Assembly (NCBI GenBank): GCA_021806885.1 | Contig: JAKAPT010000006.1 | Coordinates: 1 to 41,389 of the forward strand | DNA length: 41,389 nucleotides | DNA from: a bacterium | GTDB lineage: Bacteria > SZUA-79 > Acidulodesulfobacterales > Acidulodesulfobacteraceae | Direction of reading: 5' to 3' | Part shown: in pieces, positions 1-41,389 of the stretch | How the letters are laid out: each line of letters opens with the position of its first letter | How positions within the stretch are numbered: position 1 is the first letter of the stretch | Program-made: the position numbers and the translations under genes | The notes under the pieces: model-generated | Databases searched by the model: none | Seen by the model: only the letters and a program-made list of their open reading frames with translations | What the model was told of the DNA's origin: nothing

Positions 1-19
1 TAACGGGGAGGAAAGCAAG

Positions 20-1444
20 GTGGGCTTCCTTAAAAGTTTTTTGGGGGTTTCTTTCAGGATTAAGCTGGTCGGGCTTTTTATTTTCTTTACATTCCTTTGC
101 GGGATTGCCATTTTATACTTTGTTTTCTCGATTTACTTGAATGAGGCGATGCACGAAGAGATGCTCTTAAGCCAGTTTATCGCAAAAGAGCTGGCGGTCG
201 ATTCGAAAGGCTTTATGTTAAAAAAACATCCCCGGCAGCTCGATGCCCTTTTAGCGGGCGAACTTGCGGACAATGACAGGATACTTTACGCTTTCGCGGA
301 AAATAAAAAAGGTAAAATTTTTGCCTCCGCATTTAAAAAAGGTTTTTATTTGAATATTTTAAATTCCGGCAGATCGTTAAATATCTACGGCAGTAAAAGT
401 AATAACCATGACCTTTTATCGACGGTAAAGGTTACAAGCCCAGTTTACGGGGAGATTTACGATACCTCCGCGCCTATCCGCGGCGGCAAACTTGGAATAA
501 TGAGGGTCGGTCTATCGTTAAAATATGCGGGATACCGTTTTTTCCAAAAGTCCATTATATTTATATCGGTACTTATAATGCTTTTTATTATGCTGCTTTC
601 TATCTCCATCACGTTGATGCTTACCAATCCCCTAAAAAAAATTAATGAGGCTGTTCAGAGGATTAAAAAAGGCGATTATGATATTCATCTTAACGCCTCG
701 AGTATTTCGGAAAACGACGAAATAGGAAAGCTTTCTAAAGCTTTTAACGAGATGGCTCTTGGTTTAAAAGAGGCGGAAGACGAAAGGGATAAAAATGAAG
801 ATTTGAGGAAAAATTTCGTAAACAGAATTATTAATGCGCAGGAAGACGAAAGGAAAAATATATCCCACGGATTGCACGACAGGCTCGGCCAATTTCTTTT
901 CGCGGTGAAACTTAAACTTAGAATGCTTGAAGACCTTCACGATTTGAACGAAATAAAACCCAGGATTTTACAGATTAGGAAGGATTTAGACAACGGGGTA
1001 GAATTAATACACAAAATAGTTAAAGATTTAAGACCCCCGTTACTTGACGATAGAGGAATTGTTGACGCTATTATTGCTTATATTAACGATATGGCCAAAA
1101 ATAATGAAAACGTTAAAATAAATTTTTATCCTATTAATCTGGAAAATAATAGATTTAATAAAGAAATAGAGATTAATATCTACAGGATAATTCAAGAAGC
1201 GGTATTAAATAGTTTACGCCACGCGTATCCCAATAACATTACAATAATTATTGAAAAATACAAAGATAATATAAGGGGAGTTATCGTCGATGACGGGATC
1301 GGCTTTGAATGCAATAAAAATAATGACGGCCAGTTTGGAATAACCGGAATGATGGAAAGAGCAAAGTTGTTAGGTGGAGAATTGACGATCGAATCAGAAA
1401 AAGGGATCGGGACTGTCGTTAAATTTCGGATACCTACCGATTAA
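20..1444 (+). CDS. NarX/DegS-type sensor histidine kinase
   Basis: This is a membrane sensor kinase that should phosphorylate the response regulator encoded 30 bases downstream. The 474-residue protein has a first membrane helix at about residues 15-40, an extracytoplasmic sensing region of about 135 residues with no motif I recognise, a second helix at about 178-202 and a HAMP linker at about 203-255. The HisKA_3 dimerisation box ISHGLHDRLGQ carries the likely phosphoacceptor His286. The ATPase domain shows the N-box (Asn397 in IQEAVLNSLRHA), VDDGIGFE and GQFGITGMMERA. The GTG start at 20 is preceded by GGGGAGGA at a good spacing. The kinase class is clear; the signal is unknown, but its position before respiratory cytochromes suggests redox or electron-acceptor sensing (inference). 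Confidence 0.9.
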   Translation: MGFLKSFLGVSFRIKLVGLFIFFTFLCGIAILYFVFSIYLNEAMHEEMLLSQFIAKELAVDSKGFMLKKHPRQLDALLAGELADNDRILYAFAENKKGKIFASAFKKGFYLNILNSGRSLNIYGSKSNNHDLLSTVKVTSPVYGEIYDTSAPIRGGKLGIMRVGLSLKYAGYRFFQKSIIFISVLIMLFIMLLSISITLMLTNPLKKINEAVQRIKKGDYDIHLNASSISENDEIGKLSKAFNEMALGLKEAEDERDKNEDLRKNFVNRIINAQEDERKNISHGLHDRLGQFLFAVKLKLRMLEDLHDLNEIKPRILQIRKDLDNGVELIHKIVKDLRPPLLDDRGIVDAIIAYINDMAKNNENVKINFYPINLENNRFNKEIEINIYRIIQEAVLNSLRHAYPNNITIIIEKYKDNIRGVIVDDGIGFECNKNNDGQFGITGMMERAKLLGGELTIESEKGIGTVVKFRIPTD

Positions 1445-1474
1445 TAAATAATTCCGTTAAAAAAGGAGTGGAGC

Positions 1475-2128
1475 ATGACAAAGGTAGTTTTGGTCGATGA
1501 CCATAATATATTAATTTCAACCCTTAAAATGTTTTTAGATGCGCAGGATGATATTAATGTTGTAGGAACCGCTTCAGATGCGACGTTGGCGTTAGAACTT
1601 ATAAAAACAAAGCTGCCCGACGTTGTTTTGCTCGATATATCACTGCCTAAAATGAACGGCCTTGACCTCATTCCGAAAATAAAAAAAATCTCTCCGAATT
1701 CCAAGATATTAATGCTGACTATGCTCGAGGATAAAAAATATATGCAGGCCTCAATAGATTCAGGTGCTTCAGGCTTTCTGATAAAAAGAGCGCTGGATTA
1801 CGATTTAATTTATGCAATCCGGACTGTGGCAAGGGGTGAGATTTATATCCACCCCACCATGCTGGAAGACTTTATAAATATCGACGGTCACAGTGGATAT
1901 ACCCCGAACAAGGAAGAAATATTGTGGAATAGTTTGAGCAACAGGGAAAAAGAGGTCATGCTTGGCGTCGCCCAGGGTTTTACCAATAAAGAAATCGCTG
2001 AAAAACATTTTTTAAGCGAAAAAACTATTGCCACATACCGTTCTAGAGCTATGGAAAAACTTGGTTTTGAAAATAAATCTGAACTGATAGAGCTTATTTT
2101 TTTTAAACTTAAATTATTAAAAAAATAA
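1475..2128 (+). CDS. NarL/FixJ-family response regulator (first copy)
   Basis: This is a two-domain transcription factor, the probable partner of the adjacent kinase. The receiver domain (about 1-120) has the acidic pair Asp8-Asp9, the phosphoacceptor Asp54 in LLDISLPKMNG, a conserved Thr near residue 82 and Lys104. The C-terminal LuxR-type helix-turn-helix (about 154-200) has LSNREKEVMLGVAQGFTNKE and the recognition-helix pattern SEKTIATYRSRAMEKLG. The start is fixed by AAGGAG about 8 bases upstream. It is a close paralogue of the regulator at 12465, sharing for example YAIRTVARGEIYI. Unlike that copy, all phosphorylation residues are intact, so this is the likely active partner. Its targets are unknown; the duplicated element just downstream is the obvious candidate site. 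Confidence 0.93.
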   Translation: MTKVVLVDDHNILISTLKMFLDAQDDINVVGTASDATLALELIKTKLPDVVLLDISLPKMNGLDLIPKIKKISPNSKILMLTMLEDKKYMQASIDSGASGFLIKRALDYDLIYAIRTVARGEIYIHPTMLEDFINIDGHSGYTPNKEEILWNSLSNREKEVMLGVAQGFTNKEIAEKHFLSEKTIATYRSRAMEKLGFENKSELIELIFFKLKLLKK

Positions 2129-2153
2129 TTAAATTTTTAAAATTTATGTAAGT

Positions 2154-2214
2154 TTATTCCCTACTTATTTTTCCTTATTTATCCTACAAAAATCAGCATT
2201 TATCCTCTTTAATC
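2154..2214 (+). promoter_or_regulatory. Conserved noncoding element, copy 1
   Basis: This AT-rich stretch follows the first NarL-type regulator and precedes a cytochrome c gene. It is strikingly similar to 13156-13215, which occupies the same position after the second regulator. The core TACAAAAATCAG is identical in both, TATTCCC lies 5' at exactly the same distance (42 bases from its first base to the end of the core), and TTTATCCT follows in both. It could be a promoter or operator recognised by the NarL-type regulators, or a remnant of the duplication. A clear sigma-70 promoter is not visible here. Confidence 0.6.
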
Positions 2215-2307
2215 CCCTTTTAACAAGTATTAAATTTAAAGTAATAAAGCGGCCCGATCAGAAGCAAAATTGTAAACTAATTCTAAAATTTGAGGCGAGG
2301 CAAAAAA

Positions 2308-2670
2308 ATGAAAAATACGTCAATTGTTTTTACAGCAATAATTATAGGCATTTACATTTCTTTATTGAACATGGCCCCGGTTTATGCCCTTACCGGAAAA
2401 TTGCTGTTCAGCAAGGAAGGGTGCATTATGTGTCATTCCATTAACGGCAATGGGGGGTCTTTAGGCCCAAACCTTTCGACGATAGGTAAAAAAAGAAGCC
2501 TGACATTTATTAAAAGAATGATTAAAAATCCATCTTTAAATTTTTTTACGCCTAATTCATGGGCCATAATTAATGGCAAAATCTATCGTTCCATCATGCC
2601 GGCGGGAAAGGGGAGGATAAGTAAGAACGACATTAACGCGCTTTCGGAATATCTTAAATCGCTAAAATAG
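2308..2670 (+). CDS. Small periplasmic monohaem cytochrome c
   Basis: This is a class I-like cytochrome c of about 120 residues that probably carries electrons in the periplasm. It has a signal peptide (hydrophobic run FTAIIIGIYISLLN ending near VYA), the haem motif CIMCH, a conserved GPNLSTIG segment and a possible axial Met in SIMPAG. The ORF track begins at a TTG at 2290, but the ATG at 2308 is preceded by GAGGCGAGG and starts directly in front of the signal peptide, so I prefer it. It belongs to the same family as the cytochrome domains at 13382 and 14106. The stop codon sits in a small AT-rich inverted repeat (GCTAAAA/TTTTAGC). Confidence 0.88.
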   Translation: MKNTSIVFTAIIIGIYISLLNMAPVYALTGKLLFSKEGCIMCHSINGNGGSLGPNLSTIGKKRSLTFIKRMIKNPSLNFFTPNSWAIINGKIYRSIMPAGKGRISKNDINALSEYLKSLK

Positions 2671-2685
2671 TTTTAGCTAAATTAA

Positions 2686-2697
2686 AAGGTTAACCTT
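2686..2697. promoter_or_regulatory. 12-bp perfect palindrome before the d1 operon
   Basis: AAGGTTAACCTT is a perfect palindrome in the 73-base gap between the small cytochrome c gene and the d1-cytochrome gene. It could be an operator for a dimeric regulator. The shorter core GGTTAAC also occurs twice before atpB (about 18316 and 18355). Short palindromes occur by chance in AT-rich DNA, so confidence is low. Confidence 0.25.
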
Positions 2698-2743
2698 AAT
2701 GCAGGTAAAATGGGGAAACGCATAATAGGTAAAAATTATTGTC

Positions 2744-4507
2744 ATGAAGACTATCAATAAAAAAAATATTCCATTATTTTCAGTATTTTCTTTGTTTATT
2801 TTATTATTGTTTTATCTATTGCTTTCCGTCATTGAAGTCAACGCGGGCGTTATACCTAAATTTAAAAATAGTGAATACAAAGAGCGATTCCATGGGCGTG
2901 AACTTTATAGAAAATACGGTTGCGCGGTTTGCCATGGGAAGCTCAGGTTTGGAAACTCCGCGCAGCCGCTATTACCTGAATTTATAGGCCGCTATTCCAT
3001 CTCCAAACTTAAATCCATTATATCCAATGGGTTGTCCCCGGTTCCTATGCCCTCTTTTAAGAATTTATCCAAAAAAGATTTATCAGACCTTGTAAGTTAC
3101 CTGGAAGAGCCTTCAAAAACTGTGCTCTGGACGAGGGCCGATATAATTAAAAGCCGCATAAAATTTCCGGGAATTAAAAACCCGGATATCAAACCTGTAA
3201 ACGTTAAAAATTTAATGGCCGCCGTAATAGGAGGAAGCGGAAAAATCTGGGTCCTGAAAGGGACTAAGATATTAAATAAATTCAATTTCGGCGATATCCA
3301 CGGCGGGTTAAAATATTCTCCTTCCGGAAGATATCTCTATCTTCCCTCCACCACCGGGTATATAGGCAAGTATGACTTTTATACCATGAAGCTGTCCTAT
3401 AAAGTCAGAGCCTGCCGTTATTTAAGAAATATATCCCTTTCAAAAGGGGGAAGGGATGTTATAGCCGCCTGTTGGCTTCCTGAGTCCATCGTAGTATTAA
3501 ACGCAAAAAATTTAAAGCTCGTAAAAAAGATATCCTTAAAACATAGGGTAAGCGTGATTTATGGATTATTCAGGAATAATATGGCGGTATTTTCGTTCAT
3601 GCATAAGCCGGTCATGGGCATATTGGATACCGGCGCATGGAATATCTCGTATTATAAAATCCCCGTTCCCTTTCAGGATTTTTTCGTGGACCCCTTAGAC
3701 GAATATGCCGTCGGAGGTTCATTTAAAGGGGGAAATATTTTTGCATTTAGCCTTAAGAAAAAAGAAATCGTTTATTCCGGTTCATCCTACGGAATTCCGC
3801 ACCCTGCTGGCGCGGCGTTCTGGTTTTATAGGGGTAAATTTTATTTTGCCCTTTCAAACCTCATTAAGCCTTTCATTTCCGTATGGCGGATGTACGACTG
3901 GAAGTTCATAAAGAACATATATACCGGCGGCCCGGGTTTCTTCGTAAAGACCAATCCTTACAGCAGTTACCTCTGGGCCGACAATAGTTCTGATGCGGTA
4001 GTTCTTATAAACAAGAATAATTTCCGCACTAAAAAAATAGTGATAAAAAAGAGGGGACTCATAATACATACACAGTTTTCCGGAAACGAAAGACTTGCAT
4101 ATATAAGCGATTACGGCAGACATGGCGAACTCGCGGTCATGAACGCGGCCACGCTAAAAATAATTAAAACAATACCGGCAAACGGCATAATAGGAAAATA
4201 CAATTACGTTAATTACCAGAGGATGAACGATGCCGCCCTTCTCGGAGAAGAGGTTTACTTTACCTATTGCTGGGGGTGCCACAATCCGACCCTTCAAGCC
4301 ATAGGACCTTCTTTTTCCTATATAGCCAGGCATATTAATAAGGCAGAGATAGAGGAACAGACAGCCCACCCCGGAAGAACCTCGAGATTATTGGGCTATA
4401 AGGCTAACGCCATGCCCGTTTTCGATTTGACTAAGCAGGAAATTAATGCGCTTATCGCCTTTATAAAGGATTCCGGAAACAGGAATTTCTGGAGGAACGG
4501 AAACTGA
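2744..4507 (+). CDS. Haem c / haem d1-type propeller / haem c fusion cytochrome (NirS/NirN-like)
   Basis: This exported 587-residue cytochrome resembles NirS/NirN. A signal peptide or anchor lies at about 10-34, followed by a cytochrome c domain (CAVCH, Cys60/Cys63/His64; axial Met probably in PVPMPSF). The d1-type propeller spans about 155-490: DIHGGLKYSPSGRYLY holds His186 where NirS has its proximal d1 ligand, and GIPHPAGA (His353) and GGPGFFVKTNP match further NirS segments. A second cytochrome c domain follows (CWGCH, Cys509/Cys512/His513; Met557). The second distal histidine of NirS appears to be Asn372 (ALSNLIK), as judged by eye, so nitrite reductase activity is doubtful. A dihydro-d1 dehydrogenase (NirN-like) or another d1 electron carrier is more likely. 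The stop overlaps the next gene by one base (TGATG). Confidence 0.82.
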   Translation: MKTINKKNIPLFSVFSLFILLLFYLLLSVIEVNAGVIPKFKNSEYKERFHGRELYRKYGCAVCHGKLRFGNSAQPLLPEFIGRYSISKLKSIISNGLSPVPMPSFKNLSKKDLSDLVSYLEEPSKTVLWTRADIIKSRIKFPGIKNPDIKPVNVKNLMAAVIGGSGKIWVLKGTKILNKFNFGDIHGGLKYSPSGRYLYLPSTTGYIGKYDFYTMKLSYKVRACRYLRNISLSKGGRDVIAACWLPESIVVLNAKNLKLVKKISLKHRVSVIYGLFRNNMAVFSFMHKPVMGILDTGAWNISYYKIPVPFQDFFVDPLDEYAVGGSFKGGNIFAFSLKKKEIVYSGSSYGIPHPAGAAFWFYRGKFYFALSNLIKPFISVWRMYDWKFIKNIYTGGPGFFVKTNPYSSYLWADNSSDAVVLINKNNFRTKKIVIKKRGLIIHTQFSGNERLAYISDYGRHGELAVMNAATLKIIKTIPANGIIGKYNYVNYQRMNDAALLGEEVYFTYCWGCHNPTLQAIGPSFSYIARHINKAEIEEQTAHPGRTSRLLGYKANAMPVFDLTKQEINALIAFIKDSGNRNFWRNGN

Positions 4508-5640
4508 TGTTAAGAATATCCAATTACATTAAACAATCGTTAAAAGATTTAAATTTAAATAACATTAATTTAAATAACCCGGGTGACAAATCGGCAGGAA
4601 AAAAGGAAGAGGGAAGGCTTTTATTATGGAATATAACCGGCGACTGCAATCTTTCCTGCGAACATTGCTATTCCTCCTCGGGGGCCGGTAGAAAGTATGA
4701 AAAGATAGCGCCGGGGGTTGTTCTTTCAACCATTGATTCTTTAAAGAAAGCAAAAATAAAATCGGTGATTATTTCAGGCGGAGAGCCGCTCATGTCGCCT
4801 TATATCTTCGAAATAGCAAGAATCCTCAAGGACGCAGGCTTTTCCGTGCATCTTTCCACTAACGGGACAATGATAAAAGAAAGCAATATAGAGAAAATAA
4901 AGCTTTTTTTCAACTACGTGGGCGTGAGCATAGACGGAAAGGAAGATACGCATGACGGTTTTAGAAAAATGAAGGGAGCGTTCAGGGCGTCGTTGAAAGG
5001 CATCAGGACGCTTTTAAATAACGGCGTAAACGCCGGTATAAGGTTTTCTTTAACCGAACGCAATTACCGGGATGTCGATTTTATATTCGATATGGCAAAA
5101 AACGAGGGTTTAAGGAAGGTCTACATTTCGCATTTAGTATACTCGGGACGCGGAAAAAACAGCTGGGATTTAAATAAATCCCTCCATAAGGAAATTTCTC
5201 TGTATATTATCGAAAAGGCTTTTGATTTTGTCAGTAAAAATATACCTGTTGAGATTGTAACCGGCAATAACGAGCCGGACGCGATTTTGCTTTTGGGAAT
5301 ATTTAAGAGATTATACCCGGAATTTTACGAAAATATATACGACAGGGTGTTACGTTGGGGCGGGAATCAATCCGGCAAAAAAATAATCAATATAGATTAC
5401 GCCGGAAACGTTAAGCCGGACCCCTTTTTTAATTATAACGCCGGGAATATTAAAAACAGGGACTTTCTCTATATTATAAACGAAGATAAATTGTTTTTAA
5501 AATTAAACGAAAAACCCAGGAAACTAAAAGGAAGATGCGAAAAATGCAGTTATTTAAATATTTGCAACGGCGGTTCCAGGGCAAGGGCTTTCGCGGTTTA
5601 CGGGGATTATTTTCAGGAAGACCCCGCCTGCTTTATGTAA
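4507..5640 (+). CDS. nirJ: NirJ-like radical SAM protein (haem d1 synthesis)
   Basis: This is a cytosolic radical SAM enzyme. The N-terminal motif CNLSCEHC (Cys47, Cys51, Cys54) binds the radical-generating cluster, and GGEP follows at 91-94. The C-terminus has a SPASM-type auxiliary cluster region with Cys344, Cys347, Cys353 and Cys375 in the arrangement CEKCSYLNICNGGSRARA...EDPACF, which I recognise as characteristic of NirJ and the related AhbC/AhbD group. NirJ acts on didecarboxysiroheme, removing propionates to make the oxo groups of haem d1. Its position between a d1-type cytochrome and a NirF-like gene favours NirJ over AhbC/D. It is translationally coupled to the preceding gene. The other haem d1 genes (nirE, nirDLGH) are not in this window. 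Confidence 0.78.
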   Translation: MLRISNYIKQSLKDLNLNNINLNNPGDKSAGKKEEGRLLLWNITGDCNLSCEHCYSSSGAGRKYEKIAPGVVLSTIDSLKKAKIKSVIISGGEPLMSPYIFEIARILKDAGFSVHLSTNGTMIKESNIEKIKLFFNYVGVSIDGKEDTHDGFRKMKGAFRASLKGIRTLLNNGVNAGIRFSLTERNYRDVDFIFDMAKNEGLRKVYISHLVYSGRGKNSWDLNKSLHKEISLYIIEKAFDFVSKNIPVEIVTGNNEPDAILLLGIFKRLYPEFYENIYDRVLRWGGNQSGKKIINIDYAGNVKPDPFFNYNAGNIKNRDFLYIINEDKLFLKLNEKPRKLKGRCEKCSYLNICNGGSRARAFAVYGDYFQEDPACFM

Positions 5641-6737
5641 CCTGTTCCGTTTTTATTTTTCTTATGTTGCCGTGGAAGTATGCGCTTGCCGGAAGGTACT
5701 ATGTCGTCGAAAGAGCGGCCGGCTCTCTCGGGATTATAACAAACAATAAATTGACGGGGGAGATAAAAAACCTGGGAAACGGAACGCACATAATAATTTA
5801 TTTCGGAAAGCATTACGGCTACGCCCTGAGCAGAAACGGTTATTTATCGAAAATAGACCCGGGAACCGGCAGAGTTATTTTGCAAAAAAGGGTTTCAAAG
5901 GATACCGTGGATTTTTGCCTGTCGGGAAAATATATCGCCGTGGCCAGTTATGTGCCGGAAGACGTTATAGTGCTGAATAAAAATCTGAAAGTTTTAAAAA
6001 CTATCAAAACTGGAGACAAAAATATCGGAATAGAGTTTTATAAAAATTACCTGATATTCGAACTAATGAATAAGGATAGGATATTAGCGTTGAATACCGC
6101 CGACAATTTTAAAATCGTAAAAACAGTAAATAATATCGGCAAAATGCCGATAGACGCGCTAATTTACAAAGGGTTTTATCTTTCGTCGTTTCTTTTGGGT
6201 CAAAAATTTGGCATGTTAAACTTAAATAATTTTACTTACAGGATAATAAGATATGGGAAAAAAGGGAAATTTACGCATCAGATACCCCATTATGGAATAT
6301 ACTCTGTCGATAACGATAAGGCATATATCCCCGCAGTAGGCGAAAAGAAACTGGAAGTAGTCGATTTAAAAACCGGCAACTTAACAGGTTCAGTGAATTT
6401 GCCCGGATTTCCCATATTTATAATATTTTCTCCGGACAGAAAAATTATAGCGATAAATTACAGTGGAGGCGCGCATGATTACTTGACCCTTATAAATGCC
6501 GGAAATTTACATGTCGTGAAGAATTTAAAGGCCGGAAGAAGGGTGATGTTTATGTCCTTTTCAAGAGGAAGCGGCCATATTTATGTTTCGGATTACTACG
6601 GAAACTCGGTGAATGTTTTTAATACAAGAAACGGCAAAGAAGTTTTCAAGATTCCTGTTCAGAGTCCTTCGGGAATATTCAGGGTGCCTAATAAATTATA
6701 TGAACAACAAAAAAAATTAGGGGGGAAAATTAAATGA
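5544..6737 (+). CDS. nirF: NirF-like beta-propeller protein (haem d1 maturation)
   Basis: This d1-type propeller protein has no CxxCH motif. The pattern RYYVVERAAGSLGIITN, a His in NGTHIIIYF (position of the NirF His required for d1 synthesis), SRNGYLSKID and VASYVPEDVIVLN is NirF-like. NirF converts a late haem d1 precursor in the periplasm. The N-terminus is basic, then hydrophobic (LLYVTCSVFIFLMLP), ending YALAG, so it is exported. The track start is ATG 5535, but ATG 5544 is better spaced from AAGGAAG, so I chose it. Either way the gene begins about 100 bases inside nirJ in another frame, an unusually long overlap. A short start at 5664 would remove the signal peptide. The stop overlaps the next start (ATGA). 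Confidence 0.75.
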   Translation: MQLFKYLQRRFQGKGFRGLRGLFSGRPRLLYVTCSVFIFLMLPWKYALAGRYYVVERAAGSLGIITNNKLTGEIKNLGNGTHIIIYFGKHYGYALSRNGYLSKIDPGTGRVILQKRVSKDTVDFCLSGKYIAVASYVPEDVIVLNKNLKVLKTIKTGDKNIGIEFYKNYLIFELMNKDRILALNTADNFKIVKTVNNIGKMPIDALIYKGFYLSSFLLGQKFGMLNLNNFTYRIIRYGKKGKFTHQIPHYGIYSVDNDKAYIPAVGEKKLEVVDLKTGNLTGSVNLPGFPIFIIFSPDRKIIAINYSGGAHDYLTLINAGNLHVVKNLKAGRRVMFMSFSRGSGHIYVSDYYGNSVNVFNTRNGKEVFKIPVQSPSGIFRVPNKLYEQQKKLGGKIK

Positions 6738-7996
6738 AGAGAAAAAAAGGGGTGGACGAAGCGAATCGGAGCATATGCGGCCCCGCGCTTATAAAGCCAG
6801 AGGATTTACGCGGGGCGGAACGGGATGCCGGTGAAGCTCAGCGAAGCAGCGCGGAATCCGGCGCAACCCATGAAGACCCTGCGGGACAGGAAAAAACCGG
6901 GAACGAGAAAAACTCCGGCAGAAGAAAGTTTCTTAAGATGCTCGGTCTGGGAGGATTAGCGGCTTCAACTTTCGGGATATTCAGCTTATCGAAATCGAAA
7001 GAAATTTTAGCAGCCCCGTTAAAAAAAATCAAAGATAATGGGACAGGAATAAATTCTCCCGAAAAAGGTACGGGCATTACTACCGGTCCGTTAAAAAACC
7101 ACAGGTGGATGAACTGGATGAATCCGTCGCAGTACATAAAGGACGGATGGGACCAGTGGCAAAACACCATACAAAACCCTATGCGCGCGCGAGTTTTCCA
7201 CGATAAATTTTACAGGATAAAAAAGATAAGACCCAGGATACATCATTTTGTTTTTGTAATAGATGTTAACAAATGCGTTGGATGTCAGACTTGCGTGGTA
7301 AGTTGTAAAAACGAAAACGCGGTACCCCTCGGGGTTTTCAGAAGAGTAGTTGATGTTGTGGAGACAGGGGAGATGGTTCCGGATGAAAGAGGTATAGTCG
7401 CAACGGAAGAAGGAAATTACACTCCTAACGTAAAAAGATTTTTTCTTCCAAGAACATGCAACCATTGCGACCATCCCCCATGCGTAGAGGTTTGTCCCGT
7501 TAAGGCAACGTATAAATTAGAAACGGGACAAGTCGAAATAGATTACGACTTATGCATCGGATGCCTTACCTGCGTTCAGGCTTGTCCTTACAATATGAGG
7601 TTTGCAAATCCAATCCAGCATACGGCAGACAAGTGCAATATGTGCGCGGGAAGAGCAGCGGTTTCCCATGAAAAATCTTATACGCCTCTTTTGCCAACAT
7701 GTGTTACTTCTTGTGTCGGAAGGGCTATGAAATTCGGAGATACAAACGATCCCAACAGCGAGGTTTCAAAATTGATAGCAAATAACAATGTTTCAAGGCT
7801 GAACGTCGAGTTCGGCACCGATCCGCAGGTTTACTATATTGGCTTAGACGAGAATATCGTAAACTCGGCCAATCCCGATAAGGCGAAGATGGTTTACACT
7901 TATACAATGGGTTTAATGGCTTCTTCTTATGAAAAACTTGGCGGAAAACCTGTGCTTTCATATTTAGAAGAAAGAGAATACCCTTATGCAGGTTAA
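6734..7996 (+). CDS. TtrB-like four-cluster Fe-S subunit with Tat signal
   Basis: This is the electron-transfer subunit of the molybdoenzyme. Four cysteine groups are visible: CVGCQTCVVSC (181-191), CNHCDHPPCVEVCP (242-255), CIGCLTCVQACP (274-285) and CNMC...PTCVTSC (301-327), the pattern of TtrB, PsrB and DmsB and enough for four [4Fe-4S] clusters. A Tat motif GRRKFLKML (Arg63-Arg64) and the hydrophobic stretch after it indicate export with the A subunit. The 60 hydrophilic residues before the Tat motif are unusual, and their DNA is visibly more GC-rich than the rest of the gene. At 420 residues it is much longer than TtrB (about 240). The start overlaps the nirF-like stop by 4 bases. Confidence 0.85.
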   Translation: MKRKKGVDEANRSICGPALIKPEDLRGAERDAGEAQRSSAESGATHEDPAGQEKTGNEKNSGRRKFLKMLGLGGLAASTFGIFSLSKSKEILAAPLKKIKDNGTGINSPEKGTGITTGPLKNHRWMNWMNPSQYIKDGWDQWQNTIQNPMRARVFHDKFYRIKKIRPRIHHFVFVIDVNKCVGCQTCVVSCKNENAVPLGVFRRVVDVVETGEMVPDERGIVATEEGNYTPNVKRFFLPRTCNHCDHPPCVEVCPVKATYKLETGQVEIDYDLCIGCLTCVQACPYNMRFANPIQHTADKCNMCAGRAAVSHEKSYTPLLPTCVTSCVGRAMKFGDTNDPNSEVSKLIANNNVSRLNVEFGTDPQVYYIGLDENIVNSANPDKAKMVYTYTMGLMASSYEKLGGKPVLSYLEEREYPYAG

Positions 7997-8029
7997 TTTT
8001 AACTATTTTTAAACAAAGGAGTGCATAAC

Positions 8030-9298
8030 ATGTTTCATTATGTGAACCCTCTTGCAATTAACGGTTCTTACGGAACCCTCGAAAACGTTTACTGGGGGCT
8101 TCCGATAGTAACTTATCCTTTTCTTTCCGGGCTGTTAGCCGGGTCTTTCGTGGTCGGGGCATTGTATCATCTTTTCCATGTAGAAAAGCTTAAGCCCGTT
8201 TCGCAGCTTTCTTTAATAGCGAGCTTTGCGATGCTTTTGCTTGCCGCCATGGCGCCCTTAGCGGACGCGCTTCAACCCTCCAGGGCGATATGGGAGCTGT
8301 ATTTTAGAGACCATTTTCCCTACTCCCCTCTGGGGATGTTTATTATTATCTGGACACTTTTTGTCATAGCCTTTCTTTTCGAGCTATATTATCTTTTCAG
8401 GGAACACAATATTAAAAGAGCGCGAGAGGATAAAGGAATAAGGGGTAAGGTATCCGCAATTCTTACGCTTGGAAGCAGGGACATGTCCTCAAAAAGTATT
8501 TCAAGGGACCATAAAGCCCTCTGGATAATATCCATTATCGGGATTATTCTCTCTATCCTGTTTCACGGTTATGTCGGATTTTTATTTGGTGCCATCAAGG
8601 CAAGGGCGCTATGGTCGGATCCAGTCATACCTCCTATGTTTATCGCATCGGCGGTTGTATCTGGTATTGCTTTCGTTGGATTATTGTACGGCATCGGCTT
8701 TTCTTTATTTTCCGATAAAAATAAAATCGAACCTGACACCCTGGATGTCCTCAACAAGTCCTTAGTTTTTGCGATATTTGCCGACCTCTTTTTCGATTTA
8801 ATAGAGTGGCTTTATTCGGTTAGAGGATATAGTTCTAAATCTGTGTACGATAATTGGCACGAAGTATTTTCCTTTTCGGGTCGCGGCCCGTTATGGTTCA
8901 ATTATCATGTTTTACAGATAGGACTCGGGCTTATAATCCCGGCGTTTTTATTTCTTGTTTTTAAGAAAATCAGAAGGTCGTTAGTCTGGACGTTAATTAT
9001 AGATTTTATCGTTACGGTAGGCGTGTTCGAAATGAGGTTCGATACCGTGATAGGCGGTCAGCTTCCGGCAAAGATAGGTCAAGGAGTGGTTAATTTGCAT
9101 ATCCCCTTCCTGCTTTTTGACGGATATTTAACGAATATAGGGCTCTTTGGAATGGGCATTATGCTTATATTCATTTTTGGGTATTTTTTGGGTTGGGAGC
9201 ATGACCCGGAAGAATTGAGCTTACCCCCTAAGCCCGCGTACAGGTTTGAATGGGATGGAACGGAATACCGGGAGGAAAAAGATAAGGACGCAAAATAA
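8030..9298 (+). CDS. NrfD/PsrC/TtrC-like membrane quinone subunit
   Basis: This is the polytopic membrane subunit that should exchange electrons with quinone and anchor the A and B subunits. The 422-residue protein has about nine hydrophobic helices. Its start, NGSYGTLENVYWGLPIVTYPFLSGLLAGSF, resembles the family pattern in which a conserved small-residue segment opens the first helix. The track starts at GTG 8021, but ATG 8030 is better placed relative to AAAGGAG. It lies 33 bases after the Fe-S subunit and 29 bases before the catalytic subunit, giving gene order B-C-A. NrfD-family members are assigned by context and topology; the direction of electron flow cannot be told from sequence. Confidence 0.82.
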   Translation: MFHYVNPLAINGSYGTLENVYWGLPIVTYPFLSGLLAGSFVVGALYHLFHVEKLKPVSQLSLIASFAMLLLAAMAPLADALQPSRAIWELYFRDHFPYSPLGMFIIIWTLFVIAFLFELYYLFREHNIKRAREDKGIRGKVSAILTLGSRDMSSKSISRDHKALWIISIIGIILSILFHGYVGFLFGAIKARALWSDPVIPPMFIASAVVSGIAFVGLLYGIGFSLFSDKNKIEPDTLDVLNKSLVFAIFADLFFDLIEWLYSVRGYSSKSVYDNWHEVFSFSGRGPLWFNYHVLQIGLGLIIPAFLFLVFKKIRRSLVWTLIIDFIVTVGVFEMRFDTVIGGQLPAKIGQGVVNLHIPFLLFDGYLTNIGLFGMGIMLIFIFGYFLGWEHDPEELSLPPKPAYRFEWDGTEYREEKDKDAK

Positions 9299-9327
9299 GA
9301 GAGATTAAAATTAAGGAGGTTCTATCA

Positions 9328-12300
9328 ATGTCAAAGAATAAAATGAATAGAAGGGATTTTCTTAAATGGGGATCGTTCGGGGCTATGGCGGTTGCCACAG
9401 GAGCCGGTCTGACGCAGTGGGCGGGCGGAGTGTTTCATTACGTCGGAAAATATACATTTCCACGCCGGCCTGAAACATGGCCGGGTGAGATCGCGAAATA
9501 CTCCACATGCGAGCAATGCCAGGGCAATTGCGGAATAATGGCAAGGGTTTTTAACGGAACCTTGCTTAATATTTGGGGTAATCCTTACGATATACAAACC
9601 ACGGAACCAAATATAAAATATTCCTCTCCCGCAGTAGGGTCCATAATCTATACAGGGACGTATTATTCTCCGGATAAGCCTTTCGTTGACGGCGCACACT
9701 CCGTATGCTCAAAAGGCTCAGCGGGTACCCAGACCGCTTACGACCCCTACAGGATTTACATGCCCTTAAAAAGGGTCGGCGAAAGGGGCTCCAGGAAGTT
9801 TAAGGTAATTTCGTACGAACAGCTTATAAACGAGGTGGTAAACGGAGGATACCTTTTTAAAGATGTTCCCGGCGAAGAAAAACGTTTCGTCGAGGGGTTC
9901 AGGCATCTCTGGAACGGGGGCAGGAACCGCTTCATTCCCGCAGATTCAAAACATCCCGATTTTGGCCCTAAAACTAATCAGTACGTAAGTTACTGGGGCA
10001 GGGCCGATGATGGCCGGGCAAATTTCATAACTCGATTCGGAAATGCCCTCGGCTCGGTAAACGCCATACCGGATGTTTCCATATCCGAACCTTCGTATCG
10101 CGCTTCTACTTTCATGACCTATCCCGGAACAAATATGCTGAAGCCGGATTTGCCGAATTGCGAGCATCTCATGGTATTCGGAGCAAATTACTTAGAGTCC
10201 AATTTACCTATGCAGACCCTGGCGAGGAGAACGGTAAGCGCCACATCGAAGGGCAAGTTGAAGGTAACGGTGATAGACGTGAGGGGGGGTAATATGCTCG
10301 CGCATTCGGATAAATATATACCGGTTAAACCCGGTGGGTACGGGGCTCTGGCAATGGGCATGCTCAGGTGGATAATAGAAAATAAGCGCTATGATGAGAA
10401 CTTTCTCACAAACCTTAACCATAAGGCGGCAAACGCAAACGGCGAACCTAATTTTTCAAACGCTTCCTATCTTATAGTCAGTGACGAAAACAATCCAAAT
10501 TTTGCGGGATTTTTGAAAAGTGGAAATTCATTTTACGCAATCGACAAGTTTTCCGGGAAGCCGGTTCTAACGGCGGCGGCAGAAAAAGGCGATTTGTGGC
10601 CTACAGGATTTTTATCCCTGACCCCCGTTAACGTAAACGGCGTCAACTGCGTGACAAGCATGCAAATGTTATGGAGCGAACTCGTCAAGCATACCCTGGA
10701 TGAATACTCGAAGGAAGCAGGGTTGACCCCCGGGGCTATGCCGATACAGGAACTGGCGGGAGAATTTACTTCACATGGGAAAAAGTCTGTCGCCGATTAT
10801 TACAGGGGTCCGGTGAAGGATACTAACGGATATTACTACGGCAGGGCAATTCAGCTTTTAAATGTTATGGTAGGGAACGTAAACTGGCAGGGAGGGTATA
10901 TAAACGGCGGCGGGAGCGCTAATATTATGGGCGGATACGGCTACCCTTACGATTTGAAAAAATGGCCCGGATTTGTTCAGGCAAAAGGCGTAAAAATTTC
11001 AAGAGAAGGTTCGTTCTATGAAGACACCATGGAATATAAAGAAAAATTAACAAGAGGCGTTTCTCCATATCCCGCGAGGAGGCCATGGTTCCCCTTCAGC
11101 TCCGGCATGGCGCAGGAAATTTGGGGAGGAACGTATTTCCAGTACCCGTATCCGGTAAAGATACTTTTCCAGCATATGGCAAATCCCGCGTGGTCCATGC
11201 CCGGAATGGGGGGCGTAGACGATGAGTCCAAGCCCTGGATGCAGATGATAAAAGACACGACAAAAGTTCCTTTGTTTATCGCGTCCGATACCATGGTTTC
11301 GGAAAGCTCCGCATATGCCGATTACATAGTGCCGGATACGACATATTTGGAAGGATGGGGTTTTTCCGGCAACTTGTCGATGTATCCGACGGCAAGAACC
11401 TCGGTAAGGCAGCCTGTTATAGAACCCATGACGGAAAATACGCCCGACGGAAGGCCTATATGCATGGAAAATTTCCTGATAGACGTCGCAAAAAAACTTG
11501 GGCTTCCGGGGTTTGGCGAAAACGCATTTCTGGAAGGAGGCAGTTTAAACCAAAGGGAGGATTATTATTTAAAAATGGCGGCGAATATAGCTTATGATTC
11601 TAAGACTTTTCTTAAGAAAAAAGGAACCGGTTTCAGGCATTTAGGCCCGGTGCCGGATGGCAATTCCTTCGAGATCGGAACCGTTAAGGATTATATGAAA
11701 AAACACGGCAAGGCCATTAAGCCTGCGGAATGGAAAAAAACGGCTTATGTCGTTTCAAGAGGCGGCAGGTTCGAGGATTACGATGTAGGATATCTTCCTT
11801 GGGGAAAACCGAAATGGGTGACGCATCTCTGGTCGCCGGATACGCCGGTTCAGTTATATAACGAACAGGTGGCTACAACCCATGACGCAATAACCGGCGA
11901 GAGATTTAACGGAACCACGGTATTACTGCCCCATAGGAATATGAAGGGCGAGATTTTAGATGTAAAGTATCCCATGGCGGAATACCCATTAATGGTTTCC
12001 GCCCACAAACAATCCATCCACTCAATGTCAAATACTATGAGAAACCCATGGCTACAGGAACTTTTGCCCGGCGCTTTCTGGGAGATCGGCGCGATAGATG
12101 CCAGGAAATTAGGATTATACGACGGAGATACCATAAGGGTGGTATCGCCTACGTATCCGAAAGGGATTACCCACAGGGTAAGAATCATGCCTTCGGTAAG
12201 GCCGGGTGTAATCACTGCGGCTAACTCCTTCGGAAGATGGCTTTACGGTTCGGGTGAGTGGTATATAAACGGAAAGAAATATACCGGAGATCCAGCAAGA

Positions 12301-12441
12301 AATCAGGGGGTTCATCCTGCCGCCTTATTCCTGCTTGATAATTCTATAGCCGCTAAAGACGGCTGGACCACCGTGTTAACCGACCCTGTTGGCGGTTCCA
12401 TGGCACATTACTATGCGCCTGTTAGAATAGAAAGAGTTTAA
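9328..12441 (+). CDS. Ttr/Sre-like molybdopterin oxidoreductase catalytic subunit
   Basis: This 1037-residue catalytic subunit belongs to the DMSO-reductase superfamily. It has a Tat signal (NRRDFLKW), an N-terminal [4Fe-4S] motif (Cys61, Cys64, Cys68, Cys127; CEQCQGNCGI and CSKG), then SKHPDFGPKTNQ, AGEFTSHGKKS, ADYIVPDTTYLEGWGF, VSRGGRF, AITGERFNG and a C-terminal RIERV. This series matches my memory of TtrA, so tetrathionate, sulfur, arsenate or selenate reductases are the relevant relatives. TtrA has a Cys molybdenum ligand in a segment that aligns by eye with VSISEPSYRAS here, placing Ser253 at that position. A strong ribosome site (AAGGAGG) precedes the start. The substrate is uncertain, and the enzyme could run as an oxidase. 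Confidence 0.88.
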   Translation: MSKNKMNRRDFLKWGSFGAMAVATGAGLTQWAGGVFHYVGKYTFPRRPETWPGEIAKYSTCEQCQGNCGIMARVFNGTLLNIWGNPYDIQTTEPNIKYSSPAVGSIIYTGTYYSPDKPFVDGAHSVCSKGSAGTQTAYDPYRIYMPLKRVGERGSRKFKVISYEQLINEVVNGGYLFKDVPGEEKRFVEGFRHLWNGGRNRFIPADSKHPDFGPKTNQYVSYWGRADDGRANFITRFGNALGSVNAIPDVSISEPSYRASTFMTYPGTNMLKPDLPNCEHLMVFGANYLESNLPMQTLARRTVSATSKGKLKVTVIDVRGGNMLAHSDKYIPVKPGGYGALAMGMLRWIIENKRYDENFLTNLNHKAANANGEPNFSNASYLIVSDENNPNFAGFLKSGNSFYAIDKFSGKPVLTAAAEKGDLWPTGFLSLTPVNVNGVNCVTSMQMLWSELVKHTLDEYSKEAGLTPGAMPIQELAGEFTSHGKKSVADYYRGPVKDTNGYYYGRAIQLLNVMVGNVNWQGGYINGGGSANIMGGYGYPYDLKKWPGFVQAKGVKISREGSFYEDTMEYKEKLTRGVSPYPARRPWFPFSSGMAQEIWGGTYFQYPYPVKILFQHMANPAWSMPGMGGVDDESKPWMQMIKDTTKVPLFIASDTMVSESSAYADYIVPDTTYLEGWGFSGNLSMYPTARTSVRQPVIEPMTENTPDGRPICMENFLIDVAKKLGLPGFGENAFLEGGSLNQREDYYLKMAANIAYDSKTFLKKKGTGFRHLGPVPDGNSFEIGTVKDYMKKHGKAIKPAEWKKTAYVVSRGGRFEDYDVGYLPWGKPKWVTHLWSPDTPVQLYNEQVATTHDAITGERFNGTTVLLPHRNMKGEILDVKYPMAEYPLMVSAHKQSIHSMSNTMRNPWLQELLPGAFWEIGAIDARKLGLYDGDTIRVVSPTYPKGITHRVRIMPSVRPGVITAANSFGRWLYGSGEWYINGKKYTGDPARNQGVHPAALFLLDNSIAAKDGWTTVLTDPVGGSMAHYYAPVRIERV

Positions 12442-12464
12442 AGAATCTTTGAGGTTTATAGATA

Positions 12465-13136
12465 ATGATAACAGTATGTATAATTGACGGCTATTCAATG
12501 TTATTAACCGCATTAGAGGCCCTGCTTGACGGCCAGGATGATATAAAGGTATTAGGAACCGCAACGGATGAGCAGTCCGCAGGTAGTCTCATAAAATTAA
12601 AAAAGCCGGAAATTATATTACTTGATATATCTTTATCCGACGACGACAGTTTCGATTTAATCCATCAGTTTAAGAAGATTTCCCCCGGCTCAAAAGTATT
12701 AATATTGGCGACGCGTGAAAATGTCGAATATCTTCGCACATGTTTTAATCTTGGCGCGTCCGGCTTCTTAGTAAAAAAAGCTATGAATTTCGATTTGATA
12801 TATGCAATCAGGACCGTAGCAAGAGGAGAAATCTATATATACCCTTCGCTGATAAAAAAATTTTTAGCCGATGATAAAAAATCCGTTATTGATTCAAATA
12901 TTCAAAGTAATAATTCAAGAGAAAAATTTTTATGGGAAAGCTTAAGTTTAATGGAAAAAGAAGTAATGATTGAAATTGCAAATGGTTTTACAAATAAAGA
13001 GGTTGCCGAAAGGCACTTATTGGAGGAGAAAATCATTGCGGCGCATCGTGTAATCGCAATGAAAAAATTGGATTTAAAAAAGAAATCCGACATTACAGAA
13101 CTGATTTTATCGAAACTTAAAATAACCGGAAAATAG
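12465..13136 (+). CDS. Degenerate NarL/FixJ-family response regulator (second copy)
   Basis: This paralogue of the regulator at 1475 lies 23 bases after the molybdoenzyme gene. Asp54 (LLDISL) and the receiver lysine (GFLVKKA) remain. The first acidic pair is reduced to Asp8-Gly9, and the usual Pro and Gly after the phosphoacceptor (LPKMNG in copy 1) are replaced (LSDDDS). The LuxR-type helix-turn-helix is present (GFTNKEVAERHL), but its recognition-helix consensus is altered (LEEKIIAAHRVIAMKKL). Mg2+ binding and phosphorylation may be weakened, so it may act constitutively, respond to another input, or heterodimerise with copy 1. There is no kinase next to it. Weak ribosome site (TTTGAGG). 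Confidence 0.9.
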   Translation: MITVCIIDGYSMLLTALEALLDGQDDIKVLGTATDEQSAGSLIKLKKPEIILLDISLSDDDSFDLIHQFKKISPGSKVLILATRENVEYLRTCFNLGASGFLVKKAMNFDLIYAIRTVARGEIYIYPSLIKKFLADDKKSVIDSNIQSNNSREKFLWESLSLMEKEVMIEIANGFTNKEVAERHLLEEKIIAAHRVIAMKKLDLKKKSDITELILSKLKITGK

Positions 13137-13155
13137 GCATATTAAGGCTTATAGG

Positions 13156-13215
13156 TATTCCCCCTACATTTTTACAAACTTATCTTACAAAAATCAGGTT
13201 TTATCCTGCATAAAT
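13156..13215 (+). promoter_or_regulatory. Conserved noncoding element, copy 2
   Basis: This is the second copy of the element at 2154-2214. It starts 20 bases after the stop of the second NarL-type regulator and about 170 bases before a cytochrome c gene. TATTCCC, the identical core TACAAAAATCAG and TTTATCCT are kept in the same order. Nucleotides between these blocks have diverged while the overall spacing has not, which fits selection on binding sites or on a structured RNA. Confidence 0.6.
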
Positions 13216-13284
13216 TATAAATAATTAAAATTATAATTACTAATAAAGACATTCATAAATCTGTTACCCATTCTTCTTTTGGTT

Positions 13285-13304
13285 CCTCCTTTTGTTGAAG
13301 GAGG
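13285..13304 (+). other. Hairpin with Shine-Dalgarno-like arm in cytochrome c leader
   Basis: CCTCCTT and AAGGAGG form a perfect 7-bp stem around a 6-base loop, about 80 bases before the diheme cytochrome c start. The right arm is a perfect ribosome-binding sequence but has no convincing coding start after it. The stem lacks a T-run, so it is not a standard terminator. It may be a leader structure or chance. Confidence 0.35.
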
Positions 13305-13381
13305 GGTAATTTGAAGATTTAAAATTAATAAAGATTGTTAAAACTTAAATTAATTGTTTGTTTTATTGGGAGGAATGAGAA

Positions 13382-14041
13382 ATGAATAAATTTATTTTTC
13401 TTGTTTCGCTTTTCTTTCTTGTTGCGATTTTAGGCCTGAACAATTTAGCGTTTGCCACAGGCTCCGGCGCTAAACTTTTCAAAGATTATTATTGCATCGA
13501 CTGCCACACTCTGGGACATCAAGGAGGAACGGTCGGTCCAAACCTTTCTAATATAGGGAAAACGAAGAGTCTTACGTGGATCGAGTCCCAGATATCTAAT
13601 CCGAGTAGTCATTTTACAAGAGGGTCGAACACAAAAATCAACGGAAAGATTTACCTGGTTAGAATGCCCGGCTTCAATAATATTCCGGATTCGGTTGCCG
13701 ATAAACTGGCTGAGTATATCAAGACTTTTCCGTCCGTATTGTCAAATTTAAGCTATAAAAGGCCGCCGGAGGGCATGAGACTTTTCGAAAAGGATAACTG
13801 CGTCGCGTGCCACAGGATAAACGGTATTGGAGGAAAAGTAGGCCCAAATCTTTCGCATATCGGAAAGACAAAAAGCCTGTCCTGGATAGAAACGCAGGTG
13901 GTAGATCCGAAGGTTCACTTTAGATATGGTCTTGGCGTAATTATCGACGCTCATACTTATCTTGTTATGATGCCCAGTTTTAAAGATATTCCTGACTCGC
14001 AACTTAATGTAATAGGCAGGTATCTTGAATCGTTAAAATAA
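13382..14041 (+). CDS. Diheme cytochrome c with duplicated domain
   Basis: This 219-residue exported cytochrome consists of two homologous cytochrome c domains after a signal peptide (FLVSLFFLVAILGLNNLAFA). Domain 1 has CIDCH and domain 2 CVACH. Each is followed by GPNLS(N/H)IGKTKSL(T/S)WIE and a Met-containing MPGF or MPSF segment that may supply the sixth ligand. The domains are clearly repeats of one another and of the single domains at 2308 and 14106. The ribosome site GGGAGGA precedes ATG 13382. It probably ferries electrons between the membrane complexes of this island and a terminal reductase, or accepts them from the Ttr-like enzyme (inference from context). Confidence 0.88.
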   Translation: MNKFIFLVSLFFLVAILGLNNLAFATGSGAKLFKDYYCIDCHTLGHQGGTVGPNLSNIGKTKSLTWIESQISNPSSHFTRGSNTKINGKIYLVRMPGFNNIPDSVADKLAEYIKTFPSVLSNLSYKRPPEGMRLFEKDNCVACHRINGIGGKVGPNLSHIGKTKSLSWIETQVVDPKVHFRYGLGVIIDAHTYLVMMPSFKDIPDSQLNVIGRYLESLK

Positions 14042-14105
14042 TTTTCCGACCAAGCATATTTACGCTTAAGCATTAGTCTTAATTCAAAAAGGAGGTAATT
14101 AAATT

Positions 14106-14420
14106 ATGCAGTGCAAGAAATTATTGACCATTGCGGGTATCGCGGCTTCCCTTATGCTTTTAACCGCTCCTATGGCCTTTGCGGCTTCCGGCTCGAGCCT
14201 GTTCGCAAAAGAAGGCTGCATGGGCTGTCACACCATCAACGGAGCAGGCGGTTCCATGGGTCCCGACCTTTCCCATGTCGGCAGCAAGAAAAGCGAATCG
14301 TGGCTTAAGAAGCAGATAACCGACCCTAATTCTCATTTCCCCGGAGGCTCTATGCCCTCTTCCCAAATGTCCGGCGCACACCTTAAAGCTCTTTCAAGCT
14401 ACCTGGAATCCTTAAAGTAA
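14106..14420 (+). CDS. Small monohaem cytochrome c
   Basis: This 104-residue cytochrome c has a signal peptide ending in AFA|AS, the haem motif CMGCH and a likely axial Met in GGSMPSSQM. It shares the family pattern GPDLSHVGSKKSESWLKKQ and the ending SSYLESLK with the cytochromes at 2308 and 13382. AAAGGAGG lies ahead of ATG 14106. It is the last gene before a strong hairpin terminator and 65 bases after the diheme gene, so the two are probably co-transcribed. Codon choice here looks more GC-rich than in its two relatives, which may mean higher expression. Confidence 0.9.
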   Translation: MQCKKLLTIAGIAASLMLLTAPMAFAASGSSLFAKEGCMGCHTINGAGGSMGPDLSHVGSKKSESWLKKQITDPNSHFPGGSMPSSQMSGAHLKALSSYLESLK

Positions 14421-14426
14421 TTGCCA

Positions 14427-14468
14427 AACAATACCGCGGCTGATACTTCCGTATCCCGCGGTATTGTT
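14427..14468 (+). terminator. Long hairpin after the cytochrome c genes
   Basis: A 13-bp perfect arm (AACAATACCGCGG / CCGCGGTATTGTT) encloses a further 5-bp pair GATAC/GTATC closed by the tetraloop TTCC, with a 2-base bulge. It begins 6 bases after the cytochrome c stop. The long T-run is missing, but the position and stability make a transcription terminator or mRNA-stabilising 3' end the best reading. Confidence 0.75.
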
Positions 14469-14763
14469 GCATTGTAAACCCTGCTTTATCCTTCAATATT
14501 CTTAATCCAAAAAACACGGTTTTAAGCGTAACCCATTATCTTTACAGCTTATTATCTTTTGACCCCGGGAATTTATTTATTATATTTTATGTGGGGTTTA
14601 TGGGGCATCTGCAAAAATTATAAAAATTATTGACTTTTAGAATTTATAATGATAAAAAAGTTTATTTAGTAAAAAAAATAAAGATTTCGGGAGCTTTCCA
14701 GCCGGGAAAATCCTAAAAGTTATTCTCACAAAACATATTTGAAATAAAGAAGGGGGGAACAAA
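14469..14763 (+). other. Intergenic region before the Rieske/cytochrome b genes
   Basis: About 295 bases of AT-rich sequence with no credible coding frame on either strand. A TATAAT lies at 14645-14650 and a TTGACT at 14630-14635, but they are too close together to form one promoter. The promoter of the bc-complex operon is expected here but I cannot place it. The stretch ends with the strong ribosome site AAGGGGGG before ATG 14764. Confidence 0.5.
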
Positions 14764-15285
14764 ATGGCAAAGAGTTCAGAAGAGTCGCCGTCAAGGCGCA
14801 CTTTTATGATGGTTGTTATCGGTTTGCTTACCGCCATAGTGGGGGTCGGTCTTGCTATTCCCATTGTGGGAGAAATTTTAACTCCGCTCTTTAAAAAGAG
14901 GGACATTGTATGGGCGAAGCTTGGAAAGGTTAGCGATCTTGAAAACATGCAACCCTTAACGCCCACGTTTATTCCTGTATATTTTAAAGTAAAGCAGGGC
15001 TGGAGCGTGAACACGCTTCCCAGACAGGTTATCGTGGTTAAAGACGTCGCGGGGAAACTGTATTTCTTTTCAAATCAGTGCACGCATCTTGGATGCCCCC
15101 TGCACTGGATAGCCGAAAGGCAAAAATTTATGTGCCCATGCCACGGCGGCATGTTTAACGCCATGGGGAAGGTTGTTGGAGGGCCTCCTCCAAGGCCTTT
15201 ATTTGTTTGGGTTCATAAGGTCGAAAACGGCACCGTTTTCATTCAGAATAAGTTTTTAGATAATCCGAAAGAAAGGGGGATCTGA
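14764..15285 (+). CDS. qcrA: Rieske iron-sulfur protein of a bc-type complex
   Basis: This is the Rieske subunit of a quinol:cytochrome c oxidoreductase. The 173-residue protein begins with a twin-arginine-type anchor (SRRTFMMVVIGLL...) and one membrane helix. The [2Fe-2S] site is complete: CTHLGC (Cys106, His108, Cys111) and CPCHGG (Cys124, Cys126, His127). Two Cys and two His are the cluster ligands; Cys111 and Cys126 should form the stabilising disulfide. GGPPPRPL after the second box is the usual proline-rich segment. It takes an electron from quinol at the outer site. The start of cytochrome b overlaps its last base. Confidence 0.95.
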   Translation: MAKSSEESPSRRTFMMVVIGLLTAIVGVGLAIPIVGEILTPLFKKRDIVWAKLGKVSDLENMQPLTPTFIPVYFKVKQGWSVNTLPRQVIVVKDVAGKLYFFSNQCTHLGCPLHWIAERQKFMCPCHGGMFNAMGKVVGGPPPRPLFVWVHKVENGTVFIQNKFLDNPKERGI

Positions 15286-16391
15286 TGTTTAAAAAAGTTC
15301 AGAAATGGTTTGACGAAAGAATAGAGCTGACTGAAACTATAAACGAATTTAACGGCGAGCGCATCCCGAGAAGCGGGGGATGGGCCTATACCTTTGGAAG
15401 CCTTCTCGCCTTTCTGTTTACGGTTCAGGTCGCTACCGGCATATTTTTATTATTTTATTACGTACCTTATTTTCCAGTCGCAAGGGATGCGACCTATTTC
15501 ATTAAGCATAACGTCCTGTTCGGAAGCCTTCTCCTCGGCATTCACCTCTGGGGTGCTTTCACGATGGTATTTATTCTTGTTGTTCATATGGCGAGGGTTT
15601 ATTTTTCGGGGGCATATAAAAAGCCCAGGGAGCTCCAATGGGTTATTGGGATGGCGTTGTTCTCCTTTGTGATTGTCCTTGGCTTAACCGGTTATATGCT
15701 CATTGGGAATGAAAACTCATGGTGGACGATAAACGTTCTTTCAAACGTCGCCGCCCACACGCCTTTCTTAGGCGGCTTTATAAGAATCCTAGCAAGGGGC
15801 GGCACCGAAACATCCACCCTTGCCATGCAGCACATCTTTGCCGTTCATGTTTGGCTTTTACCCATAGCCGTTATCCTCCTCATACCCACCCATCTTTTCC
15901 TTATCAGAAAAACCGGACATCAGGGTATGGCGATGGAATATAACAAAAGCAAGCTCCCGGACGATAACATAGACAAGTGGAAACATCCGGACGCGACCGT
16001 CCCGTTTTTTCCCGACCAGTTTTACAAGGACATGATAGTCGCTATAGTGGTATTTGTTGTCGTTTATCTACTTGCGATTTTCTTTGTCCCCGAAGTAGGT
16101 CCGGTTTATAACCCGCTCGCGCTTCATTTCGCCCCGGAGGCGGACTGGTATTTCCTTGCGAACGAGGAACTTCTTAAGTTCTTCCCGGGTCATGGGCTGA
16201 TTATTTTTGCCACGTTCCTCGTTCCCATAATCGGGTTTGTTATATTATTCGCGCTTCCGTTCATCGACAGGGGACATGAAAGAAGTCCTTTTAAAAGGCC
16301 TGCCGCGACAATTCTGGGGATTTTTTTCCTGCTTTTAATTGTTTATTTAACATTAATGGGCGGAGAACCTAAGGCGCCTGCCACCATTTAA
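15285..16391 (+). CDS. qcrB: Cytochrome b subunit of a bc-type complex
   Basis: This is a membrane cytochrome b of 368 residues that oxidises quinol and carries electrons across the membrane through two b haems. Ligand pairs are His87/His101 (14 apart) and His188/His203 (15 apart); the longer second spacing resembles b6f-type proteins. The quinol-site PEWY motif appears as APEADWYF (about 283-290). About eight membrane helices are visible, with the C-terminal part shorter than in mitochondrial cytochrome b. It starts at the last base of qcrA and is followed after 23 bases by a membrane cytochrome. The acceptor could be one of the small cytochromes c upstream. Confidence 0.95.
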   Translation: MFKKVQKWFDERIELTETINEFNGERIPRSGGWAYTFGSLLAFLFTVQVATGIFLLFYYVPYFPVARDATYFIKHNVLFGSLLLGIHLWGAFTMVFILVVHMARVYFSGAYKKPRELQWVIGMALFSFVIVLGLTGYMLIGNENSWWTINVLSNVAAHTPFLGGFIRILARGGTETSTLAMQHIFAVHVWLLPIAVILLIPTHLFLIRKTGHQGMAMEYNKSKLPDDNIDKWKHPDATVPFFPDQFYKDMIVAIVVFVVVYLLAIFFVPEVGPVYNPLALHFAPEADWYFLANEELLKFFPGHGLIIFATFLVPIIGFVILFALPFIDRGHERSPFKRPAATILGIFFLLLIVYLTLMGGEPKAPATI

Positions 16392-16414
16392 ATTTAAGAT
16401 GAGGAGTCATTGAA

Positions 16415-17956
16415 ATGAATTTAGGAACTATCGATATTATAAATCTTGTTTTAAACCGCCTGGCGCTGGGGTTTATGGCAGTGGGCTTTATATCCCATTA
16501 TATCGGGATATTTAAGAAAGAGGATAGATACTACAGGCTCGCCGGTCCATTGATTTTATTATCCCTTATAATAGGAACCATCCAGACGTCATTGTATTTT
16601 TATTTCGTAAGCCTTTTAAAGAACGGCATTCCCAATTTCTGGATACTGATAAACCATCTCCAGCCCGGCATAATAACGATGGGGCTGGACTCCATGCTGA
16701 TGTTTCTCGTGCTTGGCGGGATATACTACATGGGATTTAAAGGCGAGCCGTCCGCGGGCCGCCAGGGATGGAACATATTTTTTGGTGTTATGGCGTTTCT
16801 TTTCGGATTTTTATCCGACATATTCTATTCCATTACCGAAAGTTACACCATTGGTCCTGCCCCGGAAACGGCCATAAGGACCCCTATGGTTTTAATGCTT
16901 ATAATCGAAAAAAATGTGGAAATAATTGCTCTCGCGGGAGCCGTCATCGCGATATGGGCAGGTATAAGATACATATTTTCAAGCAAACCCGAGTCAAAGA
17001 CGTTTTTTGACTGGATGGGCTCTTTCGGGGCTATCGTAACGATGACGTTTCTTGCCATGTATCCCGTTATTTACTTCGGCTGGCTCAAACACTTCAGGGC
17101 TACCTCGAGCATCGGGTTCAACGCGATAATGCTTGGCAAATACCAGTGGATAATGTTCTGGTTTATGGGAACGGTAGGCGGATCCCTTATTTTTTTCTTC
17201 ATTTATATGCTATGGAAACTCATAAATGGAAGGGACAGGACAAGGCCGTCGGTTTCGGTAGGATTAATAATATTCTTCATTATAGTGGCGGCTGTTTCCC
17301 TCGTTTTTGGAATGCTTCCCGCGACAGCCGGGATCCTTGGAAATATGCAGCCGGTAAAATATCTTGCCCTTTCGGGCTTATTCTTAACGGGTTTCCTCGT
17401 CCTCGGTTATTACTTAAAAGACCTCACCCCGAATTTTAAATTCGGGACTATTTCAAAACTCCCCCAGATATTCTTAATACTCGCAGGTCTCGGCATAGTC
17501 ATCAATGTCCCGTTAATGGGATATATGAAGAACGCCGCGAGGGGTACGGACATGATAATATACCAGACGATGAAACTCGACGGCTCAAAATACGTTCCGC
17601 CGGTCGTGTTCCCATGGCCTGTTACAAAGGGTTACAGCCAGCTCAGCGACAAATGCGTGATATGCCATACCCTGAACAGGGTCGAAAGATACGGCTATAC
17701 CGGACTAACCTCCGGAGATTGGGAAAAAGTCGTTAATTTAATGAAAGTGACTAATGGATGTCCTATAACCGCCGCGGATGCAGAGATTATAGTTGATTAC
17801 CTCAACAGGACGAACATTATTGCCTACAATGAAAATCTCGAGAAACAGAAGAAGGCATGGACCCCGCCGGCTTCGCTTCCATATGGGGCTTCCTCGTCCG
17901 CATCAGGTACTTCGACCGCGGCAAATACGGGGGGAGGGGCTACCCTGAAGAAATAA
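16415..17956 (+). CDS. Polytopic membrane protein with C-terminal haem c motif
   Basis: This 513-residue protein has about ten membrane helices in the first 380 residues, then a soluble region with one haem c motif, CVICH (414-418), in a segment ending with a conserved-looking DWEKVVNLM, and a Ser/Gly/Thr/Ala-rich tail. It follows qcrA-qcrB with a ribosome site (GATGAGG) and sits where many bacteria encode cytochrome c1 or a multihaem partner. I do not recognise the membrane part with certainty. A distant relation to cytochrome bd-type subunit I is possible but not shown by any motif I can name. The reasonable inference is a third subunit of the bc complex or a linked quinol/cytochrome c enzyme. 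Confidence 0.7.
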   Translation: MNLGTIDIINLVLNRLALGFMAVGFISHYIGIFKKEDRYYRLAGPLILLSLIIGTIQTSLYFYFVSLLKNGIPNFWILINHLQPGIITMGLDSMLMFLVLGGIYYMGFKGEPSAGRQGWNIFFGVMAFLFGFLSDIFYSITESYTIGPAPETAIRTPMVLMLIIEKNVEIIALAGAVIAIWAGIRYIFSSKPESKTFFDWMGSFGAIVTMTFLAMYPVIYFGWLKHFRATSSIGFNAIMLGKYQWIMFWFMGTVGGSLIFFFIYMLWKLINGRDRTRPSVSVGLIIFFIIVAAVSLVFGMLPATAGILGNMQPVKYLALSGLFLTGFLVLGYYLKDLTPNFKFGTISKLPQIFLILAGLGIVINVPLMGYMKNAARGTDMIIYQTMKLDGSKYVPPVVFPWPVTKGYSQLSDKCVICHTLNRVERYGYTGLTSGDWEKVVNLMKVTNGCPITAADAEIIVDYLNRTNIIAYNENLEKQKKAWTPPASLPYGASSSASGTSTAANTGGGATLKK

Positions 17957-17985
17957 AAAGTAAAATAGTTACGATAAATAAAAAT

Positions 17986-18040
17986 AAAGGCGCTTACCCG
18001 TTTTATGCGGTATAATAAATACAGGGGTAAGCGCCTTTTT
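17986..18040 (+). terminator. Rho-independent terminator with a -10 box in its loop
   Basis: The 14-bp perfect stem AAAGGCGCTTACCC / GGGTAAGCGCCTTT is followed by a T-run, ending the qcrAB-cytochrome operon. The 25-base loop contains TATAAT (18011-18016). If that is a -10 element, transcription would begin near 18023, inside the loop, and the new RNA would lack the left arm and escape termination. No matching -35 hexamer is visible. Confidence 0.8.
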
Positions 18041-18047
18041 CTTTCCT

Positions 18048-18263
18048 ATGGATAAAGAATTCATAAAACAGGTCGTCCGGATGAGTTCGCTTGGGCTCAA
18101 TCTGATTATATCGGTTCTTATAGGCCTTTTTATAGGAATAGAATTAGACAAATATCTTGGATTAGGATACCTGTTTCTAATAATTTTTTTAATCCTGGGT
18201 TTTTTCGCGGGCATTTATGAGATTTACAGGGCCGTTAAAAAAGAGCTGAATACCAGGCTTTAA
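18048..18263 (+). CDS. AtpZ/AtpI-like small F0 accessory protein
   Basis: This 71-residue protein has two membrane helices (about 12-30 and 38-58) with the family-like pattern LIGLFIGIELDKYLG and FAGIYEIYRAVKK. AtpZ/AtpI proteins accompany ATP synthase operons and assist c-ring assembly or ion supply. It begins only 8 bases after the terminator stem-loop and has no Shine-Dalgarno sequence, so translation is either weak or depends on a short leader. It precedes atpB by roughly 150 bases. Confidence 0.75.
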   Translation: MDKEFIKQVVRMSSLGLNLIISVLIGLFIGIELDKYLGLGYLFLIIFLILGFFAGIYEIYRAVKKELNTRL

Positions 18264-18288
18264 CGCAAAATATTTTTAGGTACTTGCT

Positions 18289-18368
18289 CATTGCCGCTTT
18301 TTTTTATAAAATGCAGGTTAACCGATTAAGAATAAACTTTACATTCGCGTAAACGGTTAACGGCAATG
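18289..18368 (+). promoter_or_regulatory. Nested inverted repeats upstream of atpB
   Basis: The 20-base segment at 18349-18368 (GTAAACGGTTAACGGCAATG) is complementary, piece by piece, to three left segments in the right order: CATTGCCG (18289-18296), GTTAACCG (18317-18324) and TTTAC (18338-18342). The left pieces are separated by bulges of 20 and 13 bases. It could fold as a structured leader RNA for atpB or contain operator half-sites. I see no close match to a known riboswitch. Confidence 0.45.
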
Positions 18369-18417
18369 CCGGTTGCCGCGTGTCTTAGGCGGAACATTAA
18401 CCCTTGTGGATGGATAT

Positions 18418-19074
18418 ATGCTGGAAGCTCCTATCCTCTATCATATACCGGGAATTCCGATATACTGGACAATGACCCTCATTGTCATGGGCTTTTTACT
18501 GTTTGCAGCGTTTATTATCGGAAGGACTTTAAGGGTGGTCCCGGGTCCCGTCCAGGGTTTTTTCGAACTAATAATTGTAATGTCGGAATATTTTCTGACC
18601 GAAATAATCGGGGAGGAAGGTGTGAAATTCCTCCCGTTAATTGCCTCTTTCGCGGTTTTTGTGTTATTCGCGAATCTTTTCGGAAGCATTCCGGGGTTTA
18701 CCTCTCCCACCGCCACAATAGATACTACCGCCGCCCTCGCGCTCATCGTCTTTTTCCTTTCCCACGCGGTAGGAATTAAAAAACACGGAGTAAGGTATAT
18801 AAAAAAATTTATCGGGCCCTTAATCTTTATTGCCCCCATAATGATTATCATCGAAATTATGTCCGCGTTATCAAGGCCCTTTTCTCATGCCCTTCGTCTT
18901 TTCGCGAATATGTTTGCCGAAGAATTCATGGTCACGGTTCTTTTGTTTTTGCTTCCGTGGGTTATCCCCGCGATAATGATGTACATGCAGGTTTTTACGG
19001 ACCTGATGCAGGCTTTCGTTTTTTATCTTCTCGCGATAATATACCTCGCGCTTTCATTAGAGGAGGAACACTAA
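18418..19074 (+). CDS. atpB: ATP synthase F0 subunit a
   Basis: This is the stator subunit forming the proton half-channels against the c-ring. It has five or six membrane helices and the signature ALRLFANMFAEEF with the essential Arg (residue 160 from this start), plus LSRPFSHALRL before it. The track starts at TTG 18373; that form and GTG 18406 lack a good ribosome site, and ATG 18418 gives the compact N-terminus MLEAPILYHIPGIP, so I chose it with moderate confidence. The next gene is atpE; no b, delta or F1 subunits follow, so the synthase genes are split across the genome. Confidence 0.92.
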   Translation: MLEAPILYHIPGIPIYWTMTLIVMGFLLFAAFIIGRTLRVVPGPVQGFFELIIVMSEYFLTEIIGEEGVKFLPLIASFAVFVLFANLFGSIPGFTSPTATIDTTAALALIVFFLSHAVGIKKHGVRYIKKFIGPLIFIAPIMIIIEIMSALSRPFSHALRLFANMFAEEFMVTVLLFLLPWVIPAIMMYMQVFTDLMQAFVFYLLAIIYLALSLEEEH

Positions 19075-19101
19075 AAATAACCGGTAAATGTCGGAGGTTG
19101 A

Positions 19102-19482
19102 ATGCCAAAGATTTTTATTTCCGTTCTATCTTTTTTTTCTTTTTTTTTCTGCGCCGTTACTGCCTTTGCGGCTAAACCCCCCGTTGCCGCGGCTCATGCC
19201 GCGGGAGCCGCCGGTTCGGCCATGTTTTCCAAAAGCCTGTTTTTTGGGCTTTCCGCCCTGGGAGGCGGGCTTGCCATAGGATTGGGCGTTATAGGGGCAG
19301 GGGTTGGAATGGGCAGCGCGGTCAGGGGCGCGCTCGAGGCAATGGGAAGAAATCCCGGTATGGAAAAAAAATTAATAGTCTGGATGATTACGGGTATGGC
19401 TATAATGGAATCTCTCGCGCTCTATGCCCTGCTTATAACATTTATTCTCTTTTACGCGAATCCGTTCAAGGGCTATTTTTAA
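19102..19482 (+). CDS. atpE: ATP synthase F0 subunit c with N-terminal signal-like extension
   Basis: This is the c-ring subunit. The two-helix hairpin runs from about residue 45 to 120, with the loop GRNPG and the ion-binding Glu103 in MESLALYALL. The first helix reads GAGVGMGSAVRG, with Met where Na+-binding c subunits carry Gln, so proton coupling is expected. About 40 extra residues precede the hairpin: a hydrophobic signal-like stretch ending AFAA and an Ala-rich linker. That makes 126 residues against the usual 75-90, and cleavage by signal peptidase or YidC-dependent insertion is likely. GGAGG precedes ATG 19102. Confidence 0.93.
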   Translation: MPKIFISVLSFFSFFFCAVTAFAAKPPVAAAHAAGAAGSAMFSKSLFFGLSALGGGLAIGLGVIGAGVGMGSAVRGALEAMGRNPGMEKKLIVWMITGMAIMESLALYALLITFILFYANPFKGYF

Positions 19483-19543
19483 AATAAATTAAAACCTCAC
19501 TTCCCTAAGGACGTCGCGGCATAAAAATAAAAACGGAGCGCAG

Positions 19544-21949
19544 TTAAAGCCTTACGTCGTATGCCTTGAATATCCTTATCTTTGCCGCGTCTATAAAAAA
19601 CAGGTATACGGCGGATAACCCGAAAAGAAGGGCTATGACCGCAGGGGAAATTCTTGCCATTAAAATTCCGAATACCGCCATTAGAGAAACGACGGCAAGA
19701 TCTCCTATGGTTGCAAGGAGCATGTATTTAGACGGCGGCGTTTTATAAAAGCGCCCTCCCGTCCTCACTAAATATAACACTCCCTGTCCGGTAAAGACCA
19801 TTATAAGAAAAACTATGGTTCTTATCTGTCCTATGGGGTATCTGATTAATTCCAAGTAAAACAGAGCTCCGAACGAAAAAAGGAGCTCGAATGCGCCCAT
19901 AGGTACCGACCCCATAATCATATTTTTTACGTTCCATCTGTTGGGTTTCTTGGAATATTTAACGTTATCGGTCGAGATGGACATGGTTACGAAATCGTTG
20001 GTGAATATCAGTAAAATGACGAGTTTGGGGGTTATGATAAAACTTCCCGTGAATATCACGCCGAGGATAGTAAAGAAAGAAATCTCTACGGTTTTAGCTA
20101 TTTTATTAAGTATCCACGTAGCCATTCTCTGGAAGATTTCCCTGCTGGTTTTAACGGCGGATACGATATCCAGAAGGCCGGGATTAGTGAGAACTATGCT
20201 TGCCGCTGCCTTAGCGACGTCCGTGGAGCCGGAAACGGCTATGCCGACTTCCGCCTGTTTAAGCGCAGGGGAATCGTTGACCCCGTCGCCGGTCATTCCT
20301 ACTACATAGCCGTTATCTTGAAGCGCTTTTGCTATATGATACTTGTCTTCGGGGTAAATGCCGGCAAATACGTCGTAATTAGCTAATTCCCTGCCTTCGT
20401 TTTTGTCATTGCTCATAGTTAAAAGGGTGTTACGGTCGCATACTCGTTCCCCGATGTTAAGCCTTTTTGCTATGATAACCGCGGTCGAAGGCGTATCGCC
20501 TGTAAGCATGATTACGCGTACGCCGATTTCTTTAAGTTCGTCTATCAACAGCCTGGAGTCTTTTCTTTCAGGGTCTATAAATCCAAGAAAGCCAATAAAA
20601 TCCACCATGCCGCTTTTTTCGCGCGCAACGGCGAGAACCCTTCTGCCCTTTAATTCAAGGTCTTTTTCTATATTTTCATATTTAAAATCGGCAGGCGCTT
20701 GTCCGCCGTTCATGCATATTCCCCAGATTATTTTGGGTTGACCCTTGTATATTTTTAAGGTCTCTCCGCCCGTATTATAAATGGCTTGCGTCCTTTTTCT
20801 GCCGGGATCGAATGGAACGAAAGAATTTAATATCCCTTCCGGTTTTACGTTCATTGATTTTGCGGCCTTAAAAATTGCGCTGTCTAATGCGTCCGCCTCG
20901 AGCTCCTCGCTCGCCATAACCGCGTATTTTAAAAGTTCTTCTTTCGCGTAATCCTCTACGGGGACTATATCTTCCAGCGCAAGGTTGTTTTCCGTGAGAG
21001 TCCCTGTTTTATCGGAACATAATACCGTCATGGCGGCGGATTCTTCTATAGCCGAAAGCCTCGCAGTAAGCACGCCTTTTTTTGCCAGTTCTATAGCGCC
21101 CAAAGCGGTGGAGAGGGTGTATGTAGCAGGCAAGGCTACCGGAACCGCCGCAATCAATATAACCAGAATAAAAGTAATCGAGTCTATTATAGGAAAGAGA
21201 GCCTCCGCCGAAGAATAAATTATAAAAAAAGCGGCCAGGACAAGGTCAATTATTATGAGATATTTAACGATGGAAAAGATTAGTTTGGAAAGATTGCTTT
21301 TGGTTTTGACTATGTTTACAAGTTCGGCAGTTTTTCCAAAATAGCTGTTTTCCCCGGTAGCGGCAACCGTTCCCGTGGCCTCGCCCTTTTTTACTACTGA
21401 GCCGGAATATGCGGTTTTGCCTGTTCCAGCCTCTACGGGGAGCGATTCTCCCGTAAGCGCGGATTGGTCGAGCTGGACGTGGCCGCCTATAAGATTAACG
21501 TCTGCGGGAACGAAGTCTCCTATCTTGAGGTGGATTACGTCGCCTGGAACCAGCATGGCTGCGTCTAATAATACCCATGAGCCGTCTCTTAACGCACTCG
21601 CCTTGACGGCGAGCTTTCGCTTTAAAAGTTCCAGGGCGCTCTGAGCCTTTCTTTCCTGAAAAAAAGCAACAACATTGTTGAATAACAGCAGTCCGAATAT
21701 AATGGCCGATTCCAAAAACTTACCCGGGTTTTTTTGGTATACGCCTGCTGTTATTTCAAGTATTACCGCTGTTTCCAGCATCCATGGTATGGGTCCCCAG
21801 AACGAGGAAAGAAATTTAAGCGCGGGATTTATTTTCTTTTCCTTTATAGTGTTGTAACCGTATTGCTTTAGCAGTTCCGAGGCTTTTTCGGAGGTTAACC
21901 CCGTTATTGCCCCAGATTCCGATGTTTTATTGTCCTCTGTCGAGTCCAT
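19544..21949 (-). CDS. P3A-type proton-efflux P-type ATPase
   Basis: This 801-residue P-type ATPase resembles plasma-membrane H+-ATPases. The A-domain motif TGES (166-169), PVALP in helix 4 (270-274), the phosphorylation site CSDKTGTLTEN (Asp313), and TGDGVNDSPAL are all intact. In helix 6, TNDFVTMSISTDNV matches the plant/fungal proton-pump segment NDGTIMTIS, including the Asp used as proton acceptor. It would export protons at the cost of ATP, a useful trait at low external pH. It is convergent with atpE, 61 bases apart, and GGAGG precedes the start. The long hydrophilic C-terminal regulatory tail of plant pumps is absent. Confidence 0.93.
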   Translation of the reverse strand: MDSTEDNKTSESGAITGLTSEKASELLKQYGYNTIKEKKINPALKFLSSFWGPIPWMLETAVILEITAGVYQKNPGKFLESAIIFGLLLFNNVVAFFQERKAQSALELLKRKLAVKASALRDGSWVLLDAAMLVPGDVIHLKIGDFVPADVNLIGGHVQLDQSALTGESLPVEAGTGKTAYSGSVVKKGEATGTVAATGENSYFGKTAELVNIVKTKSNLSKLIFSIVKYLIIIDLVLAAFFIIYSSAEALFPIIDSITFILVILIAAVPVALPATYTLSTALGAIELAKKGVLTARLSAIEESAAMTVLCSDKTGTLTENNLALEDIVPVEDYAKEELLKYAVMASEELEADALDSAIFKAAKSMNVKPEGILNSFVPFDPGRKRTQAIYNTGGETLKIYKGQPKIIWGICMNGGQAPADFKYENIEKDLELKGRRVLAVAREKSGMVDFIGFLGFIDPERKDSRLLIDELKEIGVRVIMLTGDTPSTAVIIAKRLNIGERVCDRNTLLTMSNDKNEGRELANYDVFAGIYPEDKYHIAKALQDNGYVVGMTGDGVNDSPALKQAEVGIAVSGSTDVAKAAASIVLTNPGLLDIVSAVKTSREIFQRMATWILNKIAKTVEISFFTILGVIFTGSFIITPKLVILLIFTNDFVTMSISTDNVKYSKKPNRWNVKNMIMGSVPMGAFELLFSFGALFYLELIRYPIGQIRTIVFLIMVFTGQGVLYLVRTGGRFYKTPPSKYMLLATIGDLAVVSLMAVFGILMARISPAVIALLFGLSAVYLFFIDAAKIRIFKAYDVRL

Positions 21950-22221
21950 TTACGCACAATCCTCCAAAATTAAATAAATGGTTCCGATATTTTTAATATT
22001 ACCATTATTAGCCGGCATTTCCAAAAAAGATTGGACTCGGTGAAAACTTGGCTCGGCGACGCTGTAGATGGCCGGGCAGGGCTGCATATTTATTTTTTGA
22101 TACGGGCGCTCAGCTTGGTCAAGCCAATCGGTGAACCGGAATCGAGGCTCTTTGCGCAGTATTTATAAACTTAGACCTCACAATGATTATCGGGATGAGT
22201 TAATTTACCGCGGTTTAAAGG
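21950..22221. other. Gene-free stretch between the P-type ATPase and tRNA-Phe
   Basis: About 270 bases without a credible open frame, repeat or tRNA. Parts of it (about 22040-22170) look more GC-rich than neighbouring intergenic DNA. I see no terminator or mobile-element end; a small RNA or decayed gene cannot be excluded. Confidence 0.3.
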
Positions 22222-22297
<76 letters not shown>

Positions 22298-22308
22298 ATT
22301 AAATTTTG

Positions 22309-22314
22309 ATTATA
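22309..22314 (-). promoter_or_regulatory. Putative -10 box for tRNA-Phe
   Basis: TATAAT on the minus strand ends 11 bases before the mature tRNA 5' end, so a start near 22302 would give a very short leader. A weak TTGAAT lies 20 bases upstream, too far for an ideal -35. Confidence 0.45.
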
Positions 22315-22351
22315 TTAGCACAAAAATTATTATAATTCAAATAATTTTCCG

Positions 22352-23443
22352 TTAGATTTCTTCCGCTTCCGCAGCCAGGATTCTTTCACCGGAAATTTCA
22401 ATCAGAGACCTTGCTTTTATCATTTTCAGCACGCCGAAAGTGCAAAGGTCTTTGCAAAGATTGCAGCCGGTGCAGAGGAACGGCTCCAGGTATATCCCCC
22501 TGTTTTTATATTTTAAGGCTTTGGTCGGGCAGAGCTCCCAGCAATTCTGGCAAAAAACACAGTCCTTGTTAATTTTTGGCAATCTTATGTTGAAAATAGG
22601 CAAAAGCCCCGGATTATTTTTTATAGATAAAAAAATATTTTTTTGCTCACGCAATAAAAGCCGGTTAATTTTTGGTTCGCCGTTATTTGAAGGAGTTAAG
22701 AATTGGGAATAAATCTCGTAAAAAGGAAGGTTTTCCGGAGACAAATCACCTGCTATTTCCTTTGCCCTGGATTTAATCCCTTTTAAAGAATTCTTAAAAA
22801 ACTCCCTCCGGCGTAATAATTCTTCTTCGGGTTTTTTCCCGTCATCCAGGGCACCATTATTTTCCACGGAGGAACCTTTTTCCTCCGTTTCCATCCGGGG
22901 GGCCGTGAAATCAAATTGTTCAAAAGGAATCTCCTCGAAAAAATAAGAATCCCCGAAGAATTTGAAAATATCTTTTATCCTTTTTATCTTTTTAGCGTAA
23001 AAATATTCAAATTTACAGTCACCGCAATCGCCTTTTATAAGGGTAATTTTTTTTCCGTTATGAAAGCGGGAAATAATATCCCGGTCATTAATTTCGTAAA
23101 GGCAGGTAATTTTTTCATCGTCTTTAATTTCTCCCTCGCCTGCAATATCGTTCACCCTTGAACAGAAATAATACCTTCCCGTAGCCGGCTTTTCTTTTTT
23201 GTTTTTCTTAAAATCAAAAACATAGTTGGGGCACATATACACGCAGGCGCCGCAATTATCGCAGGAATCAAGTATTACGATAGAGTCGTCCGAGATATTT
23301 ATCGCCTGCTTCGGGCATTTGTTTATGCACTCATAGCAGCCTGCCATAGGGCTTTTCAGCCTTACGCAGAAATCCTTTGCTATGGTTATGCCCCGTTCCT
23401 CGCCGCCGTTTAAAAACCTTTCTAAAAGCCATAATAAATTCAT
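22352..23443 (-). CDS. Cytosolic four-cluster ferredoxin-like protein, function unknown
   Basis: I do not recognise this 363-residue protein. It has two N-terminal ferredoxin motifs (an unusual one, Cys26-x9-Cys36-xx-Cys39-xxx-Cys43-Pro, then CDNCGACVYMCP at 61-72) and two C-terminal ones (CVFCQNCWELCP and CTGCNLCKDLC). They are separated by about 220 residues that include GDCGDCKFEYFYAKK and a charged stretch. There is no signal peptide or membrane helix, so it acts in the cytosol. Hydrophobic N-terminal residues may touch a membrane partner. Electron transfer between two redox enzymes is the only safe inference. It has its own promoter directly at the start codon and no ribosome site. Confidence 0.75.
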   Translation of the reverse strand: MNLLWLLERFLNGGEERGITIAKDFCVRLKSPMAGCYECINKCPKQAINISDDSIVILDSCDNCGACVYMCPNYVFDFKKNKKEKPATGRYYFCSRVNDIAGEGEIKDDEKITCLYEINDRDIISRFHNGKKITLIKGDCGDCKFEYFYAKKIKRIKDIFKFFGDSYFFEEIPFEQFDFTAPRMETEEKGSSVENNGALDDGKKPEEELLRRREFFKNSLKGIKSRAKEIAGDLSPENLPFYEIYSQFLTPSNNGEPKINRLLLREQKNIFLSIKNNPGLLPIFNIRLPKINKDCVFCQNCWELCPTKALKYKNRGIYLEPFLCTGCNLCKDLCTFGVLKMIKARSLIEISGERILAAEAEEI

Positions 23444-23450
23444 TAGTATA

Positions 23451-23478
23451 ATTATAACCGATTTCCTGGAAGTGTAAA
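23451..23478 (-). promoter_or_regulatory. Promoter of the ferredoxin-like gene (leaderless)
   Basis: On the minus strand TTTACA (23473-23478), a 16-base spacer and TATAAT (23451-23456) are followed after 7 bases by ATG 23443. Transcription would start about one base before the start codon, and there is no Shine-Dalgarno sequence. Confidence 0.6.
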
Positions 23479-23571
23479 AGAGTGCTGAGACGACCCCAAT
23501 AATCTAACTTTTAACACTAGCTGGTCATTATGATTGCCTGTGAGGCAAGATTATAATAAAATAAATATATT

Positions 23572-24516
23572 ATGATTTCCAATATAAAGGCTGTTCTTGC
23601 CCCTATGGCGGGTATAACCGGCTATCCCTTAAGGAAAATAATGATTAAATACGGCGCGCCGTTTTGTTATACGGAAATGATAAGCGCCCAGGGACTCTTA
23701 TACGGCGATAAGGGGACAAAGGAACTGGTTTATTCGGGCGGACTAATGGAGGAAACAGGACTTCAGCTATTCGGCAGCGATCCCGTTTCCCTTTCGGAAG
23801 CCGCCAAAAAAGCCCATGGATTAGGTTTCGAAGCAATTGATATAAACATGGGATGCCCGGTAAAAAAGGTTGTTAAAACAGGCGCGGGCAGCGCCATTCT
23901 TAAAGATATGGAAGTTCTTGCCAGCATAATAAGAAATGTAAGGAATGCCGTCAAAAATACTTTTCTTACGGTCAAGATGAGGAGCGGTTTCGAGGAAAGG
24001 GATCTTACCTTCCTCAAGGCGGCCAAAATCGCGGAAACAGAAGGGATTAACGCCATATTTTTTCATCCAAGAACCCGCTCCCTGATGTTCGGTGGCAACG
24101 CCGATCATTCGCTCACTAAGAAGCTAAAACAATATGTCAGTATTCCAGTTTACGCGAGCGGAGACATGTTTACGGCGGCGGACAGCCGCAGGGTGCTCGA
24201 AGAAACGGGAGCGGACGGCGTGCTGTTCGCCAGGGGGGCGATAGGAAACCCTTTAATTTTCAGGGAATTCTTCTTTCCGGAGGACCCGGAAAGCTCTTCT
24301 TTTTTCCGGAAGGCATCCGTACTTCTTGAGCTTATGGAAGAAATGGGCGCGTTTTACGGAAAAGAAAGGGGGGCAATGTTGATCAAGCCCCACCTGTATA
24401 ATTTTCTCAAGGGATTTAAAGGATCAAAAGAGTTAAGATGCAAATTAAATTCCGCGAGTAATGAAAAGGATATCGGGAAAATTCTTGAGGAAGCGCTTGC
24501 CTTAAAAAACCCTTGA
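23572..24516 (+). CDS. dus: tRNA-dihydrouridine synthase
   Basis: This is an FMN-dependent enzyme that reduces uridines in the tRNA D-loop. The 314-residue TIM-barrel protein has the flavin-site start LAPMAGITGYPLR, the catalytic Cys95 in DINMGCPVKKV, and TVKMRSGFE, with the usual RTR-like segment HPRTRS. The family is Dus (COG0042); DusB is the most likely subtype because of the general pattern, but I cannot separate it from others. ATG 23572 has no obvious ribosome site. A small hairpin (TTGCCT/AGGCAA, 23534-23548) and TATAAT (23552-23557) lie just upstream. A promoter for rplM begins at its 3' end. Confidence 0.9.
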   Translation: MISNIKAVLAPMAGITGYPLRKIMIKYGAPFCYTEMISAQGLLYGDKGTKELVYSGGLMEETGLQLFGSDPVSLSEAAKKAHGLGFEAIDINMGCPVKKVVKTGAGSAILKDMEVLASIIRNVRNAVKNTFLTVKMRSGFEERDLTFLKAAKIAETEGINAIFFHPRTRSLMFGGNADHSLTKKLKQYVSIPVYASGDMFTAADSRRVLEETGADGVLFARGAIGNPLIFREFFFPEDPESSSFFRKASVLLELMEEMGAFYGKERGAMLIKPHLYNFLKGFKGSKELRCKLNSASNEKDIGKILEEALALKNP

Positions 24517-24541
24517 CAAAAAAGCGAAGTTATTAGACAAT
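24513..24541 (+). promoter_or_regulatory. Promoter for rplM-rpsI-argC
   Basis: A perfect TTGACA (24513-24518) lies at the dus stop codon, with a 17-base spacer and GACAAT (24536-24541) as a 4/6 -10 box. The start would fall about 30 bases before rplM, leaving room for its GGAGG. Confidence 0.45.
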
Positions 24542-24578
24542 ATACTTTTATTTTTATGGAGGTCAAGGGGGGTTTTAA

Positions 24579-24986
24579 ATGTCTGATAATAAATGGGTTT
24601 TAATAGACGCTAACGGCGTTAGCCTCGGAAGGGTCGCAAGTCTTGCCGCTCATAAGCTTATGGGGAAGGACAAGCCTGACTGGACGCCTTACGGGGACAA
24701 CGGGGATTTTGTCATAATCGTAAACAGCCAGAAGGCAAGGCTTACCGGCAGGAAGGGATTAAATAAATTATATCATTTTCACAGCGGCTATCCGGGCGGG
24801 CTTACGACATACAGCTATAAAGAAATGATTAAAAAAGACCCGGCATACCCGCTTCTTACGGCCGTAAAAGGAATGCTTCCCAAAAACAGGCTGTCAAGCA
24901 AACTCCTTACCAAAATAAAAATATACCCGGACGAAAAACACCCTCACGACGCTCAAAAGCCGGTCAAGATTGAAGTAAAGGGATAA
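24579..24986 (+). CDS. rplM: 50S ribosomal protein L13
   Basis: This is a large-subunit ribosomal protein that binds 23S rRNA early in assembly. The sequence follows L13 throughout: KWVLIDANGVSLGRVAS at the start, YGDNGDFVIIVN, YHFHSGYPGGL and the late MLPKNRL. At 135 residues it is slightly shorter than the typical 142, losing a few N-terminal residues. GGAGG precedes the start. It is paired with rpsI 33 bases downstream, the standard bacterial order. Confidence 0.98.
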   Translation: MSDNKWVLIDANGVSLGRVASLAAHKLMGKDKPDWTPYGDNGDFVIIVNSQKARLTGRKGLNKLYHFHSGYPGGLTTYSYKEMIKKDPAYPLLTAVKGMLPKNRLSSKLLTKIKIYPDEKHPHDAQKPVKIEVKG

Positions 24987-25019
24987 CGGCGGGCCATAAA
25001 TAAAAATAAAGGATTAATC

Positions 25020-25415
25020 ATGGTAAAAAAAACAACCACTCATTCGACAGGCAAAAGGAAATCGGGTACCGCAAGGGTATTTTTCAAAGAAGGAACTGGC
25101 AAGATTACCGTCAACGGGATGGAATTCGAAAAATATTTTCCGCTCGAAAGCCACAGGGTTACCGCTACAAAACCACTTGCTTTTTATCCGATCGAAAATA
25201 AACACAACCTCTATGTAAATGTTTCCGGCGGCGGTCTTAGCGGCCAGGCCGGGGCAATAAAACTCGCTCTTGCCAGGGCTATTCTGTTAATTAACCCTGA
25301 ACTTAAGGAAACCCTTGCGAAGGCGTCGCTTCTTACAAGGGACTCAAGGGTTAAAGAAAGAAAGAAATACGGGCAGAAGGCCGCAAGGGCAAGATTCCAG
25401 TTTTCCAAACGATAA
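25020..25415 (+). CDS. rpsI: 30S ribosomal protein S9
   Basis: This is a small-subunit ribosomal protein whose C-terminal tail reaches the P-site tRNA. Typical S9 features are TGKRKSGTARVF, GTGKITVNG, YVNVSGGGLSGQAGAIKLALARAI and the basic ending RKKYGQKAARARFQFSKR, whose KR terminus is universally conserved. At 131 residues it has the normal length. It ends 22 bases before argC, so the three genes are probably one transcript. Confidence 0.98.
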   Translation: MVKKTTTHSTGKRKSGTARVFFKEGTGKITVNGMEFEKYFPLESHRVTATKPLAFYPIENKHNLYVNVSGGGLSGQAGAIKLALARAILLINPELKETLAKASLLTRDSRVKERKKYGQKAARARFQFSKR

Positions 25416-25437
25416 TCCGTTTAAGCGTACCGAAATT

Positions 25438-26511
25438 ATGGTAAAGGTTTCCGTTGTAGGCGCTTCCGGTTACAGTGGAATTTATTTACTTTACGCTCTA
25501 TCACTAAGAAGCGACCTCTCCATATCGTTTATAACGTCCCGGAGTTCCGAAGGCCTTAGGCTGAAGGACGTATTCCCATCTTTTACAAAAACCTCCAGTC
25601 ACTTATCAGGTTTGAACTTCACCAGGTATGACGAGAAAGAAATAGCAAAAAACTCGGATGCGGTATTTTTTTGCCTTCCACACGGGGAAAGCTCCTCTCT
25701 CGTTAAAGGACTCTTAAAACATAATAAAAACATTAAGATAATCGACATCGGGGCGGATTTCCGGTTTAAAAACATTAAGATTTACGAGGAATTTTACGGC
25801 AAGCACTCCTCGCCCGACTTAAACGACAGCTTTGTTTACGGGCTTGCGGACGTTTTTCCTGAGAAAATAAAAAACGCCCAATTTATCTCAAATCCCGGCT
25901 GTTATCCCACGGGGGCGCTAATCCCCCTTCTTCCGCTTTTTCATAAAAACGCGGTGGACGAGTACAGCCCGGTCATTATAGATTCCCTTTCAGGAATTTC
26001 CGGGGCAGGCCGGGGATTAAAGACTGAAAACCTGTATTGCGAGATGGAAGGCTCCGCTAAGGCTTATAATATCTGGTCTCACAGGCACCTGCCCGAAATA
26101 AGGGAGAAGATAGAGTTCTTCTTTTCTGACGGCATAGGCCCCAGGGTTCTGTTCACCCCGCACGTGATTCCCTCCGTAAGGGGGATTCTTACCACTGTTT
26201 ACTTGAAGCTCGCGAATGGCATATCGGAAGAAACCGTAAGCGGAATATATGAAAGCTTTTACGGCAAAAGTCCTTTTGTGTCGGTTCTTGATGACCCCTC
26301 CAAAGTGGACGTTAAAAATACGGCCTTTTCAAATAACTGTCATATCGCGTTCGAGAAGGGAAAATCCGATGAGGAAGAAAGATTTTTAAAGATAGTGTCC
26401 GCGATAGACAACCTCGGAAAGGGCGCTTCCCTGCAGGCATTGCAGAATTTTAATCTTATGTTCGGGCTCGCGCAGGACTCGGGCATACCCCCTTTTTCTC
26501 CTTATCCGTAA
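25438..26511 (+). CDS. argC: N-acetyl-gamma-glutamyl-phosphate reductase
   Basis: This is the third step of arginine synthesis, the NADPH-dependent reduction of N-acetylglutamyl phosphate. The protein has the nucleotide-binding GASGYSG (8-14), the catalytic Cys155 in SNPGCYPTGA, and SHRHLPEI with the likely catalytic His (215 or 217). The track extends the frame back to 25315 inside rpsI, but ATG 25438 begins precisely at the conserved MVKVSVVGASGYSG, giving 357 residues, the usual size for the family. It stands after rplM-rpsI without other arg genes and is convergent with the next gene only 11 bases away. Confidence 0.95.
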   Translation: MVKVSVVGASGYSGIYLLYALSLRSDLSISFITSRSSEGLRLKDVFPSFTKTSSHLSGLNFTRYDEKEIAKNSDAVFFCLPHGESSSLVKGLLKHNKNIKIIDIGADFRFKNIKIYEEFYGKHSSPDLNDSFVYGLADVFPEKIKNAQFISNPGCYPTGALIPLLPLFHKNAVDEYSPVIIDSLSGISGAGRGLKTENLYCEMEGSAKAYNIWSHRHLPEIREKIEFFFSDGIGPRVLFTPHVIPSVRGILTTVYLKLANGISEETVSGIYESFYGKSPFVSVLDDPSKVDVKNTAFSNNCHIAFEKGKSDEEERFLKIVSAIDNLGKGASLQALQNFNLMFGLAQDSGIPPFSPYP

Positions 26512-26522
26512 GCTTCCCGTCC

Positions 26523-28160
26523 TTACCTGAAGGCGGCATAATACCATTTTCTTATGTTATAACCTATTCCCGCGGGCGCCGGCACCACGCCTTTTATCCC
26601 GCTTTTTACGACCGGCATGGAATAAGGGATGTATAAGAAGGTATATGGTTCCTGTTCGGCAAGTATCTTTTGAATCTTGAAGTAATAAATTCTTTGTTTT
26701 TTCAGTTCAAAAGTTGAGCGTGCCTCCTTGAAGAGCCTGTCTATTTCATTGTTTCTGAACGAGGTGAAATTAAGCCCTTTAGGCACTATATCCCTGCTTG
26801 AAAATATTGCGGCGTTGTCGTATGGTTCCGGGGTTATCGTGAACCCGAGCAGTACAGCGTCGAACCTTTTTTTCATTATGAATTCAGATATAAGGGACGT
26901 CCATTCCATAACCCTTATATTCACCTTTATGCCGATTTTTTTCAGGTTCTGTTGAATTATCTCAGATGCCTCCAGCCGCTCCGCGTTTCCCTGGGGTGTC
27001 AGGATTGTAAATTCGAACCGCACGCCGTTTTTCGTAAGGTGGCCGCCCGCCCCGATGTGCCAGCCCTTACCGTTCAGGAGCACGAGCGCCTTCTTTGGGT
27101 TATAATCGAATTTCCTGACATTTTTATCGTAAAAATATGTTCCCGGCATAAATGGGCCGTAGCAGGGTATCCCAAGCCCCAGGAGGGCCCCTTTTATTAT
27201 TTCTTTTTTATTTATTGCATAGCTTAAGGCCTGCCTTACCCTTACGCTTTTAAAAAGCGGGTTCAACAGGTTATATCCCAGGAACGTAAAGCCAAGAGAC
27301 GGGTGTATGTATTTCCGGAAATTCCTGTTAAAAATTTTATCCGTCGTTTCATACCTGTACTGGAGGGGGGTTAAGCCCATGTAACCTATTCCGTTTGATT
27401 TAAGCATTAGAAACATCGAGGACGAGTCCGGAACGATTTTGTAAATCAGCCATTTTATGTGGGGCGGACCCATGAAATACGACCTGTTTGCCTTTAATAT
27501 TATTTCATAGCCGTGAACCCATTTATAAAACGTATATGGTCCGGTGCCGATCGGATGGCTCCTGATTTTTGTCGTGATAAGATTTTTTCCCTTAAGCAGA
27601 AACTCCGGAAGGATGCTTAATCCCCAGGAGGAGAGTGCGGGCGCGTAGGTTTTTTTATAAGTTACCTGGAAAATATATTTTCCGATGGTTTTTGCCTTTA
27701 GCACCTTAAGATAAGGCGACGCGTAGGCCGTCGGGGTTTTGGGGTTCACCATAAGCCTGTATGTAAACAGAACATCCTTGGCCGTAAATTTATGACGCCC
27801 GTTTTGCCAGTAGACATTATGCCTTAAATAGAACGTTATTGTTCTCCCGTCCTTGCTTATTTTCCAGGATCTGGCGAGGTCAGGAACTATTTTAAGGTTT
27901 CTGTTATAACGCACAAGCCCGTCATATATCTGGGAGGTTACCTCAGCGGTGGGTTCGTCCTCGGCCAGATTTCCTATAAGGTTGGTCGCGTCGGCGCCAA
28001 GCCCGATAAAAAGCGAATTTTTTCTGATACCGGAGGGATTGCCCCGGTTTTTCCCCGGCCTGCTGATTCCTTTAAGGCTGAAAATAAGCGCTATTACGCC
28101 AAAGAAAACGACCGCAAAGATCGGGAGGAAAAGGTATTTATTTTTTTTAGGCAAAAACAT
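26523..28160 (-). CDS. Peptide/nickel-type ABC solute-binding protein (SBP_bac_5)
   Basis: This is an extracytoplasmic binding protein of the OppA/DppA/NikA family, 545 residues. After one N-terminal membrane segment (YLFLPIFAVVFFGVIALIF) come family patterns such as ARSWKISKDGRTITFYLRHNVYWQNG, KDVLFTYRLM, IGTGPYTFYKW, VRQALSYAINKKEII and the C-terminal FDAVLLGFTI. There is no lipobox, so it is probably held by an uncleaved anchor or released by signal peptidase. No permease or ATPase genes are adjacent, so its transporter must be elsewhere. The ligand is probably an oligopeptide but could be a metal chelate. A strong promoter lies right before the start. Confidence 0.88.
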   Translation of the reverse strand: MFLPKKNKYLFLPIFAVVFFGVIALIFSLKGISRPGKNRGNPSGIRKNSLFIGLGADATNLIGNLAEDEPTAEVTSQIYDGLVRYNRNLKIVPDLARSWKISKDGRTITFYLRHNVYWQNGRHKFTAKDVLFTYRLMVNPKTPTAYASPYLKVLKAKTIGKYIFQVTYKKTYAPALSSWGLSILPEFLLKGKNLITTKIRSHPIGTGPYTFYKWVHGYEIILKANRSYFMGPPHIKWLIYKIVPDSSSMFLMLKSNGIGYMGLTPLQYRYETTDKIFNRNFRKYIHPSLGFTFLGYNLLNPLFKSVRVRQALSYAINKKEIIKGALLGLGIPCYGPFMPGTYFYDKNVRKFDYNPKKALVLLNGKGWHIGAGGHLTKNGVRFEFTILTPQGNAERLEASEIIQQNLKKIGIKVNIRVMEWTSLISEFIMKKRFDAVLLGFTITPEPYDNAAIFSSRDIVPKGLNFTSFRNNEIDRLFKEARSTFELKKQRIYYFKIQKILAEQEPYTFLYIPYSMPVVKSGIKGVVPAPAGIGYNIRKWYYAAFR

Positions 28161-28169
28161 TAAGGTTAT

Positions 28170-28197
28170 ATTATCTCAGAGCGGCAGGATTTTTCAA
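28170..28197 (-). promoter_or_regulatory. Promoter of the solute-binding protein gene (near-leaderless)
   Basis: Minus strand TTGAAA (28192-28197), 16-base spacer, GATAAT (28170-28175), then 9 bases to ATG 28160. Transcription should start about 3 bases before the start codon; no ribosome site is present. Confidence 0.6.
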
Positions 28198-28217
28198 CGC
28201 AAAAATGTTAATTGGGG

Positions 28218-29534
28218 CTATTTATATTCTACAAGCACTTCCACCCCGGATTTGATTGAGAAGTATTCCTTTATTGCCCCCCTTAAGCGTTTAATGTCCG
28301 GTGTGCCGATTATTTTTCTTTTATTGTTTAAAAAGAAAATAAAGGTAGGTATGTTTTCCCCCTCTTTTTGAACTCCGTATGTTATAAATTTAAAAAGCCT
28401 GCCCCATTTTTCGTCGTTTTTATAATCCGCGATGAATTTGTTTATTTCCTTTGTCTTTACCTTGATAAATTTTGAATTGTATAATTCTACGGATTTATCG
28501 AGTAGCTTATAGAGATTCTTATTTGTTTTAGACGATATGAATATCCTCGGATAATCGCCGAACTCCTTAAGCCCCCATTTTATTTCCTTTTCAAGCCTTT
28601 TAGCCTCGGCGGCCTCCGGCCTTTTGTCCCACTTTGTAAAGGCGATAATAAAGGGCTTTTTTTCTATCATGACCATCTTTATAAGGGATAAATCTTCGTG
28701 GGTTATTCCCTGGGATATATCTATGAAAATTATAATCACGTCCCCCTTTTTTATCTGGTTAAGGCTCTGGCGCTGAAATCCTTCGGAACTTTCGTCAAGC
28801 CTTGATTTTTTCCTTATTCCTGCCGTATCGGTAAGAGTTATACCGTACCCCCTGTATTTTATGTATGTGTCGATCGAGTCCCTGGTTGTTCCGGGCTTGT
28901 CGCTCACAAAAATAAGGTCTTCCTTGAGGATTGTGTTTACGTAAGTGGATTTTCCGCTGTTGGATTTTCCTACTATGGAAATATTAATGTTTTTTTCTTC
29001 TTTAAAGTCCGCGCGGGAAGGAGAGGGAAAGAACTCGTTTGAAACAATATCTAAAAGCTCATTAATTCCGGTCCCGTTTTCGGCGCTCACGGCAATTTGC
29101 TTTTTAATGCCCAGGCGCGAGAAAACAGCGTACGCGTCATTTTCATTTTTTAATGAATCAACCTTGTTTATTATGAGCATTACGGAGGGATTTATTTTTA
29201 AAAACTTAAGGTATATTTCCCGGTCTTCTGGAATAAGGCCCGCTTTATAATCGACTACCAGAAGTATTAGCCTTGCTTTTTTGGCGTAAGCAAACACCTT
29301 CTCCCTTATCTTTTTTTCAAGTCCGCCATTTGGGGAAATATTAAATCCTCCGCTGTCGGAAACAAGGAACCATTTGCTGTTATGATTTATTTTTTTTATG
29401 TTCAAATCAAGGGTGGTGCCCGCATTTCTCGAAGAAACGGCATGGCTTCCGCCAAGTATTTTGTTGAAAATAGTGGATTTTCCGACATTCGGCCTGCCGA
29501 CCAGAAGAACAAGGGAGTCTTTTTCTTTTATCAT
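28218..29534 (-). CDS. der: Ribosome assembly GTPase Der (EngA)
   Basis: This is an essential GTPase with two tandem G domains and a KH-like C-terminal domain, acting in maturation of the 50S subunit. Domain 1 has GRPNVGKS (13-20) and NKVD. Its G3 motif reads SDSGG rather than the usual DTGG. Domain 2 has GKSNSGKST, DTAG and TKWD. The last 120 residues (KFIADYKNDEKWGRLFKFITYG...) form the KH-like part. The 438-residue length is typical. The start overlaps the rnc stop by 4 bases (ATGA) without a clear ribosome site, so it is translationally coupled. Confidence 0.95.
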   Translation of the reverse strand: MIKEKDSLVLLVGRPNVGKSTIFNKILGGSHAVSSRNAGTTLDLNIKKINHNSKWFLVSDSGGFNISPNGGLEKKIREKVFAYAKKARLILLVVDYKAGLIPEDREIYLKFLKINPSVMLIINKVDSLKNENDAYAVFSRLGIKKQIAVSAENGTGINELLDIVSNEFFPSPSRADFKEEKNINISIVGKSNSGKSTYVNTILKEDLIFVSDKPGTTRDSIDTYIKYRGYGITLTDTAGIRKKSRLDESSEGFQRQSLNQIKKGDVIIIFIDISQGITHEDLSLIKMVMIEKKPFIIAFTKWDKRPEAAEAKRLEKEIKWGLKEFGDYPRIFISSKTNKNLYKLLDKSVELYNSKFIKVKTKEINKFIADYKNDEKWGRLFKFITYGVQKEGENIPTFIFFLNNKRKIIGTPDIKRLRGAIKEYFSIKSGVEVLVEYK

Positions 29535-30202
29535 GGTTTTAATTCTTCGAGCGCGTTTTTTGCCGCGAGCTGTTCGGCTATCTTTTTCGAAGGCCCGTCG
29601 CCGTAACCAAGAATTTTATTTTCGACCTTCACGCAGACGGTAAAGGTGGAACGGTGGTCAGGGCCTTCTTTTTTAACGGTCTGGTATTTCGGAACTATGT
29701 TATATTCCTTCTGAATTAACTCCTGGAGTTTAGATTTGAAATCGTTTTGCATGAATTTTCCGGCCCCAAGGGATGATACGAGTCCCGAAATATTCAAATG
29801 GATAAGAAGTATTTCCCGTGTTTTTTCATATGATGAATCCAAAAAAATCGCGCCAATAAGGGCTTCGTAAACATTTCCTATTATCCTCTTATTTTTTCCA
29901 TCAATCCCCTCGGTCAGGATGAATTCCGTTATGTCTAAGGTGAGGGCGATCTTATAAAGGCTTCCAAGATTAACCATGTTGGCCCTTGCCTTTGAAAGTT
30001 CCCCCTCGGTGGATTTTTCAAAAAGAAGATAGAGGTATTCGGAAACAATCGCTCCCGCTATGGCATCCCCAAGGAATTCGAGCCGTTCATAATTATGTTC
30101 AGGATCGCGGGACTTATGGGTAAACACGAGTTTTACAAAATTCTTGTCGTTGAAGGAATATCCTATTCGTTCTTCTATTTTTTTTATATCGGCATCATTC
30201 AT
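29531..30202 (-). CDS. rnc: Ribonuclease III
   Basis: This is a double-strand-specific endoribonuclease for rRNA and mRNA processing. The catalytic signature ERLEFLGDA (39-47) and the second metal-binding Glu113 in YEALIGAIFLD are intact. A double-stranded RNA-binding domain fills about 153-222 (FKSKLQELIQKEYNIVPKYQ ... KKIAEQLAAKNALEEL). Length 223, normal. It lies 14 bases after mtaB and overlaps der by 4. Confidence 0.97.
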   Translation of the reverse strand: MNDADIKKIEERIGYSFNDKNFVKLVFTHKSRDPEHNYERLEFLGDAIAGAIVSEYLYLLFEKSTEGELSKARANMVNLGSLYKIALTLDITEFILTEGIDGKNKRIIGNVYEALIGAIFLDSSYEKTREILLIHLNISGLVSSLGAGKFMQNDFKSKLQELIQKEYNIVPKYQTVKKEGPDHRSTFTVCVKVENKILGYGDGPSKKIAEQLAAKNALEELKP

Positions 30203-30216
30203 AATGAACCTGTTAA

Positions 30217-31632
30217 TTATATATAGGCGGTAAATTTGACCACGTTCTTCTCTCCGGCGGATATTACGGCGCCCATGAAGGCTTTTCCCGGAGGTATTAA
30301 AGGGCCGTCCCCGCCAATTTCGGCCCTTATATAATTGGAACTTAAGGCCGTCATGGAAGGAAGGCTTAAAAATTCCAGAGGTTTGTTGAGGAATTTTTCG
30401 GTAAACCCCTTCCTTTTTTTTGAAGAGATTTCCCTTATTTTTGCCGTCCTTTCCCTTATGACTTTTTCGTTTGTTTTCGGGAAGATAAGGCTCGAGGGAG
30501 TTCCTTTCCTGTCAGAATACGAAAACGCGTGAATGTATTGCAGTGGCAAACCGGATAAATTTTTAACGGTTTCTTCAAAATCTTCCCTGGTTTCCGTCGG
30601 GAACCCGCTTATTATGTCGGTTCCTATCCCGGCATCCTTGACCTTTGAGTGGAGCTTTTCTATAATCCTTGAATAATCCGCAAAAAGATACCGCCTGTTC
30701 ATAAGTTTTAATATCCTGTCAGACCCGCTCTGAAGGGGTATATGAAAGTGGTTTTGAATATTGCCGGCGCCTGAAAGTATATCTATCAGTTCATCATCAA
30801 AATGGACAGGATCGATTGAGCTTATCCTTATTTTTAAGGGAATGTCCAGCCGAGCCGCCATTTTTAACAATTTTTTAAACCACCTGTTCTTTTCGGGGAG
30901 GTAATTTCCGTTTTCTTGAAAATCCTGTCCGTAAGAGCCGATGTTTACGCCAGTGAGTATGGCCTCCCTGAAACCCCTGTCATTGAATCCCTTTAATGCC
31001 GTTATGACCTCTTCGGGTTCCATTGACCATACCTTTGGCCTGGCAAAGGGGATTACGCAGAAAGAGCACTTTATATTGCAACCCTCCTGGATTTTTAAGT
31101 AGGGCCTTGTCCTTTTTTGGTTCAAAAAAAGGCTCATGGAGGGACTTGAGGCAATCTCCATAAACCTGGCCTTTTTTTCGTTGTCGATAAGCTTAATATT
31201 AGGAAGGTCTTCGAAGGCGCCGCTTTCCAGCTGGACAGAGCAGCCTGTCAGCACGAGAAGGCTTTCAGGATATTTCCTTCTTATCTTCCTTATAATCCTG
31301 TTGGTTTCTATGTTTGCCTTTTCGGTTACCGCGCAGGTGTTAAGGAAAAATACATTAACGTCTTTGTCCGCCCCTCTTGAAGTCAGATCCGGTTCCACGA
31401 AATTAAGGCTCAAGCCCGGATTGGACAACCTGAATATTTCCTGAAATTGAAACGTCTCAAACTGGTTTAGCTTGCAGCCTGAGGATAAAAACGCGACATT
31501 GGCCTCGCCGTCCTTCGCGAAACCCGAAATGGACAGGCCTGATTGCTCCGCCGCGTCGTTAATATTTTCCGCCGTTATTTTATTTGTTTCCATGCCATTT
31601 TTATTATCCATTGATAAGGAAGTTCCTTCCAC
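30217..31632 (-). CDS. mtaB: tRNA t6A37 methylthiotransferase MtaB
   Basis: This radical SAM enzyme adds a methylthio group to t6A at position 37 of tRNA. The N-terminal methylthiotransferase domain supplies three cluster cysteines (SSGCKLNQFET, FLNTCAVTEKA, LTGCSVQ). The radical SAM motif is CNIKCSFCVIPFARPK, followed by ILTGVNIGSYG and IRISSIDP, and the C-terminus is TRAM-like. The CKLNQ form of the first motif points to MtaB rather than MiaB. The ORF starts about 45 residues before the first conserved block; ATGs at 31611 or 31593 are alternatives. It sits directly after mnmA, another tRNA thiolation gene. Confidence 0.92.
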   Translation of the reverse strand: MEGTSLSMDNKNGMETNKITAENINDAAEQSGLSISGFAKDGEANVAFLSSGCKLNQFETFQFQEIFRLSNPGLSLNFVEPDLTSRGADKDVNVFFLNTCAVTEKANIETNRIIRKIRRKYPESLLVLTGCSVQLESGAFEDLPNIKLIDNEKKARFMEIASSPSMSLFLNQKRTRPYLKIQEGCNIKCSFCVIPFARPKVWSMEPEEVITALKGFNDRGFREAILTGVNIGSYGQDFQENGNYLPEKNRWFKKLLKMAARLDIPLKIRISSIDPVHFDDELIDILSGAGNIQNHFHIPLQSGSDRILKLMNRRYLFADYSRIIEKLHSKVKDAGIGTDIISGFPTETREDFEETVKNLSGLPLQYIHAFSYSDRKGTPSSLIFPKTNEKVIRERTAKIREISSKKRKGFTEKFLNKPLEFLSLPSMTALSSNYIRAEIGGDGPLIPPGKAFMGAVISAGEKNVVKFTAYI

Positions 31633-31662
31633 GAGAAAACTGCTGCTCCATGTTTGCGGTTG

Positions 31663-32772
31663 TTATCCTATTATCCCTCCGCCGATAACCTTCTGTCCCG
31701 AATAAAGGACTGCCGATTGACCCGGCGCGATAAATTTAACCGGGTATTTGAATAAAACCTTTACGGATGATTTATCCGTTCCGGAAAACGAGACCCTGCA
31801 GGGATGCGCCGAAGAGGAGTACCTGATTTTCACGGTTAAATCCATCGAACCTATTTTTTCAGAAAGACAGGGCGTTATAAAATTGAAATCCCCGATTTTC
31901 ATTTCATAATTATAGCAGTTTTCAGCAGGACCCACAAAAATCTCGTTTTTTTCAGGGGAAATCCCGGTAACGTAGAGGGGGGTTTTTGAGGAAATTCCAA
32001 GGCCCTTTCTCTGGCCTACGGTATAATTTTGTATTCCGGCGTGTTCACCTATTGTCTCTCCCATGGAATTTTTTATTGCCCCTTTCTTTAAGCGTATTTT
32101 TTCCGGGACTGCCTTTCCTATGAATAAGGAGTAATCTCCTCCGGGGACAAAACATATGTCCATGCTGTCTTTCTTGAGCGATATTTCATTGAATCCAGAG
32201 TCCCTTGCGATTCCTCTTACCGATTCCTTCGAAAGGTTTCCGACCGGGAATATTATTTTTTTTAGCCTTTCCTGGTCAAGATTGTACAAGACATAGGACT
32301 GGTCTTTCGACAAATCGCGGGATTTAAGAAGGTAGCATCTTCCATTTGTATCCCTTGAAACCCTAGCATAATGGCCGGTAGCCATCATATCCGCCCCGAG
32401 CTCCTCCGCCCTCTTTAGAAGTATGCCGAATTTCAGGTAATTATTGCATCTTATGCAGGGATTAGGGGTTTTTCCCGAGATGTATTCTTCGATAAAGGGG
32501 TTTATAACCAGGGACCTGAATTCATCTTTGAGGTTTATCGAGAAATGGGGTATTCCCAATTTAACGGCAATTTTTTTAGCGTCAAGTAAATCCTCAACGC
32601 TGCAGCAGCTTTTTTCTCCGGAGCAGTAGGAGTCTCCGGCAGGGATAAGGTGCATCGAGATTCCTATTACCGAAAATCCCCGTTTTTTTAAAAGAAGGGC
32701 GCTTACCGAGCTGTCAACGCCGCCCGACATTGCTAGCGCTACCGTTATATTTTTTTTAGTCTTAAGAAGCAC
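31663..32772 (-). CDS. mnmA: tRNA 2-thiouridylase MnmA
   Basis: This enzyme makes 2-thiouridine at wobble position 34 using sulfur relayed from a cysteine desulfurase. The P-loop SGGVDSS lies at 16-22, the catalytic Cys106 in NPCIRCN and the persulfide-carrying Cys207 in DICFVPGGDYSLFI; GHYAR and the central YNLDQ region are also typical. An extra Cys cluster, SYCSGEKSCCS (49-58), occurs in the segment after the P-loop, as in some anaerobes. The gene is 7 bases after iscS, the probable sulfur donor. Confidence 0.96.
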   Translation of the reverse strand: MLLKTKKNITVALAMSGGVDSSVSALLLKKRGFSVIGISMHLIPAGDSYCSGEKSCCSVEDLLDAKKIAVKLGIPHFSINLKDEFRSLVINPFIEEYISGKTPNPCIRCNNYLKFGILLKRAEELGADMMATGHYARVSRDTNGRCYLLKSRDLSKDQSYVLYNLDQERLKKIIFPVGNLSKESVRGIARDSGFNEISLKKDSMDICFVPGGDYSLFIGKAVPEKIRLKKGAIKNSMGETIGEHAGIQNYTVGQRKGLGISSKTPLYVTGISPEKNEIFVGPAENCYNYEMKIGDFNFITPCLSEKIGSMDLTVKIRYSSSAHPCRVSFSGTDKSSVKVLFKYPVKFIAPGQSAVLYSGQKVIGGGIIG

Positions 32773-32779
32773 TGTCCCT

Positions 32780-33946
32780 CTATCTTGTATTGGCCCTTAA
32801 TTTCTCGACGCTTTTCTTAATTTCCGAAACCGAGTATTTTATATCGTTCATTGTCGTGAACCTTCCAAGGCTGAACCTTATGGAGGATTCTATCCTGTTT
32901 CTGTCGTAACCGTGCGCGGACAAGACGCGTGAAAGCGATATGGTTCCCGCGTTGCACGCCGAGCCCGCCGACGCGGCTATTCCCGCAAGGTCGAGGTTGA
33001 ATAAAAGGGTCTCGGCCTTCACGCCGCCTATGGAAAGGTTCACCGTGTTTTTTAATCTTTCTTCGCTGTTTCCGTTGAATTTTATATCCTTTATTCCGGA
33101 AAGGCCGCCAATAAACGCGTTTCCGAGTTCCTCTATCCTTTCCATTTCTTCTTTCATTACGTTTTTAAAAATCTCGAGCGCCTTTGCCATGGAGGCAATA
33201 CCGGCAATGTTTTCCGTGCCCGCCCTTAATCCCCTTTCCTGGTGCCCCCCGTTTATAATGGGGTCTATTTTTATTCCCTTTTTAATATAAAGGCCGCCGC
33301 AACCCTTCAGGGCGTAAAACTTGTGCCCCGAGAAACCGCATAAATCCAGCGGAACTTCGCGCAGGCTGAAAGGGCTTTTGCCGATTAGCTGGACAAGGTC
33401 GCTGTGAAATATGATATCTTCCTTCCTCGCTTTGACGGCGTTCAATATTTGTTTCAGGGGAAAAATCGTACCCGTTTCATTATTTGCCCCCATCACGGAG
33501 ACAAGAATCGTATTGTCCTTGATGGCCGAGACGAGTCCCCCGATGTCAAGTTTTCCGGACCCGTCCACCCCGATATACGAGGTTTCCGCCCCCTCGTATT
33601 CAAGAAATTTAAATGTATTCAAGACGGCGGGATGCTCGACGGTAGAAGTAATTATATGCGGCTTTTTATTATTCTTAAGCCTTGCGTTAGCGTGGACGGC
33701 CCCCACGATTGCGAGGTTAATCGATTCGGAACCGCCGGAGGTAAAAATCAATTCATCTCCTGGCCCCGCTCGCAGGAATGATTTTATGAAATCCCTGGAG
33801 TCTTCTATGAGCACCCTTGAGCGCCTTCCTTCTTCGTACACGCTTGAAGGGTTTCCCGGAAAATCCCTCAGGATTTTTATTGCTTCTTCCAGAACGGCGG
33901 GATCCACGGGAGTGGTAGCGTTATAGTCTAAATAAATCCTTTTCAT
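32780..33946 (-). CDS. iscS: Cysteine desulfurase (IscS/NifS family)
   Basis: This is a PLP enzyme that removes sulfur from cysteine as a persulfide for Fe-S clusters and thio-tRNA. His105 (VEHPAV) stacks on PLP, Lys209 in SGHKF forms the Schiff base, and the active-site Cys331 lies in SAGSACNAGT. The short loop after that Cys and the 388-residue length fit the NifS/IscS group I enzymes. The usual DAVQ is DLVQ here. It is flanked by mnmA and an Rrf2 regulator. No iscU or other scaffold is in the window, so tRNA thiolation may be its main output here (inference). Confidence 0.95.
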   Translation of the reverse strand: MKRIYLDYNATTPVDPAVLEEAIKILRDFPGNPSSVYEEGRRSRVLIEDSRDFIKSFLRAGPGDELIFTSGGSESINLAIVGAVHANARLKNNKKPHIITSTVEHPAVLNTFKFLEYEGAETSYIGVDGSGKLDIGGLVSAIKDNTILVSVMGANNETGTIFPLKQILNAVKARKEDIIFHSDLVQLIGKSPFSLREVPLDLCGFSGHKFYALKGCGGLYIKKGIKIDPIINGGHQERGLRAGTENIAGIASMAKALEIFKNVMKEEMERIEELGNAFIGGLSGIKDIKFNGNSEERLKNTVNLSIGGVKAETLLFNLDLAGIAASAGSACNAGTISLSRVLSAHGYDRNRIESSIRFSLGRFTTMNDIKYSVSEIKKSVEKLRANTR

Positions 33947-33978
33947 CTTGAGATTTTATCGCCTTGTCTACAATGAAA

Positions 33979-34461
33979 TCAGCAGTTGCCTTTTTGAATA
34001 TTTCTCGGGGAAGTGTCTTTAAGACAGGTATTTTGTTTCTGGGAATATTCGTTAATTACGTCGGCCACGGTAATGGAATTAAGAAGCTGGGCAATCTTCG
34101 TTGAAATAGAATTCCACATATCGAACGCAAGGCATATGGATTTTCTCTCGCAGTTTTTGTTGCTCCTGGTTTTGCTGCCCATGCAGTCGACGATTTCTAT
34201 CGGCTCTACGGCCTTAATTATATCTCCTATCAATATCTCCGAGGGTTTCCGGTTTAACAGGTATCCGCCGTTCGGTCCCCTTACGCTTCTTACGATGGCC
34301 GATTTTTTCAGGGTAAAGAATATCTGTTCCAGGTAATGGATGGAAATAGATTCTCTATTCGCGATTTCCTTAAGGCTTACGGGCAAGCGATTATTTCCGG
34401 AATAATATGATAAATCGATTATTGCCCTTACGGCGTATTGTCCCTTCGAGGAAAGCCTCAT
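33979..34461 (-). CDS. Rrf2-family regulator, probably Fe-S binding (IscR-like)
   Basis: This 160-residue winged-helix regulator of the Rrf2 family has the DNA-binding domain at about 1-70 ([17 protein letters not shown] ... [13 protein letters not shown]). Three cysteines at 93, 104 and 110 lie where IscR holds its [2Fe-2S] ligands, although the first spacing is longer than in IscR (10 rather than 5 intervening residues). Two more Cys lie near the C-terminus (146 and 160). It is encoded between cysE and iscS, overlapping cysE by 4 bases, so it likely senses Fe-S or cysteine status and controls this operon. CymR-type cysteine sensing is an alternative. Confidence 0.88.
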
Positions 34462-35108
34462 TGCTTTTTAGTCTCCATGTCTTTTATTTTCTTCTCAAGC
34501 TCCTTTATCTTTTCCCTCAGCGACGAAATTTCCGAAAAAACGGGATCGAACAACCTGTTATGTTCAAGGTCTATATTATGGCGCACCTCGGTTTCATCCC
34601 GTTTGGCGGATTTCGCGGGGATTCCAACGACGGTGGAGTGCGGGGGAACGGTGGCGACCACGACGGAATTAGCCCCGACCTTCGAGTCGTGCCCAATTTC
34701 AAGGGGGCCCAGTATTTTCGCCCCTGTTCCAATCATTACCCTGTCTCCTATCGTGGGATGCCTTTTTTCTTTTTTCCAGCTCGTCCCGCCAAGGTTTACC
34801 CCATTATATATTGTAACATCATCGCCTATTTCCGCGGTTTCCCCTATCACCACCCCCATTCCGTGGTCAATAAAAAATCTTTTTCCTATTTTTGCCCCGG
34901 GGTGTATTTCAATGCCGGTTATGAACCTCGAAAACTGGGACACTATCCTTGCCGGAAGGCGAAGTTTGTGCCTCCATAAGAAATGAGCCGCCCTGTGAAA
35001 ATAAACCGCGTGAAGGCCGGGGTAGCACAAAAGCACCTCAAGCGCGCTCCTCGCGGCGGGATCCCTTTCGTAAACGGATTTGATATCTTCCTTTATTGTT
35101 CTGAACAT
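34458..35108 (-). CDS. cysE: Serine O-acetyltransferase
   Basis: This is the first committed step of cysteine synthesis. The left-handed beta-helix domain is clear: hexapeptide repeats around [26 protein letters not shown] and [14 protein letters not shown], with the catalytic His in DHGMG. The track uses TTG 35162 (234 residues), but that codon lies inside a promoter -10 box. ATG 35108 begins at the conserved [21 protein letters not shown], giving 216 residues as in short EpsC-type enzymes, so I prefer it. Coil-forming residues end the protein ([12 protein letters not shown]). It is the first gene of the sulfur operon. Confidence 0.95.
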
Positions 35109-35113
35109 AAAAA

Positions 35114-35147
35114 CAGGAATTTTTCTCCTGATTAAATAAAAATCAGG
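35114..35147 (-). promoter_or_regulatory. Two mutually exclusive hairpins in the cysE leader
   Basis: On the minus strand CCTGATT/AATCAGG (35127-35147) can form a 7-bp hairpin and CAGGA/TCCTG (35114-35130) a 5-bp hairpin that shares CAGG with it, so only one can exist at a time. The only Shine-Dalgarno-like sequence, AGGAG (35125-35129), lies in the shared region, 16 bases from the ATG. A translational switch is possible but unproven. Confidence 0.35.
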
Positions 35148-35161
35148 CGTATTATCAGGCA

Positions 35162-35190
35162 ATTATAACATAATGGCCCAAAAATATAAA
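35162..35190 (-). promoter_or_regulatory. Extended -10 promoter of the cysE operon
   Basis: On the minus strand TGTTATAAT (35162-35170) is a perfect extended -10; TTTATA (35185-35190) is 17 bases upstream as a 4/6 -35. Transcription from about 35155 gives a leader of about 47 bases before ATG 35108. Confidence 0.6.
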
Positions 35191-35192
35191 TC

Positions 35193-36428
35193 CTATTCGT
35201 ATCTCAGGGCCTCGACCGGATTCATCCGCGAGGCTTTATAGGCCGGATAAAACCCGAAAAAGATGCCGACGCAGATTGAAAAAATTATCGAGACGATTAC
35301 GGGAATGATTGTTACTACCGTTTTTAAAGGAGATAATATAGATATCAGGTAGGATATGCCGAAACCGATAAAAATACCGATTATTCCGCCGAACAGGCTT
35401 AGAACCGCGGCCTCGATTAAAAACTGTTGGAGTATGTCCCTCTTCCTTGCCCCAACGGCCATCCTTATTCCTATTTCCTTGGTTCTTTCGGTAACCGAAA
35501 CAAGCATGATGTTCATAATGCCTATGCCCCCGACAAGAAGGGAAATGGTCGCTATGCTGGCAAGCAGTATGGTAAAGGTGGAAGTGCTTTGGTTTGCCGC
35601 GCTTGCTATCTCGGTAAGGTTTCTTATGAAAAAATCGTCCGCCTGCCCTTTCCTGATATGGTGCCTTCTCCTTAAAAGCCTTGTTATTTCAGCCTGGGCC
35701 GTGACTGTTTCTTTAGCCGATTTTGCGGAAACAAGTATCGAGCGGACCCATGTAGTCCCCGCGATTTTAATCATCATAGTGGTAATAGGGATAATAACAA
35801 TGTCGTCCTGGTCCTGTCCGAAGGCGTTAAAGCCCTTCCGCGAAAGGACTCCGATAATTTTAAAGGGTATGTTGTGTATAAGAATAATATGCCCCAGGGG
35901 ATTTATGAGTCCGAACAGTTCCTTTGCGGATGTTTTTCCTATTACCGCCACATTGGACGCGTTAGAAATCTGCGAATGCGTAAAGAAAGCGCCTTCCCCC
36001 ACGGGCCAATCTCTTATTGACGGAAACGTGGAATTAGAGCCCATAATAGTGGTGAACCAGTTGTTGCCGCGCCAGATAACCTGTTCCCCGATTCCTATGT
36101 CCGCGGTTGTGGTTTTTACGGCTTTCTCCTTTCTTATCGCGTATGCGTCCGAGAGGGTTAGCGTAGGCGTGGAAGAAAAGCCAAGCTTTACGCCCCCGTG
36201 AGTTGAAGTTCCGGAAAGTATCACAAGCATGTTGGAGCCCATGGAATTAATAGTCTCCTGTATCGCGTTTGACGCCCCCTGTCCGATTGCCGTGGTCGCG
36301 ATAACCGCTGCCACTCCGATTATTATTCCCAGGGTCGTTAAAAATGACCTGGCCTTGTTTCTCGAAAAGGTTTTGAAAGCGGATTTAAGAGAGAATATTA
36401 CAGCGAGCCAGACCGAGCCGAGTTTCAT
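35193..36428 (-). CDS. MacB-type ABC permease
   Basis: This is the membrane component of a MacAB-like efflux or lipoprotein-type ABC system. The first helix (about 28-50; RSFLTTLGIIIGVAAVIATTAIGQGA) is followed by a large periplasmic MacB_PCD domain, then three C-terminal helices with the FtsX-type pattern VGGIGIMNIMLVSVTERTKEIGIRMAVGARKRDI. The protein ends NPVEALRYE, as family members do. At 411 residues it has no fused ATPase; that is encoded by the neighbouring gene, with a 4-base overlap. The substrate is unknown; tripartite export through the adjacent TolC-type channel is inferred. Confidence 0.94.
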   Translation of the reverse strand: MKLGSVWLAVIFSLKSAFKTFSRNKARSFLTTLGIIIGVAAVIATTAIGQGASNAIQETINSMGSNMLVILSGTSTHGGVKLGFSSTPTLTLSDAYAIRKEKAVKTTTADIGIGEQVIWRGNNWFTTIMGSNSTFPSIRDWPVGEGAFFTHSQISNASNVAVIGKTSAKELFGLINPLGHIILIHNIPFKIIGVLSRKGFNAFGQDQDDIVIIPITTMMIKIAGTTWVRSILVSAKSAKETVTAQAEITRLLRRRHHIRKGQADDFFIRNLTEIASAANQSTSTFTILLASIATISLLVGGIGIMNIMLVSVTERTKEIGIRMAVGARKRDILQQFLIEAAVLSLFGGIIGIFIGFGISYLISILSPLKTVVTIIPVIVSIIFSICVGIFFGFYPAYKASRMNPVEALRYE

Positions 36429-37096
36429 ACCAGTATACCGTCCTTAACGTTGATATGGGTTCTCGCGTAATCGGCGATGTCCGTCTCATGGGTAACGAGT
36501 ATTATCGTTGCGCCCTTTTCTTCATTTATCTTTTTAAAAAAAGACATTATTTCCCGGCTTCTCTCCGAATCAAGATTGCCAGTGGGCTCGTCCGCCATTA
36601 TAATGGGGGCGTCGTTTACGATAGCTCTGGCTATGGCGGTGCGCTGCTGTTCGCCACCCGAGATCTGGTTTGGAAACTTTTTCTCCTTTCCCTCGAGGCC
36701 GACGAGTTTAAGGGCGTCCTTCGCTTTTTCGAGGGATAAAACCGATGGAAATCCCGCGTAAACCAGGGGCAGCTCGGTATTTTCCAGCAGGGACATCCTC
36801 TGGATAAGGTTGAAGCTCTGAAATACGAACCCGATTTTTTTGTTTCTTATTTCCGCAAGTTCATTCTCCGTCAAATTGGAAACATCGAGGCCGTCAAGGA
36901 AATACCTTCCCGACGAGGGCCTGTCCAGGCACCCCAGGATATTCATGAGGGTTGATTTTCCGGAGCCGCTCGCGCCCATGATTGAAACAAAATCCCCGCT
37001 TTTTACCTCCATGCTGATTCCCTTGAGGGCCTCATAATCGACGCCGCCGGTTTTGTAAGTCATTCGGATATTTTCAAGCCTTATTAGTTCTGCCAT
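36425..37096 (-). CDS. MacB/LolD-type ABC transporter ATPase
   Basis: This 223-residue ABC ATPase energises the adjacent permease. Walker A is GASGSGKST, the Q-loop lies in [10 protein letters not shown], the signature is [14 protein letters not shown], Walker B is [13 protein letters not shown], and the switch His is in LVTHETDIA. The sequence class ([17 protein letters not shown] and [22 protein letters not shown]) is that of MacB, LolD and related antimicrobial-peptide exporters. The start is 5 bases after the macA-like stop, and the gene overlaps the permease by 4 bases. Confidence 0.95.
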
Positions 37097-37101
37097 GTCT
37101 T

Positions 37102-38298
37102 TTATAAGAAAAATCCGTGCCGGACGTTTGCGGTCGCGCCTTTTTGTCCTTCGGAAGTGCCGGTGACGACGCTTTCTCCTGCCTTTAATTCACTCGAGGA
37201 AATCTCGGTATAGCTGTCGTTGTTATCCCCAAGTTTGACTATTACGGGAACCGGTTTTGAATCCTTCAATATCCATATCACGCCCTCGCCGGCTTTAATC
37301 TCGTTACCAAGCGCGGATTTTAAAGCAGGGGCAATGTTTCCCGGCATAAATCTCAAAGCTGCGTTCGGAACGGCCAGGGGCACTTTTTTCTGAGAGATAT
37401 ATATCCTGGGCGTCGCAGTCATTCCGGGAAGGATGAGATGGTCCGGGTTGTCAAAAAAGATCGTCACGTTATAACTGACTACCCCGGAGACGATCGTGGG
37501 ATTAATCCTTACGTTATGCACAATTCCGCTGAAGGTCTTATCCGGATAGGCATAAACAGTGAAAGTCGCCTTGTTCCCCTTTTTTATACCGGCCAGGTCC
37601 GCCTCATTAGTGGTAGTGTCTATTTCCATCTTTGAGATATTTTCTCCGATGGTGAAAAGGGTGGGCGTCTGAAAGCTCGAGGCCACGTCCTGTCCGACCG
37701 CCACGTTGACGTTTATAACTACCCCGTCCACGGGCGAGTAAATATTAGTGTATGAGAGGTTGGCCCTGTCTATATTCAACTGGGCCTTATCTTTATCAAC
37801 GACGCTTTTCAGGTATTTTTCCTGCTGAAGGTCTTCCAGATACACGGTTTTTGCCTGCTGTTCCGTGGCATGGGCTATAAGGTTCTCCTTCCATAATTTT
37901 TTATCCCTTAAATATGTTAATTTGTCGAACGCGGTTTGAGAGGCCTGCTTTTTAACGTTTGCCTCATCGGATGCCAGGGTTGCGGTATCGCCGTTCACCT
38001 TGTCCATAAAAGGGGTCGGATCTATTTTCGCGATGAGCTGCCCCTTCTTAACGATGGAGTTATACCATACGTAAATTTTTGAGATTTCCCCCGAAACCTG
38101 GGAGCCTACGGCTACCGTGTTCACGGGGTTTGTCGTTCCGGTGGTGAGAACGGATTTCACGATAGTTTTAGGGCCGAGCTTATATATGCTGTAGGAAGGG
38201 GTTTTATTCGTTGAATTCTTGACCAGAATCCACGATAACGCCCCTAAAACCGCTATGGCGATTGCTATTATCGTGATAACCTTGTTTTTTTTCTTCAT
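37102..38298 (-). CDS. MacA-type periplasmic adaptor (HlyD family)
   Basis: This 398-residue membrane-fusion protein bridges the inner-membrane ABC transporter and the TolC-type channel. An N-terminal anchor (VITIIAIAIAVLGALSWILV) precedes the lipoyl half-motif VAVGSQVSGEISKIYVWYNSIVKKGQLIAKIDP. A coiled-coil hairpin runs over about 105-185, the second lipoyl half is YSPVDGVVINVNVAVGQDV, and beta-barrel and membrane-proximal domains complete the chain. The hairpin is short, as in MacA. It overlaps the tolC-like gene by 4 bases and is 5 bases from the ATPase. Confidence 0.94.
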   Translation of the reverse strand: MKKKNKVITIIAIAIAVLGALSWILVKNSTNKTPSYSIYKLGPKTIVKSVLTTGTTNPVNTVAVGSQVSGEISKIYVWYNSIVKKGQLIAKIDPTPFMDKVNGDTATLASDEANVKKQASQTAFDKLTYLRDKKLWKENLIAHATEQQAKTVYLEDLQQEKYLKSVVDKDKAQLNIDRANLSYTNIYSPVDGVVINVNVAVGQDVASSFQTPTLFTIGENISKMEIDTTTNEADLAGIKKGNKATFTVYAYPDKTFSGIVHNVRINPTIVSGVVSYNVTIFFDNPDHLILPGMTATPRIYISQKKVPLAVPNAALRFMPGNIAPALKSALGNEIKAGEGVIWILKDSKPVPVIVKLGDNNDSYTEISSSELKAGESVVTGTSEGQKGATANVRHGFFL

Positions 38299-39797
38299 TT
38301 TTTCTCCTTGCCGAAATAATGTGAGTAAAGCAAGCCGATATCCGAATAGAGCTTGTCCTTGAGATAATAATAGGTATATTTGGAGTTAATGTAGCTCGTA
38401 AGGCTCGAGATATACTGGGAGTTCGCGGTAACAAGCTGAACCATGGATCCCACCCCCACCTTGTAGCTTTTCAGGGCAAGTTCATAGGCGAGTTTAGAGG
38501 CCTTTTCCGACTGCTTCAGGGCCGCTATCGTAAGGTACTGGCTTTTTATCCCGTAATAATCCTGGGAAATCGTATAGATAAGGTTTTGTTCAGTCAGCCT
38601 CCTGTTCCAGATGGAACTAAAAAGGAGGGCCTTTGACGACGCCACCTTGTTCGTCGTAAGAAACCCGTTGAATATGGGGACGCTTAAGGAAATACCCGCG
38701 GCGTAATTCCTGTTTAACGGGAATACCGAATTTACTCCCGTATATGAAAAACTTGCGCTAAGGGAAGGGTAATAGCCTGTTTTTGCCTCGTTCACGGACG
38801 CTTTTTCGGATTTTACCTCGTATATGCTCTGGAGCAGAAGCGGGCTGTTTTTTAATCCCTTTTTAATGAGGTCGCCAATGTTCTCGTTGAAGCCTCCGGC
38901 CATCAGGGTGTTTACGAATTGATATTTCCCGTTCAGTGGAAGCCCTATAGAATTTATCAGGGCGAGCCTTGAGATTTTTGAATTAAATTTTGAATTTATA
39001 TACTCGGCCCTGGCCGTTTCCATCGATGCTTTTGCCGTTTCGGCGTCCACGAGATTACCCGTGCCGACCCTGTAAAAGGCCTCGGCGGCTTTGTAGGCTA
39101 TTTCATTATTTTTCAGGTTTTCAAGGTCGGCCTTTTCTATCTCGGAATTTTCGAAATACTGGGCAAAATTTAATACCACGTTGTATAGGTCTGAATTTGT
39201 TTCCTGGGAATACGCATATTTCGAAACCTTCATTTGATTGAGGGACGCAAGGTAGGAATAATGCCTGCCCCCAAAAGAATATATGAGCCATGTCGCGTTT
39301 AAATCGGCCTGGTAGTCGTTTATCATATAATTGATTCCCCCGTTATTTTTAAACGTCGGGGGAATGCCCGCGCCTGCTGAGGAAACGCTCATCACCGTTT
39401 CCCTTGAATAAATGCCCCCGGCCGATATCTGGGGAAAGTAATTGTACAGGGTTTCGTTCTTATTGTAAACGGATGAAATATAGGAATATTTAGAAGATTG
39501 TATTCCCGGGTAGTTTTCCAGGGCAAGCCTGAGGGCGGTTTTTAAATCTATTACGGTTATATTTTTTGCCCCGGCAGGGATTTCTTCATTTTTTAAGGGC
39601 TTAAAAGTAAATTCCGATTTTTTATTTTTTATTGGTTTTTTTATTTTGGGTCCGGAGGTTTTTCCCTGCCCCGCGTAAGCGGTTACCCCGGGAGCTAAAA
39701 AGGATAGGGGAAAAAACATCAGGAAAGAAAAAAGAACGACGCGAACCGCTCTTCCGGAAATATCGATTTTAAGTTTCATATGGCTTTTAAACATCAT
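38295..39797 (-). CDS. TolC-family outer-membrane efflux channel
   Basis: This 500-residue outer-membrane factor has a signal peptide (VVLFSFLMFFPLSFLAPGVTAYA) and two OEP repeats of long alpha-helical hairpins (for example YSFGGRHYSYLASLNQMKVSKYAYSQE and ALKQSEKASKLAYELALKSYKVGVGS), typical of TolC. Repeats with GVGSMVQLVTANSQY and GTGNLVDAETAKASM are the family signatures. Its gene leads the operon. Three ATGs are possible: 39797, 39794 and 39779. A promoter places transcription start at the first two, so the mRNA may be leaderless. None has a Shine-Dalgarno sequence. The 4-base overlap with the adaptor gene implies coupling. Confidence 0.92.
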   Translation of the reverse strand: MMFKSHMKLKIDISGRAVRVVLFSFLMFFPLSFLAPGVTAYAGQGKTSGPKIKKPIKNKKSEFTFKPLKNEEIPAGAKNITVIDLKTALRLALENYPGIQSSKYSYISSVYNKNETLYNYFPQISAGGIYSRETVMSVSSAGAGIPPTFKNNGGINYMINDYQADLNATWLIYSFGGRHYSYLASLNQMKVSKYAYSQETNSDLYNVVLNFAQYFENSEIEKADLENLKNNEIAYKAAEAFYRVGTGNLVDAETAKASMETARAEYINSKFNSKISRLALINSIGLPLNGKYQFVNTLMAGGFNENIGDLIKKGLKNSPLLLQSIYEVKSEKASVNEAKTGYYPSLSASFSYTGVNSVFPLNRNYAAGISLSVPIFNGFLTTNKVASSKALLFSSIWNRRLTEQNLIYTISQDYYGIKSQYLTIAALKQSEKASKLAYELALKSYKVGVGSMVQLVTANSQYISSLTSYINSKYTYYYLKDKLYSDIGLLYSHYFGKEKK

Positions 39798-39801
39798 TTA
39801 T

Positions 39802-39829
39802 ATTATAATACACACCTGGCTTATATCAA
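39802..39829 (-). promoter_or_regulatory. Proximal promoter P2 of the tolC-macAB operon
   Basis: On the minus strand TTGATA (39824-39829), 16-base spacer, TATAAT (39802-39807). The predicted start is near 39795, overlapping the paired ATGATG start codons, so RNA from it would be leaderless. Confidence 0.65.
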
Positions 39830-39883
39830 GGTAAAGGCCTGTTAAACCCTCATAATTTAAAGTAAAAAAATAAACTTAATCCT

Positions 39884-39912
39884 ATTCTAATGACTTTAAA
39901 GTCATTTGTCAA
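39884..39912 (-). promoter_or_regulatory. Distal promoter P1 with an 18-bp palindrome in the spacer
   Basis: On the minus strand a perfect TTGACA (39907-39912), 17-base spacer and TAGAAT (39884-39889) form a strong sigma-70-type promoter reading toward tolC. The perfect palindrome AATGACTTTAAAGTCATT (39889-39906) fills the spacer and touches the -10. A dimeric repressor bound there would exclude RNA polymerase; a MerR-type activator would need a longer spacer. The rimO start is 21 bases away on the other side, so rimO may be affected too. Confidence 0.7.
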
Positions 39913-39926
39913 TAAATATCATTACC

Positions 39927-41389
39927 ATGCCGATTTATTTTAATTTAATAAGCCTCGGATGTCCCAAAAACCAGGTAGATTCGGAGGTTATGTTCACAAA
40001 TCTTAAAAGAAGGGGTATAAGGTTTACCCCGGATATCGAGAAAAGCGACGCGTGCGTCATAAATACATGCGGGTTTGTGGAGGCGGCAAGAAAGGAGTCC
40101 ATCGAGACAATCATGGACGTGGTGCGGCAGAAAATGGAGGGAGGGCCCAGATATATCGCCGTTACGGGATGCCTTGTCAACAATAACCTTGCACGGCTTA
40201 AAAAGGAAATTCCGGAGGTAGATATATTTCTTCCGTCTTTTGATGAAGACAGGATTGCCGAAGAATTATTGAAAAAGGCGGGAAGACCGCACCGTGAAAA
40301 GGCATGCGTCAAGTCCGCGATTAAACCTTTTGAAAGGGAGCATTTTAACCTTAAATCAACCGCGTATCTTAAAATATCCGAAGGCTGCGACAGGACCTGT
40401 TCTTTCTGCGCAATTCCCGGAATAAGGGGAAAATACCTATCGAGGCGTATCGAAGAAATCATAAAAGAGGCGGGGTATCTCTCGGGCGCCGGGGTGAAGG
40501 AATTAATCCTGGTCTCTCAGGACACCTCGTATTACGGCACCGATTTGAATATGAAAAACGGGCTATACAGGCTCTTAAAGGAGCTTGTTAAAATAAAGGA
40601 TATTAAATGGATAAGGCTTATGTACCTTTATCCGTTAAAATCATTATTTAGTGATGACCTTCTCTCCCTCGTAAACAACGAAGAGAAAATACTGAAATAT
40701 CTTGACATTCCAATCCAGCATATTTCGGATAACGTTTTAAAGGCGATGAAACGGGGCTCAAGTAGAAAAAATATAATAAACCTGATCGAAAGGCTCAGGA
40801 ATAACATAAAGGATGTTTCGCTCAGGACTTCTCTTATAGCGGGTTTCCCGGGAGAGACGGAGGGGGATTTTAACGAGCTGCTTTCCTTCGTGAGGGATGC
40901 TGAATTCGACCATCTCGGGGTTTTTAAATATTCGGACGAAAAAGCCTCGCCTTCCCACAGGTTAGGGGGCAAGGTAAAATTTTCCGTGAAAAACGAGAGG
41001 TATAAGGAACTTATGCTGGCGCAGGCAGGCGTTCTCGGAAAAATTTTTTTAAAGCGTAAAGAAAAGAAATATAACGTTATCGTCGACAGGATTTCTGGGG
41101 GGTATATAACCGCGAGGGGATATTTCCAGGCCCCTGATGTCGATGGATATATATTTATTCCCGCCACTGATTTAAAAACTCGCCGCTCCCTTTTTCCCAC
41201 GGAAGCTTTTGTCCCCGTAAAGATTATAAAACAAAAGGGATATGACCTTATCGGCTCCCTGGATGGCACGTGGTATGAACATACTTACCACCCTGTCTCG
41301 ATTTTAACATATCTATTACCCCGTATAAATAATTTAAGCGGCCAAGCCACTCAACCCCGGTACCCAGCACCCTTAAAACATCTTCCATA
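39927..41389 (+). CDS. rimO: Ribosomal protein S12 methylthiotransferase RimO (runs to window end)
   Basis: This radical SAM enzyme modifies Asp of ribosomal protein S12. It is missing from the ORF track because no stop occurs before the window ends. The N-terminal domain shows LISLGCPKNQVDSE, INTCGFVEAARKES and VTGCLVNNN; the radical SAM motif is SEGCDRTCSFCAIPGIRGKY, followed by LVSQDTSYYG, MYLYP and AGFPGETE. CPKNQ-VDSE and the GIRGKY box identify RimO. A TRAM domain ends with KGYDLIGS near residue 445, the normal end of the family; about 40 further residues remain open. ATG 39927 has no ribosome site. Confidence 0.92.
   Translation, partial: MPIYFNLISLGCPKNQVDSEVMFTNLKRRGIRFTPDIEKSDACVINTCGFVEAARKESIETIMDVVRQKMEGGPRYIAVTGCLVNNNLARLKKEIPEVDIFLPSFDEDRIAEELLKKAGRPHREKACVKSAIKPFEREHFNLKSTAYLKISEGCDRTCSFCAIPGIRGKYLSRRIEEIIKEAGYLSGAGVKELILVSQDTSYYGTDLNMKNGLYRLLKELVKIKDIKWIRLMYLYPLKSLFSDDLLSLVNNEEKILKYLDIPIQHISDNVLKAMKRGSSRKNIINLIERLRNNIKDVSLRTSLIAGFPGETEGDFNELLSFVRDAEFDHLGVFKYSDEKASPSHRLGGKVKFSVKNERYKELMLAQAGVLGKIFLKRKEKKYNVIVDRISGGYITARGYFQAPDVDGYIFIPATDLKTRRSLFPTEAFVPVKIIKQKGYDLIGSLDGTWYEHTYHPVSILTYLLPRINNLSGQATQPRYPAPLKHLP

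Follow-up and report, generated by a model that had tools for sequence, protein, structure and literature searches.

Control of efflux pumps by TetR-family repressors is a well-known kind of system, and the switch considered here is, as such, an ordinary one. Repressors of multidrug pumps of the AcrR/MtrR/CmeR type have a TetR_N domain and a palindromic operator that overlaps the core promoter, and they regulate efflux genes as well as themselves; all these traits have counterparts in the system predicted here. The TetR protein of the present genome, however, lies far below the model cut-offs of AcrR and MtrR, and here a single TetR, the only one of its genome, apparently serves ABC, RND, and MFS pumps in five operons per genome. 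The closest fold to its predicted model is that of Bacillus FadR (3WHB/3WHC), an acyl-CoA sensor, with a TM-score of ∼0.8, and FadR also gives the best PDB sequence matches. Yet the identity of FadR to TetR is 24-26%, the FadR model is matched at 83 bits against a cut-off of 200, and the regulon found here is one of efflux and not of fatty-acid degradation.

The third-best PDB match is SbtR of Thermus thermophilus HB8 (TTHA0167, PDB 3VUQ), a member of the TetR/AcrR family, which has the helix KGTIYLYF.DK in common with our TetR. The consensus of SbtR from in-vitro selection is TGACTGGCCAGTCA, mutation has its strongest effect at the G and at the last T of TGACT, and the predicted targets include transport genes (PMC4948773). 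The half-sites and spacing, TGACT-N4-AGTCA, are the same in both systems, whereas the central four bases differ from those of the operator described here, the SbtR targets are only partly transporters, and no similar multi-pump regulon was reported there for SbtR. As SbtR and TetR have ∼30% identity over the first 103 aligned residues, and FadR scores higher, we do not claim orthology. The pump operon at which the analysis started is comparable to the MacAB-TolC macrolide exporter.

The tolC-macAB operon and its promoter

The window, i.e., the whole stretch of 41,389 bp that was analysed, carries the following features near its right end.

35193..36428, minus strand: MacB-like permease (MacB_PCD and FtsX; domain profile match)
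36425..37096, minus strand: MacB-like ABC ATPase (domain profile match)
37102..38298, minus strand: MacA-like periplasmic adaptor (HlyD families; RND_mfp over its cut-off; MacA model at 1.1e-49 yet below its cut-off)
38295..39797, minus strand: TolC-family outer-membrane efflux protein, OEP (PF02321, 9.6e-48)
39802..39829, minus strand: candidate promoter P2, TTGATA-16-TATAAT (11/12 match; unconserved, unproven)
39884..39889, minus strand: -10 box TAGAAT of the tolC-macAB promoter P1 (TATNAT in relatives)
39889..39906, no strand: putative palindromic operator AATGACTTTAAAGTCATT, core TGACTTTAAAGTCA at 39891-39904 (conserved in 17 loci)
39907..39912, minus strand: -35 box TTGACA of P1 (∼99% conserved over 17 loci)
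39927..41387, plus strand: rimO-like radical-SAM gene, the divergent upstream neighbour of tolC (frame still open at the window end)

The operon holds the complete component set of MacAB-TolC (an OEP, an HlyD-type adaptor, a MacB ATPase, and a MacB_PCD/FtsX permease), but MacB is divided here into two genes. The name MacAB-like is used because the curated equivalogs score below cut-off: MacA reaches 169.5 of 342 bits, and the two parts of MacB reach 235 and 267.5 of 966 bits. Past the permease gene follow genes for a serine acetyltransferase, an Rrf2 regulator, and a class V aminotransferase. The rimO of the window is without an obvious Shine-Dalgarno sequence.

The preliminary description had placed a promoter TTGACA-17-TAGAAT, with a palindrome in its spacer, in front of tolC-macAB, and our coordinates agree: TTGACA (39912-39907), a 17-bp spacer (39906-39890), and TAGAAT (39889-39884) on the minus strand match the sigma-70-type consensus at 11 of 12 positions. 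The sequence AATGACTTTAAAGTCATT is a perfect 18-bp palindrome that occupies this spacer, its end base being the first base of the -10 box, and no second copy of the exact 18-mer exists in the genome of 1.38 Mb. By itself the palindrome is weak evidence, because ∼0.16 perfect 18-bp palindromes (41389/4^9) are expected in a window of such size.

The stronger argument is its conservation. The comparison set comprised 29 relatives, all of the same family and from five genera other than that of the window (30 genomes with the window's own), and 17 loci from genera g1, g4, and g6, counting that of the window, have the palindrome in the rimO-tolC intergenic region. The tolC genes of these loci are only 51-68% identical and the remaining intergenic DNA is unconserved, while agreement with the majority base (read toward tolC) reaches ∼99% over the operator core and -35 box, 85% over the -10 box, and 55-58% over the flanks; a lack of conservation of the palindrome had been named beforehand as one of two observations that would refute the preliminary reading. 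Genus g3 (L037) has at the same promoter position of the rimO-tolC intergenic region the variant TTGACAAATGACCTTAAGGTCATTACAAT / TGACCTTAAGGTCA, TGACC..GGTCA, with two symmetric substitutions, one per half-site, that preserve both palindrome and spacer. No operator was found at the rimO-tolC(-macAB) locus of genus g2, though g2 has the TetR gene. A chance palindrome devoid of function, for which the expectation of ∼0.16 per window might be cited, is practically ruled out by this conservation in diverged relatives, and the family-wide site counts given below point the same way. Several g6 genomes also carry, between promoter and gene in the intergenic regions L031, L032, L035, L108, and L110, an inverted repeat of the type GGGGACAGAATT...AATTCTGTCCCCGT, which is probably a mobile repeat element.

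It had further been proposed that a second promoter lacking the palindrome lies downstream, and a good match, P2, is indeed found in the window ∼54 bases beyond the -10 box of P1, its strength being reached by none of 300 shuffles of the same stretch. In 15 of the 17 orthologous loci, however, the best match in that stretch is at shuffle level, and P2 was dropped as a conserved second promoter. The predicted P2 transcription start falls at about the annotated ATG of tolC, so its use would need an alternative ATG at 39779. The idea of a two-promoter arrangement is thus weak.

Putative operator sites across the family

A search of the 30 family genomes for the core TGACT-N4-AGTCA gave 139 matches, with 2-7 in each genome, whereas the reversed pattern used as control gave 6. 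When 109 distinct core sites were annotated for their neighbouring genes, 105 were found to adjoin an efflux gene or one TetR gene; of the other four, three lie within coding frames (L142, L154, and L187) and one near a contig end (L188). The targets are OEP/TolC genes (50), TetR (24, plus L096 and L105, where the TetR start codon had been called too far upstream), an MFS transporter (18), RND adaptors that diverge from an OEP gene (13), and DHA2/EmrB-type MFS pumps (11), counts which overlap as many sites are common to divergent genes. In cluster C04 (L166, L177, L178, L184, L189, L197, L199, L200, and others), we noticed a gene for a protein with ferritin-like and formate/nitrite transporter domains, which is divergent from the putatively operator-controlled MFS gene in g2, g4, and g6.

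The window's own genome has exactly five exact core sites, each at the promoter of an efflux gene or of the sole TetR-family gene:

Site 1: tolC-macAB (window)
Site 2: RND system (C29)
Site 3: TetR with DHA2 pump (C47)
Site 4: OEP-HlyD system (C62)
Site 5: MFS gene divergent to an Hdr-like iron-sulphur gene (C30)

Nine further sites with one mismatch all lie in long open coding frames and none fits a promoter; they were therefore rejected as extra members of the regulon, and the five exact sites are distinct from this background.

The geometry of the sites is equally regular. At 50/50 OEP promoters and 24/24 TetR promoters, the operator lies in fixed register inside a 17- or 18-bp spacer flanked by recognisable -35 and -10 boxes (at least 9/12 matches); in flanking DNA, 0.7% of positions pass the same test. 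At the MFS promoters (C02), the operator is placed over the -35 box instead of in the spacer, the box being the operator's own TTGACT in 18/18 cases. A dimer at either position would be expected to exclude RNA polymerase.

The sole TetR as candidate regulator

That no regulator gene adjoins the operon, as the preliminary description had stated, holds true: the nearest one, encoding the Rrf2 protein (33979-34461), lies beyond the operon. This protein was rejected as the regulator, since no Rrf2 gene adjoins any other site and TetR fits better. The TetR gene (G000:C47:13108-13740, minus strand, 211 aa) is on a contig other than that of the window and, by profile search, encodes the only TetR_N protein of the genome. 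Its product has an N-terminal TetR HTH domain (PF00440, 3.1e-17, 62.5 bits against a cut-off of 24) and, in the predicted model (pLDDT 84), an all-helical TetR fold with a C-terminal ligand domain, the best PDB matches being TetR proteins at a TM-score of ∼0.8; no named NCBIfam equivalog was reached. Orthologues with 52-62% identity are present in 25 other family genomes and a fragment in one more, the three genomes without a match being 85-86% complete. With these incomplete ones aside, TetR is kept in all family genomes.

The exact core lies upstream of TetR in 25 of 26 genomes, the window's included, and with one mismatch in the 26th. In g1, g4, and g6 the TetR promoters are mostly TTGAAT- or TTGTAT-[operator]-TATAAT, the same geometry as in the window. 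An M16 peptidase gene, a gene for a 189-aa protein, the operator, and TetR follow one another in conserved order, but the pump behind TetR is swapped between genera, being a DHA2 MFS in g1 and g6 and an RND system in g2, g3, and g4; the exchange can be seen at L145, L158, L162, L168, L173, L185, L084, and L088, where TetR, operator, and upstream genes are unchanged. Among the orthologues, the region of the recognition helix, AKGT[VI]Y[LI]YFK, hardly varies. In L094-L098, L101, L102, and L104-L106, the TetR ATG follows TATAAT by ∼7-17 nt, hence the mRNAs are probably leaderless or nearly so.

Beyond the family, 80 TetR genes were fetched from named genomes, and TGAC[TC]N4[AG]GTCA lies within 350 bp upstream of 14 of them, against 0/80 for the reversed control. 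Three of the 14 belong to the own family and 11 to others, among them Acidobacteria, WOR-3, Syntrophobacterales, and Bacillota. Taken with the helix and half-sites shared with SbtR, this means that the operator class goes with TetR proteins of such kind. The distant genes with the upstream motif are L207, L210, L211, L212, L216, L218, L221, L225, L227, L231, and L239, and two of these (L211 and L225) have two motif copies 20 bp apart.

Mechanism, alternatives and significance

We consider it about 90% probable that a TetR-family repressor, which also regulates its own gene, has the palindrome as its operator and acts in trans on all five pump operons by blocking RNA polymerase. A TetR dimer would bind TGACT-N4-AGTCA. 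As the operator takes up the whole P1 spacer, RNA polymerase should be unable to engage the tolC-macAB promoter while the dimer is in place. Further targets of repression would be the regulator's own operon (TetR plus the DHA2-type MFS pump) and those for the RND system, the OEP-HlyD system, and a further MFS transporter. Simultaneous release of all operons would come from an inducer, probably hydrophobic, that binds in the C-terminal domain. What can be read from the genomes themselves is the conservation of the operator, its position in promoters, the regulon, its place before the regulator gene, and the status of that gene as the only TetR of the genome. Physical binding, release by an inducer, and repression rather than activation (deduced solely from geometry) are what we infer. 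Of the preliminary description, a repressible efflux promoter under trans control is supported, with the sole TetR, preceded by the core in 25/26 orthologues, as well-supported candidate regulator; its two-promoter arrangement is weak, and it had missed the set of five operators, one of them at the regulator itself.

Palindromes of such size are used by several regulator families, and a regulator of another family, e.g., of the MarR type, could bind the sites with the operator of the TetR gene being merely another target. We hold this to be quite improbable, as TetR is the only regulator in the gene clusters beside the 109 sites, SbtR shares the recognition helix and selects identical half-sites, and distant TetR genes bear the same motif. 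Sites of the CRP/FNR type read TGTGA-N6-TCACA and TTGAT-N4-ATCAA, and such a site was rejected because the half-site spacing here, TGA-N8-TCA, differs. That the operator mainly serves rimO and lies in the tolC promoter incidentally has some appeal, because rimO is the divergent neighbour in the 17 loci and 11 of these have a weak promoter match toward rimO whose -35 box is the operator's ATGACT. The operator, however, remains at tolC-macAB where the divergent gene is Hdr-like (L083) or encodes an HD/OB-fold protein (L085), all other sites are at efflux genes or TetR, and g1 and g4 show no conserved rimO -10 box, which makes this reading highly unlikely.

Just as slight is the chance that a bound protein activates P1 in the MerR manner by twisting the spacer. 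MerR-type promoters do carry the operator between their two boxes, but they have spacers of 19-20 bp, whereas the spacer is 17 or 18 bp at 74/74 promoters here and the MFS promoters have the operator over the -35 box. Moreover, no activator is needed, because the -35 and -10 boxes are near consensus. A palindrome without function is left with negligible probability, since 17 diverged loci have it in the same position and the 139 sites stand against 6 control sites.

The network under the proposed TetR repressor is unusually clean, is notable for the number of pumps that one protein seems to cover, and is apparently undescribed; text searches of the open-access literature found no description of the regulon. 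What was a bare palindrome can now be placed in a defined regulon for which a regulator is proposed, and this in a lineage represented here by draft genomes alone. The recognition helix KGT[IV]YLYF.DK is linked to the operator TGAC[TC]-N4-[AG]GTCA, which recurs before TetR genes in other phyla, and this link helps in predicting targets of uncharacterised TetR proteins. Regarding the inducer, the FadR-like fold of the predicted model is only a hint. It is conceivable, though we regard it as rather unlikely, that one FadR-like TetR is the master switch of all major efflux classes, ABC, RND, and MFS, throughout this family of uncultivated bacteria and is induced by fatty-acyl-CoA or a similar membrane-derived or organic-acid signal. 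If so, pump output in these bacteria would track membrane or acid stress and not a drug.
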